Positions 1 to 64,000 of a stretch of 64,000 nucleotides of DNA are shown here, one piece after another. The notes beneath the pieces were generated by a model that ran no database searches, had not been told where the DNA came from, and saw only the letters and a list, made by a program, of their open reading frames with translations. Origin of the DNA: Sphingorhabdus sp. Alg231-15 (GTDB lineage Bacteria > Pseudomonadota > Alphaproteobacteria > Sphingomonadales > Sphingomonadaceae); contig NZ_LT703001.1 of the NCBI RefSeq assembly GCF_900149705.1, positions 1,736,001 through 1,800,000 of the forward strand, read 5' to 3'. The position numbers and the translations under genes were made by a program. Each line of letters begins with the position of its first letter. Position 1 is the stretch's first letter.

Positions 1-429
1 CTGTTTGTGTGGTGTCAGAAAGGCAATGTCCACATCACTATGGGGCGCCATTTCGCTGCGTCCGTAGCCGCCAACCGCCATCACCGCAATCCGCTCACCC
101 GATGAGGGATTGTTCACCGGATATTGGTGCCCCACCGCGATATCATGAATGATCCGTACGAGCTGGTCGATCAGGAATGACTGCGCCGCCGCCGCTTCGT
201 GGCCCGCAGAAGGCTTTTCGATCAATCGCCGACTAATCTCTGCCCGACCATCGGCGAGGGCCTGTTGCAGCAACGGCAATATTTTGGGACGGGCTTTGGT
301 TATCCCATGTTCGGTGATCAGCGCCTCAATCGCCTCGGACAATTTACGGCGATCGACAATATCCCGCTGCCTTACAATCCGCTTTCCCGGATCAGTTGCC
401 GGCCTGGGTATATTGGCGCGAACATTCAT
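1..429 (-). CDS. glnD: [Protein-PII] uridylyltransferase GlnD, N-terminal part (runs off the window)
   Basis: This is the first 143 codons of a bifunctional uridylyl-transferring/removing enzyme that modifies PII in nitrogen signalling. The visible part ends in the nucleotidyltransferase signature GGYGRSEMAPHSDVDIAFL, with the G-G and D-x-D residues of the GlnD family. The start is an ATG inside the stop of the upstream acyl-CoA synthetase gene (ATGA overlap), so the two are probably co-transcribed and translationally coupled. The HD and ACT domains expected further downstream lie outside the window. The identification rests on the signature and the ordinary N-terminal length before it. Confidence 0.9.
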   Translation of the reverse strand, partial: MNVRANIPRPATDPGKRIVRQRDIVDRRKLSEAIEALITEHGITKARPKILPLLQQALADGRAEISRRLIEKPSAGHEAAAAQSFLIDQLVRIIHDIAVGHQYPVNNPSSGERIAVMAVGGYGRSEMAPHSDVDIAFLTPHKQ

Positions 430-2132
430 CCCGAAGCGGCCAGCATTTCCCGGTGCTTCTTGGCCAACACGATTTTAGCGATTTTTGCCGTTCCCAATTT
501 GGGCAGCGGATCCTCATATTGCCAGATATGCACCGGCATTTTAAACGGTGCGAGCTTGTCTTTCAAAAATTCCAGTAGCTCGTCCTGCGGCAGTGCTTCG
601 CCATCTTTCACATGATAGACCAGAGCCGGAACTTCACCGAAGCGCTCATCATCAACGCCGAAAATACAGGCTTCTGCTATCGAAGTGTGGCTATATATGG
701 CAGCTTCCACTTCCTGACAGCTAATATTCTCGCCGCCGCGAATGATAATCTCTTTCTTGCGGTCGACGATAAACAGATAACCATCCTCGTCCAGATAGCC
801 GATATCCCCGGTGCGGAAAAAGCCGTCATCGGTAAAGGCGTCCTTGGTGGCCTGGTCATTGTTCCAATAGCCGGTGAAATTAGCGGACGAACGGATGCAG
901 ACCTCTGCGCGCTCACCTTGTGGTACTTTATTGCCGTCATCATCCAATATGCCAACTTCAACGATAGGCGGCGTCGCACGGCCCGTACTGTCAGGCTTGG
1001 CGAGATAATTTTCATTCTGATTGGAACAGCCAACACCATTAGTCTCGGTGAGACCATAACCAATGAGCGGAAAGCCCTTGCCCATGCCTTCCTTGATCCG
1101 TTTGACATGCTCGACTGGACGCGGCGCACCGCCAGCGGCCATGGAAACACAGGTGCTCAGATCATAGTCATTGACCTTGGGATGCGCGTATATCTCCATA
1201 CTCATCAGTGGAACGCCAACAAAATAGGTCACTTTTTCCTTCTCGATCAGACGCATGGCCTCTTCGGCATCCCATTTTTTCTGCATCACCAGCTTGCGGC
1301 CAATCGCGTAGCTTACCAATACCAGCGGCACCGAAGCTGTGACGTGAAACAGCGGAACCGCAACCAGAGCGGTCGGCTGGATATCGGGCAAGGTGCCCGC
1401 TTTTTCCATCAGGTTTGCCATCACCGCAAAGGCACCGACAAAACTCATCGCACCCTGAACGACAGAGCGATGCTCGGCATAGGCGCCCTTGGATCGACCG
1501 GTCGAACCTGAGGTGAACAATATGGTCGCATTATCCTCTGGCCCCATTTGCGGCAGCGGGGTCTCCGCATCACCGCCATTTGCCAGGCAGGCCTTCAATC
1601 CTTCAAGCGGCGCAACATCATGATCAAACAAAACAACCTCTGCGCCATGGTCACGACCCGATTCGGTCAAGCGCGCTGCGCGCTGTGGATCGGCGAAAAC
1701 AATCGAGCAACTGACATCTTCGATACCATCGGCCAGTTCATCGCCTTGCCACCAACCATTTAATTTGGTGGAGACACCGCCCGCCATGGTGATCGCCATG
1801 TCGAGGATGATCCAGTTGGCGGAGTTGCGGGCAGCGATCCCGATACGGTCGCCCTTCTTGACGCCATGTCCAGCGACCAGTCCGCCAGCCAAAACGCGGG
1901 CAACGGCATAAGTTTCCTTAAAAGTCAGTCGGATATCACCATCGACGAGAAATTCCTTGTCGGCATGCTGCATGCAGAAAAAAGCGAAAAAGTCCGAAAC
2001 ATTGCTCGGCGCATTTTTAAACATCGGCATATCGACGCCGTATTTATTGACCGTGGAGAGCTCCAGAAGCTGTCCCGGCTGTGTCATGACGCCCAATGTT
2101 TCGTCGATCATAGCGTCTAATGGCGATGGCAT
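426..2132 (-). CDS. Class I adenylate-forming acyl-CoA synthetase (FadD/AMP-ligase family)
   Basis: A 568-residue enzyme that would activate a carboxylic acid as acyl-AMP and then transfer it to CoA. The AMP-binding motif [14 protein letters not shown] lies mid-protein, the adenine-binding GYGLTETNG follows, and the C-terminal hinge region carries the family's [14 protein letters not shown] and [14 protein letters not shown] stretches with the usual catalytic lysine region near the end. I place the start at the ATG at 2132 because a GGGAG ribosome site lies about nine bases upstream; an in-frame TTG at 2150 is less likely. The substrate is not evident from sequence. It overlaps glnD by four bases and is divergent from lgt. 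Confidence 0.88.
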
Positions 2133-2237
2133 TTCAAATTTCTCCCACAAAGTCTATTTGGGTTTCTCTCTTGGTATCGGAGAATTTCCCGTTATATGCC
2201 CTTGCTATATGACGATGAAAGCGAACGGGGAAAAGAG

Positions 2238-3098
2238 TTGATTGATATTATTCTTGCAAGTGCGGCGCAATTTACGCAATTTGAGGAATTGGGACTGTCT
2301 CCCAACGCACTTGACCTCGGCTTTTTTCAGCTGAAATGGTATTCGCTCGCCTATCTCGCCGGTATTTTAATCGGTTATTGGTATCTTACGAAACTGATCA
2401 AGGAACCCGGCGCACCGCTGGCCCGGCGCCATGCCGATGACATGATCTTTTACGCGACGCTCGGAATCATTCTGGGTGGACGACTGGGCTATGTATTTTT
2501 TTACAAGCCGGAAATTCTGCAAAACCCGATTGAGATCTTGCAAGTCTGGAATGGCGGCATGTCGCTCCATGGTGGTGTTCTCGGCGTAGTGCTGGCGATC
2601 TGGTACATATCGCGCAAAGAAAAACTCAGCTTCCTGCGCATCTGTGACTATATCGCCTGTGTTATACCCTTCGGCCTGCTATTTGGCCGCCTCGCCAATT
2701 TCGTCAATGGCGAGCTTTGGGGCCGGGCTACCGAAGTGCCTTGGGCGATTATCTTCCCAATGGGCGGTGATGTTCCGCGACACCCCAGTCAGCTTTATGA
2801 AGCGGGTCTCGAAGGCCTTCTCTATTTCATCATTACTTCCCTGCTCTTCTGGAAAACCGATGCGCGCTATCATCCCGGTAAGTTGGTCGGGACTGGCCTG
2901 CTGGTTTATGGCCTCAGCCGGTTTACCGTCGAATTTTTCCGCCAACCGGATCAGGGTCTCGAGAATCTCAGCTGGGGCCTGACCATGGGACAAACCCTGA
3001 CGGTGCCGATGCTGCTCCTTGGCGTCTATCTGGTGTTCACATCCAAAGGCCGCCGCGTCCGGGTAGAGCCCACCGCCGGAGACCAGAGCATTGCCTGA
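2238..3098 (+). CDS. lgt: Prolipoprotein diacylglyceryl transferase
   Basis: Inner-membrane enzyme that transfers diacylglycerol from phosphatidylglycerol to the lipobox cysteine of prolipoproteins, the first step of lipoprotein maturation. Family signatures are present: the HGG motif ([12 protein letters not shown]), [14 protein letters not shown] with its conserved R and N, and [13 protein letters not shown]. Several hydrophobic segments match the usual seven helices. I prefer the TTG start at 2238, preceded by a purine-rich GGGGAAAAGAG, because it gives the family's short N-terminus; an in-frame ATG at 2196 would add 14 residues. The 3' end overlaps midA by eight bases. Several lipoproteins encoded in this window (4174, 38639, 48727, 50709) would be substrates. 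Confidence 0.93.
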
Positions 3099-4155
3099 AA
3101 TCAAGTCGGCGGCGCATCTTCTCGCTGAGAAAATCGACCGTGACGGTCCGGTACCGCTCAGCGAATATATGGCTATCGCAAATACCGCCTATTACGCCGC
3201 GAAAGATCCGATTGGCGAGGATGGTGATTTCGTCACCGCGCCGGAGATGAGCCAGATGTTCGGAGAGCTGGTCGGTATCTGGTTGGCCGACTTATGGCTC
3301 CGCAAAGAGCGCCCGGATCATGTCCATTATGTTGAACTGGGACCAGGCCGAGGTACTCTGGCATCCGATGCGCTGCGGGCCATGTCCAAATTTGATTGTA
3401 ATCCTCAAGCTCATTTTGTCGAAACCAGCCCGGTGCTAAAAGCCAAACAGGCGAAGCTTCACAAAAGTGCCGCCTGGCATGAGACAATCGACAGCCTGCC
3501 CACCGATGCCCCGTTACTCATCGTTGCCAATGAATTTTTCGATGCCCTTCCAGTGGAGCAACATGTCGCGACCCAGGCAGGATGGCGCCGTCATATGGTC
3601 GCGCGGGAACGGAATAAATTTATCGCGATTCCGGGAACACAAACAATTGATAATCAGATTTCCAAATCCTCCGCGGGCTTGCCCAACGGAACCATATTGG
3701 AAAGCTCTCCCGCCAGTACTCATATTTTCGGCGACCTGTCGCACCGGATTGCCAAGCAAGGGGGCGCCTTGCTGGTAATAGACTATGGCTACGATCGCCC
3801 CGGTACCGGCAGCACGCTGCAAGCCGTCAAGGATCACATGCCGATCAGCCCGTTCGACAGTCCTGGAACGTCAGACCTGACCGCGCACGTCGATTTCCAT
3901 AGTCTCGGCAATATCGCCAAAACACGCCTATTGTCTGTTCATGGTCCTGTGGAGCAAGGGCAATGGTTGAAAGCCTTGGGCATTGATCAACGCGCCAGAA
4001 GACTGGCCGAGCTAGTACCGAAAAAGGCCAATAATATCCGCGCCGCGCATCACCGGCTGACTCATGTGGATGAGATGGGAAGACTATTCCGCGTCATGGC
4101 AGCGACATCAATGGATTGGCCGCAACCGGAAGGCTTTGTTTACGGCGATAGTTGA
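3091..4155 (+). CDS. midA: SAM-dependent methyltransferase, MidA/NDUFAF7 family (COG1565, DUF185)
   Basis: 354 residues related to NDUFAF7/MidA, class I methyltransferases; the mitochondrial member methylates an arginine of a complex I subunit. Visible motifs are the SAM-binding [15 protein letters not shown], the acidic [13 protein letters not shown] stretch typical of this family, and [17 protein letters not shown]. The gene starts with TTG at 3091 and overlaps the end of lgt by eight bases (TTGCCTGA), so translation is probably coupled to lgt. The bacterial substrate is inferred only by analogy. In many alphaproteobacteria pgeF follows directly; here pgeF is instead behind pepN at 11-12 kb. 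Confidence 0.88.
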
Positions 4156-4173
4156 GCCGCGATAATGTGATGA

Positions 4174-4788
4174 TCAACCGACCCAGTCGGCGACTTCCAA
4201 TACGACTTTATTTGCAGCGCTGTTAAGTGCCTCTCCGACCGGACCCGCCTCTGCGGCAAACACATTCTCACTCGCCTCAAAACGGCGTTTCTCAACCGGT
4301 TTACCGTCGCGTATTTTCACTGCATCATAGGTGACCGTGACGGTCAGGCTGGGCCCATCCAGGCCGAAATTGACCAGCTCGCCGGACAGATAAGTGTCGG
4401 CTTTCCCCTGCGCCTGAACCGAAGTCAGAACCAGGCGATTATTTTTGGCAGCGATTGTTTCAGTGAGCAGTCCCTGGAAAAGCCGGGCGGGCTTGTCGAC
4501 CCAGGTCGCTTCTTTCAGATAAGCGATCGCAGTGGTACTGGTCTGAACCGGTACGCGCAGATTATTCAGTTTTTGCGGCGTGGACGGCAACTGGACCACC
4601 AGAGCGCCAGCACGCGGCCCGGCCCGTACGGCACCTGCATCAACCTGTGTTTCAGGCGTCAGCGACAATAGAAAAGGCGGTGGTTCCGCACCGCCAAAGC
4701 TGACGCATGCGCTCAGCAGACCAAGGCCAGCCAACAGCCCCAAGGATCTTGTCTTGTGCCATTTCATCATGAATCCCTGCCGTTCCAT
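4174..4788 (-). CDS. ABC-type transport auxiliary lipoprotein (PqiC/Mla-associated)
   Basis: 204 residues with a type II signal peptide ending in the lipobox LLSAC, so the mature protein begins at that cysteine and is membrane anchored. The body matches the ABC transport auxiliary component family (PqiC/LetC-like) that partners MCE systems: an early beta region 'GALVVQLPSTPQKLNNLRVPVQ', then a long alpha/beta domain ending in a helix. It is the last gene of the mlaE-mlaF-mlaD operon, starting 12 bases after mlaD with an AGGGA ribosome site at good spacing. It probably bridges or stabilises the MCE complex in the periplasm. Confidence 0.82.
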   Translation of the reverse strand: MERQGFMMKWHKTRSLGLLAGLGLLSACVSFGGAEPPPFLLSLTPETQVDAGAVRAGPRAGALVVQLPSTPQKLNNLRVPVQTSTTAIAYLKEATWVDKPARLFQGLLTETIAAKNNRLVLTSVQAQGKADTYLSGELVNFGLDGPSLTVTVTYDAVKIRDGKPVEKRRFEASENVFAAEAGPVGEALNSAANKVVLEVADWVG

Positions 4789-4800
4789 TGAGATGTCCCT

Positions 4801-5748
4801 CTACTTGCCTGGTTCATAATCTGGCAGTGCCGGTGCGGACAGCAAAGAGCCTGCCCCACCTTGATCCAGCCGTTCGGTCACCGATGTCAGTGATTTCGTG
4901 AGCGCCTGCATGTCCTGAACCAGTTGATCCACTTCCGGAATTGTCTTGGTTCCCAGCTGCTGCACGCCCGGGCGGGCGTCATCCAGCACGACACTCAATG
5001 CCGCCATGCTCTTTTCGGCAGCGGCGAGAGTTTTGGTGAGGTTTTTCGCCAGCGGCTCGCCATTCTTGCTCAAAAGCGCATTGGTATTGTCGGCAACGGC
5101 AGAGAGTTTTTCAGCGGTTTGCCCTGCATTGCGGATCGCAATTGATGATTCCGCCATCAGCGCTTCGAGATTGGGTGCTTGTTGCGCCAGACTGCCAGTC
5201 AGCCGCTCGGTATTGTTCAAAATGCCTTCGATCGATTCCTGGTTCTTGTCCGATAATAGCAAGGTCAGCCGGTCGGTCAGCGTCGCCAGTCGTTCAACAA
5301 CCAGCGGCGCGCTGTTGAGCAGTTCGCCCAAAGCACCGGGTTTCGTTGGAATAACAGGCACGCCTTCCGGACCCAATTCTTCGATCGGCGGCGCACCCTT
5401 TACCGCGCCATCCAGTTGAATATTGGGGGGAGCGGTGAAGCTGATGCTTTGTATGGTAGCCGTTGTCCCTTGCAAGATCGGAGTTTCCTCACTCACCGCA
5501 ATGCGCACGCGCACAAAATCCGGGTCTTTTTTCCACAGCTCGACATCCAGAACCTGACCGGAGGGGACACCTGCAAATGTTACCCCGGTCCCCTTTGCAA
5601 GGCCGCCCACCGACTGGGCAAAGAAGATATCATATTCCTTTTGAGCGCCATCGCCGAAGCGGACAATCCAGACAAGGAATGCGGCCACCAGAGCAAGCAA
5701 GGTCAGGGTGACTACACCGACAAGAATATGATTGGACCGTGTCTCCAT
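4801..5748 (-). CDS. mlaD: MlaD/MCE family lipid transport substrate-binding protein
   Basis: 315-residue periplasmic protein with one N-terminal membrane anchor (about residues 9-30), then one MCE domain (about 40-115, including VGGLAKGTGVTFAGVPSG), then a long predominantly helical tail with heptad-like content (TERLTGSLAQQAPNLEALM). MCE proteins form hexameric rings that shuttle phospholipids between membranes. The C-terminal helical extension is longer than in E. coli MlaD (about 183 residues) and is typical of alphaproteobacterial members. It lies between mlaF and the auxiliary lipoprotein on the same strand. Confidence 0.88.
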   Translation of the reverse strand: METRSNHILVGVVTLTLLALVAAFLVWIVRFGDGAQKEYDIFFAQSVGGLAKGTGVTFAGVPSGQVLDVELWKKDPDFVRVRIAVSEETPILQGTTATIQSISFTAPPNIQLDGAVKGAPPIEELGPEGVPVIPTKPGALGELLNSAPLVVERLATLTDRLTLLLSDKNQESIEGILNNTERLTGSLAQQAPNLEALMAESSIAIRNAGQTAEKLSAVADNTNALLSKNGEPLAKNLTKTLAAAEKSMAALSVVLDDARPGVQQLGTKTIPEVDQLVQDMQALTKSLTSVTERLDQGGAGSLLSAPALPDYEPGK

Positions 5749-5812
5749 TATTTCACCTTTATGGCCAGCCGTACCGGCACCTGCAACAAATCTCTGTATT
5801 TAGACCACATTT

Positions 5813-6598
5813 TCAAGCCCCGCTCGCTTCTTGTGGAGCCGCCATTCGCCCGCGCGGACCGTTGAAATATTCCTGTATCCACGGGTGATCGAGAGCCAGG
5901 AGTTCCGGAATTGTCCCGACCGCGATCACTTGCTGGTCGGCCAGGACTGCAACTCTGTCACAAATGGCATGCAATGTATCAAGATCATGCGTGATCAGAA
6001 AAACGGTTAAGCCGAGCGTTTGCTGTAATTCCTTGATCAGATTGTCAAAAGCCGCCGCGCCGATTGGATCAAGGCCCGCCGTGGGTTCGTCCAAGAACAG
6101 AAGCTCAGGGTCCAGCGCCAGCGCACGTGCCACACCGGCCCGTTTTTTCATGCCGCCGGATAGCTCGGATGGATATTTGGGCCCCGCTTCGGGAGGCAGC
6201 CCGGACAGGCCAACTTTATATTTCGCTACTTCCTGACGAAATTTGCGATCCATATCGGGATAGAATTCACGGATCGGGACCATGACATTTTCCGCCACCG
6301 TGAGCGTTGAAAACAGGGCGCCCCCTTGAAACAACACGCCCCAACGCTTTCGGATATCGACCGTCTCCGCTTCCGGTCGGCCAAGCAGATGCTCGCCAAA
6401 TACCTCGATTTCGCCATGCTGAGGTTTTTGCAAACCGATAATCGAGCGCATCAGCACGGATTTCCCGGTTCCCGATCCGCCGACAACACCCAGAATCTCG
6501 CCGCGACCGACATCAAGGTTGAGTTCGTGGTGAATCACCTGATCGCCAAATTGGTTGTGCAAACCCCGGACGCAGATGATCGGCTGTTCTTCTTCCAT
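5813..6598 (-). CDS. mlaF: Lipid ABC transporter ATP-binding protein (MlaF-type)
   Basis: 261 residues containing Walker A GGSGTGKSVLMR, Q-loop, signature LSGGMKKRAGVARALAL and Walker B LLFLDEPTAGLD followed by the H-loop ITHD. It powers the MlaE permease for inter-membrane phospholipid transport. The start is the ATG at 6598, which overlaps the TGA of mlaE in a TGATG arrangement. An in-frame extension to 6739 would run through mlaE coding sequence and carries no family similarity, so I reject it. Confidence 0.9.
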   Translation of the reverse strand: MEEEQPIICVRGLHNQFGDQVIHHELNLDVGRGEILGVVGGSGTGKSVLMRSIIGLQKPQHGEIEVFGEHLLGRPEAETVDIRKRWGVLFQGGALFSTLTVAENVMVPIREFYPDMDRKFRQEVAKYKVGLSGLPPEAGPKYPSELSGGMKKRAGVARALALDPELLFLDEPTAGLDPIGAAAFDNLIKELQQTLGLTVFLITHDLDTLHAICDRVAVLADQQVIAVGTIPELLALDHPWIQEYFNGPRGRMAAPQEASGA

Positions 6599-7719
6599 CA
6601 GGACCATCCAATCCATGTAAAAAAGACCGCAAAAAAGGCATCCAGCACAATTACCATGAAGATGGCCTGGACCACGGCAGCGGTTGTTCGGAAGCCGACT
6701 TGTTCGGCATTCCCCTTGACCTGCATCCCTTGATAACAACCAGAAATGGCAATGATCGCACCAAAGACCGGTGCTTTGACAAGCCCGACATAGACATCGG
6801 TAATCGGGACCACTTCACGGATTCGGGTAAAGAATGTTGCGGGCGGGATATCGAGCGCGACCCAACTCAGCACCCCGCCGCCGATAATCGCGACAACCGA
6901 GGCATAGAAACCCAGCAAGGGTAGCATGATCACCGCCGCAAATACTCGTGGCAAGACCAGCGCTTCAATCGGCGACACGCCAATCGTGCGCATCGCATCA
7001 ATTTCTTCAGTCAGCTTCATGGTGCCGATTTGCGCCGCAAAGGCCGAGCCCGACCGGCCGGCAACCATGATGGCCGTCATCAATACGCCCAGCTCCCGCA
7101 GGGTCAAACGGCCAACCAGATTAACCGTGAATACTTCTGCGCCAAATTGTCGCAGCTGCACGGCGCCCTGCTGCGCAATCACCAAACCAATCAGGAAACT
7201 CATCAGGCCGACAATGCCCAGAGCACGAACGCCGACCACGTCAAACCGTTGAATGACGGCATTCCATCTGATCCGTCCAGGGTGCAGCATCAGGGAAAGA
7301 GCCGATCCCACAACGGCACCAAAGAAACCGACCAGACCGGCAAAGGTTGTAATCGCAATCGTGGTTGATTCCCCGACATCATTCAATATCCGCAATATCG
7401 GATTGGGTGGGTCGGGGCGAACATCGGTCGGTGGGTCAACCCCGCCCACAGTCCGGATAAGCTGATCCACAGCCGGATCAGCGCCCACAATCTCAACCCT
7501 GATATCGCGCGCAGTCCGGTAGATTAGCCAGGCTCCTACCGTGTCGACATAACCGACATCGGACAGATCAATTTTCTGCGCATCACCATCATAGCTGCTC
7601 AGCCGTTCCGGCAGATCCTCAACAGTCGCCATAGACAGATCGCCGGAGAAACGAAGTGCCATCACTCCATCTTCCATCATCTCTTCGACAAAGTCACCTG
7701 GCACTGTCATCACCGCCAT
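6598..7719 (-). CDS. mlaE: MlaE-type lipid ABC permease with N-terminal STAS domain
   Basis: 373 residues. The first about 95 look like a STAS domain (MALRFSGDLSMATVEDL; KIDLSDVGYVDTVGAW), the role played by separate MlaB in E. coli. The rest is the MlaE/DUF140 permease with five or six hydrophobic segments and the conserved GRSGSAFAAQIGTMKLTEEIDAM stretch. Fusion of MlaB and MlaE functions is common outside gammaproteobacteria. It heads the operon mlaE-mlaF-mlaD-lipoprotein. The 5' region is divergent from the HAD hydrolase gene, with about 106 bp between them. Confidence 0.9.
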   Translation of the reverse strand: MAVMTVPGDFVEEMMEDGVMALRFSGDLSMATVEDLPERLSSYDGDAQKIDLSDVGYVDTVGAWLIYRTARDIRVEIVGADPAVDQLIRTVGGVDPPTDVRPDPPNPILRILNDVGESTTIAITTFAGLVGFFGAVVGSALSLMLHPGRIRWNAVIQRFDVVGVRALGIVGLMSFLIGLVIAQQGAVQLRQFGAEVFTVNLVGRLTLRELGVLMTAIMVAGRSGSAFAAQIGTMKLTEEIDAMRTIGVSPIEALVLPRVFAAVIMLPLLGFYASVVAIIGGGVLSWVALDIPPATFFTRIREVVPITDVYVGLVKAPVFGAIIAISGCYQGMQVKGNAEQVGFRTTAAVVQAIFMVIVLDAFFAVFFTWIGWS

Positions 7720-7825
7720 TGGTGACCGAAAATCGTTGAAAGCTCAAGCCATTATAACAAGTCATTTATTTGGTGCATTTTCAACAGTGCTGCTAATAGG
7801 GCCGCAAACTGGAATTTGGGGTGCG

Positions 7826-8497
7826 ATGACAAAAATTGCTATATATGATATGGATAGGACAATCACCGTGCGGGGAACCTATACGCCATTCCTGTTCCAC
7901 ATGGTTTTCGCGCGCGCGCCCTGGCGTCTTTTATTCCTGCCACTCCTGCCATTTGGATTCATCGGTTACGGCCTCAAACTGATCAGCCGAAAGAACCTGA
8001 AAACCTATAATCAGCGCCTGTTGTTGGGAAGCAAACCGCGTGTCACGACACTCGACCCTCATATCGAACGCTATGCTGACAAGGTGATGCAAGCGAACAG
8101 CTATGCCAAGGCCATTGCGCAGGTCGAGGCCGACCGCGCCGAAGGCAGAAAGCTGGTTCTCGCCACCGCTTCTTACGAGCTATATGTCAACGCCATCGCC
8201 ACACGTTTGGGCTTTGATGAAGTGATCGCAACTCGGCTGAGAATCGATGAACAAGGACAGGTGCTGCCTGAGATTGTCGGAGAAAATTGCTATGATGTTG
8301 CCAAACTGGACCGGATCAAGGCGTTTCTCGACGAGCAGGGGCTAGCGCGCGAGGCTGTTCATATCCGGGCCTATTCCGATCATGTCAGCGATGCACCGAT
8401 GCTCGAATATGCCGATGAAGCGATTGCCACGACGCCTAGCGCGCCGCTTCGCCATCTGGCCAAGAAACGCGGCTGGAAAATATTGGATTGGAACTGA
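7826..8497 (+). CDS. HAD-IB family hydrolase (phosphoserine phosphatase-like)
   Basis: 223 residues. Motif I is IYDMDRTIT (D-x-D with the second Asp as general acid), motif II is the LVLATAS Ser/Thr, and motif III/IV is YSDHVSDAPML (D...D). The segment LLFLPLLPFGFIGYGLKL is hydrophobic and may be a cap or membrane-associated helix, as in HAD-IB members related to lipid or phosphoserine phosphatases. The ATG at 7826 is chosen because motif I begins four residues later, as in relatives; an upstream extension to 7736 has no similarity. Substrate unknown. It is divergent from the Mla operon. Confidence 0.8.
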   Translation: MTKIAIYDMDRTITVRGTYTPFLFHMVFARAPWRLLFLPLLPFGFIGYGLKLISRKNLKTYNQRLLLGSKPRVTTLDPHIERYADKVMQANSYAKAIAQVEADRAEGRKLVLATASYELYVNAIATRLGFDEVIATRLRIDEQGQVLPEIVGENCYDVAKLDRIKAFLDEQGLAREAVHIRAYSDHVSDAPMLEYADEAIATTPSAPLRHLAKKRGWKILDWN

Positions 8498-8530
8498 TTC
8501 CCGTCCCCCTTGGGGGGAGAGGAACACCCG

Positions 8531-9853
8531 TCAGACCGTTTTCAGGGCCTGCTCAAAGTCAGCGATCAGATCATCCGGATCTTCGACACCGATGGAAATC
8601 CGCACCAGATTGTCGGTAATGCCAAGCGCCGCCCGGCGATCATCAGGCACCGACAAATGGGTCATTGCCGCTGGCAGGCTTGCCAGAGTCTCTGTTCCGC
8701 CCAGACTCACCGCCAGTTTCGCGATTTTTAACGCATCGAGGAAGGCGAAAGCCTGGGCCTCGCCGCCCTTGATGAACACTGAGAAGGTGGAGCCTGCGCC
8801 GCTGCAATGCCGGTCGTAAATATCCTGCTGGGAAGCATCGGAAATGAAACCCAGATAACCAAGCCCTTCAACCTTGGGGTGATCTCGCAGAAAGGCGCAG
8901 ACTTTTTCAGCATTTTCGCCAGCACGGGTCATGCGCAATTCCAGCGTCTCAAGACTGCGCATCAACATCCACGCGGTATTGGGGTCGCAGATTGTCCCGA
9001 TCGTGTTCCGGATCGCCCGGATCGGGTCCATATGCGCCTTGGAGCCCAATACACCGCCGGCCACAAGGTCACTATGTCCGCCGACATATTTGGTGAGACT
9101 GTAAATAACAATGTCCGCACCATGTTTCAGCGGCTGCTGCCACAATGGTCCAAGGAAGGTATTGTCGATGGCGATCGGCGGTGCGCCGTCTTCCCCGAAT
9201 ACCGTGTTACGGGCATTGGTAACGCCTTCAATATCAACAAGCGCGTTGGTTGGGTTGGCCGGACTTTCGAGATAGATAATCGCAACCTTGCCGCCATTTT
9301 CCGCCGCTTGGGTTTTGGCCTGTTCGAGCAGCGCGGAAACCTCATCCGGACTAGCGCCCGCCGGAAAATCCAGAAAGGTTACGCCAAAGCGGCCCAAAAT
9401 CTTGTTAATCAGGGTTTCGGTAGCCGCATAAAGCGGTCCGCTATGCACCACGACATCGCCCTGATTTACATTGGTAAGCAGCACGGTTGCAATGGCCGAC
9501 ATACCGCTGGAAAAAACAAGCGCATCTTCCGCTTCATCCCATATGCTCAGGCGGTCTTCGAGAATTTCCTGGTTCGGGCCGTTGAAGCGCGAATAGACCA
9601 GACCATCGGCACCACCCGGACGCTTGCCAGTTATGCCTTCAAAGTGGCGTTTGCCGGCCGCCGCATCTTCAAATGCGAAGGTTGAGGTGAGAAAAATTGG
9701 TGGTTTGAGCGAGCCTTCGGAAAGGACCGGATCATAGCCATGGCCCATCATCAGCGTCGATGGCTTGAGCTTGCGTCCGCCAATTTCCTCAATCGGCGCT
9801 TTCGGCATCCGGCGCGGTGTTACCGGAACAGCATCATCATTTTGATCGGACAT
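8531..9853 (-). CDS. Cystathionine gamma-synthase family PLP enzyme (Cys/Met metabolism)
   Basis: 440 residues of the trans-sulfuration PLP family (cystathionine gamma-synthase, beta/gamma-lyase, methionine gamma-lyase). The PLP-lysine motif is IYSLTKYVGGHSDLVAGG. The cofactor-phosphate region VFSSGMSAIATVL, the YSRFNGPNQ tract and the C-terminal arginine region (LVRISIGVEDPDDL) are typical. The long N-terminus (about 30 residues before LKPSTLMMGHG) and the GKRPGGADGLVYSR insertion resemble the methionine gamma-lyase or CGS-like branch. Which reaction it performs cannot be decided from sequence alone. It follows the DASS transporter by about 50 bp on the same strand. Confidence 0.85.
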   Translation of the reverse strand: MSDQNDDAVPVTPRRMPKAPIEEIGGRKLKPSTLMMGHGYDPVLSEGSLKPPIFLTSTFAFEDAAAGKRHFEGITGKRPGGADGLVYSRFNGPNQEILEDRLSIWDEAEDALVFSSGMSAIATVLLTNVNQGDVVVHSGPLYAATETLINKILGRFGVTFLDFPAGASPDEVSALLEQAKTQAAENGGKVAIIYLESPANPTNALVDIEGVTNARNTVFGEDGAPPIAIDNTFLGPLWQQPLKHGADIVIYSLTKYVGGHSDLVAGGVLGSKAHMDPIRAIRNTIGTICDPNTAWMLMRSLETLELRMTRAGENAEKVCAFLRDHPKVEGLGYLGFISDASQQDIYDRHCSGAGSTFSVFIKGGEAQAFAFLDALKIAKLAVSLGGTETLASLPAAMTHLSVPDDRRAALGITDNLVRISIGVEDPDDLIADFEQALKTV

Positions 9854-9902
9854 TTTCTCTCTCTCCAGGATAAACTATCTTGCCAGAGCCATGCCGCAAA
9901 AC

Positions 9903-11309
9903 TCAACTGATTACAAATGAAACCATCCAGATACAGCCGATGATGATCGGTATTCCGGCAATATCGAGAACCAGTCCAGATTTCAGCATTTTCGGCAATT
10001 CAATATGATTGGTTGACCAGGCAATGGCATTGGGACCCGTGCCGGACGGCAACATGAAACCCCAGCTTGCCGCCATCGCCGCCGGCATCGCAAGCAATAC
10101 CGGATCAACTCCGGTGGCAAGAATAAGGCTGGCGACCACCGGCATGATCCCGCTGGCTGTGGCGACATTAGACGCAAATTCGGTGACCAGAATGACCAGC
10201 GCAACCAGCGCTATAGCAATGATAATGACCGGGACGTTCTTGAGCGGCTCCAGCGCCAGCCCGAGCCAGTCGGCCAAGCCGGATTCAATAATGCCAGCCG
10301 CCAGCGCTAGGCCGCCGCCGAACATCATGATCACCCCCCATGGTGCACGATCCGCTTCATCCCAGTTGAGCAATTTTCGCCCGGTACCGTCAGGCAGGAT
10401 GAACAACAGCAAGCCGCCCAGTATCGCGATGCTGCCATCATGTACTGCGCCTGCCGGGAGCACCGCTTTTATCTGGGGCAGGAACAGCCATCCGAGTACA
10501 ACAAAGGCAACCACTGGGACCACCCGTTTTTCCGGAAGGCTCCACGGGCCGGCTGACCCGATCGCGGCCCTTGCACCGGCGCCGTCAAAACTGTCCTTAC
10601 CCACTTTCTGAACCGTGATCAGAATCGCCGCGCAGACCGGCAGGCCAAGGATCACGATCGGCAGGCCGAAAAGCAGCCAGCTCAAGAAATCAATTTCCAT
10701 GCCCAGAGTCTTGTTGATCAGACCGGCGGCAATCGCATTGGTCGGACTGCCCACCAATGTGCCTAAACCTCCGATTGAAGCGGCAAAGGCCACGCCCATG
10801 ATCAAGGCACCGGCAAATCCTTCTGTCTCGCCATCCTTCACTCCGCCAGCCACCAGCACGGCCACCGCAATGGGTATCATGATCAGCGTCGAAGACGTGT
10901 TGGAGATGAGCATGCTCAGGAGAGCTGTCGCGAGCATGAAGGCGATTAATATGCCCCACGCGCTCTTGCCCGACAGGCTGACAATTGCGAGCGCGAGCCG
11001 CCGGTGCAGGCCAACCCGCTCAATTGCCAGCGCGAGAAACGCCCCGCCGAGGATCAGAAATAATATCGGTGAATAATATTGACTGGCGGTTTCCCGCACA
11101 TCCATAACGTCCATGACTGGCAGGGCGAGAAAGGGCAGCAAGGCGGTTGCCGTGAGCGGTACTGCCTGGGTCATCCACCATGTCGCCATAAGAATGGTAA
11201 GCGCAGCGACATGCCAGGCGGCCGGACTCATCGCCGCCGGTGCAGGAGACAGAAGCATCACGACGAATACCGTCAAGCCAGCAAAAAGTCCCACGCGCTG
11301 GGCATTCAT
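9903..11309 (-). CDS. SLC13/DASS family sodium:anion (dicarboxylate) symporter
   Basis: 468 residues and about eleven to twelve hydrophobic segments. Family traits are the repeated SNT-type substrate signatures: ISNTSSTLIMIPIA in the first half and EFASNVATASGIMPV in the second, plus GSPTNAIAAGLI between them. Such carriers import di- or tricarboxylates, or sulfate, with Na+. The substrate is not determined by what I can see. It may form an operon with the downstream PLP enzyme, whose start is about 50 bp after this stop. The gene starts with ATG at 11309, 40 bp after the pgeF stop. Confidence 0.85.
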   Translation of the reverse strand: MNAQRVGLFAGLTVFVVMLLSPAPAAMSPAAWHVAALTILMATWWMTQAVPLTATALLPFLALPVMDVMDVRETASQYYSPILFLILGGAFLALAIERVGLHRRLALAIVSLSGKSAWGILIAFMLATALLSMLISNTSSTLIMIPIAVAVLVAGGVKDGETEGFAGALIMGVAFAASIGGLGTLVGSPTNAIAAGLINKTLGMEIDFLSWLLFGLPIVILGLPVCAAILITVQKVGKDSFDGAGARAAIGSAGPWSLPEKRVVPVVAFVVLGWLFLPQIKAVLPAGAVHDGSIAILGGLLLFILPDGTGRKLLNWDEADRAPWGVIMMFGGGLALAAGIIESGLADWLGLALEPLKNVPVIIIAIALVALVILVTEFASNVATASGIMPVVASLILATGVDPVLLAMPAAMAASWGFMLPSGTGPNAIAWSTNHIELPKMLKSGLVLDIAGIPIIIGCIWMVSFVIS

Positions 11310-11349
11310 GTCCTCTTCCCCTCGTGCCCCTGTCTGCGCAAGGGTAAAA

Positions 11350-12132
11350 CTAGGCCTTCAAGCCGATCAACGATATCTGCCGACCATAGCCAGCTTCACC
11401 GCGATGGCAACTGCGCCGATAGCTGAAATAACGATCCTCATGTGCATAGGTATCCAGACCGAGTTTATCGATTCTGACAATGCCGGCCTTGGTCAGGCGA
11501 TTCGCTACATAGGATTCAATATCAAACTGGAAATGATCAGGCTGGCCGGTGCTGAAATATCGCGAATTGTCGGGATCGTCCTCAACAAAATGTTTCTGAA
11601 ATCCTGCATCGACTTCATAACTGTCCTGCGCGATGCACGGGCCGATCGCACAAGCGATGCTGTTCCGAGAGGCGCCCAGTTTTTCCATCGCCGCGATCGT
11701 GTTGTCGGTCACCCCGCCAATCGCACCTTTCCAACCCGCATGGGCCGCGCCTACTACTTGCGCAACGGGGTCATAAAAGAGCACCGGCACGCAATCCGCG
11801 GTCAATATGCCGAGAAGCAAGCCGGGCTTGTCTGTCACCATTGCATCAACATGCGGCCGCGCATCAAGCGCGAAGGGTTCCGTCACCATGACCACATCGG
11901 CGCTGTGTATCTGATGCAGCGTCACCAGTTCGCTATCCGGCAACACTGCTGTTTTGGCGCGCTGACGATTTTCGAGAATGACGCTGCGATCATCGTCGCT
12001 GCCAAGGCCAACGTTCAGGCCCGCATATATGCCAGTCGACCGTCCCCCAGCGCGGCCCAAAAAGCCGTGGGCTGCGCCTTCGAGCAGCGGCGATGTCGTG
12101 ACATCTGCCGCTGAAGAGCCTTGCTCAGGCAA
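11350..12132 (-). CDS. pgeF: Peptidoglycan editing factor PgeF (YfiH/DUF152, laccase-domain)
   Basis: 260 residues of the PgeF family, cytoplasmic zinc enzymes thought to remove wrongly incorporated L-Ser from peptidoglycan precursors. The metal/active-site motifs are present: LHQIHSADVV, TADCVPVLFYDP, AHAGWKGAIGGV and the C-terminal SYRRSCHRGEAGYGRQ. I start it at TTG 12132, eight bases upstream of the pepN stop end (TTGCCTGA overlap), because residues further upstream are pepN read in another frame. The start codon lies inside a perfect 11-bp hairpin (12114-12139), so its translation is probably coupled to pepN. Confidence 0.87.
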   Translation of the reverse strand: MPEQGSSAADVTTSPLLEGAAHGFLGRAGGRSTGIYAGLNVGLGSDDDRSVILENRQRAKTAVLPDSELVTLHQIHSADVVMVTEPFALDARPHVDAMVTDKPGLLLGILTADCVPVLFYDPVAQVVGAAHAGWKGAIGGVTDNTIAAMEKLGASRNSIACAIGPCIAQDSYEVDAGFQKHFVEDDPDNSRYFSTGQPDHFQFDIESYVANRLTKAGIVRIDKLGLDTYAHEDRYFSYRRSCHRGEAGYGRQISLIGLKA

Positions 12133-12139
12133 GGCTCTT
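12114..12139 (-). promoter_or_regulatory. Perfect hairpin spanning the pepN stop and pgeF start
   Basis: On the minus strand an 11-bp arm AAGAGCCTTGC pairs with GCAAGGCTCTT around a four-base loop CTGA. The loop contains the pepN stop codon TGA and the 5' arm contains the pgeF TTG start. There is no following T-run, so it is not an ordinary terminator. An mRNA hairpin here would hide the pgeF start until pepN ribosomes melt it. Confidence 0.6.
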
Positions 12140-14737
12140 GCCCACCTGTTCGGACACATCCTTCGACAATTCTGGCGTTGCACCAATTTTCTCAAGTGCC
12201 AGCCGCATCAATTCCGAGCGGCCTGGTTCAAACCGGCGCCAGCGTCCCAGTGGCGGAATGAAGCGCGCGGCGGTTTGCGGATTCTGCCGATCCAGCGCAA
12301 TCACCATATCCGCAATCATCTGATAGCCTTTGCCAGACGGATCATGGAAGCGAACCTGATTATTGGTGAACCCGGCATAAAGTGCACGCACCCGATTGGG
12401 GTTGGACAGCGTGAAGTCCGGGTGATTTGCGAGACGTTCGATGCGCTTCACGGTATCCGAACGCTGCGACATCGCCTGCAATGTGAACCATTTGTCGAGG
12501 ACCAACGCATTATCCTTGAATCGCTTGAAGAATTCCTCAAACGCCCAAGCTCGCTCGTCGTCGTCCATATGAGACAGCACTCCCAGAGCACCCTGCATCG
12601 CGGTCATGTTATTGGCTTGTCGAAATTGTTCAAAGGCCATTTCGGCAGCATCCTCAACCTGCGACGCCGCGATATAGCCCAGAGTAACATTGCGCAGCTT
12701 CCGGTCTGCTCGGGCTTGCGCGTCGAGCGAGAATTCGCCTGGCACGCACTGCTTGTAGAGCCGCCGGAACTTGCGCTCAAACTGCACCGCAATTTTACCG
12801 CGCAGTTTCTCGCGTGCATCATGAATTGCCTGCGGATCGACTGCGACCATCTGATCGCCCAGAAACGCTTCACTTGGGAGCTGAAGCAGCTCAGCTAAAA
12901 ACGCCCGGTCAATATCCTCATCGGCGAGCACGGCGCCGATGGCTTGCAGAATGATATCGCGATCGGCAGGCGCGCCGGTCACTTTTGCAACCAGATAGCT
13001 GGTCATCAGCTGCTGCATGGCCTCAAACCGCGCAAACGGGTCATCGTCATGCGACGACAAAAACGCCAACTCGTCGGGCGTACGGCTGCTTTCCAAAACA
13101 ATCGGTGCAGAAAAGCCGCGATTGATCGAGAGGATGGGATGGTCCTTCTGTCCTTCAAAAGTGAAACTCTGCTCCGCCTGATCAAGCGTGATAAGCTGCT
13201 CGCCTTCATGCTGACCGGTTTCGGGATCAAGCAACGCAACTTTCAGCGGGATGACCAGTTCGGATGGCTTTGGCGCGGCGCCGCTTGCGCCCAATATCTG
13301 CTGCAAACCCAGGGTTGCGGTGCCTGTTTGCGGATCATGGCTTAGTCTTGCTGACACGCAGGGCGTTCCGGGAGTCTGGTACCAGCCGCGGAACTGGGCA
13401 AGGTCAATCTCCCCGCCATCTTCCATCGCAGCGACAAAATCTTCACATGTCGCGGCTTCTCCATCATGACGGTCGAAATAAAGGTCGGTGCCTTTGCGAA
13501 ACCTCTCGGCGCCCAATAGAGTTGCCATCATCCGGATCACTTCTGCACCCTTGTTATAGACGGTGGCGGTGTAGAAGTTCGAAATTTCCTGATAGCTTTC
13601 CGGACGGATCGGATGCGCTAACGGTCCGGCATCTTCCGGGAATTGCGCGGCCCTTAAAATGCGTACATCTTCAATCCGCTTCAGCGCGGTTGATCCCATA
13701 TCGGCGGAAAAGCTCTGGTCGCGATAAACGGTGAAGCCCTCTTTCAGGCTCAGTTGAAACCAGTCGCGGCAGGTAACCCGGTTGCCTGACCAATTGTGAA
13801 AATATTCATGGGCAACGACGCCCTCAATCCCATCATAATCTGCATCGGTCGCCACTTCAGGATCGGCCAATATGTAGCGCGAGTTGAAGATATTCAGCCC
13901 CTTATTCTCCATCGCGCCCATGTTGAAATCGCTCACCGCGACAATGTTGAACAGCCCGAGATCATATTCACGGCCATAAACTTCTTCGTCCCAGCGCATC
14001 GAGTCTTTCAGCGCCTGCATGGCGTGGCCGGTGCGCGGCAAATCGCCGTCGCGGACCCAAATATTCAGTTCTACTGGCTTGCCCGAACGGGTGGTAAAGC
14101 TGTCAGAATTGGCAACCAGATCACCAGCGACCAGAGCAAATAAATAGCTCGGCTTGGGCCAGGGGTCGTTCCACTGCGCCCAGTGACGACCATTATTGCC
14201 CTCGCCTTCAGCCACCTTGTCGCCATTGCACAGCAGGACGGGAAAGGTCTTCTTATCCCCCTCCATTCGCACGGAATAGCGACTCAGGATATCGGGGCGA
14301 TCGGGGAAAAAAGTGATCCGGCGAAAGCCTTCCGCCTCGCACTGGGTGCACAACATGCCTTGCGAGGCATAGAGACCCATCAGCTGGGTGTTGGTGGATG
14401 GATCCAGCTCGACCGTAATTTCCACCTCATGTGCTGTGCCGGTCAGCGGCAATTGCAAATTACCGTCAATCAACTGCCAATCAGTCCACGTCGCGCCATC
14501 CACCTTGACCGCCGTCGGGATTAAACCATCGCCGTCGAGCAAGAGCGGCTCTTGATATTTTGCCGATTTCGACCGCCGCACGTCAAGCAGCGCATGCACA
14601 ACCGTGTGATCCAGACCCAGCTGAAAATCGAGCGCGATCGTTGGAATGAACCAGGCCGGCGGACGATAGTCTTCACGGCGGATGATGGCGGGCTGGGTCG
14701 CAGGCATGGCTGCATCGGTCTTTTGAATATCTGGCAT
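12125..14737 (-). CDS. pepN: Aminopeptidase N (M1 family)
   Basis: 870 residues, matching E. coli PepN (870). It is a cytoplasmic zinc aminopeptidase that removes N-terminal residues during protein turnover. The exopeptidase motif GAMEN is in NMGAMENKGLNIFNS, and the zinc site HExxH-x18-E is seen as VVAHEYFHNWSGNRVTCRDWFQLSLKEG. The C-terminal alpha-helical domain is complete and ends in PELSKDVSEQVGKSLA. The gene is divergent from the M48 protease gene across about 105 bp, and its 3' end overlaps pgeF. Confidence 0.96.
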   Translation of the reverse strand: MPDIQKTDAAMPATQPAIIRREDYRPPAWFIPTIALDFQLGLDHTVVHALLDVRRSKSAKYQEPLLLDGDGLIPTAVKVDGATWTDWQLIDGNLQLPLTGTAHEVEITVELDPSTNTQLMGLYASQGMLCTQCEAEGFRRITFFPDRPDILSRYSVRMEGDKKTFPVLLCNGDKVAEGEGNNGRHWAQWNDPWPKPSYLFALVAGDLVANSDSFTTRSGKPVELNIWVRDGDLPRTGHAMQALKDSMRWDEEVYGREYDLGLFNIVAVSDFNMGAMENKGLNIFNSRYILADPEVATDADYDGIEGVVAHEYFHNWSGNRVTCRDWFQLSLKEGFTVYRDQSFSADMGSTALKRIEDVRILRAAQFPEDAGPLAHPIRPESYQEISNFYTATVYNKGAEVIRMMATLLGAERFRKGTDLYFDRHDGEAATCEDFVAAMEDGGEIDLAQFRGWYQTPGTPCVSARLSHDPQTGTATLGLQQILGASGAAPKPSELVIPLKVALLDPETGQHEGEQLITLDQAEQSFTFEGQKDHPILSINRGFSAPIVLESSRTPDELAFLSSHDDDPFARFEAMQQLMTSYLVAKVTGAPADRDIILQAIGAVLADEDIDRAFLAELLQLPSEAFLGDQMVAVDPQAIHDAREKLRGKIAVQFERKFRRLYKQCVPGEFSLDAQARADRKLRNVTLGYIAASQVEDAAEMAFEQFRQANNMTAMQGALGVLSHMDDDERAWAFEEFFKRFKDNALVLDKWFTLQAMSQRSDTVKRIERLANHPDFTLSNPNRVRALYAGFTNNQVRFHDPSGKGYQMIADMVIALDRQNPQTAARFIPPLGRWRRFEPGRSELMRLALEKIGATPELSKDVSEQVGKSLA

Positions 14738-14844
14738 GACTATGCTTTATGACCGGCAGCAGATTACGACAATCAAAATATCCAACTTGACCGTATTGGA
14801 ATTATAATACAGTCAAGCCGGGTATTCTGGGAGGAGACAGCTTG

Positions 14845-16152
14845 GTGCAATTTTCAAAATCACCTATTCGGCCCGTCATCGGGAAAGCTCTATTGGTGCT
14901 ATGCGCGCTGTCCATTCCGGCGATGGCGCAGGCTGCGGCGGGCGGATTTGATGTGGAGGCAGCAACACGCGCCTATATTGACACCCTGCAAGGTGCGGAA
15001 CTGGAAAAGTCGAATAGCTATTTTGAAGGCGGTTACTGGCTCATCCTGTGGGGAGCTCTGATCACTTTTCTGGCGGATTTCTTCCTGTTGAAATCGCGCC
15101 TGTCATCCGGGTTTCGCGCTTGGGCCGAGCGCAAAATGAAACGCTTGTGGGCGGTCACATGGCTGACTTCCATACCTTATCTGCTTGCGAGTTTTCTTTT
15201 GACCTTGCCATGGGTCATTTACACCGATTTTTTCCGGGAAAAACAATATGATCTGATGAGCCAAAGCTTTGGTGAATGGGCTGGCGAACAAGCCATAGGG
15301 CTTCTCATATCCCTGATCGTTTTTCCCCTGCTGGTCATGGCCATTTTCGCGGTCATCCGCCGCGCACCAAAAACATGGTGGATCTGGGGCACTGGTGTCA
15401 TCTCGATATTTCTGTTCATCGGCCTGCTGCTTGGTCCCGTATTCATATCGCCCCTGTTCAACGATTATACCGAAATGGAACCCGGCCCGCTGCGTGATCG
15501 CATTGTGGCGATGGCCGCAGAACATGATGTGCCGACTGAAAATATTTATGTCTTCAACCAGTCGAAGCAGCACAAGCGGATATCAGCCAATGTTTCCGGC
15601 GTCGGGCCGACTATTCGCATCTCTCTGAATGACAATCTTCTCGAGCGTACTGATCCGGAAGAAGTCGCGGCGGTCATGGGCCATGAGCTGGGCCATTATG
15701 TTCTTGGCCATACATGGCGGTCAATCTTCATAATCGGCCTGATCATGGCGGTTGGTCTGTTTTTGATTGCGCGCATCGCGCCCAGGCTAATCGCGCGTCA
15801 TGGCGACAAATGGGGCGTTAGAAACATGTCCGATCCAGCGGCATTGCCCCTGTTTGGAATGTTGCTGACAGTCTATTTTCTGGCGGCAACCCCGGCGCTC
15901 AATACGCTGATCCGGGTCAACGAAAGCGATGCCGATCTGTTCGGCCTCAATGCTGCGAAGGAACCGGACGGTTTTGCCAAAGTCGCGATGCGGCTTTCCG
16001 AATATCGCAAAATCGAACCGGGATCGACGGAAGAAATGCTGTTTTTCGATCATCCGTCGGGCGCGACCCGCGTGCGTATGGCGATGGAATGGAAAGCACA
16101 GAATACCGAAAACCCCGTGATTGTTCGGCCGGGCACATTGAAAGAAGAATAG
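14845..16152 (+). CDS. M48 family metallopeptidase (Ste24/CAAX prenyl protease-like)
   Basis: 435 residues with a signal-like or first membrane helix, several membrane segments, the zinc motif HELGHYVLGH, and a downstream glutamate in NESDADLFGLNAA (third zinc ligand region). The layout, with an N-terminal membrane domain, 'ISPLFNDYTEME' before the catalytic domain and two hydrophobic helices after HExxH, is that of Ste24-type CAAX proteases rather than HtpX. In bacteria these take part in membrane-protein quality control. Start: GTG 14845, with GGAGGAGA about eight bases upstream; the adjacent TTG 14842 is also possible. The SDR gene begins four bases after its stop. Confidence 0.88.
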   Translation: MQFSKSPIRPVIGKALLVLCALSIPAMAQAAAGGFDVEAATRAYIDTLQGAELEKSNSYFEGGYWLILWGALITFLADFFLLKSRLSSGFRAWAERKMKRLWAVTWLTSIPYLLASFLLTLPWVIYTDFFREKQYDLMSQSFGEWAGEQAIGLLISLIVFPLLVMAIFAVIRRAPKTWWIWGTGVISIFLFIGLLLGPVFISPLFNDYTEMEPGPLRDRIVAMAAEHDVPTENIYVFNQSKQHKRISANVSGVGPTIRISLNDNLLERTDPEEVAAVMGHELGHYVLGHTWRSIFIIGLIMAVGLFLIARIAPRLIARHGDKWGVRNMSDPAALPLFGMLLTVYFLAATPALNTLIRVNESDADLFGLNAAKEPDGFAKVAMRLSEYRKIEPGSTEEMLFFDHPSGATRVRMAMEWKAQNTENPVIVRPGTLKEE

Positions 16153-16155
16153 ACT

Positions 16156-16950
16156 ATGCCGGATATGCTGATTTTCGGCCTCGGATATACGGCGCAGCGC
16201 CTTGCTGAGCATTTGCGCGGTCAGGGCTGGCAAGTAACCGGCACTCGGCGCACGGCGGTGGAAGGTGCACTGGCCTTTGACGATCAGGCCGCAGTGCTTG
16301 GTGCGATTGACCAAGCCACGCATATCCTGTCTTCGGTCCCGCCGGCCCGCGACGGCACCGAGCCAGTGCTGGAAAGCTATGGTGAAGCGATCAGAGCAGC
16401 AGGCGTGCAATGGACGGGCTATCTATCGTCGACGGGTGTTTATGGCGATGTCGGCGGTGCATGGGTTGATGAAAGTGCACCAATAGGATCGGGACGACGC
16501 AAGGCGCGCAGCGAAGCCGACAAGCGCTGGCAAACCCTGCGCGACGACGTGCGGGTGCTGCGCCTGCCCGGCATCTATGGTCCGGACCGCAACCCGGTCA
16601 CCCGGGTTCAGCAGGGCAAGGCAAAGCGCGTTGATGTGCCGGGACAGGTGTTCAGCCGCATCCATGTGGACGATATCATTGCTGCCGTGATCGCATCCTT
16701 TGACGGGCCAGCTGGCGTTTATAATATCGCTGACGATCTGCCCGCACCCCAACATGAAGTCATTGCGCACGCAGCGCGATTGGTGGGCATGGAACCACCG
16801 CCTCTTTTGTCGCTGGAGGAGGCGGATCTTTCTCCGTCCGCGCTTGGTTTCTATGAAGAAAACCGGAGGGTTGCCAACGGCAAGGCCAAACGGCTGCTGG
16901 GATGGGAACCGCTCTATCCTGACTATAAGGCTGGCATGACTGGACTATAG
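16156..16950 (+). CDS. NAD-dependent epimerase/dehydratase-like SDR (YeeZ-like)
   Basis: 264 residues beginning with a dinucleotide-binding fold MLIFGLGYTAQRLAEHLRGQGW (motif G-x-G-x-x-A, as in the atypical YeeZ group). A later segment GYLSSTGVYGDVGGAWVDE carries the S-x-x-x-Y region, and RLPGIYGPDRNPVTRVQQG resembles extended SDR nucleotide-sugar epimerases. The usual YxxxK lysine is replaced by context I cannot assign, as is common in this atypical group. It is four bases downstream of the M48 gene on the same strand, so very likely the same transcript. Substrate unknown. Confidence 0.8.
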   Translation: MPDMLIFGLGYTAQRLAEHLRGQGWQVTGTRRTAVEGALAFDDQAAVLGAIDQATHILSSVPPARDGTEPVLESYGEAIRAAGVQWTGYLSSTGVYGDVGGAWVDESAPIGSGRRKARSEADKRWQTLRDDVRVLRLPGIYGPDRNPVTRVQQGKAKRVDVPGQVFSRIHVDDIIAAVIASFDGPAGVYNIADDLPAPQHEVIAHAARLVGMEPPPLLSLEEADLSPSALGFYEENRRVANGKAKRLLGWEPLYPDYKAGMTGL

Positions 16951-17103
16951 AATTGCTCGGTTTCTTTTCCAGAAGATTGAATAATGGCCCTCTGTTTGGC
17001 GGGCAAAATAAGGCCTCTGCTCCTTGAGCGGGCACCTGTAAAACTTGAAAAATCGCATCATTTATTGCATTATGGGTTAACACTTCCAGCGGGAGGATAT
17101 GCC

Positions 17104-17886
17104 ATGAGCATGGGCCAACAAGCGCAGATCGCGCCAGCATCGGTCGCCAGCGATCTCAAGATAAGTGACCTTCGTGCCGCAATTGCGGCAGGCTGGCGTG
17201 ATTTCAAGGCTTATCCGGTATTCGGGCTGTTCTTCGCGGCAATCTATGTGATCACCGGCATGTTTCTCTATTTCGCACTTTTTGTTCGCGGCGAGATCGC
17301 CTGGCTGGTTCCCGCTGCAGCAGGGTTTCCGCTTCTTGCGCCCTTCATTGCGGTCGGGCTTTATGAAGTGAGCCGCCGCCGGGAAGCTGGCCTGCCAATG
17401 AGTTGGCGAGCGGTGCTCGGAGCGCTACGCGGACGCGGCGACGAACAGATATTGAGCATGGGCGTGATCCTGTTTGTCGCTTTTGCATTCTGGCTCATGG
17501 TTGCCCATGGCATTTTTGCTATTTTCATGGCGGAATCCGGCATTGGATTGGAGTCGTTGGCGCTGTTTCAGACCGCCCCCGGTATCATGATGTTGTTTGT
17601 CGGAACGATTGTCGGTGCCCTGATGGCGCTCGCCTTTTATGCGATCACCGTCGTTAGCCTGCCGATGCTGGTTGATCGCGAAGTTGATTTCATAACGGCC
17701 ATCATTGTCAGCCTGGCGACGGTGCGGTCCAACAAATTCGTTCTTCTGGCCTGGGCGGTCATGATTGCGAGTGCCCTTTTTGTTGCGATGCTTCCGCTAT
17801 TTCTCGGGCTTCTCGTTGTGCTGCCGGTACTTGGGCACGCGACATGGCACCTCTATCGGCGTGCGGTCGGCGAACCCGGATCATAA
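17104..17886 (+). CDS. DUF2189 domain-containing membrane protein
   Basis: 260 residues with six hydrophobic segments, matching the DUF2189 family of cytoplasmic-membrane proteins seen in alphaproteobacteria, sometimes near cytochrome oxidase genes. Characteristic parts are AAIAAGWRDFKAYPVFGLFFAAIYV, GFPLLAPFIAVGLYEVSRRREAG and VVSLPMLVDREVDFITAI. I place the start at ATG 17104, preceded by GGGAGG at correct spacing; an in-frame extension to 16984 has no similarity. No function is established for the family. Confidence 0.82.
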   Translation: MSMGQQAQIAPASVASDLKISDLRAAIAAGWRDFKAYPVFGLFFAAIYVITGMFLYFALFVRGEIAWLVPAAAGFPLLAPFIAVGLYEVSRRREAGLPMSWRAVLGALRGRGDEQILSMGVILFVAFAFWLMVAHGIFAIFMAESGIGLESLALFQTAPGIMMLFVGTIVGALMALAFYAITVVSLPMLVDREVDFITAIIVSLATVRSNKFVLLAWAVMIASALFVAMLPLFLGLLVVLPVLGHATWHLYRRAVGEPGS

Positions 17887-17935
17887 CGGCGAAACGACGC
17901 TATCACGCTTGGAATTTTTTAAAATTAGGATGTTT

Positions 17936-17955
17936 CCGATCGTTCTGACGATCGG
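17936..17955. terminator. Small hairpin between convergent genes, possible weak terminator
   Basis: CCGATCGT and ACGATCGG pair perfectly around TCTG, directly after the stop codon of the minus-strand barrel gene and about 50 bp after the DUF2189 stop. Neither strand shows a T-run, so function as a Rho-independent terminator is uncertain. Confidence 0.3.
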
Positions 17956-18822
17956 TCAGAAACGGATGCTCAGTCCGGCACCAAGCGATGTCGCTTCCGG
18001 CCCGATAAATCCTAGGGTCTGAGTAGCGGAAAGGCTGAGCCGCAAAGTATCTGAAAGCCCGACAGAGGCCGATCCACCAACTTCCATCCAGACGTCACCT
18101 TGTCCCGGTGCATTGCGGATCGCCGCAAGCTGCGCCATTCTTTCGCCGCCGGTTCCGGGTGAGAATACCGTACTGTTGCTGCTCGCCACAATTGCAACAT
18201 AGGGACCTGCACTATGGGCCGCTGCCTCTCCAAAAAGATGGACGTAGCTGAAGGCCAAAGCACCGCTGACGCCGTCTTCACGCTCTTCGACTGTCAGCAA
18301 TCTGCCGCCGGGCGTGGTTGCCAAGCGGCCAATATCGACACTGTCATAATCTGCTGATACCGATGGCGAGAAAAATCCATTTTCACCAACCAGAATGTCA
18401 TAGGTCAGTGACAGTCCGGCGCCGAAAATTTCGCCACTGCTATCAACCAGAACGGCATTGCCATCATTCCCCAGGCTTTCGGTATCAAATTTGCGGCGCC
18501 CCAACGAGATACGGCCGTCAATGCTGACCGCATTGAGACCAATGCCGCCGATGACGGTTATCTGCTGGGTCCGCGCCGGAACCGTTCGCAAAAGTCCCTG
18601 GGTCTCACTCGGATCGGTGAAACTTGCCGAAATGCCGATATAGGCATCGCCAATTTCGCGTGTGATCGTTCCAGCGATATAGGATTGGTCCTCACCATCG
18701 CCGATCAAAGCTGTTCCGGCTGAAACCCCTATTTCCCAATGCTTATCCTGCGCATCCTCTGCGGCGTAAGCAGGCGTCGAAGCCGCACAGGCCAGCAAGG
18801 CCAGATAAAAATTCCTCATCAT
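17956..18822 (-). CDS. Exported beta-barrel-like protein of unknown function, ECF locus member
   Basis: About 288 residues with a clear Sec signal (MMRNFYLALLACAASTPAYA, cut before AEDAQDK). The rest alternates polar and hydrophobic residues with many aromatic and glycine positions (GVSAGTALIGDGEDQSYIAGTI..., ending LGAGLSIRF). The terminal phenylalanine is typical of outer-membrane barrels. I do not recognise a named family. Start: ATG 18822 or 18819, both preceded by AGGGGG. Upstream on its own strand is GAAGGGTTTT-N10-GCGT (18880 down to 18857), the motif shared with the adjacent sigma gene. Regulation by that sigma factor is inferred. Confidence 0.7.
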   Translation of the reverse strand: MMRNFYLALLACAASTPAYAAEDAQDKHWEIGVSAGTALIGDGEDQSYIAGTITREIGDAYIGISASFTDPSETQGLLRTVPARTQQITVIGGIGLNAVSIDGRISLGRRKFDTESLGNDGNAVLVDSSGEIFGAGLSLTYDILVGENGFFSPSVSADYDSVDIGRLATTPGGRLLTVEEREDGVSGALAFSYVHLFGEAAAHSAGPYVAIVASSNSTVFSPGTGGERMAQLAAIRNAPGQGDVWMEVGGSASVGLSDTLRLSLSATQTLGFIGPEATSLGAGLSIRF

Positions 18823-18856
18823 ATTCCCCCTAAAAACATGCAACTATGATGAGAAA

Positions 18857-18880
18857 ACGCAGCGCCGCACAAAACCCTTC
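18857..18880 (-). promoter_or_regulatory. Candidate ECF sigma promoter for the barrel gene
   Basis: Read on the minus strand: GAAGGGTTTT (18880-18871), ten bases, then GCGT (18860-18857). The spacing is identical to the motifs at 18891 and 20669. It places a transcription start about 25-30 bp upstream of the barrel gene's ribosome site. Confidence 0.6.
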
Positions 18881-18890
18881 AAAAAAATTC

Positions 18891-18914
18891 GAAGGGTTTT
18901 AAGATTTGCAGCGT
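18891..18914 (+). promoter_or_regulatory. Candidate autoregulatory ECF sigma promoter
   Basis: GAAGGGTTTT (18891-18900), ten bases, then GCGT (18911-18914). It is back-to-back with the divergent copy; the two -35-like parts form an inverted repeat separated by ten bases. Transcription would begin near 18921, which argues that the sigma gene starts at TTG 18961 and not at the ATG at 18922. Confidence 0.6.
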
Positions 18915-18960
18915 ATTATAGATGTTCGGGGGCGAAAAGCCGCAAACGCGGAGTGGATAT

Positions 18961-19551
18961 TTGGAGACGGCAAGAGCGATAGATGGTCAGGATGACGACG
19001 CGCTTATGCGCGGGCTTCGCGCACGCGAATCCGATGCATTGCGCAGCGTTGCCGAGCGCTATGGCGAAATTCCGTTTCGCATTGGTTGCCGTATGCTCGC
19101 GGATCCGGTTGAAGCGGAAGATATTGCGCAAGAAGCGCTGCTGCGCCTGTGGAACCATGCGGATCGCTGGGTGGAAGGTGGGCCGGGCATTGCAGCCTGG
19201 CTCAGCCGGGTTGGAACCAACCTGTGTATCGACAGGCTGCGCAAAGCGCGCCGCCAGAGCAATGACGAGCCCCCCGATCGCGCCGACGAAACACCGTTGG
19301 CCGATGCAGCAATAGAAAGTGATGAAGTGAAACAAGCGGTCATCGAATGCATAAGCGGGCTTCCCGAACGGCAGCGGGCATCGATTATTCTCACTTATTA
19401 TGAGCAGCTTTCCAATCAGCTTGCTGCGGACAATCTGGAAATGAACATCAAGGCTTTTGAATCTCTGCTCTACCGTGCGCGCGGGATATTGAAAGACTGT
19501 GTCGAAGGTAAGGGCGTGGTCAAGGATGATGCCGGAAGGATCTGTCTATGA
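18961..19551 (+). CDS. ECF-type RNA polymerase sigma factor
   Basis: 196 residues. Sigma region 2 is visible as MLADPVEAEDIAQEALLRLWNHADRW, and region 4 as LPERQRASIILTYYEQLSNQLAADNLEMNIKAFESLLYRARGIL. No region 3 or extra C-terminal domain is present. Start: TTG 18961 with GGAG seven to eight bases upstream; an ATG at 18922 would lie at or before the predicted transcription start. Its 3' end overlaps the next gene (ATGA), which has the layout of a membrane anti-sigma factor. The shared upstream motif suggests the sigma factor drives its own operon. Confidence 0.88.
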   Translation: METARAIDGQDDDALMRGLRARESDALRSVAERYGEIPFRIGCRMLADPVEAEDIAQEALLRLWNHADRWVEGGPGIAAWLSRVGTNLCIDRLRKARRQSNDEPPDRADETPLADAAIESDEVKQAVIECISGLPERQRASIILTYYEQLSNQLAADNLEMNIKAFESLLYRARGILKDCVEGKGVVKDDAGRICL

Positions 19552-20648
19552 GCAACGCATCGACCAATGCCTTCTCCCCAGCCATGCGCGCGGCCCTCGA
19601 TCAATTTGACGTGCCTGCTCTGCCCAGCGGCTTTGCTGACCGTCTGGTTGCCCGAGTGGAAGCAGAGGCCACTGCCAAACCGGCAGCCCACATCGATTCC
19701 ACGCCGCGTCACCGCTCCTCCGCAAATCCCTGGCGCCGCGCGGGACGCTGGATTGGTTCGGTCGCTACCGTCGGGCTGATGTCGGCAACAGCCGCCGCGA
19801 TGGGGCTTTTGGGTGAGCCCGTCGAGGTTCCGGTCATTTCTGACATCGCCCGAACTCTGGACATTGTCGCTGAGCCAGAACCTGCAGCCGTTCCTATCGT
19901 TCGCAAAGCAGATCCAGGCTCATCGGACACCGCCGGGCAAGGTCTGGATACAGAAGCGATTGCTGGCGAAGAACAACTCTCTGAAGGTCAGAAAAACGCA
20001 CAAAATATGCTGGAACGCGTGACTGATGCCCCGCGCTTCAAGCAGCTGCGTCCGCGACAAAAAGCGGTTCTGCTGCGGGCGGCGTCCAGAAAACTGATAC
20101 GCTCCGGCAAAGCCACGCCCGAAGAATTGCGTTCGGCGGTCAAACAGGTGCGAACAGAACGGCAAGCCAGTCGGAAGACCGAGCGAAGTCAGCGGATACG
20201 CGAAAAAATCCAGAATGCGACACCGGCACAAAAGGAAAAACTGCTTGAGCGGATTGAGACTTTGCCGCCCGAACGGCAGTCCATTGCCAAAGAGAGGCTG
20301 GCCGGAATTATGGCAGAGGAAACGGCCGCGCCATCCGAACCATCATCGCTCGCGCCCTTGGAGGTCGAAAGCGAGACATCTGGAACGATAGATGCAGCCG
20401 TACCTGTCGAAATGCCGGAAATCGCTGCTGATGATGGCATGGTCGAAGATTCAGCCGCATCAACGACGCCGATGGCGGCGGTACCAGTTGGGCGCCAGCG
20501 GTTGGAACAGTTTCGCGACCGCTATCAGCAGGCCACGCCAGCCGAACGGGCGCGCATGCGCGAGCGTGCCAAGCAGCTTCGCAAGACGGCCAAACCGCGT
20601 CCGAACCTCAGAGATCGTCGCGCGCAGATACGCCGCCGCCGCAATTAG
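19548..20648 (+). CDS. Probable membrane-anchored anti-sigma factor with periplasmic helical domain
   Basis: 366 residues. A cytoplasmic N-terminus of about 65 residues (ALDQFDVPALPSGFADRLVARVE) is followed by one membrane helix (about 68-88, WIGSVATVGLMSATAAAMGLLG) and a long charged periplasmic region. That region is rich in Arg, Glu and Gln, with repeated elements of the type LPPERQ / ATPAERARMRERAKQLRK. These resemble DUF3106 or heavy-metal-sensor-like helices, but I cannot assign a family with certainty. Co-translation with the sigma gene (ATGA overlap) and the single-helix topology are the grounds for the anti-sigma call; no direct anti-sigma motif is obvious. Confidence 0.65.
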   Translation: MSNASTNAFSPAMRAALDQFDVPALPSGFADRLVARVEAEATAKPAAHIDSTPRHRSSANPWRRAGRWIGSVATVGLMSATAAAMGLLGEPVEVPVISDIARTLDIVAEPEPAAVPIVRKADPGSSDTAGQGLDTEAIAGEEQLSEGQKNAQNMLERVTDAPRFKQLRPRQKAVLLRAASRKLIRSGKATPEELRSAVKQVRTERQASRKTERSQRIREKIQNATPAQKEKLLERIETLPPERQSIAKERLAGIMAEETAAPSEPSSLAPLEVESETSGTIDAAVPVEMPEIAADDGMVEDSAASTTPMAAVPVGRQRLEQFRDRYQQATPAERARMRERAKQLRKTAKPRPNLRDRRAQIRRRRN

Positions 20649-20668
20649 GGCAGATCACAAAAATTTTT

Positions 20669-20692
20669 GAAGGGTTTTTCATCCTCCTGCGT
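20669..20692 (+). promoter_or_regulatory. Candidate ECF sigma promoter, third copy
   Basis: GAAGGGTTTT (20669-20678), ten bases, GCGT (20689-20692). Same geometry as the two motifs at 18.9 kb. It lies about 55 bp upstream of the small exported-protein gene and 20 bp after the anti-sigma stop, giving that gene its own sigma-dependent start. Confidence 0.6.
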
Positions 20693-20746
20693 TGAACAGT
20701 CAGGAGCGGCAAAGAAGCTGCGACTGAATTGAGTATGGAGAGTAAG

Positions 20747-21322
20747 ATGAAAAAGATTATGTTATACCCATTGGCCGCATTGCTGATTGGCGGCCCAGCG
20801 CTGGCACAGGGCAGCAAAACGGTAACGGTGGACAACAACCGGATCAGCGGCACCAAAACCATCACCCGTGACGGCGCTGGCACGGTTGTCGTTGACGGCG
20901 ATGTCACCCGCAAATCGGATGGCGCAACCGCAAGTCATGACTATAATCGCACACGCACCGAAACGGGCTGGACGGCCAGTGGTCAGCAGACCGACTTCAA
21001 AGGCCGATCACGCGGCTTCGATTATCAGCGCGACCGGACGGAAAACGGCTTTGAAGCCAGCGGTTCCGGCTATAATCGCCGCGGTGATCAATATGACTAT
21101 TCCGCTTATGGCACACGCGGCGAAAACAGCCGGGAACGCGGCCGGACGGTGAGCAGAAATGGCGATGTCGTCTATGATCGCCTGGACAATGCTTCGCGCG
21201 TCGACGGCAAGATCGTTCGCAACACACAGGTGACCCGCGACCCAAGTTTTCGGCCAAAGAAAAGAGTGAAGCCGCTTCGGGTCAAAAATCCAAAACCACG
21301 CAGATTTCGCCGCGATCGCTAG
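20747..21322 (+). CDS. Small basic exported protein of unknown function
   Basis: 191 residues with a Sec signal (MKKIMLYPLAALLIGGPALA, cut before QGSK). The mature protein is rich in Arg, Asp, Gly, Tyr and Thr with short imprecise repeats (RTRTETGWTASG, RDRTENGFEASG) and a very basic tail (KKRVKPLRVKNPKPRRFRRDR). No family recognised. Start ATG 20747 has GGAGAG at proper spacing. It has its own copy of the GAAGGGTTTT-N10-GCGT motif, so it is a likely target of the neighbouring sigma factor. The repeats suggest an extracytoplasmic scaffold or polyanion-binding protein, but this is speculation. Confidence 0.65.
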   Translation: MKKIMLYPLAALLIGGPALAQGSKTVTVDNNRISGTKTITRDGAGTVVVDGDVTRKSDGATASHDYNRTRTETGWTASGQQTDFKGRSRGFDYQRDRTENGFEASGSGYNRRGDQYDYSAYGTRGENSRERGRTVSRNGDVVYDRLDNASRVDGKIVRNTQVTRDPSFRPKKRVKPLRVKNPKPRRFRRDR

Positions 21323-21411
21323 ATCGACGAAAGCGACTGCGGCTGGCACTATCCTATCACTCAATCGGCCAGCCGCAGTTTCATTTCCCAGTTGAAAACA
21401 GGAGAGAGGCT

Positions 21412-21708
21412 ATGAAACAATCCCATATGATGATCATTGCAGCCCTGGTGATACCAGCGCCTGCGCTTGCTCAGCAGCAATCCGTTGCAGCAAGTCCCGC
21501 TCCGGATGCCGTTACCAATGCACCGGTCCGGCCAATTGCCGTACGCCCCGACGCCGGACCGAACGGACCCAATTGGAAAGCCATTAACCGCAAAATCAAC
21601 GCCCGGGCCAAAAACGCTGTAAATAACGGTGCACGGCCAAAAGTCGTTCGTCATAAAGTGAAAGCCTACAAGCAGAAGCTGCGCCGCCGCTGGAATGCGT
21701 CCCAATAA
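21412..21708 (+). CDS. Small basic exported protein of unknown function
   Basis: 98 residues with a signal peptide (MMIIAALVIPAPALA, cut before QQQ), a Pro/Ala-rich stretch, then a basic helical tail (INRKINARAKNAVNNGARPKVVRHKVKAYKQKLRRRW). Ribosome site AGGAGAGAG lies just upstream of the ATG. It is 90 bp behind the other small exported gene and shares its basic C-terminus style, so it may be on the same ECF-driven transcript. No family recognised. Confidence 0.6.
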   Translation: MKQSHMMIIAALVIPAPALAQQQSVAASPAPDAVTNAPVRPIAVRPDAGPNGPNWKAINRKINARAKNAVNNGARPKVVRHKVKAYKQKLRRRWNASQ

Positions 21709-21734
21709 TCCCTGCCCTGAACCCAGAGCCCCCG

Positions 21735-21800
21735 ATGGGACCACCGCCCGTTACTGGTCCCATATGCTTCAAGTGTGAAACCAGAATCTGCGCTTGAAGC
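21735..21800. other. Two consecutive inverted repeats downstream of the ECF locus
   Basis: ATGGGACCA (21735-21743) pairs with TGGTCCCAT (21755-21763), an 11-base loop between. GCTTCAAG (21766-21773) pairs with CTTGAAGC (21793-21800). Both are perfect and sit just before the terminator at 21806, so the 3' untranslated region can fold into three stem-loops. Confidence 0.5.
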
Positions 21801-21805
21801 CAATG

Positions 21806-21835
21806 AAGGGCATGGCGAAAGTCATGCCCTTTTTT
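21806..21835 (+). terminator. Rho-independent terminator
   Basis: AAGGGCATG pairs with CATGCCCTT around GCGAAAGT and is followed immediately by a T-run. It ends the ECF-locus transcript before the convergent hydrolase gene. Confidence 0.75.
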
Positions 21836-21851
21836 GCTGATCACGGAGTCT

Positions 21852-23330
21852 CTACTGCCGGAGAAGACGGTTTCCGGCGGTCATCAAATCGGGCAGTTCT
21901 GATACTATGACTCTACCATCAACATCTTCACCGCGCATGAATTCCTGAATTGTAAGGGTGACCTCTGGCGGAGACATGAACAGATTGTGTCCGGCATCCT
22001 TAACCGTGACCAGCTGTCGGTTCGCAAAGCCCCGGACCGCTTCATGCTGGCTCTCGATATAGGTCCGTCCGTCCAGTGTCCCGCTGAGCAATAATAGTGG
22101 GATATCCGATATGGGCGGTCTCCGAAACTCTTCTCCCAGGACTAATGTCGGTTCGACATTCTCCAACTCCAGCGGCTGGTTGAGATAAGTGGCCAGCAAG
22201 GAGGTTTTCGCTTGCATCTTAATCAGTGCTCGTCGGTCCGCGCTCGTGCCCGATGCGATGTCCATCAGCACCGACATCGGCCAGAAGGCAATCTTGTCAT
22301 CACTACCCAGCATTCTGGGTGCGATCTTTTTCAGAAGCCCATATTCGCCTTGATCAACCTCTCTGTAGAGCTGCAGCAACAGGCTGAGTGGGAGGGGATC
22401 GGAAATCATACCCGACGCCGCACTTTGCATATTTCGTCTTTGCCATAGGTGCTTTTGCTCCACACCATCTCGATCCACATAATCAATCATGACAGGAGCC
22501 TGTTCCAGCTTGGCATGGACCCGACGCATCAGAGCCTTGATGTCTAGTATTTCGGCTTTCGCCTCAGGCTGCCGATCAATTGCCTGCTGCACGCGTTCAA
22601 AATAGCGGTCTGTGCGGGCGGGCAGTTTTATGGTTTGATCAAGACCTTCAGCGCTCGCAATCACGATTTTGTCGATTTCACCTTCCATCTGCCTCGCCGC
22701 AGCCAGAGCAAGATGCGATCCGTAGGATATGCCCCAGAGTGTAAGTTGTGATACGCCAAGATGCTGGCGCAGGTCGCTCAGGTCAGCGACATTTTGGACG
22801 GTATTATATCCCCTGACGTCAATTCCTTTGTCCGTCCAGAATGCCAAGCATTCCTTCAAAGCTGCAACCTGCCTTTTCCGGTAATCCTCGTCCAAAACAG
22901 GGGCTGTTCCACCCGATGACTGAGAAGAACTGCATTTCGGCATGTCAGTAGAGGCGCCCGTGCCCCGCTGATCCAGTGCGATGACGTCACCAAATTCACG
23001 CAACGCCATGAACAAGGCAAAGCGGCGTACGCGGGCGGTCCTGATGCCAGACCCTCCGGGGCCTCCCGCCAGATATACAATTGGAGAGCCCGGATTGCTG
23101 CCGGTAGCGGGGAACCGGACATAGCGTAACGTCAGAGTTCTGCTGTCCGGATTGGCGCGGTTCTCTGGGACCGTGAAATGCCCCTCAAATGCCTCGGTGG
23201 CTTCACCCGAAGCAGCTTCAAAAACAATCTCCTTTTCCTGTTCGTCCAGGTGATCCGTTTGAACCGCCGCAGCTGCAGGATCAGTCAGGGATAGCGCAAA
23301 CAATGAAGCATATATGATATTCAGGTTCAT
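21852..23330 (-). CDS. Secreted alpha/beta hydrolase (S33 / TAP-like prolyl-peptidase group)
   Basis: 492 residues with a signal peptide (MNLNIIYASLFALSLTDPAAAA). The alpha/beta-hydrolase elements are the oxyanion loop VYLAGGPGGSG, the nucleophile elbow LWGISYGSHLA (Ser), and a C-terminal KDAGHNLFMSP with the histidine. The LLLLSGTLDGRTYIES segment would hold the catalytic Asp. This architecture is that of S33-type aminopeptidases or esterases exported to the periplasm. The ATG at 23330 is chosen because the signal peptide begins there; the open frame extends upstream without sense. It is divergent from the LytTR regulator. Confidence 0.82.
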   Translation of the reverse strand: MNLNIIYASLFALSLTDPAAAAVQTDHLDEQEKEIVFEAASGEATEAFEGHFTVPENRANPDSRTLTLRYVRFPATGSNPGSPIVYLAGGPGGSGIRTARVRRFALFMALREFGDVIALDQRGTGASTDMPKCSSSQSSGGTAPVLDEDYRKRQVAALKECLAFWTDKGIDVRGYNTVQNVADLSDLRQHLGVSQLTLWGISYGSHLALAAARQMEGEIDKIVIASAEGLDQTIKLPARTDRYFERVQQAIDRQPEAKAEILDIKALMRRVHAKLEQAPVMIDYVDRDGVEQKHLWQRRNMQSAASGMISDPLPLSLLLQLYREVDQGEYGLLKKIAPRMLGSDDKIAFWPMSVLMDIASGTSADRRALIKMQAKTSLLATYLNQPLELENVEPTLVLGEEFRRPPISDIPLLLLSGTLDGRTYIESQHEAVRGFANRQLVTVKDAGHNLFMSPPEVTLTIQEFMRGEDVDGRVIVSELPDLMTAGNRLLRQ

Positions 23331-23404
23331 TCGAACGACCTCTATGTTGTTTCGATGATCCGATATTAGGCTACAAAGCGAGCCAGTCCGGGCAAATGGG
23401 CACC

Positions 23405-23434
23405 AACGGTAGGTTATTTCTGTCAAACGGTCGT
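23405..23434 (+). promoter_or_regulatory. Candidate LytTR direct-repeat operator
   Basis: Two nine-base direct repeats, AACGGTAGG (23405-23413) and AACGGTCGT (23426-23434), start exactly 21 bp apart, i.e. on the same helix face. This is the arrangement bound by LytTR domains. It lies about 35-65 bp upstream of the LytTR gene and 75-105 bp upstream of the divergent hydrolase start. Confidence 0.4.
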
Positions 23435-23468
23435 TCCCGGTAGCGTCAAATCCTTCTATGGCAATCAT

Positions 23469-24980
23469 ATGTTCAACCGCTCGATCACGCTTGCTCACTG
23501 TTTCATTTTCTTGATGCTAGCCGTCTACAGTCCAGCCATGGCGGTGACCTGGATTGATCGAGACGAGGTGAAAATTTGTCCGGCATCCAGTGGTGATCTG
23601 GAGAAAATACCGAATTTTTCATCACCAGGCTGCTACGCAGCCAAGGCATCTGCAATTGACCCACAAGAAAACCTAATCTGGGTGAAGGCAAATCTCACGC
23701 TCAATGAGACGTCTGGTCCTGTCGGAGAACCCTTGGCTTTGTTTGTTTCCGGCAAGATGGCGAGTGCCTTCTACCTCAACGGTAGATTCGTTGGTCAGAA
23801 CGGCAAACCGGGAATTGACGCAGCAACCGAGCAACCCGGCCTGATGGATGCAACACTCTACCCTTCCCAGAACAGCTTTAGAGAAGGCCGCAACTCTGTC
23901 GTGTTTCTCGCTTCTGCCCATCATGGGATCATCAATCTTGCGAGTCCAATCCATATGATTGCTATCGGTCCGGCGGGGAATGCTTCTGACCAGCTGCTGC
24001 GCCATTATTGGCCCTCGATCATCACCTTGGGCCTGTTCATCGTCGGTGCTGTCTATTTCGGAATTGCCGGAATCCGGGGACTATCAAGGAAGAAGTCTTT
24101 GCTATTGAGCCTGATATGCACCTTTGCCTCACTCCAGCTATTTTCAGAAATCCTCAGAGGCTTGGTAACCTATTCCTACCCGATGCATGACTGGCGATTG
24201 CTCGCGATTACGGTGTTCTCAGCCGGTTTCGGATTGACCGTGGCATTCCATGTTTTCTCAACATTCATGCAAAAGAACATTCTGCTGTCGATGATCTTTG
24301 TCACCGGAGTGAGTGTGCTGGCGGCAATTCTTAACTCGGGATTTGATGACAAGACTTTATCCGTGATGCTGTTGCCGTTGGTAGCCAGTCTCATTGTGGC
24401 TGGATATGCAAGCTACAAAGGTCAGCCTCGGGCGTTCGTATATTTCTGCGCTTTGCTGGCGTTTGTTGCTGCAATTGGTCTTTTTCCCTATCTCTTTCTC
24501 GACACCATCTTCTTCTATCTGGTTGCCGCTCTGTTACTGTTTCTTTTTGTTGAACAGGCGTTGGCCCATGCAAGAGAAGCAGATGAACGCAGGATAGAGG
24601 AAGCCCGTGCAAACAGACTGGAATTGGCCTTGGAACAGGCCAAGGAAAGGGAGCAAGCAACAGAAATCAGCGTAAAAAGTGCCGGTAGAATGGAGCGTAT
24701 TTCTGCAGTTCAGATCAAATATTGCAAAGGTGCCAGCGGTTATACAGAAATTGTGCTGATCGATGGACGCGAAATTCTGCACACAGCTACGCTTTCTGAA
24801 ATGGAGGAGCTTTTACCCACTATTTTCATTCGCGTGCACCGGTCCTATCTCGTTAACACCGCTTTCGTTCAAACCTTGATCCGTGATGTGACTGGAACTG
24901 GACGGCTAACCCTTGTTGACGGATCCCAGTTATCCGTTAGCCGCAGAACCATGCCAGCGGTTCGCAAGGCATTGGGCTGA
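23469..24980 (+). CDS. Membrane-bound LytTR family transcriptional regulator
   Basis: 503 residues in four parts. First a signal peptide (to about residue 25). Then an extracytoplasmic domain of about 145 residues with a jelly-roll-like 'SAFYLNGRFVGQNGKPG', similar in feel to 7TMR-DISM sensors. Then about seven membrane helices (about 180-360) and a charged coiled-coil linker (EADERRIEEARANRLELALEQ). Last is a C-terminal LytTR DNA-binding domain (KYCKGASGYTEIVLIDGRE, FIRVHRSYLVNTAFV, LTLVDGSQLSVSRR). This is a one-component sensor: signal outside, DNA binding inside, with no histidine kinase needed. Ligand unknown. The divergent hydrolase is the obvious target candidate. Confidence 0.82.
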   Translation: MFNRSITLAHCFIFLMLAVYSPAMAVTWIDRDEVKICPASSGDLEKIPNFSSPGCYAAKASAIDPQENLIWVKANLTLNETSGPVGEPLALFVSGKMASAFYLNGRFVGQNGKPGIDAATEQPGLMDATLYPSQNSFREGRNSVVFLASAHHGIINLASPIHMIAIGPAGNASDQLLRHYWPSIITLGLFIVGAVYFGIAGIRGLSRKKSLLLSLICTFASLQLFSEILRGLVTYSYPMHDWRLLAITVFSAGFGLTVAFHVFSTFMQKNILLSMIFVTGVSVLAAILNSGFDDKTLSVMLLPLVASLIVAGYASYKGQPRAFVYFCALLAFVAAIGLFPYLFLDTIFFYLVAALLLFLFVEQALAHAREADERRIEEARANRLELALEQAKEREQATEISVKSAGRMERISAVQIKYCKGASGYTEIVLIDGREILHTATLSEMEELLPTIFIRVHRSYLVNTAFVQTLIRDVTGTGRLTLVDGSQLSVSRRTMPAVRKALG

Positions 24981-25011
24981 CCGTACGGCAGCAATTACGA
25001 GGATAGGGCCT

Positions 25012-25078
25012 TATGTCTGCTCTTGCGCCCATAGCGGACGTTAGCTTGTGGCCGCAATATCCCGAAAGCGGACATTAG
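25012..25078 (+). repeat. Dispersed repeat, copy A
   Basis: About 67 bp that aligns over its full length with copy B at 27082: ...GCTCTTGCGCCCATAGCGGACG...TATCCCGAAAGCGGACATTAG. Blocks GCGGACRTTAG at each half and the TATCCCGA core are shared. It lies just after the LytTR gene and marks the left edge of the LysR-azoreductase cassette. Confidence 0.65.
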
Positions 25079-25244
25079 AAAGCGACGAATAGCTAGTCGT
25101 GGCTTAAGCTCGGGATAAAGCAGATTGCACAGTGGGCGAGGTGTAGCTGGTTCAGTTCGCAATCCCGCACTTGTGATCAAATGCCAAGATATCTGCGCCG
25201 ACTCTTTAGCCATCAAGCTTACCCTGTGTTCGCATTTGTGAGGA

Positions 25245-26126
25245 TTACGCGTCTGCTTCCTCCTTGAGCCAATCCAAGAATTGACGCACCTTTTGCCTCT
25301 CCGATTGACCAAACCGCGAAACCGCTGTGTAGCGCAGGCCCGGAATCCGCTTTTCGGGACAGTATTCCTCGAGCCAGCCTCGTTTGAGCATGTCCCCTGC
25401 TAGCAGGCTGCTCGCAAGAACCAGGCCCTGCCCTGCCAATGCCGCCTGAAGCGAATGCTGCTCCTGATCGAAGCTCCGGCGCCGCGTGAACTTTGTGGGG
25501 TCAAGCCGATGTGCGCCAAGCCAGTCGTTCCAGCCAATCGGCCTCAGGGAACGCGAGCGCCATCGCGTTTCGATCAAGACCGCATCCTCTATCCGCGTGC
25601 CCGCCTGCAGCCACTCTGGATTGGCGAAAACGCCGAATGTCTCCTCTGCGAAAGAGAAGGCCTCCAGCCCGGGATACTCGCCGGTCCCATAACGGATGGC
25701 CACATCGACCCGCCTGTCACGCTCGAGATCCAACGTCTGGGTAGAAGTCTCGATATGGACACTGGTGGCCGGGTGTTTGGCTTCGAAATCTGCCAGGCGA
25801 GGGACCAGCCATAGCGCCGCGAAGGCAGGTGTCGTTGCGATCGTGAGGCGCGATGACACGTCCCGCATCTCTTCGAGAGCGCCGTAGATTTCGCGAAAGC
25901 CCCTTGAAGTGGCACCGGCGAGCCGGCTTCCTTCGCGTGTAAGGACGGTCTTGCGAATCTGCCTGACAAACAGCGCAACACCCAATTGGTCCTCGAGCGT
26001 ACGGATTTGGTGCGAGACCGCTGTCGGCGTGACGCCCAATTCACTCGCTGCATCCTTGAAACTGCCCGTCCGGGCTGCCGCGTCGAAGGATCGGAGCGCA
26101 GGAAGCGAGATCGACAAACTGTTCAA
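25245..26126 (-). CDS. LysR family transcriptional regulator
   Basis: 293 residues. The N-terminal winged helix-turn-helix reads LPALRSFDAAARTGSFKDAASELGVTPTAVSHQIRTLEDQLG, the standard LysR pattern. The C-terminal effector domain is complete and ends near KVRQFLDWLKEEADA. The GcvA-like N-terminus (LRSFDAAARTGSF) suggests that subgroup. Start is TTG 26126, with AGGAG about seven bases upstream. It is divergent from the azoreductase gene across 190 bp holding a perfect palindrome at 26143-26157, so it probably controls that gene. Its composition is noticeably GC-richer than the hydrolase-crotonase cassette to the right. Confidence 0.88.
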   Translation of the reverse strand: MNSLSISLPALRSFDAAARTGSFKDAASELGVTPTAVSHQIRTLEDQLGVALFVRQIRKTVLTREGSRLAGATSRGFREIYGALEEMRDVSSRLTIATTPAFAALWLVPRLADFEAKHPATSVHIETSTQTLDLERDRRVDVAIRYGTGEYPGLEAFSFAEETFGVFANPEWLQAGTRIEDAVLIETRWRSRSLRPIGWNDWLGAHRLDPTKFTRRRSFDQEQHSLQAALAGQGLVLASSLLAGDMLKRGWLEEYCPEKRIPGLRYTAVSRFGQSERQKVRQFLDWLKEEADA

Positions 26127-26142
26127 GGAGCGACTCCTATAA

Positions 26143-26157
26143 ATGAATTATATTCAT
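26143..26157. promoter_or_regulatory. Palindromic operator candidate between lysR and azoreductase genes
   Basis: ATGAAT-TAT-ATTCAT is a perfect inverted repeat just upstream of the LysR ribosome site. LysR proteins bind such AT-rich dyads (T-N11-A type), so this is a likely autoregulation site; the azoreductase start is 160 bp away. Confidence 0.4.
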
Positions 26158-26316
26158 TCATACCTGAAACCTTACCTTTTGTCGATCCGGTTTAAGATAG
26201 ATACATCAGTAAATAGTCTATGCGATTCCGGCGTCGGCCTGGATCAAGCCGAGAGAAAAATCTGTTCATCCATAGAGACCGCATGGCGGTCCTCTGTAAA
26301 TCAAGGAAAACACGAA

Positions 26317-26991
26317 ATGACCAAACTGCTTCGTATCGACGCCAGCGCGCGGACCTCACGGTCTCTTACTCGCACCCTGGCGGACACATTCACCGACAAC
26401 TGGATGTCCCGGCGACCGCATGCCGATATCGTTCAGCGCGACGTTGGTCGCAACCCGCCGCCCATCATATCTGAGGATTGGATTGCCGCCGCCTTTGCCA
26501 AGACACGCTCGCCAGAGCAGGAACGGCTTGTCGCCCTTTCCGACGAACTCATTGCCGAAGTGAGCGAGGCGCAAATGATCGTCCTAGCTGCGCCGATGTA
26601 CAATTATGGAATGCCAGCCGCGCTCAAAGCGTGGTTTGATCAGGTCGTCAGGATTGACAAGACCTTTACCTTCGACCTTGCACGTGGGGACGCACCGCTC
26701 AAACCAGTCCTCTCTGGCAAAATTCTCGTTCTGCTCACTTCATGGGGCGAGTTCGGCTTCGGCCCGGGCGAGCACAACGAAGGCCGTGACCACCTTACAC
26801 CGCATGTGCGGACCGCCTCGAAATATCTGGGAGTGGAGGAATTTCACCATATCGGGATCGAATATCAGGAATTCGGCGATGGTCGATTCGAAACATCGCG
26901 TAAGCGCGCCTCTGCAGCAGTCGAACTGTTGGTCGAAAAACTAATCGGAAAGAATGACGAAGACGCCGAGAATAGTAAGGCAGCGGCATGA
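26317..26991 (+). CDS. azoR: FMN-dependent NADH-azoreductase / NAD(P)H quinone reductase
   Basis: 224 residues of the AzoR/AcpD flavodoxin-like family, which reduce quinones and azo compounds with NADH. Visible motifs are the FMN-phosphate region LLRIDASARTSRSLTRTLAD at the N-terminus, the flavin-binding APMYNYGMPAALKAWFDQVVR, and a later LLTSWGEFGFGPGEHNEG. The ATG at 26317 is preceded by AAGGA and gives the family N-terminus; the frame is open upstream without similarity. It is divergent from and probably regulated by the LysR protein. Confidence 0.88.
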   Translation: MTKLLRIDASARTSRSLTRTLADTFTDNWMSRRPHADIVQRDVGRNPPPIISEDWIAAAFAKTRSPEQERLVALSDELIAEVSEAQMIVLAAPMYNYGMPAALKAWFDQVVRIDKTFTFDLARGDAPLKPVLSGKILVLLTSWGEFGFGPGEHNEGRDHLTPHVRTASKYLGVEEFHHIGIEYQEFGDGRFETSRKRASAAVELLVEKLIGKNDEDAENSKAAA

Positions 26992-27081
26992 GCACCGAAC
27001 CTATTGCATGATTGATTGCCGACAGGCGGTCCGGGAAATGACCTGAAGTGGGGCGTAAGCTGAACATCGGCTGTCGGTTTT

Positions 27082-27151
27082 CTAACGTCCGCTTTTGCGC
27101 CCAAAGCAGACATTAGCGTTCCGGCTGCTTTATCCCGATAGCGGACGTTAG
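27082..27151 (+). repeat. Dispersed repeat, copy B
   Basis: About 70 bp in the same orientation as copy A. It starts TAACGTCCGCTTTTGCGCCC and ends TATCCCGATAGCGGACGTTAG, so the two ends are mutually inverted (TAACGTCCGC / GCGGACGTTA). It supplies the stop codon of the minus-strand hydrolase gene (27148-27150). Confidence 0.7.
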
Positions 27152-28053
27152 CTTGTCTGCAATATAAAACTGGAAACTTGCCCCATCACCTTTTTACCTT
27201 CGGGAATTGGGATCAACATCCAGACATGAAACATTTTGGAATATTCATGATATTCAAAATTTCCGTCCACGCGTTCCAAGGCAGTTCGAAATCTTTGTGC
27301 ATCAGGCAATAATACATCTGCCGATCCGGTGAATATCTGCATGGGTGGTAGCCCTTTATGCGACCCGAACAATGGACTAACCCGTGGGTCTTTCGCGTCT
27401 AAATGACCTGCGTATAACTCTCCAAATTTTCTCAACCCGGATATGGAGATCATTGGATCGCGTTTTTCTATTTCCGGTTGATCGGGGTGCGTTGCGGTAA
27501 CATCGAGCCAAGGCGACAGCAGAATCAAGCGAGCGGGTTGAGAGTGTCCATTATCGCGCAGTGAATGAGCAACAGCCAAAGACAGACCGCCACCAGCGCT
27601 ATCTCCCATCACGGTCATATTCGCTGCCCCATGTTTCTCCGCGAGCTGTCCAAACAGTCCCTGCATTTGGGGGATGAGCTTTTCACATTTCTGCTCCGGC
27701 GCAAGCGGGTAAATAGGGGCAGTCACGCTTGCCCCTGTTGCATCAACAAGCCGTCCAATAAAATTCCAGTGGGCCCAAGATATGTCCATCACATATCCTC
27801 CGCCATGTAAGTAAAGGACATGGTGATCGCTTTTGCGGCCACCTGCTCTTGGAGCAATCGTGAAAACTCGATATCCATCAACCTGCTCTTCCAACACTTC
27901 AAACTTTCGTTTGAATCGTTTCGAAGGCAAGTCCGGACCTTTTTGACGAAGTTTCTCTATCTTTGCCTGTACTTCGGACGGATTGGAAAAAAAGGTTTTT
28001 GTGCCAGTCAACGGCAACAGACGATTAACGATGCGAGCGCGCAATGAGATCAT
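27148..28053 (-). CDS. Alpha/beta hydrolase, hormone-sensitive-lipase type
   Basis: 301 residues. HSL-family signatures are present: the oxyanion motif YLHGGGYVMD, the nucleophile elbow GDSAGGGLSLA, the Asp in GSADVLLPDA and the His in KMFHVWM. Such enzymes hydrolyse short acyl esters or lactones. Its final codons and stop lie inside repeat B, so the C-terminus was probably defined by that element. GC is low here (about 45% in a sampled 60 bp) compared with the 29-31 kb genes. It pairs with the crotonase gene upstream, about 80 bp apart on the same strand. Confidence 0.82.
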   Translation of the reverse strand: MISLRARIVNRLLPLTGTKTFFSNPSEVQAKIEKLRQKGPDLPSKRFKRKFEVLEEQVDGYRVFTIAPRAGGRKSDHHVLYLHGGGYVMDISWAHWNFIGRLVDATGASVTAPIYPLAPEQKCEKLIPQMQGLFGQLAEKHGAANMTVMGDSAGGGLSLAVAHSLRDNGHSQPARLILLSPWLDVTATHPDQPEIEKRDPMISISGLRKFGELYAGHLDAKDPRVSPLFGSHKGLPPMQIFTGSADVLLPDAQRFRTALERVDGNFEYHEYSKMFHVWMLIPIPEGKKVMGQVSSFILQTS

Positions 28054-28134
28054 GGGACACCTAAGCGCAACTACTCCGAGAATGCAATTAACGATGCCAG
28101 CTTATGTTCGATTTATCCCGCAGGTCTTGGCCGG

Positions 28135-28917
28135 TTATTTAGGCATCGAACCAAGGTAGCTTTCAAATGCAGCATGATATTCATCCTCGTTCAACGACCA
28201 TTGCTGCAAGTCAGCATCAGCCCATCCGAGTTGCATGCCCGATTTCGCTCTACCAAGGCTTGAAGTCATCCCTCGTGTTAATGCTAGCGGTGCCGCAGGC
28301 ATCTGCAAGAGCTCTGCAATCAATGTTTCAGTCGCTTGACCAAGATCACCTTCTTCAGCGCAACGCTGCGCCCAATGAGTGCGCATCAGCTCATCAGCAT
28401 ATACTTTTCTTGCGGTCATAACCCAATCTCGCGTGACCGGCAGACCGACCTCACGAGCGAGAAGCGGAGTGCCGTTCCATACGTTGGGGATTCCAAGCGC
28501 AAGCTCGGGTATTCTAAAGATTGTATCCTTGGTAACGATTCTGAAGTCGCAGGCGGTTGCTAGCAGGGCACCTCCGCCTATCACATGACCCTGAATACTC
28601 GCTATGCTCACTTGGGGAATACGATCCAGCTGTTCTAGCAATCGCTGCCATGTCGCAGTAAGATTGCGCCGCGTCGACCAGTCGCCCTCAATTTTGGGAT
28701 AGGAAGTTGTCTTTAAATCAGCGCCCGAACAAAACGATTTTCCTTCGCCACTAAAAACCAGCAATCGAATATCCGGTCTCTCCATCAATTCGTTTAGCGT
28801 CGAGGCGGTGACGGATCGTATGCTTTCATTCAATGCGTTAAGTTGCTTCGGGCGATTGAATCTAATTTTTACGATTTCTTTTTCATATGTGACAATGACA
28901 TCTTCGTGCTTGTCCAT
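28135..28917 (-). CDS. Enoyl-CoA hydratase/isomerase family protein
   Basis: 260 residues of the crotonase fold: N-terminal VRFNRPKQLNALNESI, SGEGKSFCSGADLK (oxyanion loop), QGHVIGGGALLATACDFRI and FRIPELALGIP. The glutamate normally found in GGGxE (E144 of rat hydratase) is absent, replaced by GGGALLATACD, whereas the second one (E164 region, PEL) is kept. It may therefore be an isomerase, thioesterase-like or other crotonase rather than a classical hydratase. It forms a small cassette with the HSL hydrolase between repeats B and C. Confidence 0.8.
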   Translation of the reverse strand: MDKHEDVIVTYEKEIVKIRFNRPKQLNALNESIRSVTASTLNELMERPDIRLLVFSGEGKSFCSGADLKTTSYPKIEGDWSTRRNLTATWQRLLEQLDRIPQVSIASIQGHVIGGGALLATACDFRIVTKDTIFRIPELALGIPNVWNGTPLLAREVGLPVTRDWVMTARKVYADELMRTHWAQRCAEEGDLGQATETLIAELLQMPAAPLALTRGMTSSLGRAKSGMQLGWADADLQQWSLNEDEYHAAFESYLGSMPK

Positions 28918-29058
28918 AAATTATCCCCACAATTGTTATCTACCTTATCAGGATCTCTACATATGTTGCGATGTTGTGTCATGCGGTCAGCGATAAGAGA
29001 CAATAATCGCGTCATCGATGACAGTGACGATCGGTCGGATTTTTCTCGGGCTCATGCT

Positions 29059-29088
29059 CAATGTCCGCTTTTGCGCCCAAAGCAAACA
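29059..29088 (+). repeat. Dispersed repeat, copy C (partial)
   Basis: CAATGTCCGCTTTTGCGCCC followed by AAAGCAAACA matches the left half of copy B almost exactly, in the same orientation. It ends about 20 bp before the stop of the DMT transporter gene. The right half of the repeat is missing. Confidence 0.6.
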
Positions 29089-29107
29089 CCCAGCCCACCC
29101 CGCGAAA

Positions 29108-30046
29108 TCAATCCGCTGGCTTTGGCGCCTTCGGTTTGCGCGCGCGCAGTGCGACCAGCAGGCCGGCCATCGCCAATAATGCGCCGCTGGCCGGCAGCGC
29201 GGTCCAGGCATAATCTTCGAACAGGGTCGAAAGTATCATCGCCACAACCGGGACCAGCACGCTGGAATAGGCGGCTTTTCCAGCGCCGATCTCGCGGAGC
29301 AGGGCGAAATAGAGCGGGAAGGTAATGACTGATCCGACAATCGCCAGATAGACGATGCCGCCGAGATAGGCCGCGCGCATTTCAATGACCGGCGGGCCGA
29401 CCGTTATCCATGACAGGATTATGTTGATCGCCGCGCCCCAGAACATCGCCCATGCCAGCAAGGTCAGGATCGGATAGCTTTTGAGCCGGGGCAGTGCCTG
29501 CATCACGTTGGCGATAGAGGCGGACAATATGCCGCCGATGGTCAGCGTCACGCCAAGGAAAACCTCGGTCAGCGTCGCTGGCGAGCTCTTATATTCATGC
29601 CAGAAAAGCATCGCGATGCCGACAGCCGCAATCGCGGAACCGGCCATGAAAGCGCCGTTAATCCGCTGGCCGAGAAAGATCCGGCCCAATATCGCATTGG
29701 GCACCATCAGCAGCGCAAACAGCACCGCGACCAGGCCGGAGGTGATGTAAAGCTCTGCATTATAGACGAAATTAAAGTTGAAGGAGAATTGCGCGACGCC
29801 GATCAGAATGGCCCAGACCTGGCCTGCGCGTCCCAACCGGAAGGGCAGGCGCTTATATCCAACCAGGACAAACATGGCCGCTGACGCGATCAGGAACCGG
29901 TAGCTGACCGACCAGCTGGGCGGGACATCGGAAATCTGATCCTTGATCACCAGCCAGGTCGAGCCCCAGATCAGGGATACAAGCAGGAACGGGATTAATA
30001 TGCGCGGCGTGAGTAAACTGGGCTCGCCGCTCTCGCTCGCGGTCAT
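29108..30046 (-). CDS. DMT superfamily (EamA) transporter
   Basis: 312 residues with about ten hydrophobic helices, two EamA repeats and the family's LIWGSTWLVIKDQ start and late GPP/GAxLxLxEP-like region (STLFEDYAWTALPASGALLAMAG). These proteins export amino acids or metabolites. Its start overlaps the threonine aldolase stop (ATGA), suggesting the pair works together, for example export of a threonine or glycine-related metabolite; that is inference from the coupling. Confidence 0.85.
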   Translation of the reverse strand: MTASESGEPSLLTPRILIPFLLVSLIWGSTWLVIKDQISDVPPSWSVSYRFLIASAAMFVLVGYKRLPFRLGRAGQVWAILIGVAQFSFNFNFVYNAELYITSGLVAVLFALLMVPNAILGRIFLGQRINGAFMAGSAIAAVGIAMLFWHEYKSSPATLTEVFLGVTLTIGGILSASIANVMQALPRLKSYPILTLLAWAMFWGAAINIILSWITVGPPVIEMRAAYLGGIVYLAIVGSVITFPLYFALLREIGAGKAAYSSVLVPVVAMILSTLFEDYAWTALPASGALLAMAGLLVALRARKPKAPKPAD

Positions 30047-31044
30047 AAGGCCTTGATGGCCTCAGCGAGCGGTCGGATATCCTCCGCGCTCTGGTTCCAG
30101 CTGGTGACCAGCCGTGCCTGTCCTTCTCCCCAGTCATAGAAGTCGAAACCTGCGCTGCGCAGGCTTTCCGCTTCGCTGGCGGACAATGTGATGAATATCT
30201 CGTTGGCTTCGACCGGATAGAGCAAGCGATCACTGGCCGCCTCTGCGATGATCTGCGCACCACCATTGGCGGCGCGGGCATTGGTGAGCCAGAGATCGCC
30301 GTCGAGCATCGCCAGGATCTGTGCGGCAAGATAGCGACCCTTGGATTGCAGATGGCCAGCACGCTTGCGGCGATAATGGGTTTCGCGGGCGAGGTTCTTG
30401 TCAAAGAAAACCAGCGCTTCTGCGCCCATGCCGCCATTTTTGACAAAGCCGAAGCTGAGCACGTCGACGCCCGCTTTCCAGGTGACTTCGGCGGGGCGGC
30501 AGCCGAGAGTTGCAATCGCGTTGGCGAAACGGGCGCCATCCATGTGCAAGCCCAGCTTGCGCTGTTTGCAAACTTCCGCGACCGCTGCGACCTCGTCTGG
30601 CCGGTAGATCAGTCCATATTCCGAAGCGTTGGTCAGGGATACCGCCGCCGGCTGCACCTGATGGACGTCATCACGGATCGCCGCGCAATGCTCATCAATC
30701 GTCTGCGCGGCAACTTTGGCACCTTCGCCATCCATCAGCATCAGCTTCGCCCCGCCAGTATAAAATCCGGGCGCTCCCGCTTCATCCTGCTCGATATGCG
30801 CCTCGGTGTGACATATTACGCCCTGATGCGGCTGACACATGCCCGCTAGCGCCAGCGCGTTGGCCGCGGTTCCTGTTGCTACCCACATCGCTTCGACATC
30901 GGTTTCGAACAGATCCGAGAAGGCGCCACTTAACCGAGCGCTCAGCGCATCGCCATCATAAGCAGTATCCTGCCTATTGGCGTCAGCCAAAGCCGCCATA
31001 ACCTTGGGATGGACAGAAGCTGCATTGTCTGAGAAAAATCGCAT
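30043..31044 (-). CDS. ltaE: Low-specificity L-threonine aldolase family PLP enzyme
   Basis: 333 residues. The N-terminus MRFFSDNAASVHPKVMAAL and GTAANALAL (PLP phosphate region) are typical, and the lysine is in LSFGFVKNGGMGAEAL. The HMDGARFANAI segment carries the Asp/Arg pair of this fold. Threonine aldolases cleave threonine/allo-threonine to glycine and acetaldehyde. It is first in a two-gene unit with the DMT exporter. Gene symbol is by family only; substrate stereochemistry is not visible. Confidence 0.85.
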   Translation of the reverse strand: MRFFSDNAASVHPKVMAALADANRQDTAYDGDALSARLSGAFSDLFETDVEAMWVATGTAANALALAGMCQPHQGVICHTEAHIEQDEAGAPGFYTGGAKLMLMDGEGAKVAAQTIDEHCAAIRDDVHQVQPAAVSLTNASEYGLIYRPDEVAAVAEVCKQRKLGLHMDGARFANAIATLGCRPAEVTWKAGVDVLSFGFVKNGGMGAEALVFFDKNLARETHYRRKRAGHLQSKGRYLAAQILAMLDGDLWLTNARAANGGAQIIAEAASDRLLYPVEANEIFITLSASEAESLRSAGFDFYDWGEGQARLVTSWNQSAEDIRPLAEAIKAL

Positions 31045-31182
31045 CCCAAGGCCATGCTGTGAAGTCGCCGCCGCGTCAAGATGATGATTACATGAGCGCC
31101 AGGGACAGGTTCAGGTTCACTGGCAATGTCAGCTCGACTGGGAGAACCCGGCGCAGAAGATCATTTCAATTCACACCTAGGT

Positions 31183-31692
31183 TCAGCCTGCTTCACCAGT
31201 TGAGCTATTCACCGCATCATCATTCGCGACATCGGGCTGGGCAGTGTCGAACAATCCGGCCAATCGTGCAATCTTGGTCTGGATATCCGCAAAAAGTTGC
31301 TTCATCCGGTCCATCCCCTTGCTTGTCAGGATAATATAGGCCTTGTGATGATCAGATGTATCGTCCTCCTGATAAACGAACCCGTCAGTCATCAGTACAT
31401 CAACATATCGCCGAACCAAATTCTCGGAAATTTGGCTTTCCCGAGCAATGTCCGCGAGCTGCATCTTCCGCCCTGTTCGGCCAGCATGATCAAGCGCCAG
31501 CAAAATATCCCAATTCCCGCCCATAAAATAACCGTCCGGAAACAGCTCTCTTCTTGCTTTGCGCAGATCCATGGCAACCTTACCGATATCCAGCTTCTCG
31601 ATGTTCCGCGCCCAGCTATTGCGTTCCATTTCTTCAAGTTTTTGTTTTATTTCTGTCAATAATGACAATTGATCAGCTGTTTGATCGATCAT
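31183..31692 (-). CDS. MarR-like winged-helix transcriptional regulator
   Basis: 169 residues with a central winged helix (LDHAGRTGRKMQLADIARESQISENLVRRYVDVLMTDGFVYQEDD; wing DTSDHHKAYIILTSKG). The long N-terminal helix (TEIKQKLEEMERNSWARNIEKL) would help dimerisation. The pattern of sphingomonad winged-helix DNA-binding proteins fits, but the target is unknown. It is divergent from the LuxR-type gene, 189 bp apart. Its acidic, Ser/Thr-rich C-terminus (DAVNSSTGEAG) is probably disordered. Confidence 0.75.
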   Translation of the reverse strand: MIDQTADQLSLLTEIKQKLEEMERNSWARNIEKLDIGKVAMDLRKARRELFPDGYFMGGNWDILLALDHAGRTGRKMQLADIARESQISENLVRRYVDVLMTDGFVYQEDDTSDHHKAYIILTSKGMDRMKQLFADIQTKIARLAGLFDTAQPDVANDDAVNSSTGEAG

Positions 31693-31881
31693 ATTCCTGA
31701 CTCCAATTCACCGCCAAGGGATTGAATCGACGGCCCATGTTAACGGCGTCAACTAGCGATAGGTTGGTCGTAATAATGTTGGTTTCGAATGATACTGTCA
31801 CGCAATCGGGGGACAGGTTGTAAATTTCTGCATTATGGCCCATCTTGTTGGCGGTCGCGATATTTTGGGGGAATCGCTTCT

Positions 31882-32625
31882 ATGTTTGTTCCAGGTCAGC
31901 ACAATATTCAGGTAGAAGAAATTCTGTCCGAAATTGCGCGACTTGGAAATGTTCCAGATATACTGAGGCTGATGGAGAAAATCTGTACTGACCTGGGTGC
32001 AGACCGGTTCAGCTATCACCTAACCCCAAAGCTGCGCTCTCAGACTGATCGGGCGATCCACCTGGTTGCCAAAGGCTTTTCTCGCGAATGGCTAACTTTG
32101 TATGAGCAAGCCGATTTTCGCAAACATGATCCAATCCCGGATATAATCATGCAGCGCGGTGAGCCCATGCTCTGGCAGGGTGCAATTATATTCCGGCGCT
32201 TGAACGCACAAGAACAGGCTTTCGTGCAACAGCTTGATGCTCATGGACTACGAGATGGAATTGGCATTCCCTTGTTCGGCCCCAAGGGACGTAATGCCTA
32301 TTCGGCCTTCACATTCGAACAGGCTGATATGCTTCAGGATAGCCAGAAGATTGCCACCATTGCCGCTCTGTCATCAGCTGCACATGTCAGAATTTGTAAT
32401 ATATTGGAACACAAAGATAAAAACACCGTTCAATTGTCCGAACGCGAAAGTCAGGTCATTCAACTCATCGCCAATGGGCGATCAAACAGAGCCATTGCGT
32501 CAGATCTGAATATCGGTGGAGCAACTGCTGACACTTACGTCCGCCGGGTTTTTGCCAAGTTGGATGTTAGCGACCGCATTGGTGCTTCCATTAGAGCATT
32601 AGAACTGGGAATCTTGCGACTCTAA
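31882..32625 (+). CDS. LuxR solo: autoinducer-binding transcriptional regulator
   Basis: 247 residues with an N-terminal autoinducer-binding domain and a C-terminal LuxR helix-turn-helix (LSERESQVIQLIANGRSNRAIASDLNIGGATADTYVRRVFAKL). All six canonical AHL-pocket residues are present with exact TraR spacing: W70, Y74, D83, P84, W98 and G126. In the DNA-binding domain E189 and G199 are kept and the usual Leu is Ile193. No luxI synthase is in the window, so it would be a solo that reads exogenous or remotely made AHL. ATG 31882 has GGGGGA upstream. It ends two bases before the convergent GGDEF-EAL gene. Confidence 0.88.
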   Translation: MFVPGQHNIQVEEILSEIARLGNVPDILRLMEKICTDLGADRFSYHLTPKLRSQTDRAIHLVAKGFSREWLTLYEQADFRKHDPIPDIIMQRGEPMLWQGAIIFRRLNAQEQAFVQQLDAHGLRDGIGIPLFGPKGRNAYSAFTFEQADMLQDSQKIATIAALSSAAHVRICNILEHKDKNTVQLSERESQVIQLIANGRSNRAIASDLNIGGATADTYVRRVFAKLDVSDRIGASIRALELGILRL

Positions 32626-32627
32626 TC

Positions 32628-34979
32628 TCAACCTTTCCTGCGTTTGAGATCCTGTGCCAAAGGAACCTCAGCCGCTGGTAGGTAGATTGTCTCAACATTG
32701 GGGAGCGATGAATCATTGGATCGCAGATCAGTATATTCGTTCATTGCCTCCGCCTTGCCGTACAAGAAACCCTGCACCTGATCGCAGCCTTCCATACGCA
32801 GCTCATCCACCTGATCTTCGCGCTCTACACCTTCAGCCGTGGTGGTCATTCCCAGATTCTGCGCCAAACTAATAACCGAGCGAATAATCGCGCGGCAGTC
32901 TTCACGGGTGTCAATTTCACTAACAAAGCAGCGATCAATCTTGATTTTATCGAACGGAAAACTGCGAAGATAGTTCAGAGAGCTATATCCGGTCCCGAAA
33001 TCATCCAAAGAAATGCGAATTCCCAAATCACGCAGAGTATGCAGAGTTCGAATATTGGCCTCGCTATCCTGCATCAGGATGCTTTCCGTAATTTCCAACT
33101 CCAATCGGGCCGGATCGACACCCGAATGTGCCAGCGCGTTAACGATGGTAGATACCAGGCTGGCGCTGCGCATTTGCGTGGGTGACAGATTGATTGCGAC
33201 TGTCAGTCTTTCATCCCAAGTCGAAGCATCATCGAGGGCTTTGCGAATGACCCATTCACCCAATTGAACGATCATTCCCGTTTCTTCTGCCACCCCGATG
33301 AAATCATCCGGCATGACAACACCGCGGTTCGGATGCTCCCATCGTAGCAAGGCCTCGTAACCAATTTTCTGTTGTGTCTTCAGATCAACCAAGGGTTGAT
33401 AATGCAACCGCATTTCATCCCGGCCCAATGAACCACGCAAATCGAGTTCAAGATTCCGGCGTGCTTCCGCCGCGATATCCATGCCTTTTTCGAAAAAGGC
33501 CACTCGGTTTCGTCCTGAACCTTTGGCGGAATAAAGTGCAAGATCGGCATATTTCAGCAGCTGGTTGGCATCAGACATTTCCGAGGCCCATGCGGCCACG
33601 CCGACACTCACTCCGGTCACAACATTATGATCATCAACCATGAATGGATTGCCAACCTGCTCGACAATGGCCTCGGCAACTTCGCTAACGCTTTGCGCTC
33701 TTGCGCCGGTTAGCAACAATGCAAACTCATCGCCACCGATGCGCGCCAAAAGATCGCCCGGCCTAGCCAGCTGTTCAAGTCTCCGAGCGATCAACTGCAG
33801 AAGCTTGTCTCCAATCGGGTGTCCCAACGTATCATTAATCGCCTTGAAATGGTCCAGATCGAAAAAGACCAAGGCGACTGCATCATTTGGTTTGGCGCGA
33901 TGAATTGTGCGGTTCAACGTTTCGGTAAATAGCCGCCGATTGGGCAAATCGGTAAGCCCGTCAAAATGCGCCATGTAACTGACTTTAGCTTCCGCATTTT
34001 TTTGTACGGTGATATCTTCAATGACACCCCGCATTGCGATATTTTCGTCATCCTGTGCCGCTGCTGTTGCGCGAGCAGTAATCGTCCACCACTGCTGTTT
34101 TCCGCCAACATCAACGGATACTGTAAGGTCCCGAAAGGAGCGGCCATTGCGAACATGATCGGCAAGACGCGCGCACTGATCCTTGTCGTCAATCAGCGTA
34201 GTGATATTCATTCCGTCCATGGTTTCACGCGGATGTTGGGCCGCTTCGGCAAAACGTTCACAAACATCCACCAATCGTCCCTCCGCATCTAAAGAGAATA
34301 ACCAACTGGAAGACTGTTCTTCGAAATCATTGAGGAGCAATTTTACTGTCTCTGCCGATCTCTGAATCTCCTGCTTCGCTGATAGTTGATTGGCAAAATT
34401 CTCGAAGATATTGCCACAATTGACATACAGCACCGCCGCAAACATTGTCAGTAACGCGATGGCTGCATAGCTTTCAATCCCGCCGAGATAGAGCAAACCG
34501 GCAGTGAGGCCGATATGCATGATGATAGTCCAGGCACGCGATGCTTCCGGAATATGTCGGAATGATACGACCGCGGTACTCATTTTACCGGCCCCGATAA
34601 TCGCCAGCAACATCAATTGATTGGGCGTAGCAATCGGCAGAAGACAGGCCACACCAGCACCCCACATATGAGCATAACCAGCCGCATTGAACGTAATGCG
34701 TCTTTTCAATTCCAGCATAGTCTCGCGGGAAAGGTCCGCCATTTTGGTCCGCTTAGCCAGATACAGCCGGGTGGTGGAAAGATAGATAAACATCCCGTAC
34801 CAAAGGACATGCATGGCCAGCGGCACCTGATCAAAGAACAGGATCGAAAGGATCGCAGCGTTGACGATATTGGCGAATACGGTAACGCGCACAGACTTAC
34901 CATGTTCGGTAAGCTGTTCCCGCAAAATCAGGTCCTGATCGGATCGCCCCAGCTCCCCGATTCCGTTACTAGTCGTCAT
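32628..34979 (-). CDS. GGDEF-EAL cyclic-di-GMP enzyme with membrane sensor and PAS domain
   Basis: 783 residues. About five hydrophobic segments (residues 33-190) form a MASE-like membrane sensor. A PAS-like region (about 222-330) is followed by a GGDEF domain with intact GGDEF (415-419) and an intact RxxD product-inhibition site (RPGD, 406-409). The EAL domain follows, with EALLRW at 542-547 and the downstream DDFGTGYSSL. Both c-di-GMP synthesis and hydrolysis are possible. ATG 34979 is chosen, after GTGGGG; the upstream open frame lacks similarity. It follows the photolyase-like and SANT-like genes on the same strand and converges on the LuxR solo. Confidence 0.9.
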   Translation of the reverse strand: MTTSNGIGELGRSDQDLILREQLTEHGKSVRVTVFANIVNAAILSILFFDQVPLAMHVLWYGMFIYLSTTRLYLAKRTKMADLSRETMLELKRRITFNAAGYAHMWGAGVACLLPIATPNQLMLLAIIGAGKMSTAVVSFRHIPEASRAWTIIMHIGLTAGLLYLGGIESYAAIALLTMFAAVLYVNCGNIFENFANQLSAKQEIQRSAETVKLLLNDFEEQSSSWLFSLDAEGRLVDVCERFAEAAQHPRETMDGMNITTLIDDKDQCARLADHVRNGRSFRDLTVSVDVGGKQQWWTITARATAAAQDDENIAMRGVIEDITVQKNAEAKVSYMAHFDGLTDLPNRRLFTETLNRTIHRAKPNDAVALVFFDLDHFKAINDTLGHPIGDKLLQLIARRLEQLARPGDLLARIGGDEFALLLTGARAQSVSEVAEAIVEQVGNPFMVDDHNVVTGVSVGVAAWASEMSDANQLLKYADLALYSAKGSGRNRVAFFEKGMDIAAEARRNLELDLRGSLGRDEMRLHYQPLVDLKTQQKIGYEALLRWEHPNRGVVMPDDFIGVAEETGMIVQLGEWVIRKALDDASTWDERLTVAINLSPTQMRSASLVSTIVNALAHSGVDPARLELEITESILMQDSEANIRTLHTLRDLGIRISLDDFGTGYSSLNYLRSFPFDKIKIDRCFVSEIDTREDCRAIIRSVISLAQNLGMTTTAEGVEREDQVDELRMEGCDQVQGFLYGKAEAMNEYTDLRSNDSSLPNVETIYLPAAEVPLAQDLKRRKG

Positions 34980-35073
34980 TTTATTCCCCACTCTTGGGGC
35001 GGTAACGGCTAATCGTAAATATTCTATTATTTTCCCTATTTTACATATATTTACAGGGAAGCCTGAATCTTCA

Positions 35074-35253
35074 TTAGCGTTTCTTGGCGATTTTAAGCTT
35101 GTCAGCCTTGGCGCGTTTTTTGATCGATTCCTCACTGCGCGTCAGGGCCTTGGAGATTGCTTTCAGGGTCATGCCCTTTTTCGCGAATGCATGTAGTTTT
35201 TGAATCTCTTCACTATTCCATGGTTGTTTATGGCGTTCAAAATGCTCTTTCAT
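35074..35253 (-). CDS. 59-residue SANT/Myb-like small protein
   Basis: Not previously obvious because of its length. It begins MKEHFERHKQPWNSEE and continues with a helical, lysine-rich sequence (FAKKGMTLKAISKALTRSEE, KKRAKADKLKIAKKR). The tryptophan plus the 'GMTLKAISKALTRSEESIKKRA' helix-turn-helix spacing recalls SANT/Myb-type DNA-binding helices, but no named family is certain. Its ATG overlaps the photolyase-like stop as TAATG, so it must be translated from the same mRNA by coupling. It may bind DNA for the repair enzyme. Confidence 0.7.
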   Translation of the reverse strand: MKEHFERHKQPWNSEEIQKLHAFAKKGMTLKAISKALTRSEESIKKRAKADKLKIAKKR

Positions 35254-36467
35254 TATAACTCCATCCCTATGGCACGCAGCGCATCAGGTGCCTTTTTCTT
35301 GACCGGAAAAAACCCTTTGGTGGCCAGCGGCCAAATAGCCGCATCATAGTCTCGCATCACCCATCGCGCGCTGTTACCGCTAACTTCCTTGCCGATTGCG
35401 TCTTTGAGAGCACCAACCGGCAACCATGGCGACAACAGACGTTCCAGCCTGGCTTTAGCCAGAATATCTCGCAGTTTCTCGCCCTTGTTCCAAATTACTG
35501 TATCACACCCAAAATGATCAGCAGCGCGGGCCATCGCATCGGTCACCGCACCTTTTGAAAAGGCGCTTACCTTATCCGAAACTCCTTTCGGGCTCTTTCC
35601 TTCCGATCCGCTCACACCAATGATCAGCGATGGTTTCTGGAGCAATATAAGGCTTTCGGGGTGACAATCCTCTTCATGTACCAAAAGCGCAAAAGCCGCG
35701 GCAGCTGGCGGTGCTAGCGGTATTTTCAATGGCCGCAACTTGTAATTCTTGTCTTCTTCCAGCGGGACTGCTTTCGCAGCCAGACCTACAGGTGCGAAGC
35801 GCTTATCGGTAAATTGCGCTATATTCTCTTTGGTCGCGAGATAGGTTTTGCCCTTGGTATGCAGTCCGCCAACCCAACGCCAAGACAATGTGTTAGACGC
35901 GGCGTCGCCATCAATCAGATGTTGCAAGAAAAAATCTGCACCCAGTTCCCAAGGCAGTTTCAGGGTGAAAATCCAGATGCTGGCAAACCACATGCGTGCA
36001 TGGTTATGGAAATAACCGGTCTCGACAAGCTCCTTGGTCCAATGATCAAACGCATCAATGCCGGTACGCCCTTCGGTCGCCTGTTCATAGATTTTGCGCA
36101 GACCGCCCTGCGCCTTTAGCTGTTTGAACTTGGCATCCCGGTTTGTCACATAGTCCGCCCAGACTTCTGGCCTTTGTTCCAGCCAGCCTTTGAAATAGGC
36201 GCGCCACAGGACTTCCGCGATAAACTTGTCAGCATGTTGTGCGCCATGGGCTTTGACCGCAGAAGTGATCACCTCCTGTTCGGTCAGCAACTTGTGTCGG
36301 ATATAGGGCGACAACCGGGAAACATTGTCGCGCCACTTATCCTGCTGTGTATCCGTATCCGGCCCATAATCAAAATTGCGTTTATGCGCATAGTTATGGC
36401 CCATATTGGCGGTAAAATCGGCGAGCCGGGACAATGCTGCGGCTCTTGTAGCTTGGGGGTGTGACAT
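35253..36467 (-). CDS. Photolyase/cryptochrome-like FAD protein lacking the usual N-terminal domain
   Basis: 404 residues. The FAD-binding fold of DNA photolyases/cryptochromes occupies residues about 45-230: SRLSPYIRHKLL, ELVETGYFHNHARMWFAS and the DGD-(AA)-SN-x-x-SW motif (DGDAASNTLSWRW). The usual N-terminal alpha/beta antenna domain is missing. Instead about 170 residues follow the FAD domain, including FGCDTVIWNKGEKLRDIL and AIWPLATKGFFPVKKK, which look like pieces of that antenna domain in permuted order. A permuted photolyase is a hypothesis. It is coupled to the small SANT-like gene downstream. Confidence 0.75.
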   Translation of the reverse strand: MSHPQATRAAALSRLADFTANMGHNYAHKRNFDYGPDTDTQQDKWRDNVSRLSPYIRHKLLTEQEVITSAVKAHGAQHADKFIAEVLWRAYFKGWLEQRPEVWADYVTNRDAKFKQLKAQGGLRKIYEQATEGRTGIDAFDHWTKELVETGYFHNHARMWFASIWIFTLKLPWELGADFFLQHLIDGDAASNTLSWRWVGGLHTKGKTYLATKENIAQFTDKRFAPVGLAAKAVPLEEDKNYKLRPLKIPLAPPAAAAFALLVHEEDCHPESLILLQKPSLIIGVSGSEGKSPKGVSDKVSAFSKGAVTDAMARAADHFGCDTVIWNKGEKLRDILAKARLERLLSPWLPVGALKDAIGKEVSGNSARWVMRDYDAAIWPLATKGFFPVKKKAPDALRAIGMEL

Positions 36468-36539
36468 TGCTGCCCTATCGCAGCAATGGTGCCACTTGCC
36501 AACTGTGCAGATCAGGCGAAGTCTTGAAGATAATGGCTA

Positions 36540-37115
36540 TCAGGCTTGCCAGCAGTCCGCCGCATGATCATCGACCATGCCGATGGCCTGCATATAGGCA
36601 TAGATGATCGTGCTTCCGACAAAACTCATCCCGCGCTTCTTCAGATCTTTCGAGATCGCATCGCTAATCGGGGATGTGGCCAGCATTTCCGACATGTCAT
36701 TGGGACGGTTGACGATGGGATTGCCATCCACATGACTCCAGAGCCAGTTATCAAAGCTCCCAAATTCCCGCTGCATATCTAGAAAAACCAGAGCATTTTT
36801 ACGGGTGGAATAGATTTTCAGCTTGTTGCGGATAATCCCTTCATCGCTTCGCAGGGATTCCAGTTCGTCATCAGGCATTGCCGCTACACGCGCAATATCG
36901 AAGCCGTGAAAAGCGCGGCGATAACCATCGCGTTTTCGGAGTACGGTTTCCCAGCTCAGGCCGGCCTGAGCGCCTTCAAGGATCAGGTTTTCAAACAGTT
37001 TCTGATCATCATGCTCTGGAATACCCCATTCCTCGTCATGATAGATGCCATAGAATTCCTTGCCCGCTTGACCGCCAAAGCAACGCTGTTTTCCATCTGT
37101 GCCCAATATTGTCAT
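36540..37115 (-). CDS. tag: DNA-3-methyladenine glycosylase I
   Basis: 191 residues, close to E. coli Tag (187). It removes 3-methyladenine from alkylated DNA. The zinc ligands of Tag are recognisable: an early Cys in QRCFGG, the His in YGIYHDEEWG and the C-terminal H...C in DDHAADCWQA. The helix-hairpin region LILEGAQAGLSWETVLRKRDGYRRAF is typical. It lies upstream of the photolyase-like gene on the same strand, 72 bp away, giving a small DNA-repair group. Confidence 0.93.
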   Translation of the reverse strand: MTILGTDGKQRCFGGQAGKEFYGIYHDEEWGIPEHDDQKLFENLILEGAQAGLSWETVLRKRDGYRRAFHGFDIARVAAMPDDELESLRSDEGIIRNKLKIYSTRKNALVFLDMQREFGSFDNWLWSHVDGNPIVNRPNDMSEMLATSPISDAISKDLKKRGMSFVGSTIIYAYMQAIGMVDDHAADCWQA

Positions 37116-37165
37116 GAGCTCAGCTTATGGTCGTCTTCGATCTTTTGGAAGCCCCATTGTTGTTG

Positions 37166-38500
37166 CTATTCCGCAGGCTGGATTTCTGGTTCCGTCTTGC
37201 CGCTTGGCCGCCACCAGCCAATTTTCACTTTCACCCAATTAATGGCGCGCGGGATAGGCGCGTTGCGGTCCATCCATTCGGCATATTCCTTATAGGCCGG
37301 GTCGCTAAGCAGATGTTTTTCCTCTGTTTTCGCACGCCAATAATATACGCCGCTAACCGCCGCGATGATGACCGTGTTGCGAACCATATCTGTCAGGCTT
37401 CCAGATGTGACCAGAAACGGCATAGTAGCCAACCACCAGTACAGGTTCTTCGCGACATAGGCCGGATGTTTGGTAAACCGATAAGGACCGTGAGTCAGGA
37501 TACCGCGATGCGTGAGGTTCGAGAAACGCAGACCAAAGGCAACGGTGGCCCATGCATAAATCGCCGTAAGCACGACCAAGATCGCTCCCCAGATTGCCAG
37601 AATGATATCATGCCCTTCCAGCCAATAGGCCCAGTCCGCCGTGTTGACATGATAGTTGAGCGGGCCATCCATCAGGATGAAAGGCGGATAGCATATCAAG
37701 GCCGCGACCCAGCCAGCAAGATAGGGATTGGCGGTGCGAATATGCGCATCAAGCGGCTTCATGGTCAGCAAATAGCCAACGGTGGCAAACTGCACATCGA
37801 CAACAAACATCGCGATAATCAGCCAATGAGCTATTGCCACAGGATTGTTGATGACTTGCGCTATATCGAGGCGGACAAGATCGCCAAAACCACCCGGAAC
37901 GATTGAAATCATGAAAGCCAGGAAGAACCCCTTGACCGCCCAGGCGCGCAAGTGATGGAAAATCTCCTCCCGTTCATATTCACCGCCGTGTTTCTTGCTA
38001 CCGGCGCCCATCAGAAACTGTCCGAAATGCCATGCACCATCACGCGGTTCAACAAATCTGCGATCCATCCACATCACATAGGGTATGGAAAGCCCAACTA
38101 CGAAGGGAGCTGCAGTTTCCATCATATCCATCGAAAACTGATATTGGCCGGTCCAGTACCAACGGCCGACGCAATAGATCAGCGCGATAATCGCCCATGT
38201 CGCCCAAAGGCCGGCGAGCTTTGCAACGCTAATATCGAATGTCTGTTTGAACGGCTTCGGGTTTTTCCAGTCAATTCCGGTAGATGCACGCAAATGGACC
38301 TTGTCATATAGCAGTGACCAGATCACCATCGGGACACCGCAGGCCGCACAAGCAACAAGAGCGGAATAGGGGCCATCCATACCATATTGACGGGCAATGA
38401 TGATCCATGCCCCCAATCCAACCAAACCTGCCACGCCCACACCGCTGGACACCGCAGATTGCGGACGCGGATCAGCTATGCCTGATTTTCGTGCGAACAT
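37166..38500 (-). CDS. ICMT/PEMT-type membrane methyltransferase family protein
   Basis: 444 residues with about ten hydrophobic segments. The C-terminal part matches the isoprenylcysteine carboxyl methyltransferase fold: LTHGPYRFTKHPAYVAKNLYWW (SAM-binding region of the family) and TEEKHLLSDPAYKEYAEWM. The N-terminal half adds several membrane helices not found in minimal ICMTs. Substrate unknown; bacterial members may methylate lipids or small thiols. Composition is ordinary for the window. Confidence 0.8.
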   Translation of the reverse strand: MFARKSGIADPRPQSAVSSGVGVAGLVGLGAWIIIARQYGMDGPYSALVACAACGVPMVIWSLLYDKVHLRASTGIDWKNPKPFKQTFDISVAKLAGLWATWAIIALIYCVGRWYWTGQYQFSMDMMETAAPFVVGLSIPYVMWMDRRFVEPRDGAWHFGQFLMGAGSKKHGGEYEREEIFHHLRAWAVKGFFLAFMISIVPGGFGDLVRLDIAQVINNPVAIAHWLIIAMFVVDVQFATVGYLLTMKPLDAHIRTANPYLAGWVAALICYPPFILMDGPLNYHVNTADWAYWLEGHDIILAIWGAILVVLTAIYAWATVAFGLRFSNLTHRGILTHGPYRFTKHPAYVAKNLYWWLATMPFLVTSGSLTDMVRNTVIIAAVSGVYYWRAKTEEKHLLSDPAYKEYAEWMDRNAPIPRAINWVKVKIGWWRPSGKTEPEIQPAE

Positions 38501-38638
38501 AGATCAGCGCTTTAATCAGAAATGGTAAGTAACCCGTGAACATCAGCTGTCAGGCGCGAATATTCTATGAATTATCAAACTAATCCGTTATATTTTTGAA
38601 AAAATCGGCAACAGCAACTTATTGGATCAACGCATAAA

Positions 38639-39844
38639 ATGATCATGGGAAAAAAAATGAGAAATCTTACGCTCGCTACCGGATTATCTGTCGTTCTTAT
38701 TGCCTGCGGCAATGGTGATGACGCATTGGCCACGCAGGGCGGCGCAGAGGAAACGCAAGCTTTTGCCGATATCTCGCCAGTTGATCGCAAGCCTTTTGAC
38801 AAAACTGAAGTGGCCAGCTTTGACGAGCCCTGGGCGATGACTTTTCTGCCGGATGGACGGATGCTGGTTACCGAAAAGAAAGGCAGGCTTTTGCTTGTCA
38901 ATCAGGACGGCACGGAAACCGAGATCGGCAATGTGCCAGAGGTGGATTATGGCGGTCAGGGGGGCTTTGGCGACGTTATTCTGGCACCAGATTTTGCGAC
39001 CAGCGGCCGCATCTACCTCAGTTGGGTAGAAGCTGGTGAAGACAATACAAGAGGTGCAGTGGTCGCTCATGCAGATATTTCTCTGGCGCCGAATGAACCG
39101 GGTGTCGAGGCCGAAGCGCCGGAGCTTTCCAATCTGAAAACCATCTGGACCCAGAATCCGAAAGTGACCGGGCGCGGACATTATTCCCATCGCATGGTAT
39201 TTTCGCCAGACGGCAAATATCTCTTCATCGGATCTGGCGAGCGCCAGAAATTTGATCCTTCGCAGGATATGACCGGCAACCTTGGCAAGATTGTCCGGCT
39301 TTACCCGGACGGCAGCGTGCCGGAGGATAATCCGTTTGTAGGTCAGGAAGGCGCACTGCCGGAAATCTGGTCCTTGGGCCACCGCAACATTCTTGGCATG
39401 GCCTTTGATAGCGAGGGCAGGCTCTGGAACCAGGAAATGGGACCAAAGGATGGTGACGAGCTGAACCTCGTCGAGGCCAAAGCCAATTACGGCTATCCGA
39501 TTGTCTCGGAAGGCGACCACTATGATGGCAAGAAAATTCCGAACCACGATACGCGACCGGAATTCGCTGCACCGAAAGTCGCCTGGGTTCCGACCATTGC
39601 GCCATCCGGGATGATTATCTATTCCGCCGATCTTTTCCCAGCATGGAAAGGCAGCGCTTTTATTGGCGGCCTGGCAAGCGAAGCCATTATCCGCGTCTCT
39701 TTCGAGGGAGAAGACGCGAAAGAGGCTGAACGGTTTGCGATGGACAAGCGGATACGGGAAGTTGAACAGGGACCAGATGGCGCCCTTTGGGTGTTGGAAG
39801 ACGGAGAAGGTGGCAGACTGTTAAAGCTGACACCCCCCAAATAG
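38639..39844 (+). CDS. PQQ-dependent sugar dehydrogenase (aldose sugar dehydrogenase-like), lipoprotein
   Basis: Up to 401 residues of the soluble-glucose-dehydrogenase beta-propeller family (YliI/Asd-like). Visible are [41 protein letters not shown]-type strands, [24 protein letters not shown] and [33 protein letters not shown] lipobox VVLIAC follows the signal sequence, so it is likely anchored to a membrane facing the periplasm. Candidate starts are ATG 38639, 38645 and 38657; the last gives the cleanest signal peptide ([17 protein letters not shown]). PQQ would have to be imported or made elsewhere. Confidence 0.85.
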
Positions 39845-39851
39845 CACCCGA

Positions 39852-40718
39852 TCAAGAAGCCGCGGTTGTTGTTCCAGACAGATCGCTAAGAAACTGACGC
39901 ACCCGTTTGGCATTCGCGCCAAGATCGTGGACACCAACCCGTGATACCGAACGCATATCAATGATGCTGGCTGCGCCATTTTCGGCAGCGCGAGCCCGGA
40001 TGACGACATCGTCCTTGAAGCGAAATAGAGAGATTGTAGCTGTCGCTTCCAGATGGCCCGAAGCCGGATCAACACTAACGACTGTCCAGCCACGGTCTTC
40101 GGCTAAACGCTTGGCCTTTTCAATGACGTCAGCAACAGGCTGATCGATACGAACCGAACGGATGTCGGGATAAGCGTCCTGGTGCAGGGTCGCCCAGCGT
40201 TGACGCGGGTTCATACCGCGCATCTCTCCATCATCAGCGCCGGGAATATTGTCCCAGTTGTCTGCGCGCAAAGTCAGAGCGGAAAACTGGGGTGGATCGG
40301 CCAGATCGGTGGTGATGTCATGGATTGCTGGAAGCGACCCGATAGTCATGGCGTAGCTTGCCAGATAACCTACAAAACCTAGCGAAACGATCGTGCCAAG
40401 CCCCAGCAATGGCCAGCGCGTCTTGCGGTCATTGCGGCGATCCAGTATGATCCCCACAATAGCAATCACAAGTGCAATTACGGCAACCAGACCGGTCCAT
40501 GGCAAAGCAGCAAGACCGGATTGCCAGCCCCACAGGCCGATGCCGGACCCAAAGGCTGCTCCAAAAAACACAATGACGGCTCCGATAGCGAGCGCAAACA
40601 CAGTCCAGCCCTTAGGGTCTTTACGCAATGTTGCCAGTTTCCCGGTTGCCGTTCCGGTGGTGTCGGCCACGGGCTGTTCTGTCTGTGGTTGTTGATCCTG
40701 GTCACTATTCACGTGCAT
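39852..40718 (-). CDS. DUF1499 domain-containing membrane protein
   Basis: 288 residues: a short acidic N-terminus (MHVNSDQDQQPQTEQPVADTTG), three hydrophobic segments (about 48-150), then a soluble C-terminal DUF1499 domain (NPRQRWATLHQDAYPDIRSVRIDQPVADVIEKA ... DVVIRARAAENGAASIIDMRSVSRVGVHDLGANAKRVRQFL). The family has no settled function and is widespread in alphaproteobacteria. ATG 40718 follows an AAGGGGAG ribosome site. It converges with the sugar dehydrogenase gene, stops eight bases apart. Confidence 0.82.
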   Translation of the reverse strand: MHVNSDQDQQPQTEQPVADTTGTATGKLATLRKDPKGWTVFALAIGAVIVFFGAAFGSGIGLWGWQSGLAALPWTGLVAVIALVIAIVGIILDRRNDRKTRWPLLGLGTIVSLGFVGYLASYAMTIGSLPAIHDITTDLADPPQFSALTLRADNWDNIPGADDGEMRGMNPRQRWATLHQDAYPDIRSVRIDQPVADVIEKAKRLAEDRGWTVVSVDPASGHLEATATISLFRFKDDVVIRARAAENGAASIIDMRSVSRVGVHDLGANAKRVRQFLSDLSGTTTAAS

Positions 40719-40863
40719 AACTCCCCTTTGGTTGCAATCTTTTATACGCGGGAAGGCCATAGTGCAATCACACTGTATCGCCGGTTTTCTTTCTGCAACC
40801 GTGTTGCTCGACAGAACAGCATAATGGCGTTAAACGCGCCTCTTTCGAAGTCTCTCCACAATA

Positions 40864-41400
40864 TTGGACCTGCATTTGACGACCATCATTCCCCTTGCCG
40901 AAGTCGATCCGACGCTTGTCGAAGACCTGCTTGATGCAGCTTTTGGAAAGCGGCGCACGGAGCGAACGGCCTATAAGGTGCGTGAAGGCGCAGAGATGCT
41001 TGAAGGGTTGAGCGTCGCTGCCGTGGACACCGCCGAGAATGAATTGCTCGGATCTTTGCAATGCTGGCCGGTAGCGCTCACCGATGAAACTGGCAAAATG
41101 CATCCGATGATCATGGTCGGACCTGTTGCGGTTTATCCAGATTGCCAAGGCGAAGGCATTGGTCAGGCGCTGATGACGGGCTTGCTCAAAGAACTTCACA
41201 AGGACGAAAGCCTGCCAATGGTGATGATTGGCGATCCGGCATATTATGATCGCTTTTTCGGTTTTTCGCCTGAGCGAACCGGTGGTTGGAAACTGCCCGG
41301 GCCATGGGATCCGGAACGCCTGCTGGTACGCGCGCCAAAAGACGCTCCATTGCCTGCACAGGGCAAGCTCGGACCCTGGATCCGTCCTGCAAGCAACTGA
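40864..41400 (+). CDS. GNAT family N-acetyltransferase (YhbS-like)
   Basis: 178 residues. The acetyl-CoA motif is VAVYPDCQGEGIGQALMTGLLKEL, and the end has the YhbS-type MVMIGDPAYYDRFFGFSP. Substrate unknown. The start is weakly supported: TTG 40864 is the first plausible codon, with other TTG codons a few residues in. It lies about 40 bp before the DUF1285 gene on the same strand, possibly one unit with the following three genes. Confidence 0.8.
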   Translation: MDLHLTTIIPLAEVDPTLVEDLLDAAFGKRRTERTAYKVREGAEMLEGLSVAAVDTAENELLGSLQCWPVALTDETGKMHPMIMVGPVAVYPDCQGEGIGQALMTGLLKELHKDESLPMVMIGDPAYYDRFFGFSPERTGGWKLPGPWDPERLLVRAPKDAPLPAQGKLGPWIRPASN

Positions 41401-41440
41401 ACCCGTTTACAAAAGCGGCTTGCCGCAATAGGCCATAGCC

Positions 41441-42007
41441 ATGCCCTATGCACCACCACCAGAACTGGCCTCTCTGTCCCTTTCCGCCATCGCTGAACTG
41501 GCAGAAGCACAGAAACTGCCGCCGGTGGAAGACTGGCAGCCGGAAGAAACAGGCGACAGCGAAATGCGGATCAACGCAGATGGCAGCTGGGTGCATCAAG
41601 GATCACCAATCAATCGACCGGCCATGGTGCGGGCTTTTTCAACATTGCTTCGCCGCGAACCGGATCTCGGCTATGCTTTGGTCACACCCTATCAAAAACT
41701 GAGTATCGAAGTGGAAGATGCGCCATTTGTGGCGGTCGAGATGGAAAGCGAAGGGCAAGGCAAGGAACGGAAATTGGCATTCCGTCTCAACACTGACCAT
41801 TTGGTTGTTGCCGATGCCGACCATCCCTTGCGGTTCCCGGCCTCTGCCGAGGCTCCGCAGCCCTACTTGCTGGTGCGTGGTGGGTTGGAAGCTGTATTGG
41901 CACGCCCGGTCTACTACGAACTGGCGGAACAGGCGCTCGCCGACGGTCTTGATCCCTTTGGCCTATGGAGCAATGGCGCCTTTTTCCCGATTGATCGTAC
42001 AGCATGA
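41441..42007 (+). CDS. DUF1285 domain-containing protein
   Basis: 188 residues of the DUF1285 family (PPVEDWQPEETGDSEMRINADGSWVHQGSPINRPAMVRAFSTLLRRE). The family consists of small beta-rich proteins of unknown function, common in alpha- and gammaproteobacteria. Its 3' end overlaps the NUDIX gene (ATGA), and the same three-gene order DUF1285-NUDIX-CCA is known in related genomes. Confidence 0.88.
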   Translation: MPYAPPPELASLSLSAIAELAEAQKLPPVEDWQPEETGDSEMRINADGSWVHQGSPINRPAMVRAFSTLLRREPDLGYALVTPYQKLSIEVEDAPFVAVEMESEGQGKERKLAFRLNTDHLVVADADHPLRFPASAEAPQPYLLVRGGLEAVLARPVYYELAEQALADGLDPFGLWSNGAFFPIDRTA

Positions 42008-42615
42008 CTGGTCGTCTCGATCTCAGAACCAGACTTTCGCAGGCGCTGGACAATGGTCATGCCAATGATCTGGATCATGCGCTTTCCGACGAACGCGATT
42101 TCATCAAAGATCTCAACAGCCTGCGCAACGCAGCCGTGCTGATCGCCATTACCGATCGCCCCAACCCTGGTGTAATTCTGGTCCAGCGGCCGGATCACAT
42201 GCGCAATCATCCCGGACAGGTTGCCTTTCCTGGGGGAAAAATCGATCCGGACGACAAAGATGCCGTCCATGCCGCATTGCGGGAAGCCGAAGAGGAAGTG
42301 CAGCTAGACCCGTCCAAGGTCGATATTATCGGGTCGACCGACCGTTACCATTCGGGCAGCGGCTATAATATCCAGCCCATATTGGGTGTGATCCCTCCTG
42401 ACCTGCCGCTTATTCCCTGTCCCGAAGAGGTAGATGACTGGTTCGAAGCACCGCTTGAATTTGTTCTTGATCCCAAAAACCAGAGCAAACATGTCGGGGA
42501 ATGGCGCGGGGATCGCCGCCAATATTATCAAATCAACTGGCAAAATCGCCGTATTTGGGGGATTACTGCTGGAATATTGGTCAACCTGTCAAAGCGGCTG
42601 GATTGGCTGCCATGA
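42004..42615 (+). CDS. CoA pyrophosphatase, NUDIX (NudL-like)
   Basis: 203 residues. The CoA-group motif VQRPDHMRNHPGQVAFPGGKI precedes the Nudix box G..D..DAVHAALREAEEEVQL. The last glycine of the box (REUxEExGU) is replaced by Gln, which is unusual, while the metal-binding glutamates are kept. It would cleave CoA derivatives to 4'-phosphopantetheine and 3',5'-ADP. Its stop overlaps the start of the CCA-adding enzyme gene. Confidence 0.85.
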   Translation: MTGRLDLRTRLSQALDNGHANDLDHALSDERDFIKDLNSLRNAAVLIAITDRPNPGVILVQRPDHMRNHPGQVAFPGGKIDPDDKDAVHAALREAEEEVQLDPSKVDIIGSTDRYHSGSGYNIQPILGVIPPDLPLIPCPEEVDDWFEAPLEFVLDPKNQSKHVGEWRGDRRQYYQINWQNRRIWGITAGILVNLSKRLDWLP

Positions 42616-43826
42616 AGCAGGTTCCTCAAAAATTACCCGCAGCCGCGTGGCATCAGCGGCAATCGCTGAAAGACCTGATCACCATTCTGGATGGTGCCAA
42701 AAGCGCGACCCGCTTTGTCGGCGGCGCAGTGCGAGATACTCTCCTGGGTGAGCCGGTAAAGGATATTGATCTTGCCACAATCATGAAGCCCGACGATGTT
42801 ATGGCGCGGCTAGAGACGGCCGGTGTCAAGGTGATCCCAACCGGCATTGATCACGGCACCGTGACTGCTGTCACTGAAGATGGATCAGTCGAGATCACGA
42901 CCTTGCGCCGCGATGTTTCAACCGATGGCCGACGGGCCACGGTAGCTTATAGCGATGACTGGAAAGAGGATGCTGCGCGGAGAGACTTTACAATCAACGC
43001 GCTATTTGCCGATCCTGAAACACTTGAGATTCATGACTATTTCGGTGGACTTGAAGATCTAGAAGCCCACCATATCCGTTTTATCGGATCTGCCCAACAG
43101 AGGATCGCCGAAGATCATTTGAGGATCATGCGCTATTTCCGTTTTCTGGCACGGCTGGGACAGCATGATGTCGATCAGGACACCTTTGATGCGTGCCGGA
43201 AAGCTGCACCGGAGCTTGCCAAATTGTCCCGCGAACGGGTCGCAGATGAGCTGATGAAGCTGCTCAACGCAGCTGACCCGGTCTATGCCGTGCAAGAGAT
43301 GGTACAGGCCGATATTTTTACCAATATTGTTGCCGAAATTGACCCGAATGCCGGACAGATATTGGCATCACTCATACTGCGCGAAGAAGCGCACCAGATA
43401 TCCCCTGATCCGATTCGACGCCTGGTCGGCCTGTTACCCAAGGATCTGGACAAGGCGGTAAAGATCGTCACGGGTCTGAAGTTTTCGAAAAAAATGCGCC
43501 GTGCGGTATCCGAGCGCTTAGCGGCACCGTCGCCAAGCGTCCAGGATATTCCTGCTCTCGCCTATCATCTCGGCGCGGACACCGCCCAAGATATCGCTTT
43601 GCTTTTCGCGGCGGATGATGAACTCAAAGCCTGTCTTGCCAAGCTGATCGATTGGGAAAAACCAGCCTTTCCAATCACCGGCGGTGATCTCATCGCGATG
43701 GGTCTGGAGCCAGGTCCGGTCGTCGCGGAAACTTTGAAGCGGGTTGAAGCCCAATGGATTATGGAGGGCTTCCCAAACGAAGCGCATGTCCGCGCGGTGG
43801 CACAGGAGATGATCTTGAACCCTTGA
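42612..43826 (+). CDS. cca: CCA tRNA nucleotidyltransferase
   Basis: 404 residues. The nucleotidyltransferase head has RFVGGAVRDTLLGEPVKDIDLAT, then VTAVTEDGSVEITTLRRD, RRDFTINALFAD and QQRIAEDHLRIMRYFRFLARLG, the RNA-binding middle region. It adds or repairs the 3'-CCA of tRNAs. It is longer than the shortest family members and has no HD domain motif that I can see. ATG 42612 overlaps the NUDIX stop (ATGA), so the frame upstream of it is not coding for this protein. Confidence 0.92.
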   Translation: MKQVPQKLPAAAWHQRQSLKDLITILDGAKSATRFVGGAVRDTLLGEPVKDIDLATIMKPDDVMARLETAGVKVIPTGIDHGTVTAVTEDGSVEITTLRRDVSTDGRRATVAYSDDWKEDAARRDFTINALFADPETLEIHDYFGGLEDLEAHHIRFIGSAQQRIAEDHLRIMRYFRFLARLGQHDVDQDTFDACRKAAPELAKLSRERVADELMKLLNAADPVYAVQEMVQADIFTNIVAEIDPNAGQILASLILREEAHQISPDPIRRLVGLLPKDLDKAVKIVTGLKFSKKMRRAVSERLAAPSPSVQDIPALAYHLGADTAQDIALLFAADDELKACLAKLIDWEKPAFPITGGDLIAMGLEPGPVVAETLKRVEAQWIMEGFPNEAHVRAVAQEMILNP

Positions 43827-43916
43827 ATCTTAGGGTGCAATCTGTAGTCCATCACAACAGCCAATATGCTCCCGAGAAACGGCACAACCTTCGCGACCAA
43901 TTTAGAGGAAAAATCG

Positions 43917-44756
43917 ATGAAAATAGACAATGAATCCGTGGCTTTCATCACGGGCGGGGCTGGCGGCATCGGTTTTGCCATTGCGGAAACTCTCGGTTCA
44001 CGTGGTGCGAAAATAATGCTGGCCGATCTTGATCAATCCAAGCTCGACGAGGCTGCTGCAATGCTATCAGCCAAGGGCGTCCAAGTCGGTACGGTTGTAT
44101 GCGATGTTGCCGATGAACAGCAAATGCGTGCCGCCGCCGCTGCAACTATCGACCAGTTCGGCAAAGTCCATATTGTTGTAAATAATGCAGGCGTTGCGTT
44201 GGGCGGCGTACCGGGTGAAATTGCGATGAAGGACTGGCGCTGGATCGTCGACATTAATCTGATCGGTGTCGCCCATGGTGTAGAGATATTCACGCCGCTG
44301 ATTCAAAGCCATGGCGAAGGCGGCTATTTCATCAACACCGCGTCGATGGCCGGCCATGGCGCTGGGCCCGGAATGGGACCTTATCACGCCACTAAATTCG
44401 CGGTCGTCGGATATTCCGAAGCCTTGAAACTGGAGCTGGCGCCCAGCAATATCGGCGTCAGCGTCCTGTGTCCGGCATGGGTGAAAACCAACATTCACCG
44501 CAGTGCCCTGGACAAGCCCACAGGCGGAAGTGATGAGAGCGACCCGCAATTTCAGGCCATGGCCACTGTGATTGATGGCGGGCTTGATCCAGCCGACGTC
44601 GCAGAATGGACAGCGCAATGTGTCGAGGCAGATCGGCTATACATCTTCACCCATCCTGAATTTGCAGGCGCGATTGATCAGCGCTATGCAATGATCAAGG
44701 CAGACTATGATGCTTGCGCGGATTTTCCGGCGTTTCAGAAGAAGGCCGAAGGCTAA
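43917..44756 (+). CDS. SDR family NAD(P)-dependent oxidoreductase
   Basis: 279 residues of a classical short-chain dehydrogenase: GGAGGIGFAIA (cofactor glycine motif), NNAGVALGG, the catalytic Ser in INTASMAGHG and Tyr/Lys in YHATK. The GAGVALGG and C-terminal LIQSHGEGG parts suggest a long-known SDR subgroup, but no substrate can be named. Start ATG 43917 has GAGGAAAA upstream. It ends at a strong bidirectional terminator shared with the PEP-CTERM gene. Confidence 0.88.
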   Translation: MKIDNESVAFITGGAGGIGFAIAETLGSRGAKIMLADLDQSKLDEAAAMLSAKGVQVGTVVCDVADEQQMRAAAAATIDQFGKVHIVVNNAGVALGGVPGEIAMKDWRWIVDINLIGVAHGVEIFTPLIQSHGEGGYFINTASMAGHGAGPGMGPYHATKFAVVGYSEALKLELAPSNIGVSVLCPAWVKTNIHRSALDKPTGGSDESDPQFQAMATVIDGGLDPADVAEWTAQCVEADRLYIFTHPEFAGAIDQRYAMIKADYDACADFPAFQKKAEG

Positions 44757-44793
44757 GACAAACTGGCGGGACCGTGCAACATAGCACAATCAA

Positions 44794-44828
44794 AAAAGGG
44801 CTTCCCGTTGGTGCCGGGAAGCCCTTTT
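44794..44828. terminator. Bidirectional Rho-independent terminator
   Basis: AAAAGGGCTTCCCG pairs perfectly with CGGGAAGCCCTTTT (14 bp, loop TTGGTGC). A-run on one side and T-run on the other make it work for the SDR gene (+) and the PEP-CTERM gene (-). Confidence 0.88.
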
Positions 44829-44870
44829 CAATTTCAACCTTATGATCCGGTTATGTCCGGTCACAGACCC

Positions 44871-45584
44871 TTAGGCTAGCGCCGGTTTAGCCGCCGTAGC
44901 CTTGCGGTTACGACGCATCGCGCCACCGACCAGGCCGAAGCCAAAGATCATCATCGCCCATGTCGCTGGCTCGGGAACTGGCGAACCGATTTCAAGCACA
45001 ACATTGTCAAGCAACGGACCAACATTATCGGCACTGTTGGATCCAAATCTGAAATTCAATGATCCAGCTTCTCCAGCGGTGAAGAAAATCGACCGGGTAA
45101 AGAACGGCGCATCAAAAGCGATACCCGAAGAAGTAGTGATGTTGGAGGTATTTGTCGACGGGATCACAATCTGATCAGTGCCACTAAAGTTGATACCATA
45201 ATCATCGACCATGATAGATGAGCCATAGTCAAATCCGACGAAAAAACCGTCAGATCCAGATCGCCGCTGACTGCCGCCCATATCGAAGGAAAGCCGTACA
45301 AAATCACCCGCATTGAATGCGAAACTGTTAATGCTGGTCAGTTCTCCCGGTCCAGGTGAACCGTCGAGATCAACACAAGATCCGGAACAAGCAATTCCAA
45401 AGTCGCCATCCTTAACAACATCGGTTGCGCCGCCACCGGTCGAATTGAAATTAGCATAGCCAGTATAGTTCAGGGCTGAATTTCCGCCATTTTCACCGTC
45501 AAAATTATCTGAAAAGACCACGCCAGCATGCGCCGGTGCGATGGTTGCTGCCGACAAGGTCAGCGCTGCTAATAATTTTCTCAT
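44871..45584 (-). CDS. Exported PEPxxWA-CTERM protein
   Basis: 237 residues with a signal peptide (MRKLLAALTLSAATIAPAHA) and a C-terminal sorting signal: PEPATWAMMIFGFGLVGGAMRRNRK, i.e. the PEP motif, a hydrophobic helix and a basic end. The middle part is a beta-rich domain with Ser/Asn/Gly-rich strands; no further family recognised. Such proteins are processed by exosortase/archaeosortase-like systems and associated with exopolysaccharide. No exosortase gene is in the window. Start ATG 45584 is after AGGGGTA. Confidence 0.85.
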   Translation of the reverse strand: MRKLLAALTLSAATIAPAHAGVVFSDNFDGENGGNSALNYTGYANFNSTGGGATDVVKDGDFGIACSGSCVDLDGSPGPGELTSINSFAFNAGDFVRLSFDMGGSQRRSGSDGFFVGFDYGSSIMVDDYGINFSGTDQIVIPSTNTSNITTSSGIAFDAPFFTRSIFFTAGEAGSLNFRFGSNSADNVGPLLDNVVLEIGSPVPEPATWAMMIFGFGLVGGAMRRNRKATAAKPALA

Positions 45585-45803
45585 AATACCCCTTATCGTC
45601 AGCATGACTGACGCTAAATCGTTCAAATATAACGATATCGAATCGCTCGCGACCCCTCACGACCGTTCGTTGTCTAACAATTGGCCGGAAAACCACTGAA
45701 AAGTCAAATTTTTGGCAAGGATTTGTTAACCTTTTACATTCTTGTTTCAGAATAGGACGCGACCGCGCAAGGTTAATCACATTATTCCAGCGACCTTAAT
45801 CCC

Positions 45804-48077
45804 TTAGTCAAATTTCCCGCTCTTCGGAAAGCCCGTCGGCGGCAGTCTTCCCGCCGCTCCACGCGCAACCCGCCACATGGTCAAATCATGCTCCGTACGG
45901 GTCCGACCGGAGTCGCCGCCCATTGCCCAACTCAGGCCTTCTTCCAGCTTGAACACCGTCGCGTCCGATAGGCCGCCATCCTTGTAGCGTTGCAGCATAA
46001 CGCCCTGCCCTTTGGCCATTTCCGGCATTTCGGAAAGTGCGAAGACAACCAGCTTGCGATTCTCACCAATGGCGGCGACATGGTCCGCCTCTTCCGTGAC
46101 CGGTCGCACGACGAGCAATTTCGCATCGCCTTTCAGGTTCACGACCTGGCGACCTTTTTTGGTCTCGGCCACGACTTCTGAAATATTGGTGACAAAGCCC
46201 CGGCCCCAAGTTGAAGCGATGAGCAATTTTGCCTTCATGTCGGCAACCATCATTGCAATCGGCTCGGCCCCGGCTTCAAGATCAACCATGGACCCCACCG
46301 GTTCACCAAACCCACGCGCACCGGGCAGCTTGTCTGCTCCCAATGTATAAAAGCGCCCATTGTTACAGCACATGAGCAGCTTGTCCGTTGTCTGTGCGTG
46401 GAATGCGAATTTGGGGCCGTCACCTTCCTTGAATTTGAAGGCTTCCGGTTTGGACAGATCGGCATGCCCCTTCATCGCCTTAATCCAGCCACGCTGCGAC
46501 ATGATCACGGTCACCGGCTCTTTCTCGATAAACGCTTCAAGCGAAATTTCGCGCGCAGGGGCCGCTTCTTCGAGCATCGTGCGGCGGGCACCTAGCTCCG
46601 TGTCTTCGGCATAGAGCTTTCGCATCGCTGCAAGGTCTTTTTTCAGCCTTGTCTTCTGCCGCGCCGGGCTGTCGATCAGTTTCGCAAGCCCCTCGCGTTC
46701 TTCGAGCAGCTTGTCTCGCTCGGTCCGTAGCTCCATTTCTTCGAGCTTGCGCAAGCTCCGCAGCCGCATGTTGAGAATCGCCTCTGCCTGACGATCGGTA
46801 AGCTTGAACTCCTCCATCAGCATCGGTTTGGGTTCGTCATTATTGCGGATAATCTCGATCACACGGTCGAGATTGAGATAGGCGATTATATAGCCTTCGA
46901 GCAGCTCAAGCCGCGCATCAATCTTGTCCATGCGGTGCCGCGAACGGCGCACCAGTACTTCGATCTGATGGACAATCCAATGTTGCAGAACTTCGGTAAT
47001 ACCCATGACTTTGGGCGTGCGGTCCTTATCGAGCACATTCATGTTGAGCGAAAAACGGTTTTCCAGATCGCTCATCCGGAACAAGGCGTTCATCAGATCA
47101 TCGGGGTCCACCGCGCGGCTTTTGGGTTCCAAAACAATGCGAACTTCTTCATCTGACTCGTCACGAATATCGGCAAGGATAGGAAGCTTCTTGTCCGCTA
47201 TTATCTGGGCAATCTGCTCGATCAACTTGCCCTTTTGCACCTGGTAGGGAATTTCAGTGACGACAATCTGCCACGCACCGCGGCCTTCGGCGTCTTCCTT
47301 TTCCCACTTCGCCCGTACACGCATCGCTCCGCGTCCGCTTTCATAGGCAGCATCGATAACCGATTTCGGGTCAACGAGTGTGCCGCCGGTGGCGAGATCA
47401 GGCCCTTTGATAATTGCCATGATCTCGGCATGTTCGGCCTTGGGGCTATCGATCAGCAAGGTCGCGGCGTCGATAATCTCGGCAACATTATGCGACGGGA
47501 TGCTGGTCGCCATGCCCACGGCAATACCGCTGGCACCATTGGCGAGCAGGTTGGGGAATAGGCCCGGCATGATTTCCGGCTCTTCATCTTCGCCATTATA
47601 GGTGGGTTTGAAATCAACAGTGCCTTCATCGAGCCCGTGCATCAGTTCAATCGCCGTTCGGGTCAGGCGTGCTTCGGTATACCGATAGGCCGCTGCATTA
47701 TCGCCATCGATATTGCCGAAATTCCCCTGTCCGTCGACAAGCGGATAACGCATCGCAAAACTCTGCGCGAGACGGACCATCGCGTCATAGACAGACTGGT
47801 CACCATGCGGGTGATATTTACCGATAACATCGCCGACAACGCGAGCACATTTCTTATAGCCTTGTGCTGGGTCGAGTTTCAGCAGTCGCATTGCCCATAA
47901 GAGCCGCCGGTGCACAGGCTTAAGGCCGTCACGCAGATCAGGAAGCGATCGTGCGGTAATGGTCGACATCGCATAAATCAGGTAACGCTCGGACAGCGCC
48001 GCATCAAAGGGCGCGTCCACTATGGCATCAAATTCATCTTCGGGTTCAGCGCCAGGCGCATCGGTTACATCACTCAT
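45804..48077 (-). CDS. parC: DNA topoisomerase IV subunit A
   Basis: 757 residues. The catalytic tyrosine is in AAYRYTEARLT; SLPDLRDGLKPVHRRLLWAM and GKYHPHGDQSVYDAMVRLAQ are the GyrA/ParC winged-helix motifs. In the quinolone region (E. coli ParC S80, E84) the matching positions are Gln and Asp. The C-terminal beta-pinwheel is present but short, supporting ParC over GyrA. It decatenates daughter chromosomes. ATG 48077 is chosen over the TTG at 48083. Confidence 0.93.
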   Translation of the reverse strand: MSDVTDAPGAEPEDEFDAIVDAPFDAALSERYLIYAMSTITARSLPDLRDGLKPVHRRLLWAMRLLKLDPAQGYKKCARVVGDVIGKYHPHGDQSVYDAMVRLAQSFAMRYPLVDGQGNFGNIDGDNAAAYRYTEARLTRTAIELMHGLDEGTVDFKPTYNGEDEEPEIMPGLFPNLLANGASGIAVGMATSIPSHNVAEIIDAATLLIDSPKAEHAEIMAIIKGPDLATGGTLVDPKSVIDAAYESGRGAMRVRAKWEKEDAEGRGAWQIVVTEIPYQVQKGKLIEQIAQIIADKKLPILADIRDESDEEVRIVLEPKSRAVDPDDLMNALFRMSDLENRFSLNMNVLDKDRTPKVMGITEVLQHWIVHQIEVLVRRSRHRMDKIDARLELLEGYIIAYLNLDRVIEIIRNNDEPKPMLMEEFKLTDRQAEAILNMRLRSLRKLEEMELRTERDKLLEEREGLAKLIDSPARQKTRLKKDLAAMRKLYAEDTELGARRTMLEEAAPAREISLEAFIEKEPVTVIMSQRGWIKAMKGHADLSKPEAFKFKEGDGPKFAFHAQTTDKLLMCCNNGRFYTLGADKLPGARGFGEPVGSMVDLEAGAEPIAMMVADMKAKLLIASTWGRGFVTNISEVVAETKKGRQVVNLKGDAKLLVVRPVTEEADHVAAIGENRKLVVFALSEMPEMAKGQGVMLQRYKDGGLSDATVFKLEEGLSWAMGGDSGRTRTEHDLTMWRVARGAAGRLPPTGFPKSGKFD

Positions 48078-48158
48078 GGACAACGCGATAGCAGGGTCGA
48101 TTCACCCTGTGTAGTGGGAAAGTGGTGCTAGCTATTCCTCTCTCCTCAAGTAAGGGAA

Positions 48159-48623
48159 TTAGGTGCCGAGCCACGCTTTTGGCAAATCCACACCTTCGCG
48201 CTCATTGTCCCAGATCATCGCCATGATCCACCATCTTCCATTTGGACGCCCGGCACTATTGGTGCCATCATTCCACAAATGCACCATATTTACTCCGCGA
48301 AACTGGATTTCTGGATGATCCGGTGTCTCTCGCGCTTCATAGCTCGAATAGACATGAGCAATCTGCCCGAACAGATCCGTCTTGCGACCAATTTCTATCT
48401 CGTAGAAGGACTGTCCTGCGAGCAGCGGAATAGTGGCCTCAACAAACTCGTCATAAGTGAAGGAAAAAATCGCCGGCTCGCCGTCCACAATACGCGTGCG
48501 ATTGATCAGCGCTTTGGGATGATAAATCTCGCGATCGCGTGTCCAGTCTTGCCCACCCGGCGGACCGGATATGCAATCATAAAGTGTTTTCATCACTTCA
48601 TCTATCGTAGCATATTTGGTCAC
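48159..48623 (-). CDS. NTF2-like/SnoaL-like small protein of unknown function
   Basis: 154 residues. A cone-shaped alpha+beta fold is suggested by MKTLYDCISGPPGGQDWTRDREIYHPKALI (helix then strand), SFTYDEFVEATIPLL, and the alternating C-terminal strands IAHVYSSYEAR, GVNMVHLWNDG, RWWIMAMIWDNE. It resembles SnoaL/DUF4440-type proteins. Catalytic residues are not identifiable. About 80 bp upstream of parC on the same strand. Confidence 0.7.
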   Translation of the reverse strand: MTKYATIDEVMKTLYDCISGPPGGQDWTRDREIYHPKALINRTRIVDGEPAIFSFTYDEFVEATIPLLAGQSFYEIEIGRKTDLFGQIAHVYSSYEARETPDHPEIQFRGVNMVHLWNDGTNSAGRPNGRWWIMAMIWDNEREGVDLPKAWLGT

Positions 48624-48726
48624 AACCTGCTCTTTCCAGCGCTTCTGCGCTTAAAATAAACACTTTTCCATTGATTATGTTCATAGTATCACCTGATCCC
48701 TGCGCCCCTCACATTGGAGAAGATAT

Positions 48727-49653
48727 ATGCGAATGCGCAAGACCCTATTCACAACCATCGCTATTTTGAGTCTGGCCGCATGCAGTGGCGTGGATCAGAC
48801 AGCCTCTGAATTTGATCTCGCTGAATCAGAGGCCGCCGGATCAGATGCTGGAATCGCCCGCGAAGCCGCAATGGCGTCAATGACTTCCCCCAAAGAACAA
48901 GACACTGGCGAAATTCCCGTCAGCCGACCACAGATCGCTTATAGCTATGATTATGGCTTCCGGCTTCCGTCATCTGAAATTCCAACAGCTCAGCAAAAGC
49001 ATATTGGTTTGTGCAATCAGCTTGCCGACAATGGCTGCAGAGTCCTCAACATGTCCAATAGTGGCGGTGAAGCGGAATATGCCAACGGCCGACTACATCT
49101 CGAAGTAGCTGCCCCGAAAGCGCGTGCGTTTGGCGAACAACTGGCTGCGGCGATTGATGAGAGTGGCGGTAGCCAAATCGCAGCTTCGATCACTGGTGAA
49201 GACCTGTCCAAGAAAATCGTCGATACAGAAGCCCGGTTACGGAGCCGCGAGCTGTTGTCGGAACGCCTCACCGAATTGCTGCGGACCCGCAAGGGGACCG
49301 TGGCAGAACTTGTTGAGGCGGAACGCGCCGTCACTGACGTGAACGAAGAAATTGATCGAGCACGCAGCTGGCTGAAAGAAATGCGTGGGCGCGTGGCCTA
49401 TAGCACAGTCATTATCAACTATCAGTCCAGCGCGCCAGGGTCAGGCGGCTTCTCTCAACCGATACGTGAGGCCTTTGGCGACATTGCCGCTACCCTAGGA
49501 TATTCAGTTGCTGCTCTGGTTACCTTAGTCGCCATAGTCTTCCCCTGGATATTGCTGCTCGCGCTCGTCATCTATCTCCGACGGCGGTTTAAAGCCACGG
49601 ACCGCACTTTTTGGGGTCGCGCAATTGAACCATCCGCAGCCGAAGAGGATTGA
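48727..49653 (+). CDS. DUF4349 domain-containing lipoprotein
   Basis: 308 residues. A lipobox LAAC follows the signal peptide (MRMRKTLFTTIAILSLAAC). The DUF4349 domain includes ISYDYGFRLPSSEIPTAQQKHI, a paired coiled coil (VDTEARLRSRELLSERLTELLRTRKGTVAELVEAERAVTDVNEEIDRARSWLKEM), then STVIINYQS and a C-terminal membrane helix (LVTLVAIVFPWILLLALVIYL). The protein would be anchored to both the outer or inner membrane lipid and the inner membrane, or simply be an inner-membrane lipoprotein. Function unknown. Confidence 0.85.
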   Translation: MRMRKTLFTTIAILSLAACSGVDQTASEFDLAESEAAGSDAGIAREAAMASMTSPKEQDTGEIPVSRPQIAYSYDYGFRLPSSEIPTAQQKHIGLCNQLADNGCRVLNMSNSGGEAEYANGRLHLEVAAPKARAFGEQLAAAIDESGGSQIAASITGEDLSKKIVDTEARLRSRELLSERLTELLRTRKGTVAELVEAERAVTDVNEEIDRARSWLKEMRGRVAYSTVIINYQSSAPGSGGFSQPIREAFGDIAATLGYSVAALVTLVAIVFPWILLLALVIYLRRRFKATDRTFWGRAIEPSAAEED

Positions 49654-49693
49654 TTGCACGACCATCTGCTTTGGCTTATAGAAAGAAATCGTT

Positions 49694-49745
49694 GCCCCGA
49701 TTTGTCCGAGTCCGCTTGATTCGCGCAATCGGGGCTTGGTTTTTG
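49694..49745 (+). terminator. Likely terminator after the DUF4349 gene
   Basis: GCCCCGATT (49694-49702) pairs with AATCGGGGC (49727-49735), nine bp around a 24-base loop, followed by TTGGTTTTTG. It lies 40 bp after the stop and 30 bp before purC. The long loop lowers the certainty; it could also shape the purC leader. Confidence 0.5.
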
Positions 49746-49774
49746 ATGCTTCTTCCTGTGAGTAGGAATCCATT

Positions 49775-50554
49775 ATGTCCCGTCGTCGCCAAATTTATGA
49801 AGGCAAGGCCAAAATCCTTTATGAAGGACCGGAGCCCGGTACGATCATCCAATATTTCAAGGACGATGCAACCGCATTTAATGCCGAGAAAAAGGGAACG
49901 ATCAACGGCAAGGGCGTGATTAACAACCGAGTCAGTGAACATATTTTTACGCTTCTCGGCCATATCGGTATTCCCAGCCATTTCATTCGCCGCCTGAATA
50001 TGCGGGAGCAACTTGTGAAACAGGTCGAAATTGTCCCGATTGAAGTTATCGTCCGCAATGTCGCTGCCGGTTCCCTGAGCAAGCGTCTCGGCATCGAAGA
50101 AGGTACCCCTTTGCCGCACACACTTCTGGAATATTGCTACAAGGACGATGCGCTGGGCGATCCGCTTGTTGCTGAAGAACATATTGCCTGTTTTGGCTGG
50201 GCGACACAGGAAGAAATGCAGGATATTTCAGCCATGGCGATCCGCATTAACGACTTCATGGCCGGTATGTTCGCTGGAATCGGGATAAAACTGGTCGATT
50301 TCAAGCTTGAATTTGGCCGGCTATTTGACGGTGATTTTTCGCGGATAATCCTGGCAGACGAAATCAGTCCAGACGGATGCCGCCTTTGGGACATCGACAC
50401 CAATGAAAAGCTCGACAAGGACCGTTTCCGCCGCGATCTTGGCGGTGAAGCCGAGGCATATCAAGAAGTTGCCCGGCGCATGGGCCTATTCCCGGAAGGC
50501 GGCCTCTCCGAAGTGCTCGATCTGGATAGTGAACGGAAAAAGCGCGGAAAGTAA
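49775..50554 (+). CDS. purC: Phosphoribosylaminoimidazole-succinocarboxamide synthase
   Basis: 259 residues. SAICAR synthetase makes SAICAR from CAIR, aspartate and ATP in purine synthesis. Family markers are [61 protein letters not shown] and [14 protein letters not shown]. In related genomes purC, purS and purQ are usually contiguous; here a Slam/surface-lipoprotein pair lies between purC and purS. Confidence 0.95.
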
Positions 50555-50639
50555 CCATAGTTTTTCGGCTTATTGTTAGGTGATCCGATGCATTTAGCTC
50601 CTCAGGGGGCGTGCAATTGACCCAAAATAGCGACGATGG

Positions 50640-50658
50640 TTTACGCGAATTTAACCAT
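50640..50658 (+). promoter_or_regulatory. CtrA-like site upstream of the surface lipoprotein gene
   Basis: TTTA-N7-TTAACCAT resembles the CtrA box TTAA-N7-TTAA(C), with one mismatch in the left half and an exact TTAACCAT half-site. It lies about 50-70 bp upstream of the lipoprotein ATG. Weak without genome-wide comparison. Confidence 0.3.
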
Positions 50659-50708
50659 TAGACTGATAGCACCGCCCTCATGTGGAACTCATGTGAGGAA
50701 TTTTTCCG

Positions 50709-51950
50709 ATGCGCCTTTTGATTTTGTTAGCCAGTACAACAATGCTTGCCGCATGCGGCGGAGCAGGGCCCCAATCTGCAGGTAGTGCTGCACCAACCGG
50801 ATCAGGTGGCGCCGGCGGCGGCGATGGCAGCGGCGAAACCCATACATTTGTTAATCCTACGGAACCCAAAACCTACACGGCGGTCGGCAGTACGCATAGC
50901 TACCAGTACCAGGTTGTCGACGCTGGCACACCCGGCGCTGGGCAAGGCGCTCAATTGTATCAGGGCGATGCAAAGACTGTTCGCAATTCAAATCTCACCA
51001 TTGAATATAGCCCGCGCGATGCGATTTTTAATGTGAGTTTTAGCAACGGTCTGGCCGGAACAACCGGTGCCAGCCGCTTTCAGGATCCTATCCACCGCAC
51101 AGACTTTGGCGGTGCAATCGAACCACAATTTGGTACACCTAATCTGGAGTCCGCTGCTTTCGGCCTGCAAGAGATTAACTATCTCGAATCCGGCTCGGCG
51201 AATAATATCGTACGGCGGCCAGGTGGCGAGTTTATTTTCGATCTCATCAATCCAGGTGAAGCCGGTAGCTATGACATCACCACTTTCTTCTACCAAACGC
51301 CGGGAACCGAAACGCAATATGTGACCTTCGCTGGCTATTTGCGCAACACCGCAGGTTTGGTTCAGTCTGATATTGACAATCCGGATGGCACGACCTCCAC
51401 CATATTGACGCAGTCCAATACGTTCGAACGCGGTGCCTTGGCTTATGGCGAACTTACGCCAAATGACCAAGTCCCAACCAGCGGCACCGGAACCTTTACC
51501 GGAGCCATGCTCGCATCGATGGTTTTCAATGACAGCCCTGATGCAACCGGTAACCTTGATACATATTTTCAATGGATTGCGGGCAACGCGACCACCAATG
51601 TCGATTTCGGTGCAAACACCTTTGCATTGTCGTTGGACGGCACGGTCGGCGCGCCTTTGTTTGATGGCACGAGCCGACAGTTGAGCGTATTTGAGAATGC
51701 GCAGTTCCGCGCTAACGGGGCAGGTCAGATCGACCTGGTCGCAGCGGGTGGTTTTCTTGGCCAGTTCAGCGAGGCCTGGTTCGTCAATCCTGGCGGTGCT
51801 CGCCTGGACCTGAATATCGCCGGATCCAGCATCGATGGCTCATTCTACGGACCTAATGGTGAAGAACTGGGTGCCGGCTATCGCATTGTCGGTGGTACTC
51901 CGGATGAACGGATCGATATTTTGGGAACCTTTGTCGGCCGAGGAAACTAG
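50709..51950 (+). CDS. TbpB-like surface lipoprotein (probable Slam substrate)
   Basis: 413 residues. A lipobox LAAC ends the signal peptide (MRLLILLASTTMLAAC), followed by a Gly/Ser/Pro-rich flexible linker and beta-rich domains. The C-terminal FYGPNGEELGAGYRI matches the transferrin-binding-protein-B-like barrel signature (G-x-F-Y-G-P-x-x-x-E-x-G). Slam-dependent surface lipoproteins carry such domains and bind host or environmental iron/haem carriers. The partner Slam gene starts nine bases downstream. No Fur box is evident upstream; the ligand is unknown. Confidence 0.8.
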   Translation: MRLLILLASTTMLAACGGAGPQSAGSAAPTGSGGAGGGDGSGETHTFVNPTEPKTYTAVGSTHSYQYQVVDAGTPGAGQGAQLYQGDAKTVRNSNLTIEYSPRDAIFNVSFSNGLAGTTGASRFQDPIHRTDFGGAIEPQFGTPNLESAAFGLQEINYLESGSANNIVRRPGGEFIFDLINPGEAGSYDITTFFYQTPGTETQYVTFAGYLRNTAGLVQSDIDNPDGTTSTILTQSNTFERGALAYGELTPNDQVPTSGTGTFTGAMLASMVFNDSPDATGNLDTYFQWIAGNATTNVDFGANTFALSLDGTVGAPLFDGTSRQLSVFENAQFRANGAGQIDLVAAGGFLGQFSEAWFVNPGGARLDLNIAGSSIDGSFYGPNGEELGAGYRIVGGTPDERIDILGTFVGRGN

Positions 51951-51959
51951 GAGCCGGAC

Positions 51960-53399
51960 ATGAAATTGCCGGTCACTGCCGCAAAAATTCTGCTTGTCGG
52001 CGGGGGAATTGCAGCTCTTTTACCGATAGCTCCAGCCGCAGCCGCAGATGACGGCGGCGAAGGAGCTGCTGAAACAGCTGCCATTTCGCCAACACCCAAA
52101 TGCAACACAGCAGGCAACTGCCAGTTTCAGATCACGCCAGCACAATTGCTGGCCAAGGCAGAAGCCTTGGTGCGAGCTAAGAAATATGACCGGGCTCTGC
52201 CTCTGGTAGAAGCTTTGGGGCAAGTCCCTGATCTGAGGATGCAGCAGCAGTTTCTTGCTGGCTATATTGCGGTTGAAACTGGGGACCTGAAAAAAGCGAT
52301 CAAGACGTTTCGATCGATCCTAGATGAAAATCCCGGTCAAACGCGGATCCGTTTGGAATTGGCACGCACCTATTTGTTAAGCGGCAAAGAAGCCAGCGCA
52401 GATTATCATTTTCGTCTCGCGCAAAATGATGAAAATCTTCCCGATGAAATTGCCCGCACCATCCGTAACACTCGCAGTATTCTGAGAGATCAACGGGTCT
52501 GGCGCTTCAGTTTTGATTTTGGTTTTGCACCCGATACAAACATCAATGGTGCCACCAATGCCGAAACCATCGATGTCAACTTTGGTGCCATTTTCCCTGT
52601 TCTCGGCGATGCACGCGGAGAACTGGAACTGGACGAGAGTGCACGGCGAAAATCCGGGATTGGACAAATTGCCGGCTTCTCTGGTGGTGTGCGGTTGAAA
52701 GCCAGCGATAAGCTCGCTTTCCTGTTCGACGCTGATAGCAAAGTGATAAACTATCAGGGCAAAGCCGCTGATGATATAGTCGGGCAAATTGCCGTCGGTC
52801 CGGAATTCAGGATCGCGCGTTATGCAAGTGTTTCTGTACAGGCAGTAGGCCAGCAACGCTGGTTTGGTGGCAGATTGGCTACCCGCGAATATGGTGCGCG
52901 CCTGGGGTTCCAGACAGCCCTAAGTCAAGGACAACGGGTTGGTATAGAACTCGATGGCCGGCGCACAGATTCGAAACTCAGCGACAGCTTCAGCGGTTGG
53001 CAGTTGGGCGCCAATGCAACCTACGAACATTTGATCGGAAAAACACTGATCGCATCCGCAAGCGTTTTTGCCCGGAGGGATCTGCTCAATTCGGACGGCT
53101 ATTCCAGCAGCAACTACGGTTTGAATCTTGGCATTGGTGGTGAATTGCCTCTAGGGCTGAACGCCGGCATCTCGGGAAGCGTCAGCCGATCTACTTTTGA
53201 CGAACCTTTGATATTCTATTCAACGGACAAGCGGAAAGACTGGCGCAGTTTTGCGCGCGCTTACATTGGCAGTCGGCAGATTAAAGTGCTCGGGTTCTCA
53301 CCATCGATTGACTATAATTATTCGCGAGTGGACAGTAACTACGACTTGTATCGTATGAATCGCCATAGGGTGAATTTCAAATTCGCGAAATTTTTCTGA
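51960..53399 (+). CDS. Surface lipoprotein assembly modifier (Slam, DUF560) outer-membrane translocon
   Basis: 479 residues, near Slam1 of Neisseria (about 490). A signal peptide is followed by an N-terminal TPR region (LAKAEALVRAKKYDRALPLVEALGQVPDLRMQQQFLAGYIAVE, then FRSILDENPGQTRIRLELARTYLLSGK) and a long C-terminal barrel (from about residue 185, FSFDFGFAPDTNINGATNAE) with many aromatic strands, ending in MNRHRVNFKFAKFF with a terminal Phe. It moves TbpB-like lipoproteins to the cell surface. AGGAG lies just upstream of the ATG. Confidence 0.83.
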   Translation: MKLPVTAAKILLVGGGIAALLPIAPAAAADDGGEGAAETAAISPTPKCNTAGNCQFQITPAQLLAKAEALVRAKKYDRALPLVEALGQVPDLRMQQQFLAGYIAVETGDLKKAIKTFRSILDENPGQTRIRLELARTYLLSGKEASADYHFRLAQNDENLPDEIARTIRNTRSILRDQRVWRFSFDFGFAPDTNINGATNAETIDVNFGAIFPVLGDARGELELDESARRKSGIGQIAGFSGGVRLKASDKLAFLFDADSKVINYQGKAADDIVGQIAVGPEFRIARYASVSVQAVGQQRWFGGRLATREYGARLGFQTALSQGQRVGIELDGRRTDSKLSDSFSGWQLGANATYEHLIGKTLIASASVFARRDLLNSDGYSSSNYGLNLGIGGELPLGLNAGISGSVSRSTFDEPLIFYSTDKRKDWRSFARAYIGSRQIKVLGFSPSIDYNYSRVDSNYDLYRMNRHRVNFKFAKFF

Positions 53400-53516
53400 C
53401 CGAAAACCCAAAACCAGCGCTATTCTATCTCTCTATCTGGTAACCACCTCTTGCTCCTTTCAGTGACCACGCTATAGGCAATAAAACCTTATCACGGTCA
53501 TTGAAGAGCGAGTTCC

Positions 53517-53771
53517 ATGAAGATCAGAATTTATGTGACACTGAAAAACGGTGTCCTCGACCCCCAAGGAAAAGCTATTCACAACGCTCTTGAAAGCCTA
53601 GATTTCAAGGGTGTGAATGATGTGCGTGCAGGCAAGCTGATCGAGCTGGATGTCGATGATAACATGGTAGATGCCGATATTGAAAAAATGTGCGAGAAGT
53701 TGCTGGCCAACACCGTGATCGAAAATTTCGAGATCGAAAAGCTGGCTACCAAGACAACAGAAGAAGCCTGA
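53517..53771 (+). CDS. purS: Phosphoribosylformylglycinamidine synthase subunit PurS
   Basis: 84 residues. PurS is the small subunit of the three-part FGAM synthase (PurLQS) used by alphaproteobacteria. The sequence [46 protein letters not shown] and the C-terminal [19 protein letters not shown] are typical. It is followed by purQ after two bases; purL is not in the window. Confidence 0.93.
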
Positions 53772-53773
53772 GA

Positions 53774-54430
53774 ATGAATTCCGCTGTTCTCGTCTTCCCT
53801 GGATCCAATTGCGACCGCGATATGGCTGTTGCATTGGAAACCGTCACGGGAAAAAAGCCACATATGGTCTGGCACGGTGATAGTGATCTACCGGACAATT
53901 TGGATATTGTCGCGATCCCAGGCGGATTTTCCTATGGCGATTATCTTCGTTCTGGAGCGATGGCCTCGCGATCCAACATCATTGATTCGGTTGTACAAGC
54001 CGCCAACAAAGGGGTCAAAGTGCTGGGTATCTGCAATGGTTTTCAGATATTGACAGAAATCGGACTCTTGCCCGGCGCGCTGATGCGCAATGAGAAGATC
54101 GAGTTTATATGCAAGGATGCGGCCCTTACAGTCGACCATGCCAGTTCCATGTTCACATCTGCCTATGCGAAAGACGAATCGATCAGCATTCCAGTAGCCC
54201 ATCATGATGGAAATTATTTTGCCGATGACGCAACGTTGGATCGTCTTGAGGAAGAAGACCGCGTTGCTTTCCGATATGCCGCTAGTATCAATGGATCGGC
54301 GCGCGATATTGCCGGTGTTTTGAACGCAAATGGAAACGTTCTGGGAATGATGCCGCATCCGGAACGAGCAATTGACAGCAAACATGGCGGAACTGACGGT
54401 CTACGCTTGTTTGAAAGTCTCGTGAGTTGA
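53774..54430 (+). CDS. purQ: Phosphoribosylformylglycinamidine synthase subunit PurQ
   Basis: 218 residues of the glutaminase subunit of FGAM synthase. The glutamine amidotransferase class I triad is visible: Cys in [14 protein letters not shown], and the His and Glu in [10 protein letters not shown]. The oxyanion region is [18 protein letters not shown] 53774 is the start, two bases after the purS stop. The frame is open upstream within purS but has no sense there. Confidence 0.93.
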
Positions 54431-54690
54431 GCGAGACAATCTGGTTTTAGAGGCATCGACGGTCAGCATTGATAAATCCATCAATCGCTCTGAAGTGTCA
54501 ATAATCCGCATACTAAATCTGATGATCAGGATTCACCGGTCAATCACCAGCTAATTGTGACGCGGGTAGGGTCCTAGATGCGGTTGTCCTGAACCCGGAG
54601 TCGCAGTCAGGCAGACCCTCCAAATCGTGCAGACTTCGTTTCCAACCATGATTTCGGTAACTGTAGCCGTAACTTACCACCATTCGCGAT
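54431..54690. other. Intergenic region without a supported gene
   Basis: 260 bp between purQ and the ompA terminator. I see a short inverted repeat (ATTGAT/ATCAAT around 54469-54486) and no ribosome site, tRNA or open frame of note. Confidence 0.6.
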
Positions 54691-54693
54691 GGA

Positions 54694-54728
54694 CAAAAAA
54701 AGGGCCGGTCCGAAGACCAGCCCTTTTC
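54694..54728 (-). terminator. Rho-independent terminator of ompA
   Basis: On the minus strand AAAAGGGCTGGTC and GACCGGCCC form a stem (one G-U pair) around a stable TTCG tetraloop, followed by seven T. Confidence 0.85.
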
Positions 54729-54750
54729 ACTAAATCGATATTGGAAGTTA

Positions 54751-55857
54751 TTAGTTACCTGAACCAGGACCATACATAACTTCAACACGCCGGTTCTGTG
54801 GCTCACGAACGCCATCTGCGGTTTCTACGCGAGGACGCGATTCACCAAAGGCTTCGCTGGAGATCGCTCCGCCGCCGATGCCGCGTGATTCGAGATAAGC
54901 CCGAACCGAAGCGTTACGACGTTGGGACAGACCAACGTTATAGCTCGCTGAACCAGATTTATCAGCGTGACCCGCCAACATAACCTGAGCCGAACCACAA
55001 TCACCATATGCAGTAACCGCATTGTCCAGAACTGTAGCCGCTTCTGGTGTAATGTCTGACTGATCCCAGTCAAAGAACACGATGTACGGTCCAGGTGCAC
55101 ACACAGCAGCCGGTGGAGGCGGCGGTGGTGGTGGAGGCGGTGGTGGTGGTGGTGGAGGCGGTGGTGGTGGTGGAGCATCTGGCTCGCCACCAAAGTTGTA
55201 GATCAAGCTACCCAGGACAGAATGAGTCCGCAGACGGGTGCTGACATCGTTGCCTACCTGGTCGACAAGATCAATATTGTCGGCATTGAAGAAACGATAT
55301 TTAATCCCTACGTCCCAGCTATCGCTCAATGGCGCGCGGATACCCGCAATTGCCTGCCAAGCGAAACCTGTGTCCGAATCATCAAGATAAGGACCAGCGA
55401 AAATATTGGTAACCTCTGTACGAGCTACACCAACACCGCCGCCGACAAAGCCTTGGATGCCGTCATCGTCGCCAAAGTCAAGCAAACCGTTCAGCATGAA
55501 GCTCAACGCATTAACTTCACCGTTAATGTCTGTAACGCCGGCAAACGCACCGCCGCCACCGGCAGTGGATGGAATACCTGGTGCACCAATTTGAAGTCGT
55601 TCAGCGGCAGCTGATTTATAAGCCACTTCTGTTTCCAGACGGAAACCACCGAAATCATAACCGACAATACCGTCGAAGTCATAACCCGTGTCGTGATCAA
55701 CCTCTGCTGCGTTCTCATTTGTACCGATATCTGCTGAAATATCTTCAACCAGCATCGCGCCGCCTTCTACGCCCACATACCATTGGCCATCACGGGCCAG
55801 GGCAGGTGAAGCGAGCGCCGTGGAGGCAAGCGCCAATCCTATGGCAAGCTTCCGCAT
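54751..55857 (-). CDS. OmpA family outer-membrane protein with poly-proline hinge
   Basis: 368 residues: a signal peptide (MRKLAIGLALASTALASPALA), an eight-stranded barrel domain (to about 215), a hinge of 21 consecutive prolines followed by AAVC, and a C-terminal OmpA domain with peptidoglycan-binding residues (VFFDWDQSDITPEAATVLDNA, LAGHADKSGSASYNVGLSQRRNASVRAYLESRGI, ESRPRVETADGVREPQNRRVEV). It links the outer membrane to peptidoglycan. The proline tract is a low-complexity tandem repeat in the DNA (55111-55173). A hairpin lies in its leader at 55950-55969. Confidence 0.92.
   Translation of the reverse strand: MRKLAIGLALASTALASPALARDGQWYVGVEGGAMLVEDISADIGTNENAAEVDHDTGYDFDGIVGYDFGGFRLETEVAYKSAAAERLQIGAPGIPSTAGGGGAFAGVTDINGEVNALSFMLNGLLDFGDDDGIQGFVGGGVGVARTEVTNIFAGPYLDDSDTGFAWQAIAGIRAPLSDSWDVGIKYRFFNADNIDLVDQVGNDVSTRLRTHSVLGSLIYNFGGEPDAPPPPPPPPPPPPPPPPPPPPPAAVCAPGPYIVFFDWDQSDITPEAATVLDNAVTAYGDCGSAQVMLAGHADKSGSASYNVGLSQRRNASVRAYLESRGIGGGAISSEAFGESRPRVETADGVREPQNRRVEVMYGPGSGN
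55111..55173 (-). repeat. CCN microsatellite coding for 21 prolines
   Basis: 21 consecutive CCN triplets (read on the minus strand) in the ompA hinge, mostly CCA and CCG. Slipped-strand length change here would keep the frame because units are triplets. Confidence 0.8.
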
Positions 55858-55949
55858 TTATATTCCCCTTCTCATTTAGGTTCTGAATTCACGGCGCTTT
55901 GTAACCCGTCCCCTGTGGCAGTGCAAGCCGACAAATTGCGTAACTGTTG

Positions 55950-55969
55950 CGAAAATGTCGCCATTTTCG
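55950..55969. promoter_or_regulatory. Inverted repeat upstream of ompA
   Basis: CGAAAATG and CATTTTCG pair perfectly around TCGC, about 95-110 bp upstream of the ompA ATG. It could be an operator or an mRNA leader hairpin. Confidence 0.3.
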
Positions 55970-56039
55970 TGATTTAACCTAAAAAATCGCATCTAAGGTG
56001 CTGCAAGTAGGTCGAATTGCTGACAAAATAAGAACAAAT

Positions 56040-56492
56040 CTAGTTGATTTGAGGTAAAATTTTCATTGTTCTTAGCGTTTCCAGAATCGAATCAATCGCA
56101 GCTCGCGCTTCTGAGTCGATTGTCATGCCGCCTGTTGGTTCTTCTATGGACGCTGCAGAAGACCAAGCTCCCGCGATGTACATTGTGGTAACTTGATCGC
56201 TTGCGACAATAATTCGCATTGATTCCTGTGGGTTAATGAAGTGCCAACCGGCTGAAGACCAACCCGCGATTTGATTGGACCTCCCCTCCCATTCTGCGAC
56301 AGCATCAAGTCCGATCAACCAACAATCACCCGGCTCAGGAACCAATAATTGCGGATCGTTAGCGATGGCGTGAACGACGGGGTGGGACAAAAAATCAAGT
56401 AATATCAAAGCATCATTATGATATAGCTCTTTATGCGCCTGCCCAACTGCAAGTAAGGGTAGTTGAAAGCGCGGAGTTTCAAATGCTGACAT
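56040..56492 (-). CDS. DUF2793 domain-containing protein, GTA-associated
   Basis: 150 residues. The N-terminus FETPRFQLPLLAVGQAHKELYHNDALILLDFL is the DUF2793 signature; the middle (ECDCWLIGLDAV-like GDCWLIG) and WHFINPQESMRI fit as well. DUF2793 genes follow the GTA tail genes in many alphaproteobacteria. It is the last gene of the minus-strand GTA cluster, about 57 bp after g15. Its job is not established; it may be a tail-fibre or head-fibre component. Confidence 0.8.
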   Translation of the reverse strand: MSAFETPRFQLPLLAVGQAHKELYHNDALILLDFLSHPVVHAIANDPQLLVPEPGDCWLIGLDAVAEWEGRSNQIAGWSSAGWHFINPQESMRIIVASDQVTTMYIAGAWSSAASIEEPTGGMTIDSEARAAIDSILETLRTMKILPQIN

Positions 56493-56549
56493 ATTTATTC
56501 CTTTGCGTGATAGGGGGAAGAGCGATGAAGAAGCCTCCGTTCAGGAGTG

Positions 56550-58748
56550 CTATATCTCGATAACGAACAGCAATGGGTCCGAGATATTATGTTGGCCGAT
56601 TTGCCGAACCTCCAGCGCCAAAAATGACACATCCAAATCTCGGTAGGATTGAACCTGTGTTGCAGAGAGAATCACCTCTGGATCTGAAGGCTCCGCAATG
56701 GTTTGACCGTTGATACTGAATCGATATTTCTCGGCTTCTTCAGCCAGAGGTATTTCGATACTATCTGGCCATAACAAACCAGCGCGGGATCGCCTTACCC
56801 ACGAGATATGGAGATCACCGTCCTGACCAAAATAATGTCTTGGATGCACGGGGGACCAAGGTTTCAGCGCACGGCCCGGCTCCTGAATCGACATCGGCAC
56901 AGGGAATTGATCGTCTCTACCGAGCGCAGATATGGTTACGGGTAGAAAAGGGGTAAAATATCGCGGATCAATTTCTGCCAGGTCAGCGCCGCTTAACAGT
57001 ATGAAATCTTCATTTGCACCATGCCGATCGATTTCCCTCTCTGTCCCGCCCAGTCCTCGATAAAGGTGAGACAAGATATAACGGTTATCGCCAATTGGTT
57101 CAGCAGATCCAAATTGGATAATCTCTTGGCCAATAGACGCGATATTTTGCCCAATCAAAAGTCGTCCCTGATCCGCATGGTCTAAATGCATATTGCGATT
57201 ATGCATCTGCACCAGCAATTCGTTCTGTCGGTCAATGATATGCAGACCACTGCTGTTCAGCGGTTCCAAAGCAGTGCCTATTCTAGCTGGCGCTGTTACC
57301 TGACCGATGGGATCAAAGGTCACGTCCTCTGTATCACCTGCCAATAGCTCCGCATTTCGCCAGCCCAAGTCACCCGTAGCAGCGGCATATAGTCTGGGAA
57401 CATCAGAAACCTGCATCGGTGCATCAAGAGCAAATGGCAGATCAACCAACGCCAATCTCGTCATGCCTGCCAACGCGTCAAGCTCCTGCACCGGACGACC
57501 ATTGTCTGTTGGGCCGTCCACGTTTGGTAAAACATCTCCTGCTTTTGACAAAACAAGACTGATGTTGCCTCTGTTCAGCTCCCAGTTTCGCACCAGCCAG
57601 ATATCACCGCTATCATTCCAACTGACAAACGTACCGGGTTTCAGGGAAGGCGACGCGCATAAAACATGCAGCTGCGTGCTGCTGCGCTCCTGATAGAGCG
57701 ACCATAATCTCTTTTGAGCGATATTTTTTGCTTGCGTTGAAGCCAGCGCGGCGGGGAAATCCTGATTGAGGATCGCTCGGCTAGTCCCCGGGCGAAACGC
57801 ATTTTGCAGGCCTGATTGATAGTCACGCTCAGGTTCATAATAGCGCAGCGCATGTTGCCGTGGGATTTTTGCTTCGGAAACCGTGATTGTTTCCGGTCGC
57901 TCGACCGGGCGGCCATTGTGGTTCGACACGATCAAACCGCGCAGTGACACTATCTCCGTATCAATTTCAGGCTGCCGTGATTTCGCGCATAGCGCACCTG
58001 AAACGGAAGGAAAGGATAATGAGAAACTATCGCTAATTATGGTCACCGCCTCCCGTCGATCTTCACCGGCGGCAGCGAAGCCATGAAGTTGCTCATCGAT
58101 AGATGCTGTGATCTTATCGCCTGAAATATCGTTGATAATCTTGCCCAGACTGACCGAGCCATCGTCGGCAATAACCTCAAAGGTCAGGGAGGGAATGCGA
58201 TTGCCATAGTCTGTCAGATCCATATCCTCAAAGACTGCTAGCGCGATCCCGCGATGGGCTGGAGTTCCGCCGTTGGCTTCGGCGCTGGCCATTAATCCAT
58301 CGACGGCCTGATCCTCATGTCCCTGAAAAAAGCGAAATCCGGCTTCGGTTTTGAAATCACCAGCGCTGCCGCGAAAGATTTTTCCATCGGCCCAGATACG
58401 GCCGATTTCACTGATATTCCGGCTCGAGAGCGCAACCGCGAGACTGGCGGAGTAGCTGTAAGTGGCACTGCTCGGACGCCCCTTGCCGCCGCCACTTGAT
58501 TCGCGGGTTTCCTTCAGATCGGTCGCCCAGATCACTGTCCCGGCGACCCGCATTGTGCCGTAGATGCGCGGGATTTGCGTACCATAGCTGGAAGTTTGCA
58601 CGGCCAGTTCCTGCAGCCGGTGACCTTCCCGTCCGCTGGGTTTGAATAGGATATTCTGGTCGATCTGCTGCCCTAACACAGCACCGAGAGCTCCGCCTAT
58701 CGGCCCACCCACGGCGGTGCCGACGGCTGTCAAAACCAAGGTCGCCAT
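56550..58748 (-). CDS. GTA tail fibre/megatron-type protein (g15 homologue, shortened)
   Basis: 732 residues. The N-terminus MATLVLTAVGTAVGGPIGGALGAVLGQQIDQ is glycine-rich; then GREGHRLQELAVQTSSYGTQIPRIYGTMRVAG and the phage-tail tip domain follow. This is the RcGTA g15-like protein. From memory the Rhodobacter capsulatus protein is about 1300 residues including a TIM-barrel region; this one is much shorter. The neighbouring g12 homologue is larger than usual by a similar amount. It starts directly after the g14 stop. Confidence 0.83.
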   Translation of the reverse strand: MATLVLTAVGTAVGGPIGGALGAVLGQQIDQNILFKPSGREGHRLQELAVQTSSYGTQIPRIYGTMRVAGTVIWATDLKETRESSGGGKGRPSSATYSYSASLAVALSSRNISEIGRIWADGKIFRGSAGDFKTEAGFRFFQGHEDQAVDGLMASAEANGGTPAHRGIALAVFEDMDLTDYGNRIPSLTFEVIADDGSVSLGKIINDISGDKITASIDEQLHGFAAAGEDRREAVTIISDSFSLSFPSVSGALCAKSRQPEIDTEIVSLRGLIVSNHNGRPVERPETITVSEAKIPRQHALRYYEPERDYQSGLQNAFRPGTSRAILNQDFPAALASTQAKNIAQKRLWSLYQERSSTQLHVLCASPSLKPGTFVSWNDSGDIWLVRNWELNRGNISLVLSKAGDVLPNVDGPTDNGRPVQELDALAGMTRLALVDLPFALDAPMQVSDVPRLYAAATGDLGWRNAELLAGDTEDVTFDPIGQVTAPARIGTALEPLNSSGLHIIDRQNELLVQMHNRNMHLDHADQGRLLIGQNIASIGQEIIQFGSAEPIGDNRYILSHLYRGLGGTEREIDRHGANEDFILLSGADLAEIDPRYFTPFLPVTISALGRDDQFPVPMSIQEPGRALKPWSPVHPRHYFGQDGDLHISWVRRSRAGLLWPDSIEIPLAEEAEKYRFSINGQTIAEPSDPEVILSATQVQSYRDLDVSFLALEVRQIGQHNISDPLLFVIEI

Positions 58749-59183
58749 CTAATATTCCCCAATTCTAAAGACTGTTTCAATCGGCCATTGCGCCTCACCG
58801 GGGGTAAGCACCACTTTGCCGAGGCCGGCATGAGCGTGAACGAAGCCACAGTGGGTTCTGACCATCAGATGCCATTGCACCGGACTTGGTCGGACCAATG
58901 CAATATCGCCCTCCCGTAGCGGTTCACCAGACGGAAGAGCCAAAAACCCGGCGAGAATCATCACCTCCGAGATTTGCTCGGCAGACCCACCGCGTATGGA
59001 ATATCCGTTGGGCACATCGCAGACCAAATCCGTGGCACTTAAACACCGGGCAGCCAGCCCTACACAGTCAAGTCCATGCTCAGCATTCCGTCCGTGGAGT
59101 CGGAATTTGGTGCCACATAATTCCAACGCCACCTCGGCGATCATCGCCGAACGGTCTGTTTCCAGGTCATCAGATGTCATCAT
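58749..59183 (-). CDS. GTA NlpC/P60 family peptidase (g14 homologue)
   Basis: 144 residues. The NlpC/P60 catalytic Cys lies in HGLDCVGLAARCL and the His in WHLMVRTHCGFVHAHAGLG. In GTA particles this peptidase is part of the tail tip and helps breach the peptidoglycan. ATG 59183 overlaps the g13 stop as TAATG. The next gene (g15) starts immediately after its stop. Confidence 0.88.
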   Translation of the reverse strand: MMTSDDLETDRSAMIAEVALELCGTKFRLHGRNAEHGLDCVGLAARCLSATDLVCDVPNGYSIRGGSAEQISEVMILAGFLALPSGEPLREGDIALVRPSPVQWHLMVRTHCGFVHAHAGLGKVVLTPGEAQWPIETVFRIGEY

Positions 59184-60001
59184 TATGCTCCGGGGTAGCG
59201 CGTGAGCAGGTCATTACCAGGCAAGTAAGGCTCGCCGCGAAAATTGATACTGTTTTGAAAGCGGTCCCGGCAGGTGACAAAATTCTTGTCGCAGCCGCTT
59301 GTAAGCAGTGCTTTATCGCCAACAAACACAGGCCGGGTTGGTTGATCAGCCAACCGGATCGCGTCGCCGTCACCGCTGATAATAGCAAATCGCAGCCCGC
59401 AATTTTCACCGCTCAACCAACGCAATTCGCCGAAGATATAGTCGGCGGCCAGCCCTTGAAGATCAGCAAATTCCAGCCGCGGCTCTGTTATCTGAGTAAG
59501 CGTCATCTCGGCCTGATGCTCAGCAAGACTGATCTTGCAGGCGCGGTCACCCAATCGGGCGCGGCAAGTTGGTGAAGTCAACGGCGCAATCGCTTCATCG
59601 AGACAAGAAGTCCCGCCAAGCACCTCCACTCTAAAAGCGTCACCGGATCTCGTAATCTCACCAAATTCGCCACTGATAAGATGAAGCGGTTCGTCCTCCG
59701 GGCTTTCCCAGTTGACCAGATATATGTGCAGCTGCGCGCCGTTCCAGCGGCCCGCGATCAAGTCTGGTTCGGCAATCGCCGCGCTGGTCATCACGCCTTC
59801 GATATCGACGCTGTCCAACTGCAGACTGTCGGACAGCGCAATAGTCGAGGGCACCATTCCGGGCGCTGCGCGGTAGCGCACGTGGTCGATCATCAGATCT
59901 TGGTCATGGGACACAAATCCGATGGTGACACCATCTGCCCGCTCGAGCCGCCACGCATAGCAGCTGGTTGTCAGCGGCTGATCCAGCCATGCCAGACTCA
60001 T
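59183..60001 (-). CDS. GTA tail hub protein, DUF2163 (g13 homologue)
   Basis: 272 residues of the DUF2163/phage BR0599 family, with MSLAWLDQPLTTSCYAWRLERADGVTIGFVSHDQDLMIDHVRYRAAPG, a typical DUF2163 start, and a C-terminal domain with LTSGCDKNFVTCRDRFQNSINFRGEPYLPG, the Cys/Arg-rich element conserved in the family. It is expected in the tail hub. ATGA overlap with the g12 gene upstream. Confidence 0.88.
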   Translation of the reverse strand: MSLAWLDQPLTTSCYAWRLERADGVTIGFVSHDQDLMIDHVRYRAAPGMVPSTIALSDSLQLDSVDIEGVMTSAAIAEPDLIAGRWNGAQLHIYLVNWESPEDEPLHLISGEFGEITRSGDAFRVEVLGGTSCLDEAIAPLTSPTCRARLGDRACKISLAEHQAEMTLTQITEPRLEFADLQGLAADYIFGELRWLSGENCGLRFAIISGDGDAIRLADQPTRPVFVGDKALLTSGCDKNFVTCRDRFQNSINFRGEPYLPGNDLLTRYPGA

Positions 60002-62361
60002 GATCCTTCCCGCACTTCGATCAGATGGATATCCGGAATCTCACCAGCCATGAATGTGCGGGCGCTAACCTCCAGTCGATCCTCGGCAAAGCGGACAGGC
60101 ACGTCGAACAGGAAACCGGCGGTAACATTGCTATTTGCCGCTGGCGGACTGTCAAAAACCACTTCGCCCAACATGCCAAGCGACCAGTTGCTGGCGATCA
60201 AGCCATCAACAGCAACGAGCAGAGATGACGGTTGCGGTCGGGTGATCAGACGCTGCTGCGCCTCGCTGTCCTCGGCGGCGGCGTCCAAGCCATAGCTTTT
60301 GGTCAGTTGAAACCGAGTCTGTTCGCCATCACCAATGCCGATATTCTGATCCATCATTGTCGGCGGATCGATCATGGCATTGCTGCTATGATCATAGGGG
60401 TCGCTAAACCGAAACGCTTTCGCTGCGCCACGCCGGGCACGAAAAAAGGCGATCAAACTGCGCAATTCTTCTTCGGAGCGTATACCCGGCCCGGCATCAA
60501 ATTCCAGCCGCGCATCAGCCCAGTCGCTATTGCGCTTTTCATGGCCGGAGAGGGTCGTCACAACATCAGTTGAAAAGCGCGGAGAAACCGTTGCGCCGCG
60601 TCCGATCGAAAGCGGAAATTGCACGTCATCAAAGGCGTTCACATCATCCTCCAGTTCCTGAAAATAGGTAAATCCATCGCGCGCCACTTGCGGCAGCGCC
60701 CAGATAAAGATCCCCGGTGTGCCCCGCATCTCTGCGGCGGCAACTGCATCAACCATATTGGTCCAGACAAAACCGGCGTCGGCGGTGAGCACAAAGCCGG
60801 CAAGATAATGCTGCTGCGTCATCGGATAGCCGAGCCGCTCCGTAGCCAGATCAATGCCGCGCCGGGTCGCGGACTGATCGCCCGCAATCACCCAGTCATA
60901 ATCCTCAAGCTGCAGAATATCGAAAGCCGGACTGGCCCAGCCAACAGGCAGGTTGGCGCGCTTTGCTTCGGGTGCGGCATCGTCCAAAATGGTTGGCAGA
61001 TAGGCGAGCAATAGTGCTTCAACCGGAGCGCCAAGCGCTTCGTCTCGAACCGCTGCTATAAGGTCTGCCGTAGACTGCGCCAGAATCGCTCCGGCCTGGT
61101 CCAGCATCGCATTCTGAGCTACCGTTTTCGCACCGCGAATGTCCGGGATGCTGACCAGCGCATCGCCAAATTCCGATTGTGCCGCCGCATCATAAAGACA
61201 AATCCGCCCGTCATCCGGCATGACCCACCACCATGGCTCACCGACCTGAAACTTAATCGACGCTCCAGCGTCCCGTGCAATCGCGGTGAATGCCCGCGCG
61301 ACAGCCTGCAAATAGCCCATGGCGGCTGGCTCGGCTGGCGACAGCAAAGTCGAAGGTGGGACCCAGCCGGTCAGCGCCGGATCACCATTTTCGGCGCGCT
61401 GTTTCCAGCTCGCCCGGCAATGGACATCAAACAATTCGTAGGAAAGCGAGAAAATGACCGTGAAATCCATCGCCTCCGCACGGGTGACAAAATCGCGATG
61501 CCAGACCGCACAGGGCTGATTGATTGTGGAAAATTCTTCATCTGCCTGCGGCTCGGACTGGCTAACATATAGATCTTCACCATTTGATTCGAGCCGGAAA
61601 TAGTGGCTCATGCCGACATAGTGATTGATCGATCCGCGATAGCCGAGTGCACGGATCGAACGCAGCAAGCGTTCGGGTGTCTGGTTAAAACTATCATCAT
61701 AGCCGGTAGCCATCGATAGGCCATTTTCCGGCACCATAATGTCGCCAATTTCGAGCACCGCGCCACCACCATCGGCGGTGATGGCGCTCATCTCCACCCA
61801 GCCAATTTGCGGCGCGGCATAGCGTGAACCCGCACCATCATAGTCTGGCGGAATAATCGAGATAAACAGCCGGTCAATATCTTCGGGCTGCACCGGATCA
61901 GCTTCCCCGGGCAGCAGAAATCCGCCATCAAGGCTGGAAAATTCCAGATTGATATCAGCGTCGGTCGGTGTACCGCTGGCATAGTTCCAAAGCCGCACGT
62001 ACCACGCCTTTGCCTGACCCAGCGCATCGCGACCCTCAATGGTCAAGGTTGGCCCGTTCACCTGATCTAGTGGCATGATCCCGGATGAGCGCCAGTGAAA
62101 ACGCAGGCTGAGCCGGGCATAATCGCGGCTTGTCTCATAAGCCAGTAACGGGTGGTCGAGTATATCCTCGCTCTCCCAGATCAGCCCTGCGAGATCGTCC
62201 GAATTATAAAAGGTCGTATCAACCCGCAGCGCATCCGCTGCGGTCGTCACAACCGACGCCATCATTGGGCGCGGAAAATTGACGGTCCAGAAACGCGGAT
62301 CAAAGCGCTGGATAAAATTGGTCTGTTGCGCTGTGCGCTCCTTCGCTAGCCAAAAACCCAT
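59998..62361 (-). CDS. GTA distal tail protein with DUF2460 domain and large N-terminal extension (g12 homologue)
   Basis: 787 residues. The last about 205 residues are DUF2460 (FPLSIGRGATVSPRFSTDVVTTLSGHEKRNSDWADARLEFDAGPGIRSEEELRSL). The first about 580 residues are an extra part: a beta domain, then an alpha/beta stretch with FQVGEPWWWVMPDDG and AFDILQLEDYDWV that resembles a glycoside-hydrolase-type TIM barrel. RcGTA g12, from memory, is about 210 residues. Whether the barrel is catalytic is unknown. It starts three bases after the tape-measure stop. Confidence 0.8.
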   Translation of the reverse strand: MGFWLAKERTAQQTNFIQRFDPRFWTVNFPRPMMASVVTTAADALRVDTTFYNSDDLAGLIWESEDILDHPLLAYETSRDYARLSLRFHWRSSGIMPLDQVNGPTLTIEGRDALGQAKAWYVRLWNYASGTPTDADINLEFSSLDGGFLLPGEADPVQPEDIDRLFISIIPPDYDGAGSRYAAPQIGWVEMSAITADGGGAVLEIGDIMVPENGLSMATGYDDSFNQTPERLLRSIRALGYRGSINHYVGMSHYFRLESNGEDLYVSQSEPQADEEFSTINQPCAVWHRDFVTRAEAMDFTVIFSLSYELFDVHCRASWKQRAENGDPALTGWVPPSTLLSPAEPAAMGYLQAVARAFTAIARDAGASIKFQVGEPWWWVMPDDGRICLYDAAAQSEFGDALVSIPDIRGAKTVAQNAMLDQAGAILAQSTADLIAAVRDEALGAPVEALLLAYLPTILDDAAPEAKRANLPVGWASPAFDILQLEDYDWVIAGDQSATRRGIDLATERLGYPMTQQHYLAGFVLTADAGFVWTNMVDAVAAAEMRGTPGIFIWALPQVARDGFTYFQELEDDVNAFDDVQFPLSIGRGATVSPRFSTDVVTTLSGHEKRNSDWADARLEFDAGPGIRSEEELRSLIAFFRARRGAAKAFRFSDPYDHSSNAMIDPPTMMDQNIGIGDGEQTRFQLTKSYGLDAAAEDSEAQQRLITRPQPSSLLVAVDGLIASNWSLGMLGEVVFDSPPAANSNVTAGFLFDVPVRFAEDRLEVSARTFMAGEIPDIHLIEVREGS

Positions 62362-62364
62362 GGC

Positions 62365-62955
62365 TTATCCGTCCCGATGGGCTAGCGCATTGCGCACTGC
62401 GCGCGCCACCTGACGACCGGAACGACGTATCTGGTCGGGCGCGCTGCCTTGCCCGTTGTCTGATATATTGATGGTGAGCTGGATATTCGGCGCGGCGGCC
62501 ATTCCGCCACTGCGCTCTATCCGGCCCGCTGCAGTCGGCACAAAAAGCTCTGGCCCCTGCTCCCCGACCAAATAAGCATGGCCACCGGTCACCGGTCCGC
62601 CAGTCGCTCGTCCCGGTGCACCAACCGCAGCGCCGAGGATTGAAGTCCCGATCCCCAGCAAGCCCCCGCCGGAGCCGCCACTGGAATTGGCACCAAACAG
62701 GTTGCCGATACCGCTATTGATTGCTGCATTGGCAATATCCGCCAAGACCGACAGAGCTACGTCTTTCAAGCCTTCAAAACCCAGCGATCCGCTCCGGATG
62801 GCCCGGCTCAAACTGGTTTCGAGAGCAGAGCCGGCGCGCTCCATACCGCTGGCAAGCGGACCATCAAGCTGGCGGCTCATGGCAGCCACATCTTTCGCAA
62901 ATCCGGCGGTATCGGCCCGCACAGCAATGACAAGGCGTTCGATTTCTTCATCCAT
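62365..62955 (-). CDS. GTA tail tape measure protein (g11 homologue)
   Basis: 196 residues. The start MDEEIERLVIAVRADTAGFAKDVAAMSRQLDG and the central glycine/alanine-rich membrane-like helix (ALSVLADIANAAINSGIGNLFGANSS...) match the short GTA tape-measure family; the C-terminus holds GGHAYLVGEQGPELFVPTAAGRIE. Short tape measure means a short tail, as in GTA particles. Start ATG 62955 overlaps the next upstream gene by eight bases. Confidence 0.83.
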   Translation of the reverse strand: MDEEIERLVIAVRADTAGFAKDVAAMSRQLDGPLASGMERAGSALETSLSRAIRSGSLGFEGLKDVALSVLADIANAAINSGIGNLFGANSSGGSGGGLLGIGTSILGAAVGAPGRATGGPVTGGHAYLVGEQGPELFVPTAAGRIERSGGMAAAPNIQLTINISDNGQGSAPDQIRRSGRQVARAVRNALAHRDG

Positions 62956-63160
62956 AACTAAAGGTTTCTTTCAGCTTTTCGAGTTGGGTTCGGCTGAGCG
63001 GCTCAGCGGTCTGACTGCCCGGAGATGCGGCGGAAACTACATACAGGATTGCGGTCAATTCAGCGGGTGTCGCGCTCCAATATTGGTCCGGCGTCCACCC
63101 AAGGACTGTGGGGACAATCCCAGCACAATGAGCTGCCGAGGCGCGGAAGTCTTTGGTCAT
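62948..63160 (-). CDS. GTA tail assembly chaperone (rcc01693 type)
   Basis: 70 residues: FRASAAHCAGIVPTVLGWTPDQYWSATPAELTAILYVVSAA. This small gene lies between g10 and the tape measure, where the GTA tail assembly chaperone (phage TAC, PF09550-like) occurs. The eight-base overlap with g11 and the position support the call more than sequence detail does. Confidence 0.75.
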   Translation of the reverse strand: MTKDFRASAAHCAGIVPTVLGWTPDQYWSATPAELTAILYVVSAASPGSQTAEPLSRTQLEKLKETFSYG

Positions 63161-63167
63161 GCAGCAC

Positions 63168-63482
63168 CTACCGTCCTTGCAATATCTGTTTGAGCAGAAT
63201 CTTCAACGGAGGCGTGACGCCGGTTAGGCCCAGCAGCAGCATTGCTTCACCGAAATGCTCTCGAGTCAGATCCTCCGAACGGTCCTTGATCACGTGCCAG
63301 AATAGGCCCGCGATTTCCGCCAGCATGAGCCGGCCATTCGCGGCCCTTTCAACCAGATCAAATAACGACCCCAGTTCCTCTTCCGCTGCGACTAGAGCTG
63401 CAAAGCTGGGCCGCAGAACCAGCCGCTGGCCATTGATCATCAATTCCGCTTCGCCGCGGAGCGAATTGGCGCGATCAGACAT
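63168..63482 (-). CDS. GTA gp10-like protein (tail assembly)
   Basis: 104 residues from ATG 63482 (MSDRANSLRGEAELMINGQRLVLRPSFAALVAAEEELGSLFDLVERA). The start ATGTCTGA overlaps the g9 stop by eight bases; an in-frame extension upstream is not favoured. GTA-gp10 family by sequence and position. Its job is tail assembly, inferred from homologues. Confidence 0.78.
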   Translation of the reverse strand: MSDRANSLRGEAELMINGQRLVLRPSFAALVAAEEELGSLFDLVERAANGRLMLAEIAGLFWHVIKDRSEDLTREHFGEAMLLLGLTGVTPPLKILLKQILQGR

Positions 63483-63882
63483 GGGACACCGCACCAGAGC
63501 TTTCGAGGTTCAGCGTGTAGCTGCGCTCGCCATTATAATCACCGCTGTAATCCAGCCGGGTGACGAGGAAATTACCGCGCATGCTGTCGCCGCCTTCAAA
63601 GCTCAGCTCATAAGCGTCGATCATTCCTTCCAGCGCGTGGTTTTTCATACGCAATTCGGCATCCGAGCCCGTAAACACACCGGCGCCTGATACCGATACG
63701 GACCGTATCCCTGCGCCGGACAAAAGCTCGCGCCAGCCACCGCTGTCCTTATTGGTAATCGTCACCGGTTCGCCATTGACCGACAATTGCGTGGTCCGCA
63801 GACCGGCGATGGTGGAATAGCCTATCGGGTCCGCCCCATCGCCAATTCTCAGGAGAAAAGCGCTCCCTTTTTCTGCTGCCAT
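63475..63882 (-). CDS. GTA major tail protein (g9 homologue)
   Basis: 135 residues, the same length as RcGTA gp9. MAAEKGSAFLLRIGDGADPIGYSTIAGLRTTQLSVNGEPVTITNKDSGGWRELLSGAG is the phage-tail-tube-like start (TP901-1 type major tail protein). It would form the tail tube. It is followed by the tail assembly genes and comes from the same transcript as the head genes expected further right, beyond the window. Confidence 0.83.
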   Translation of the reverse strand: MAAEKGSAFLLRIGDGADPIGYSTIAGLRTTQLSVNGEPVTITNKDSGGWRELLSGAGIRSVSVSGAGVFTGSDAELRMKNHALEGMIDAYELSFEGGDSMRGNFLVTRLDYSGDYNGERSYTLNLESSGAVSHV

Positions 63883-63920
63883 GATTTGGTTCCTTTTTGT
63901 TTGTGTTGGTGGATTTTTTA

Positions 63921-64000
63921 TTATTTCCTCAAGCGCCGGGCGCGGGCATCCGCCTGCTTGGCTATCGCGCCATAAGGCGCGGCGGCCGGTTGGCCTTGCC
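63921..64000 (-). CDS. C-terminal end of an upstream GTA gene (partial, unidentified)
   Basis: Only the last 26 codons are visible, ending AAAPYGAIAKQADARARRLRK before TAA at 63921-63923. GTA gene order predicts the g8 (DUF3168-type head-tail connector) homologue here, but the short visible end does not prove it. Confidence 0.45.
   Translation of the reverse strand, partial: QGQPAAAPYGAIAKQADARARRLRK

Follow-up and report, generated by a model that had tools for sequence, protein, structure and literature searches.

The window, that is, the whole stretch of 64,000 nucleotides that was analysed, holds a small gene cassette arranged around a sigma factor gene (18922-19551, forward strand). Its deduced product of 209 amino acids consists of regions 2 and 4 and nothing else (Pfam Sigma70_r2, 3.3e-15; Sigma70_r4_2, 2e-10), which is the layout of the ECF (group 4) sigma factors; the best NCBIfam model, NF004113, scores 185 bits, under its cut-off of 208. 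A 4-bp overlap joins the gene to the following one (19548-20648, forward strand), in whose product a single hydrophobic helix near residues 69-87 separates a short N-terminal block from a long helical tail; the AlphaFold model of this protein is mostly helical with a mean pLDDT of 61. The window protein matches no Pfam family above cut-off and no anti-sigma family, and DUF3106 matches weakly in three of 24 orthologs; a hydrophobic stretch is present in each of 33 open reading frames downstream of sigma. The protein is taken as a candidate membrane anti-sigma factor on the strength of its position and layout rather than of any family match. Further along the same strand lies the gene of Exp1 (20747-21322), apparently an exported protein (signal peptide by eye) with a meander of beta-strands and a basic tail, as judged from an 18-member alignment and from the strands of an AlphaFold model (mean pLDDT 62); the window protein has no Pfam match. 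It is followed by the gene of Exp2 (21412-21708, forward strand), a small basic exported protein; three relatives from the genus have an ortholog of it downstream of Exp1, and L072 has one near sigma. Divergently from sigma, on the reverse strand, an outer-membrane beta-barrel protein is encoded (17956-18822; Pfam Autotransporter beta-domain, 2.9e-7).

The motif GAAGGGTTTT-N10-GCGT occurs without mismatch at 18857-18880 (reverse strand), 18891-18914 and 20669-20692 (both forward strand), just where the earlier note had placed three identically spaced sites. All three are intergenic, each faces a gene start, and the letters between the motif halves are not alike among them. With up to two mismatches allowed, the window still contains three matches, compared to a mean of 0.35 after shuffling, three or more being reached in 2 of 100 shuffles. 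A search of the whole genome (3,622,901 bases), which the earlier note had proposed, returned the same three sites, spanning 1.9 kb, as the only exact matches, and none for the reversed pattern used as control. One further match has a single mismatch; at up to two mismatches the total of 31 does not exceed the 35 of the reversed control, so that only the exact sites stand out.

Each site can be read as a predicted promoter, with the start placed 12-13 bases downstream of the C of CGT, a distance counted on the Sinorhizobium meliloti ECF26 promoters in Table 1 of PMC6180224. The barrel promoter would have its -35 element (GAAGGG) at 18880-18875 and its -10 element (GCGT) at 18860-18857, with a start near 18847. 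For sigma and the overlapping gene the predicted elements are cGAAGGG (18891-18896) and GCGT followed by A (18911-18914), with a start near 18924. This is two bases downstream of the A in the ATG at position 18922, so that translation of sigma probably begins at the TTG at 18961, which is preceded by GGAG. The Exp1 promoter (GAAGGG, then GCGT followed by T) would start transcription near 20702. Exp2 has no exact GAAGGGTTTT-N10-GCGT motif of its own in the window and is perhaps co-transcribed with Exp1; between the two genes, at 21337-21378, an 11-bp inverted repeat with a 20-base loop was seen by eye, which might lower read-through.

Orthologs of sigma are sparsely distributed: within the genus, five of 32 genomes have one at a threshold of 1e-30, and within the family 35 of 387 at 1e-40, the window's own being counted in both cases. 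The comparison covered the window and 36 other sigma loci (37 in total), plus one locus, L105, with a motif match and no sigma. The order barrel, divergent from sigma, then membrane protein and exported protein recurs, whole or in part, in several genera of the Sphingomonadaceae, Exp1 being present at 17 and barrel orthologs at 16 of the 37 loci, the window's included. The pattern GAAGG-N16-CGT(T/A) precedes sigma at 28 of 37 loci, Exp1 at 16 of 17 and the barrel gene at 14 of 16, counts that are not independent of each other because the loci are related (the sigma factors of L069, L070 and L071 are at least 89% identical to that of the window); in 200 shuffles the mean numbers of matches were 0.06, 0.015 and 0.01, respectively. 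The 28 matches before sigma span 11 genera, and the two barrel orthologs without an N16 site have one with N17. Of the nine sigma loci failing the strict pattern, four (L075, L077, L098, L099) carry near variants differing in the first base, the last base or the spacing; the remaining five (L093, L094, L102, L103, L104) have no site before sigma, L094 having one in the opposite direction, so that the code does not reach every sigma homolog. The claim that an ECF sigma gene shares a promoter-like site with two of its neighbours is thus upheld at the orthologous genes, where absence of the motif had been named in the earlier note as grounds for giving the idea up. One sigma ortholog (L043; G394 C1:52332-52901) has a single TGA inside the match.

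Most sites in the relatives read cGAAGG-N16-CGT(T/A), the -35 element being followed by A/T-rich bases, and a few have a spacing of 17 bases instead. A consensus was drawn from 42 sites with GAAGGG, in which the letters GAAGGG and CGT are fixed by the selection; there, C precedes GAAGG in 37 of the 42, the two bases after GGG are A or T in 42 and 40, and the next base is T in 37. Sites outside this selection read mostly cGAAGGA or cGAAGGT, from which it follows that the third G is not essential. The -35 core is cGAAGG, with the third G and the run of T (TTTT) as optional parts. The gap of exactly ten bases at the three window sites results partly from counting TTTT and G as motif. Each of the window sites has one base that is not the majority letter of the family, namely an A after CGT at sigma and a T before GAAGG at the barrel and Exp1 genes.

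The motif also co-occurs with the sigma gene. The exact motif was found in five of 149 family genomes, or four of 148 apart from the window's own; in three of these four (G021, G050, G127) it adjoins a sigma ortholog, and in the fourth (G120) no such sigma is encoded within 12.5 kb around the site. The broader pattern cGAAGGNWWT-N12-CGTT gave 68 sites in 29 of 37 sigma-bearing genomes, compared to 15 for the reversed control; the corresponding figures for 28 sigma-lacking genomes are six sites, in six genomes, and 14 for the control. A genome counts as sigma-lacking here if it gave no sigma match at 1e-30 (for the genus) or 1e-40 (for the family); a single genus contributes 18 of the 28.

The regulon had been described as compact. 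It is not confined to the locus, as there is a fourth site in the source genome (G000 C1:3429540, reverse strand; L140, about 1741-1766) and there are sites at DUF1800 genes in other genera. The fourth site, which is kept in a sigma-bearing relative (G176), lies before a beta-lactamase-family gene whose product has a lipobox-like start; another relative, G178, has the gene (70% identity) and neither sigma nor site, a single sigma-lacking case. Near the sigma cassette (window 23469-24980, Pfam), and also near this fourth target (L140 2836-3501, by eye), there is a gene for a membrane protein that carries a LytTR DNA-binding domain. Among 17 off-cassette sites, picked by eye from the matches to the broader pattern and read individually, 13 precede plausible targets and four look like chance. 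The targets are DUF1800 genes (four), genes for exported proteins of a Cys-rich/hydrolase class (three, with Pfam BD-FAE in two), and for small exported proteins (two), the beta-lactamase-family gene just described (two), one Exp1 paralog and one polysaccharide-synthesis gene.

DUF1800 was then searched for in 60 genomes, comprising the 28 sigma-lacking ones and 32 of the 37 sigma-bearing ones, the five without a site before sigma being left out. It is present in 19 of the 32 sigma-bearing versus two of the 28 sigma-lacking genomes, figures not corrected for kinship, and in none of the five sigma-bearing genomes of the source genus. The 32 matches include 30 with a readable locus, and 17 of these (L129, L133, L136, L144 and 13 among L168-L197, all from Sphingomonadaceae) have the motif upstream on the correct strand, 13 with N16 and four with N17; none of the 30 has it on the reverse strand or downstream. 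C precedes GAAGG in all 17, four of which are the sites that had raised the question in the first place. All motif-bearing loci are among the 28 from sigma-bearing genomes, both sigma-lacking loci being without motif; 11 of the 28 have no site, the upstream sequence being just 73 bases long in one and 220 in another.

The back-to-back placement of the first two sites, pointed out in the earlier note, is likewise conserved. In the window the two -35 elements form a perfect inverted repeat, AAAACCCTTC-N10-GAAGGGTTTT (18871-18900), and all 16 barrel-bearing loci have both divergent sites when N15-17 is allowed. In 12 loci the divergent -35 elements stand 8-10 bp apart, and in four the gap is 27-31 bp; the latter (L096, L098, L099, L100) belong to one genus (g21), the widening amounts to about two helical turns, and a run of A/T lies in between in each. 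On geometric grounds, two polymerases could hardly fit together at a gap of 8-10 bp.

The motif, very probably, marks promoters read by the ECF sigma factor of the window (gene at 18922-19551), which would serve its own operon, the barrel gene, Exp1 and distant targets. RNA polymerase carrying this sigma factor would recognise cGAAGG (-35) and, after 16 bases, CGT(T/A) (-10), and would transcribe the sigma operon including the gene of the putative membrane-bound inhibitor, the divergent barrel gene and that of the exported beta-rich protein, as well as at least one remote gene of the source genome, the one for the beta-lactamase-fold protein. In other genera its targets would also comprise DUF1800 genes and genes for secreted hydrolases. 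Without stimulus the sigma factor would be bound by the membrane protein; an extracytoplasmic signal, which may be the envelope stress predicted in the earlier note, would free it, upon which it would amplify its own synthesis. Judged by sequence comparison, this ECF promoter code and its regulon are probably genuine and conserved, and of an ordinary kind. A more far-reaching version is tentative and on balance doubtful: that a sphingomonad regulon of many genera has its own -35 code, that the back-to-back promoters, too close for two polymerases at once, constitute a built-in choice between more sigma and the barrel, and that the far targets, above all DUF1800, are parts of one envelope programme.

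The symmetry of the divergent pair, perfect in the window and similar in relatives, could also suggest that a different regulator, one binding DNA as a dimer, uses the motif as its operator. This is very unlikely, as Exp1, the beta-lactamase-fold gene and DUF1800 are preceded by unpaired sites that hold the CGT half at an equal or near-equal distance, the gap between the halves of the repeat is variable (8-10 versus 27-31 bp), and the DUF1800 sites face the gene (17 versus none on the reverse strand). That the match is due to chance or to a common short repeat is next to negligible; two of the three sites are adjacent and could derive from one inverted duplication, yet the bases between the halves differ among the sites, whose placement and direction are conserved across several genera. 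The upstream counts at the cassette genes, the numbers from sigma-bearing and sigma-lacking genomes and the strand-specific sites at DUF1800 likewise speak against it.

It is very improbable indeed that the promoters are real and read by another ECF sigma factor of the genome, for example EcfG. The general stress sigma factor EcfG (ECF15) uses a -35 element GGAAC and a CGTT-type -10 element, and genes for PhyR and NepR lie adjacent to it. The -10 element resembles that of the window motif and the -35 element is unlike cGAAGG; around the window sigma, no PhyR- or NepR-like protein is among the eight neighbouring proteins scanned (16984-24980). The motif tracks the presence of the window-type sigma factor, the 28 sigma-lacking relatives showing no excess of sites over the control. 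In favour of another ECF sigma factor speaks the distance from GAA to CGT, which is 20-21 bases in the S. meliloti ECF26 promoters (counted on Table 1 of PMC6180224) and nearly the same here.

ECF26 members (RpoE1, RpoE3, RpoE4 and RpoE6 of S. meliloti) have a membrane anti-sigma factor encoded downstream (PMC6180224), to which the candidate anti-sigma factor would correspond; their -35 element is GGGAAT-like in Table 1 of that paper, as opposed to cGAAGG in the orthologs of the window sigma. RpoE6, picked out by the published promoter of its neighbour and the sole ECF26 member compared, is 32% identical to the window sigma over 130 residues (53 bits) and sits on a long branch. In an RpoE1 target, SMc04291, the string GAAGGGAATA-N10-GCGTT seemed at first to settle ECF26 identity. 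It was dismissed as a coincidence of overlapping letters, as the start of this target and the other promoters of Table 1 (PMC6180224) give GGGAAT and CGTC as its -35 and -10 elements. Caulobacter SigV, with a periplasmic EF-hand protein, is an alphaproteobacterial ECF sigma factor that is reported to be autoregulated (PMC13171946); it was compared by its promoters, and those reported for it, GGAAA / CGTTCA and GGAAGCTTCG / GCTTCA, differ from the window motif. A cGAAGG-type -35 element was not encountered among the ECF papers listed in the literature searches, which did not extend to the current ECF classification; the latter may already define the group and motif of this sigma factor. The earlier remark that the -35 element is not recognisable from known ECF groups thus holds for that literature, and unrecognised does not mean new.

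What emerges is a probable promoter code, well backed by comparison, for a sphingomonad sigma clade, by which the likely regulon can be read off any new genome. Two points are of interest, the conserved back-to-back promoters and the link to DUF1800, a Pfam family of unknown function seldom named in the literature searched, for which the code provides a regulatory context.

Closer to the window sigma than RpoE6 are plasmid-borne relatives: 34 plasmid records match it, with 31-41% identity among the matches listed, and 11 such relatives score 100-128 bits, about twice RpoE6. They include plasmid ECF operons of Ensifer, Azospirillum and Phaeobacter with a "periplasmic heavy metal sensor" (33-40% identity), in which the gene order is sigma, short hypothetical gene, sensor in five of the six annotated loci read, the exception being Azospirillum brasilense RpoE6. 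The sensor is a separate gene there, whereas in the window one long membrane protein follows sigma; an EF-hand gene precedes the Phaeobacter relative, which recalls Caulobacter SigV. GAAGG-N15-17-CGT(T/A) is absent just before the sigma genes of these plasmid relatives, Ensifer included; beside the Ensifer sigma lies a DUF1501-DUF1800 pair, as fits the DUF1800 link. In two Azospirillum species (L158 5749, L159 5762) GAAGG-N16-CGTT occurs with identical letters between the heavy-metal-sensor gene, which it directly follows, and a small hypothetical gene, and judging from these sites the cGAAGG code may reach beyond the Sphingomonadaceae.
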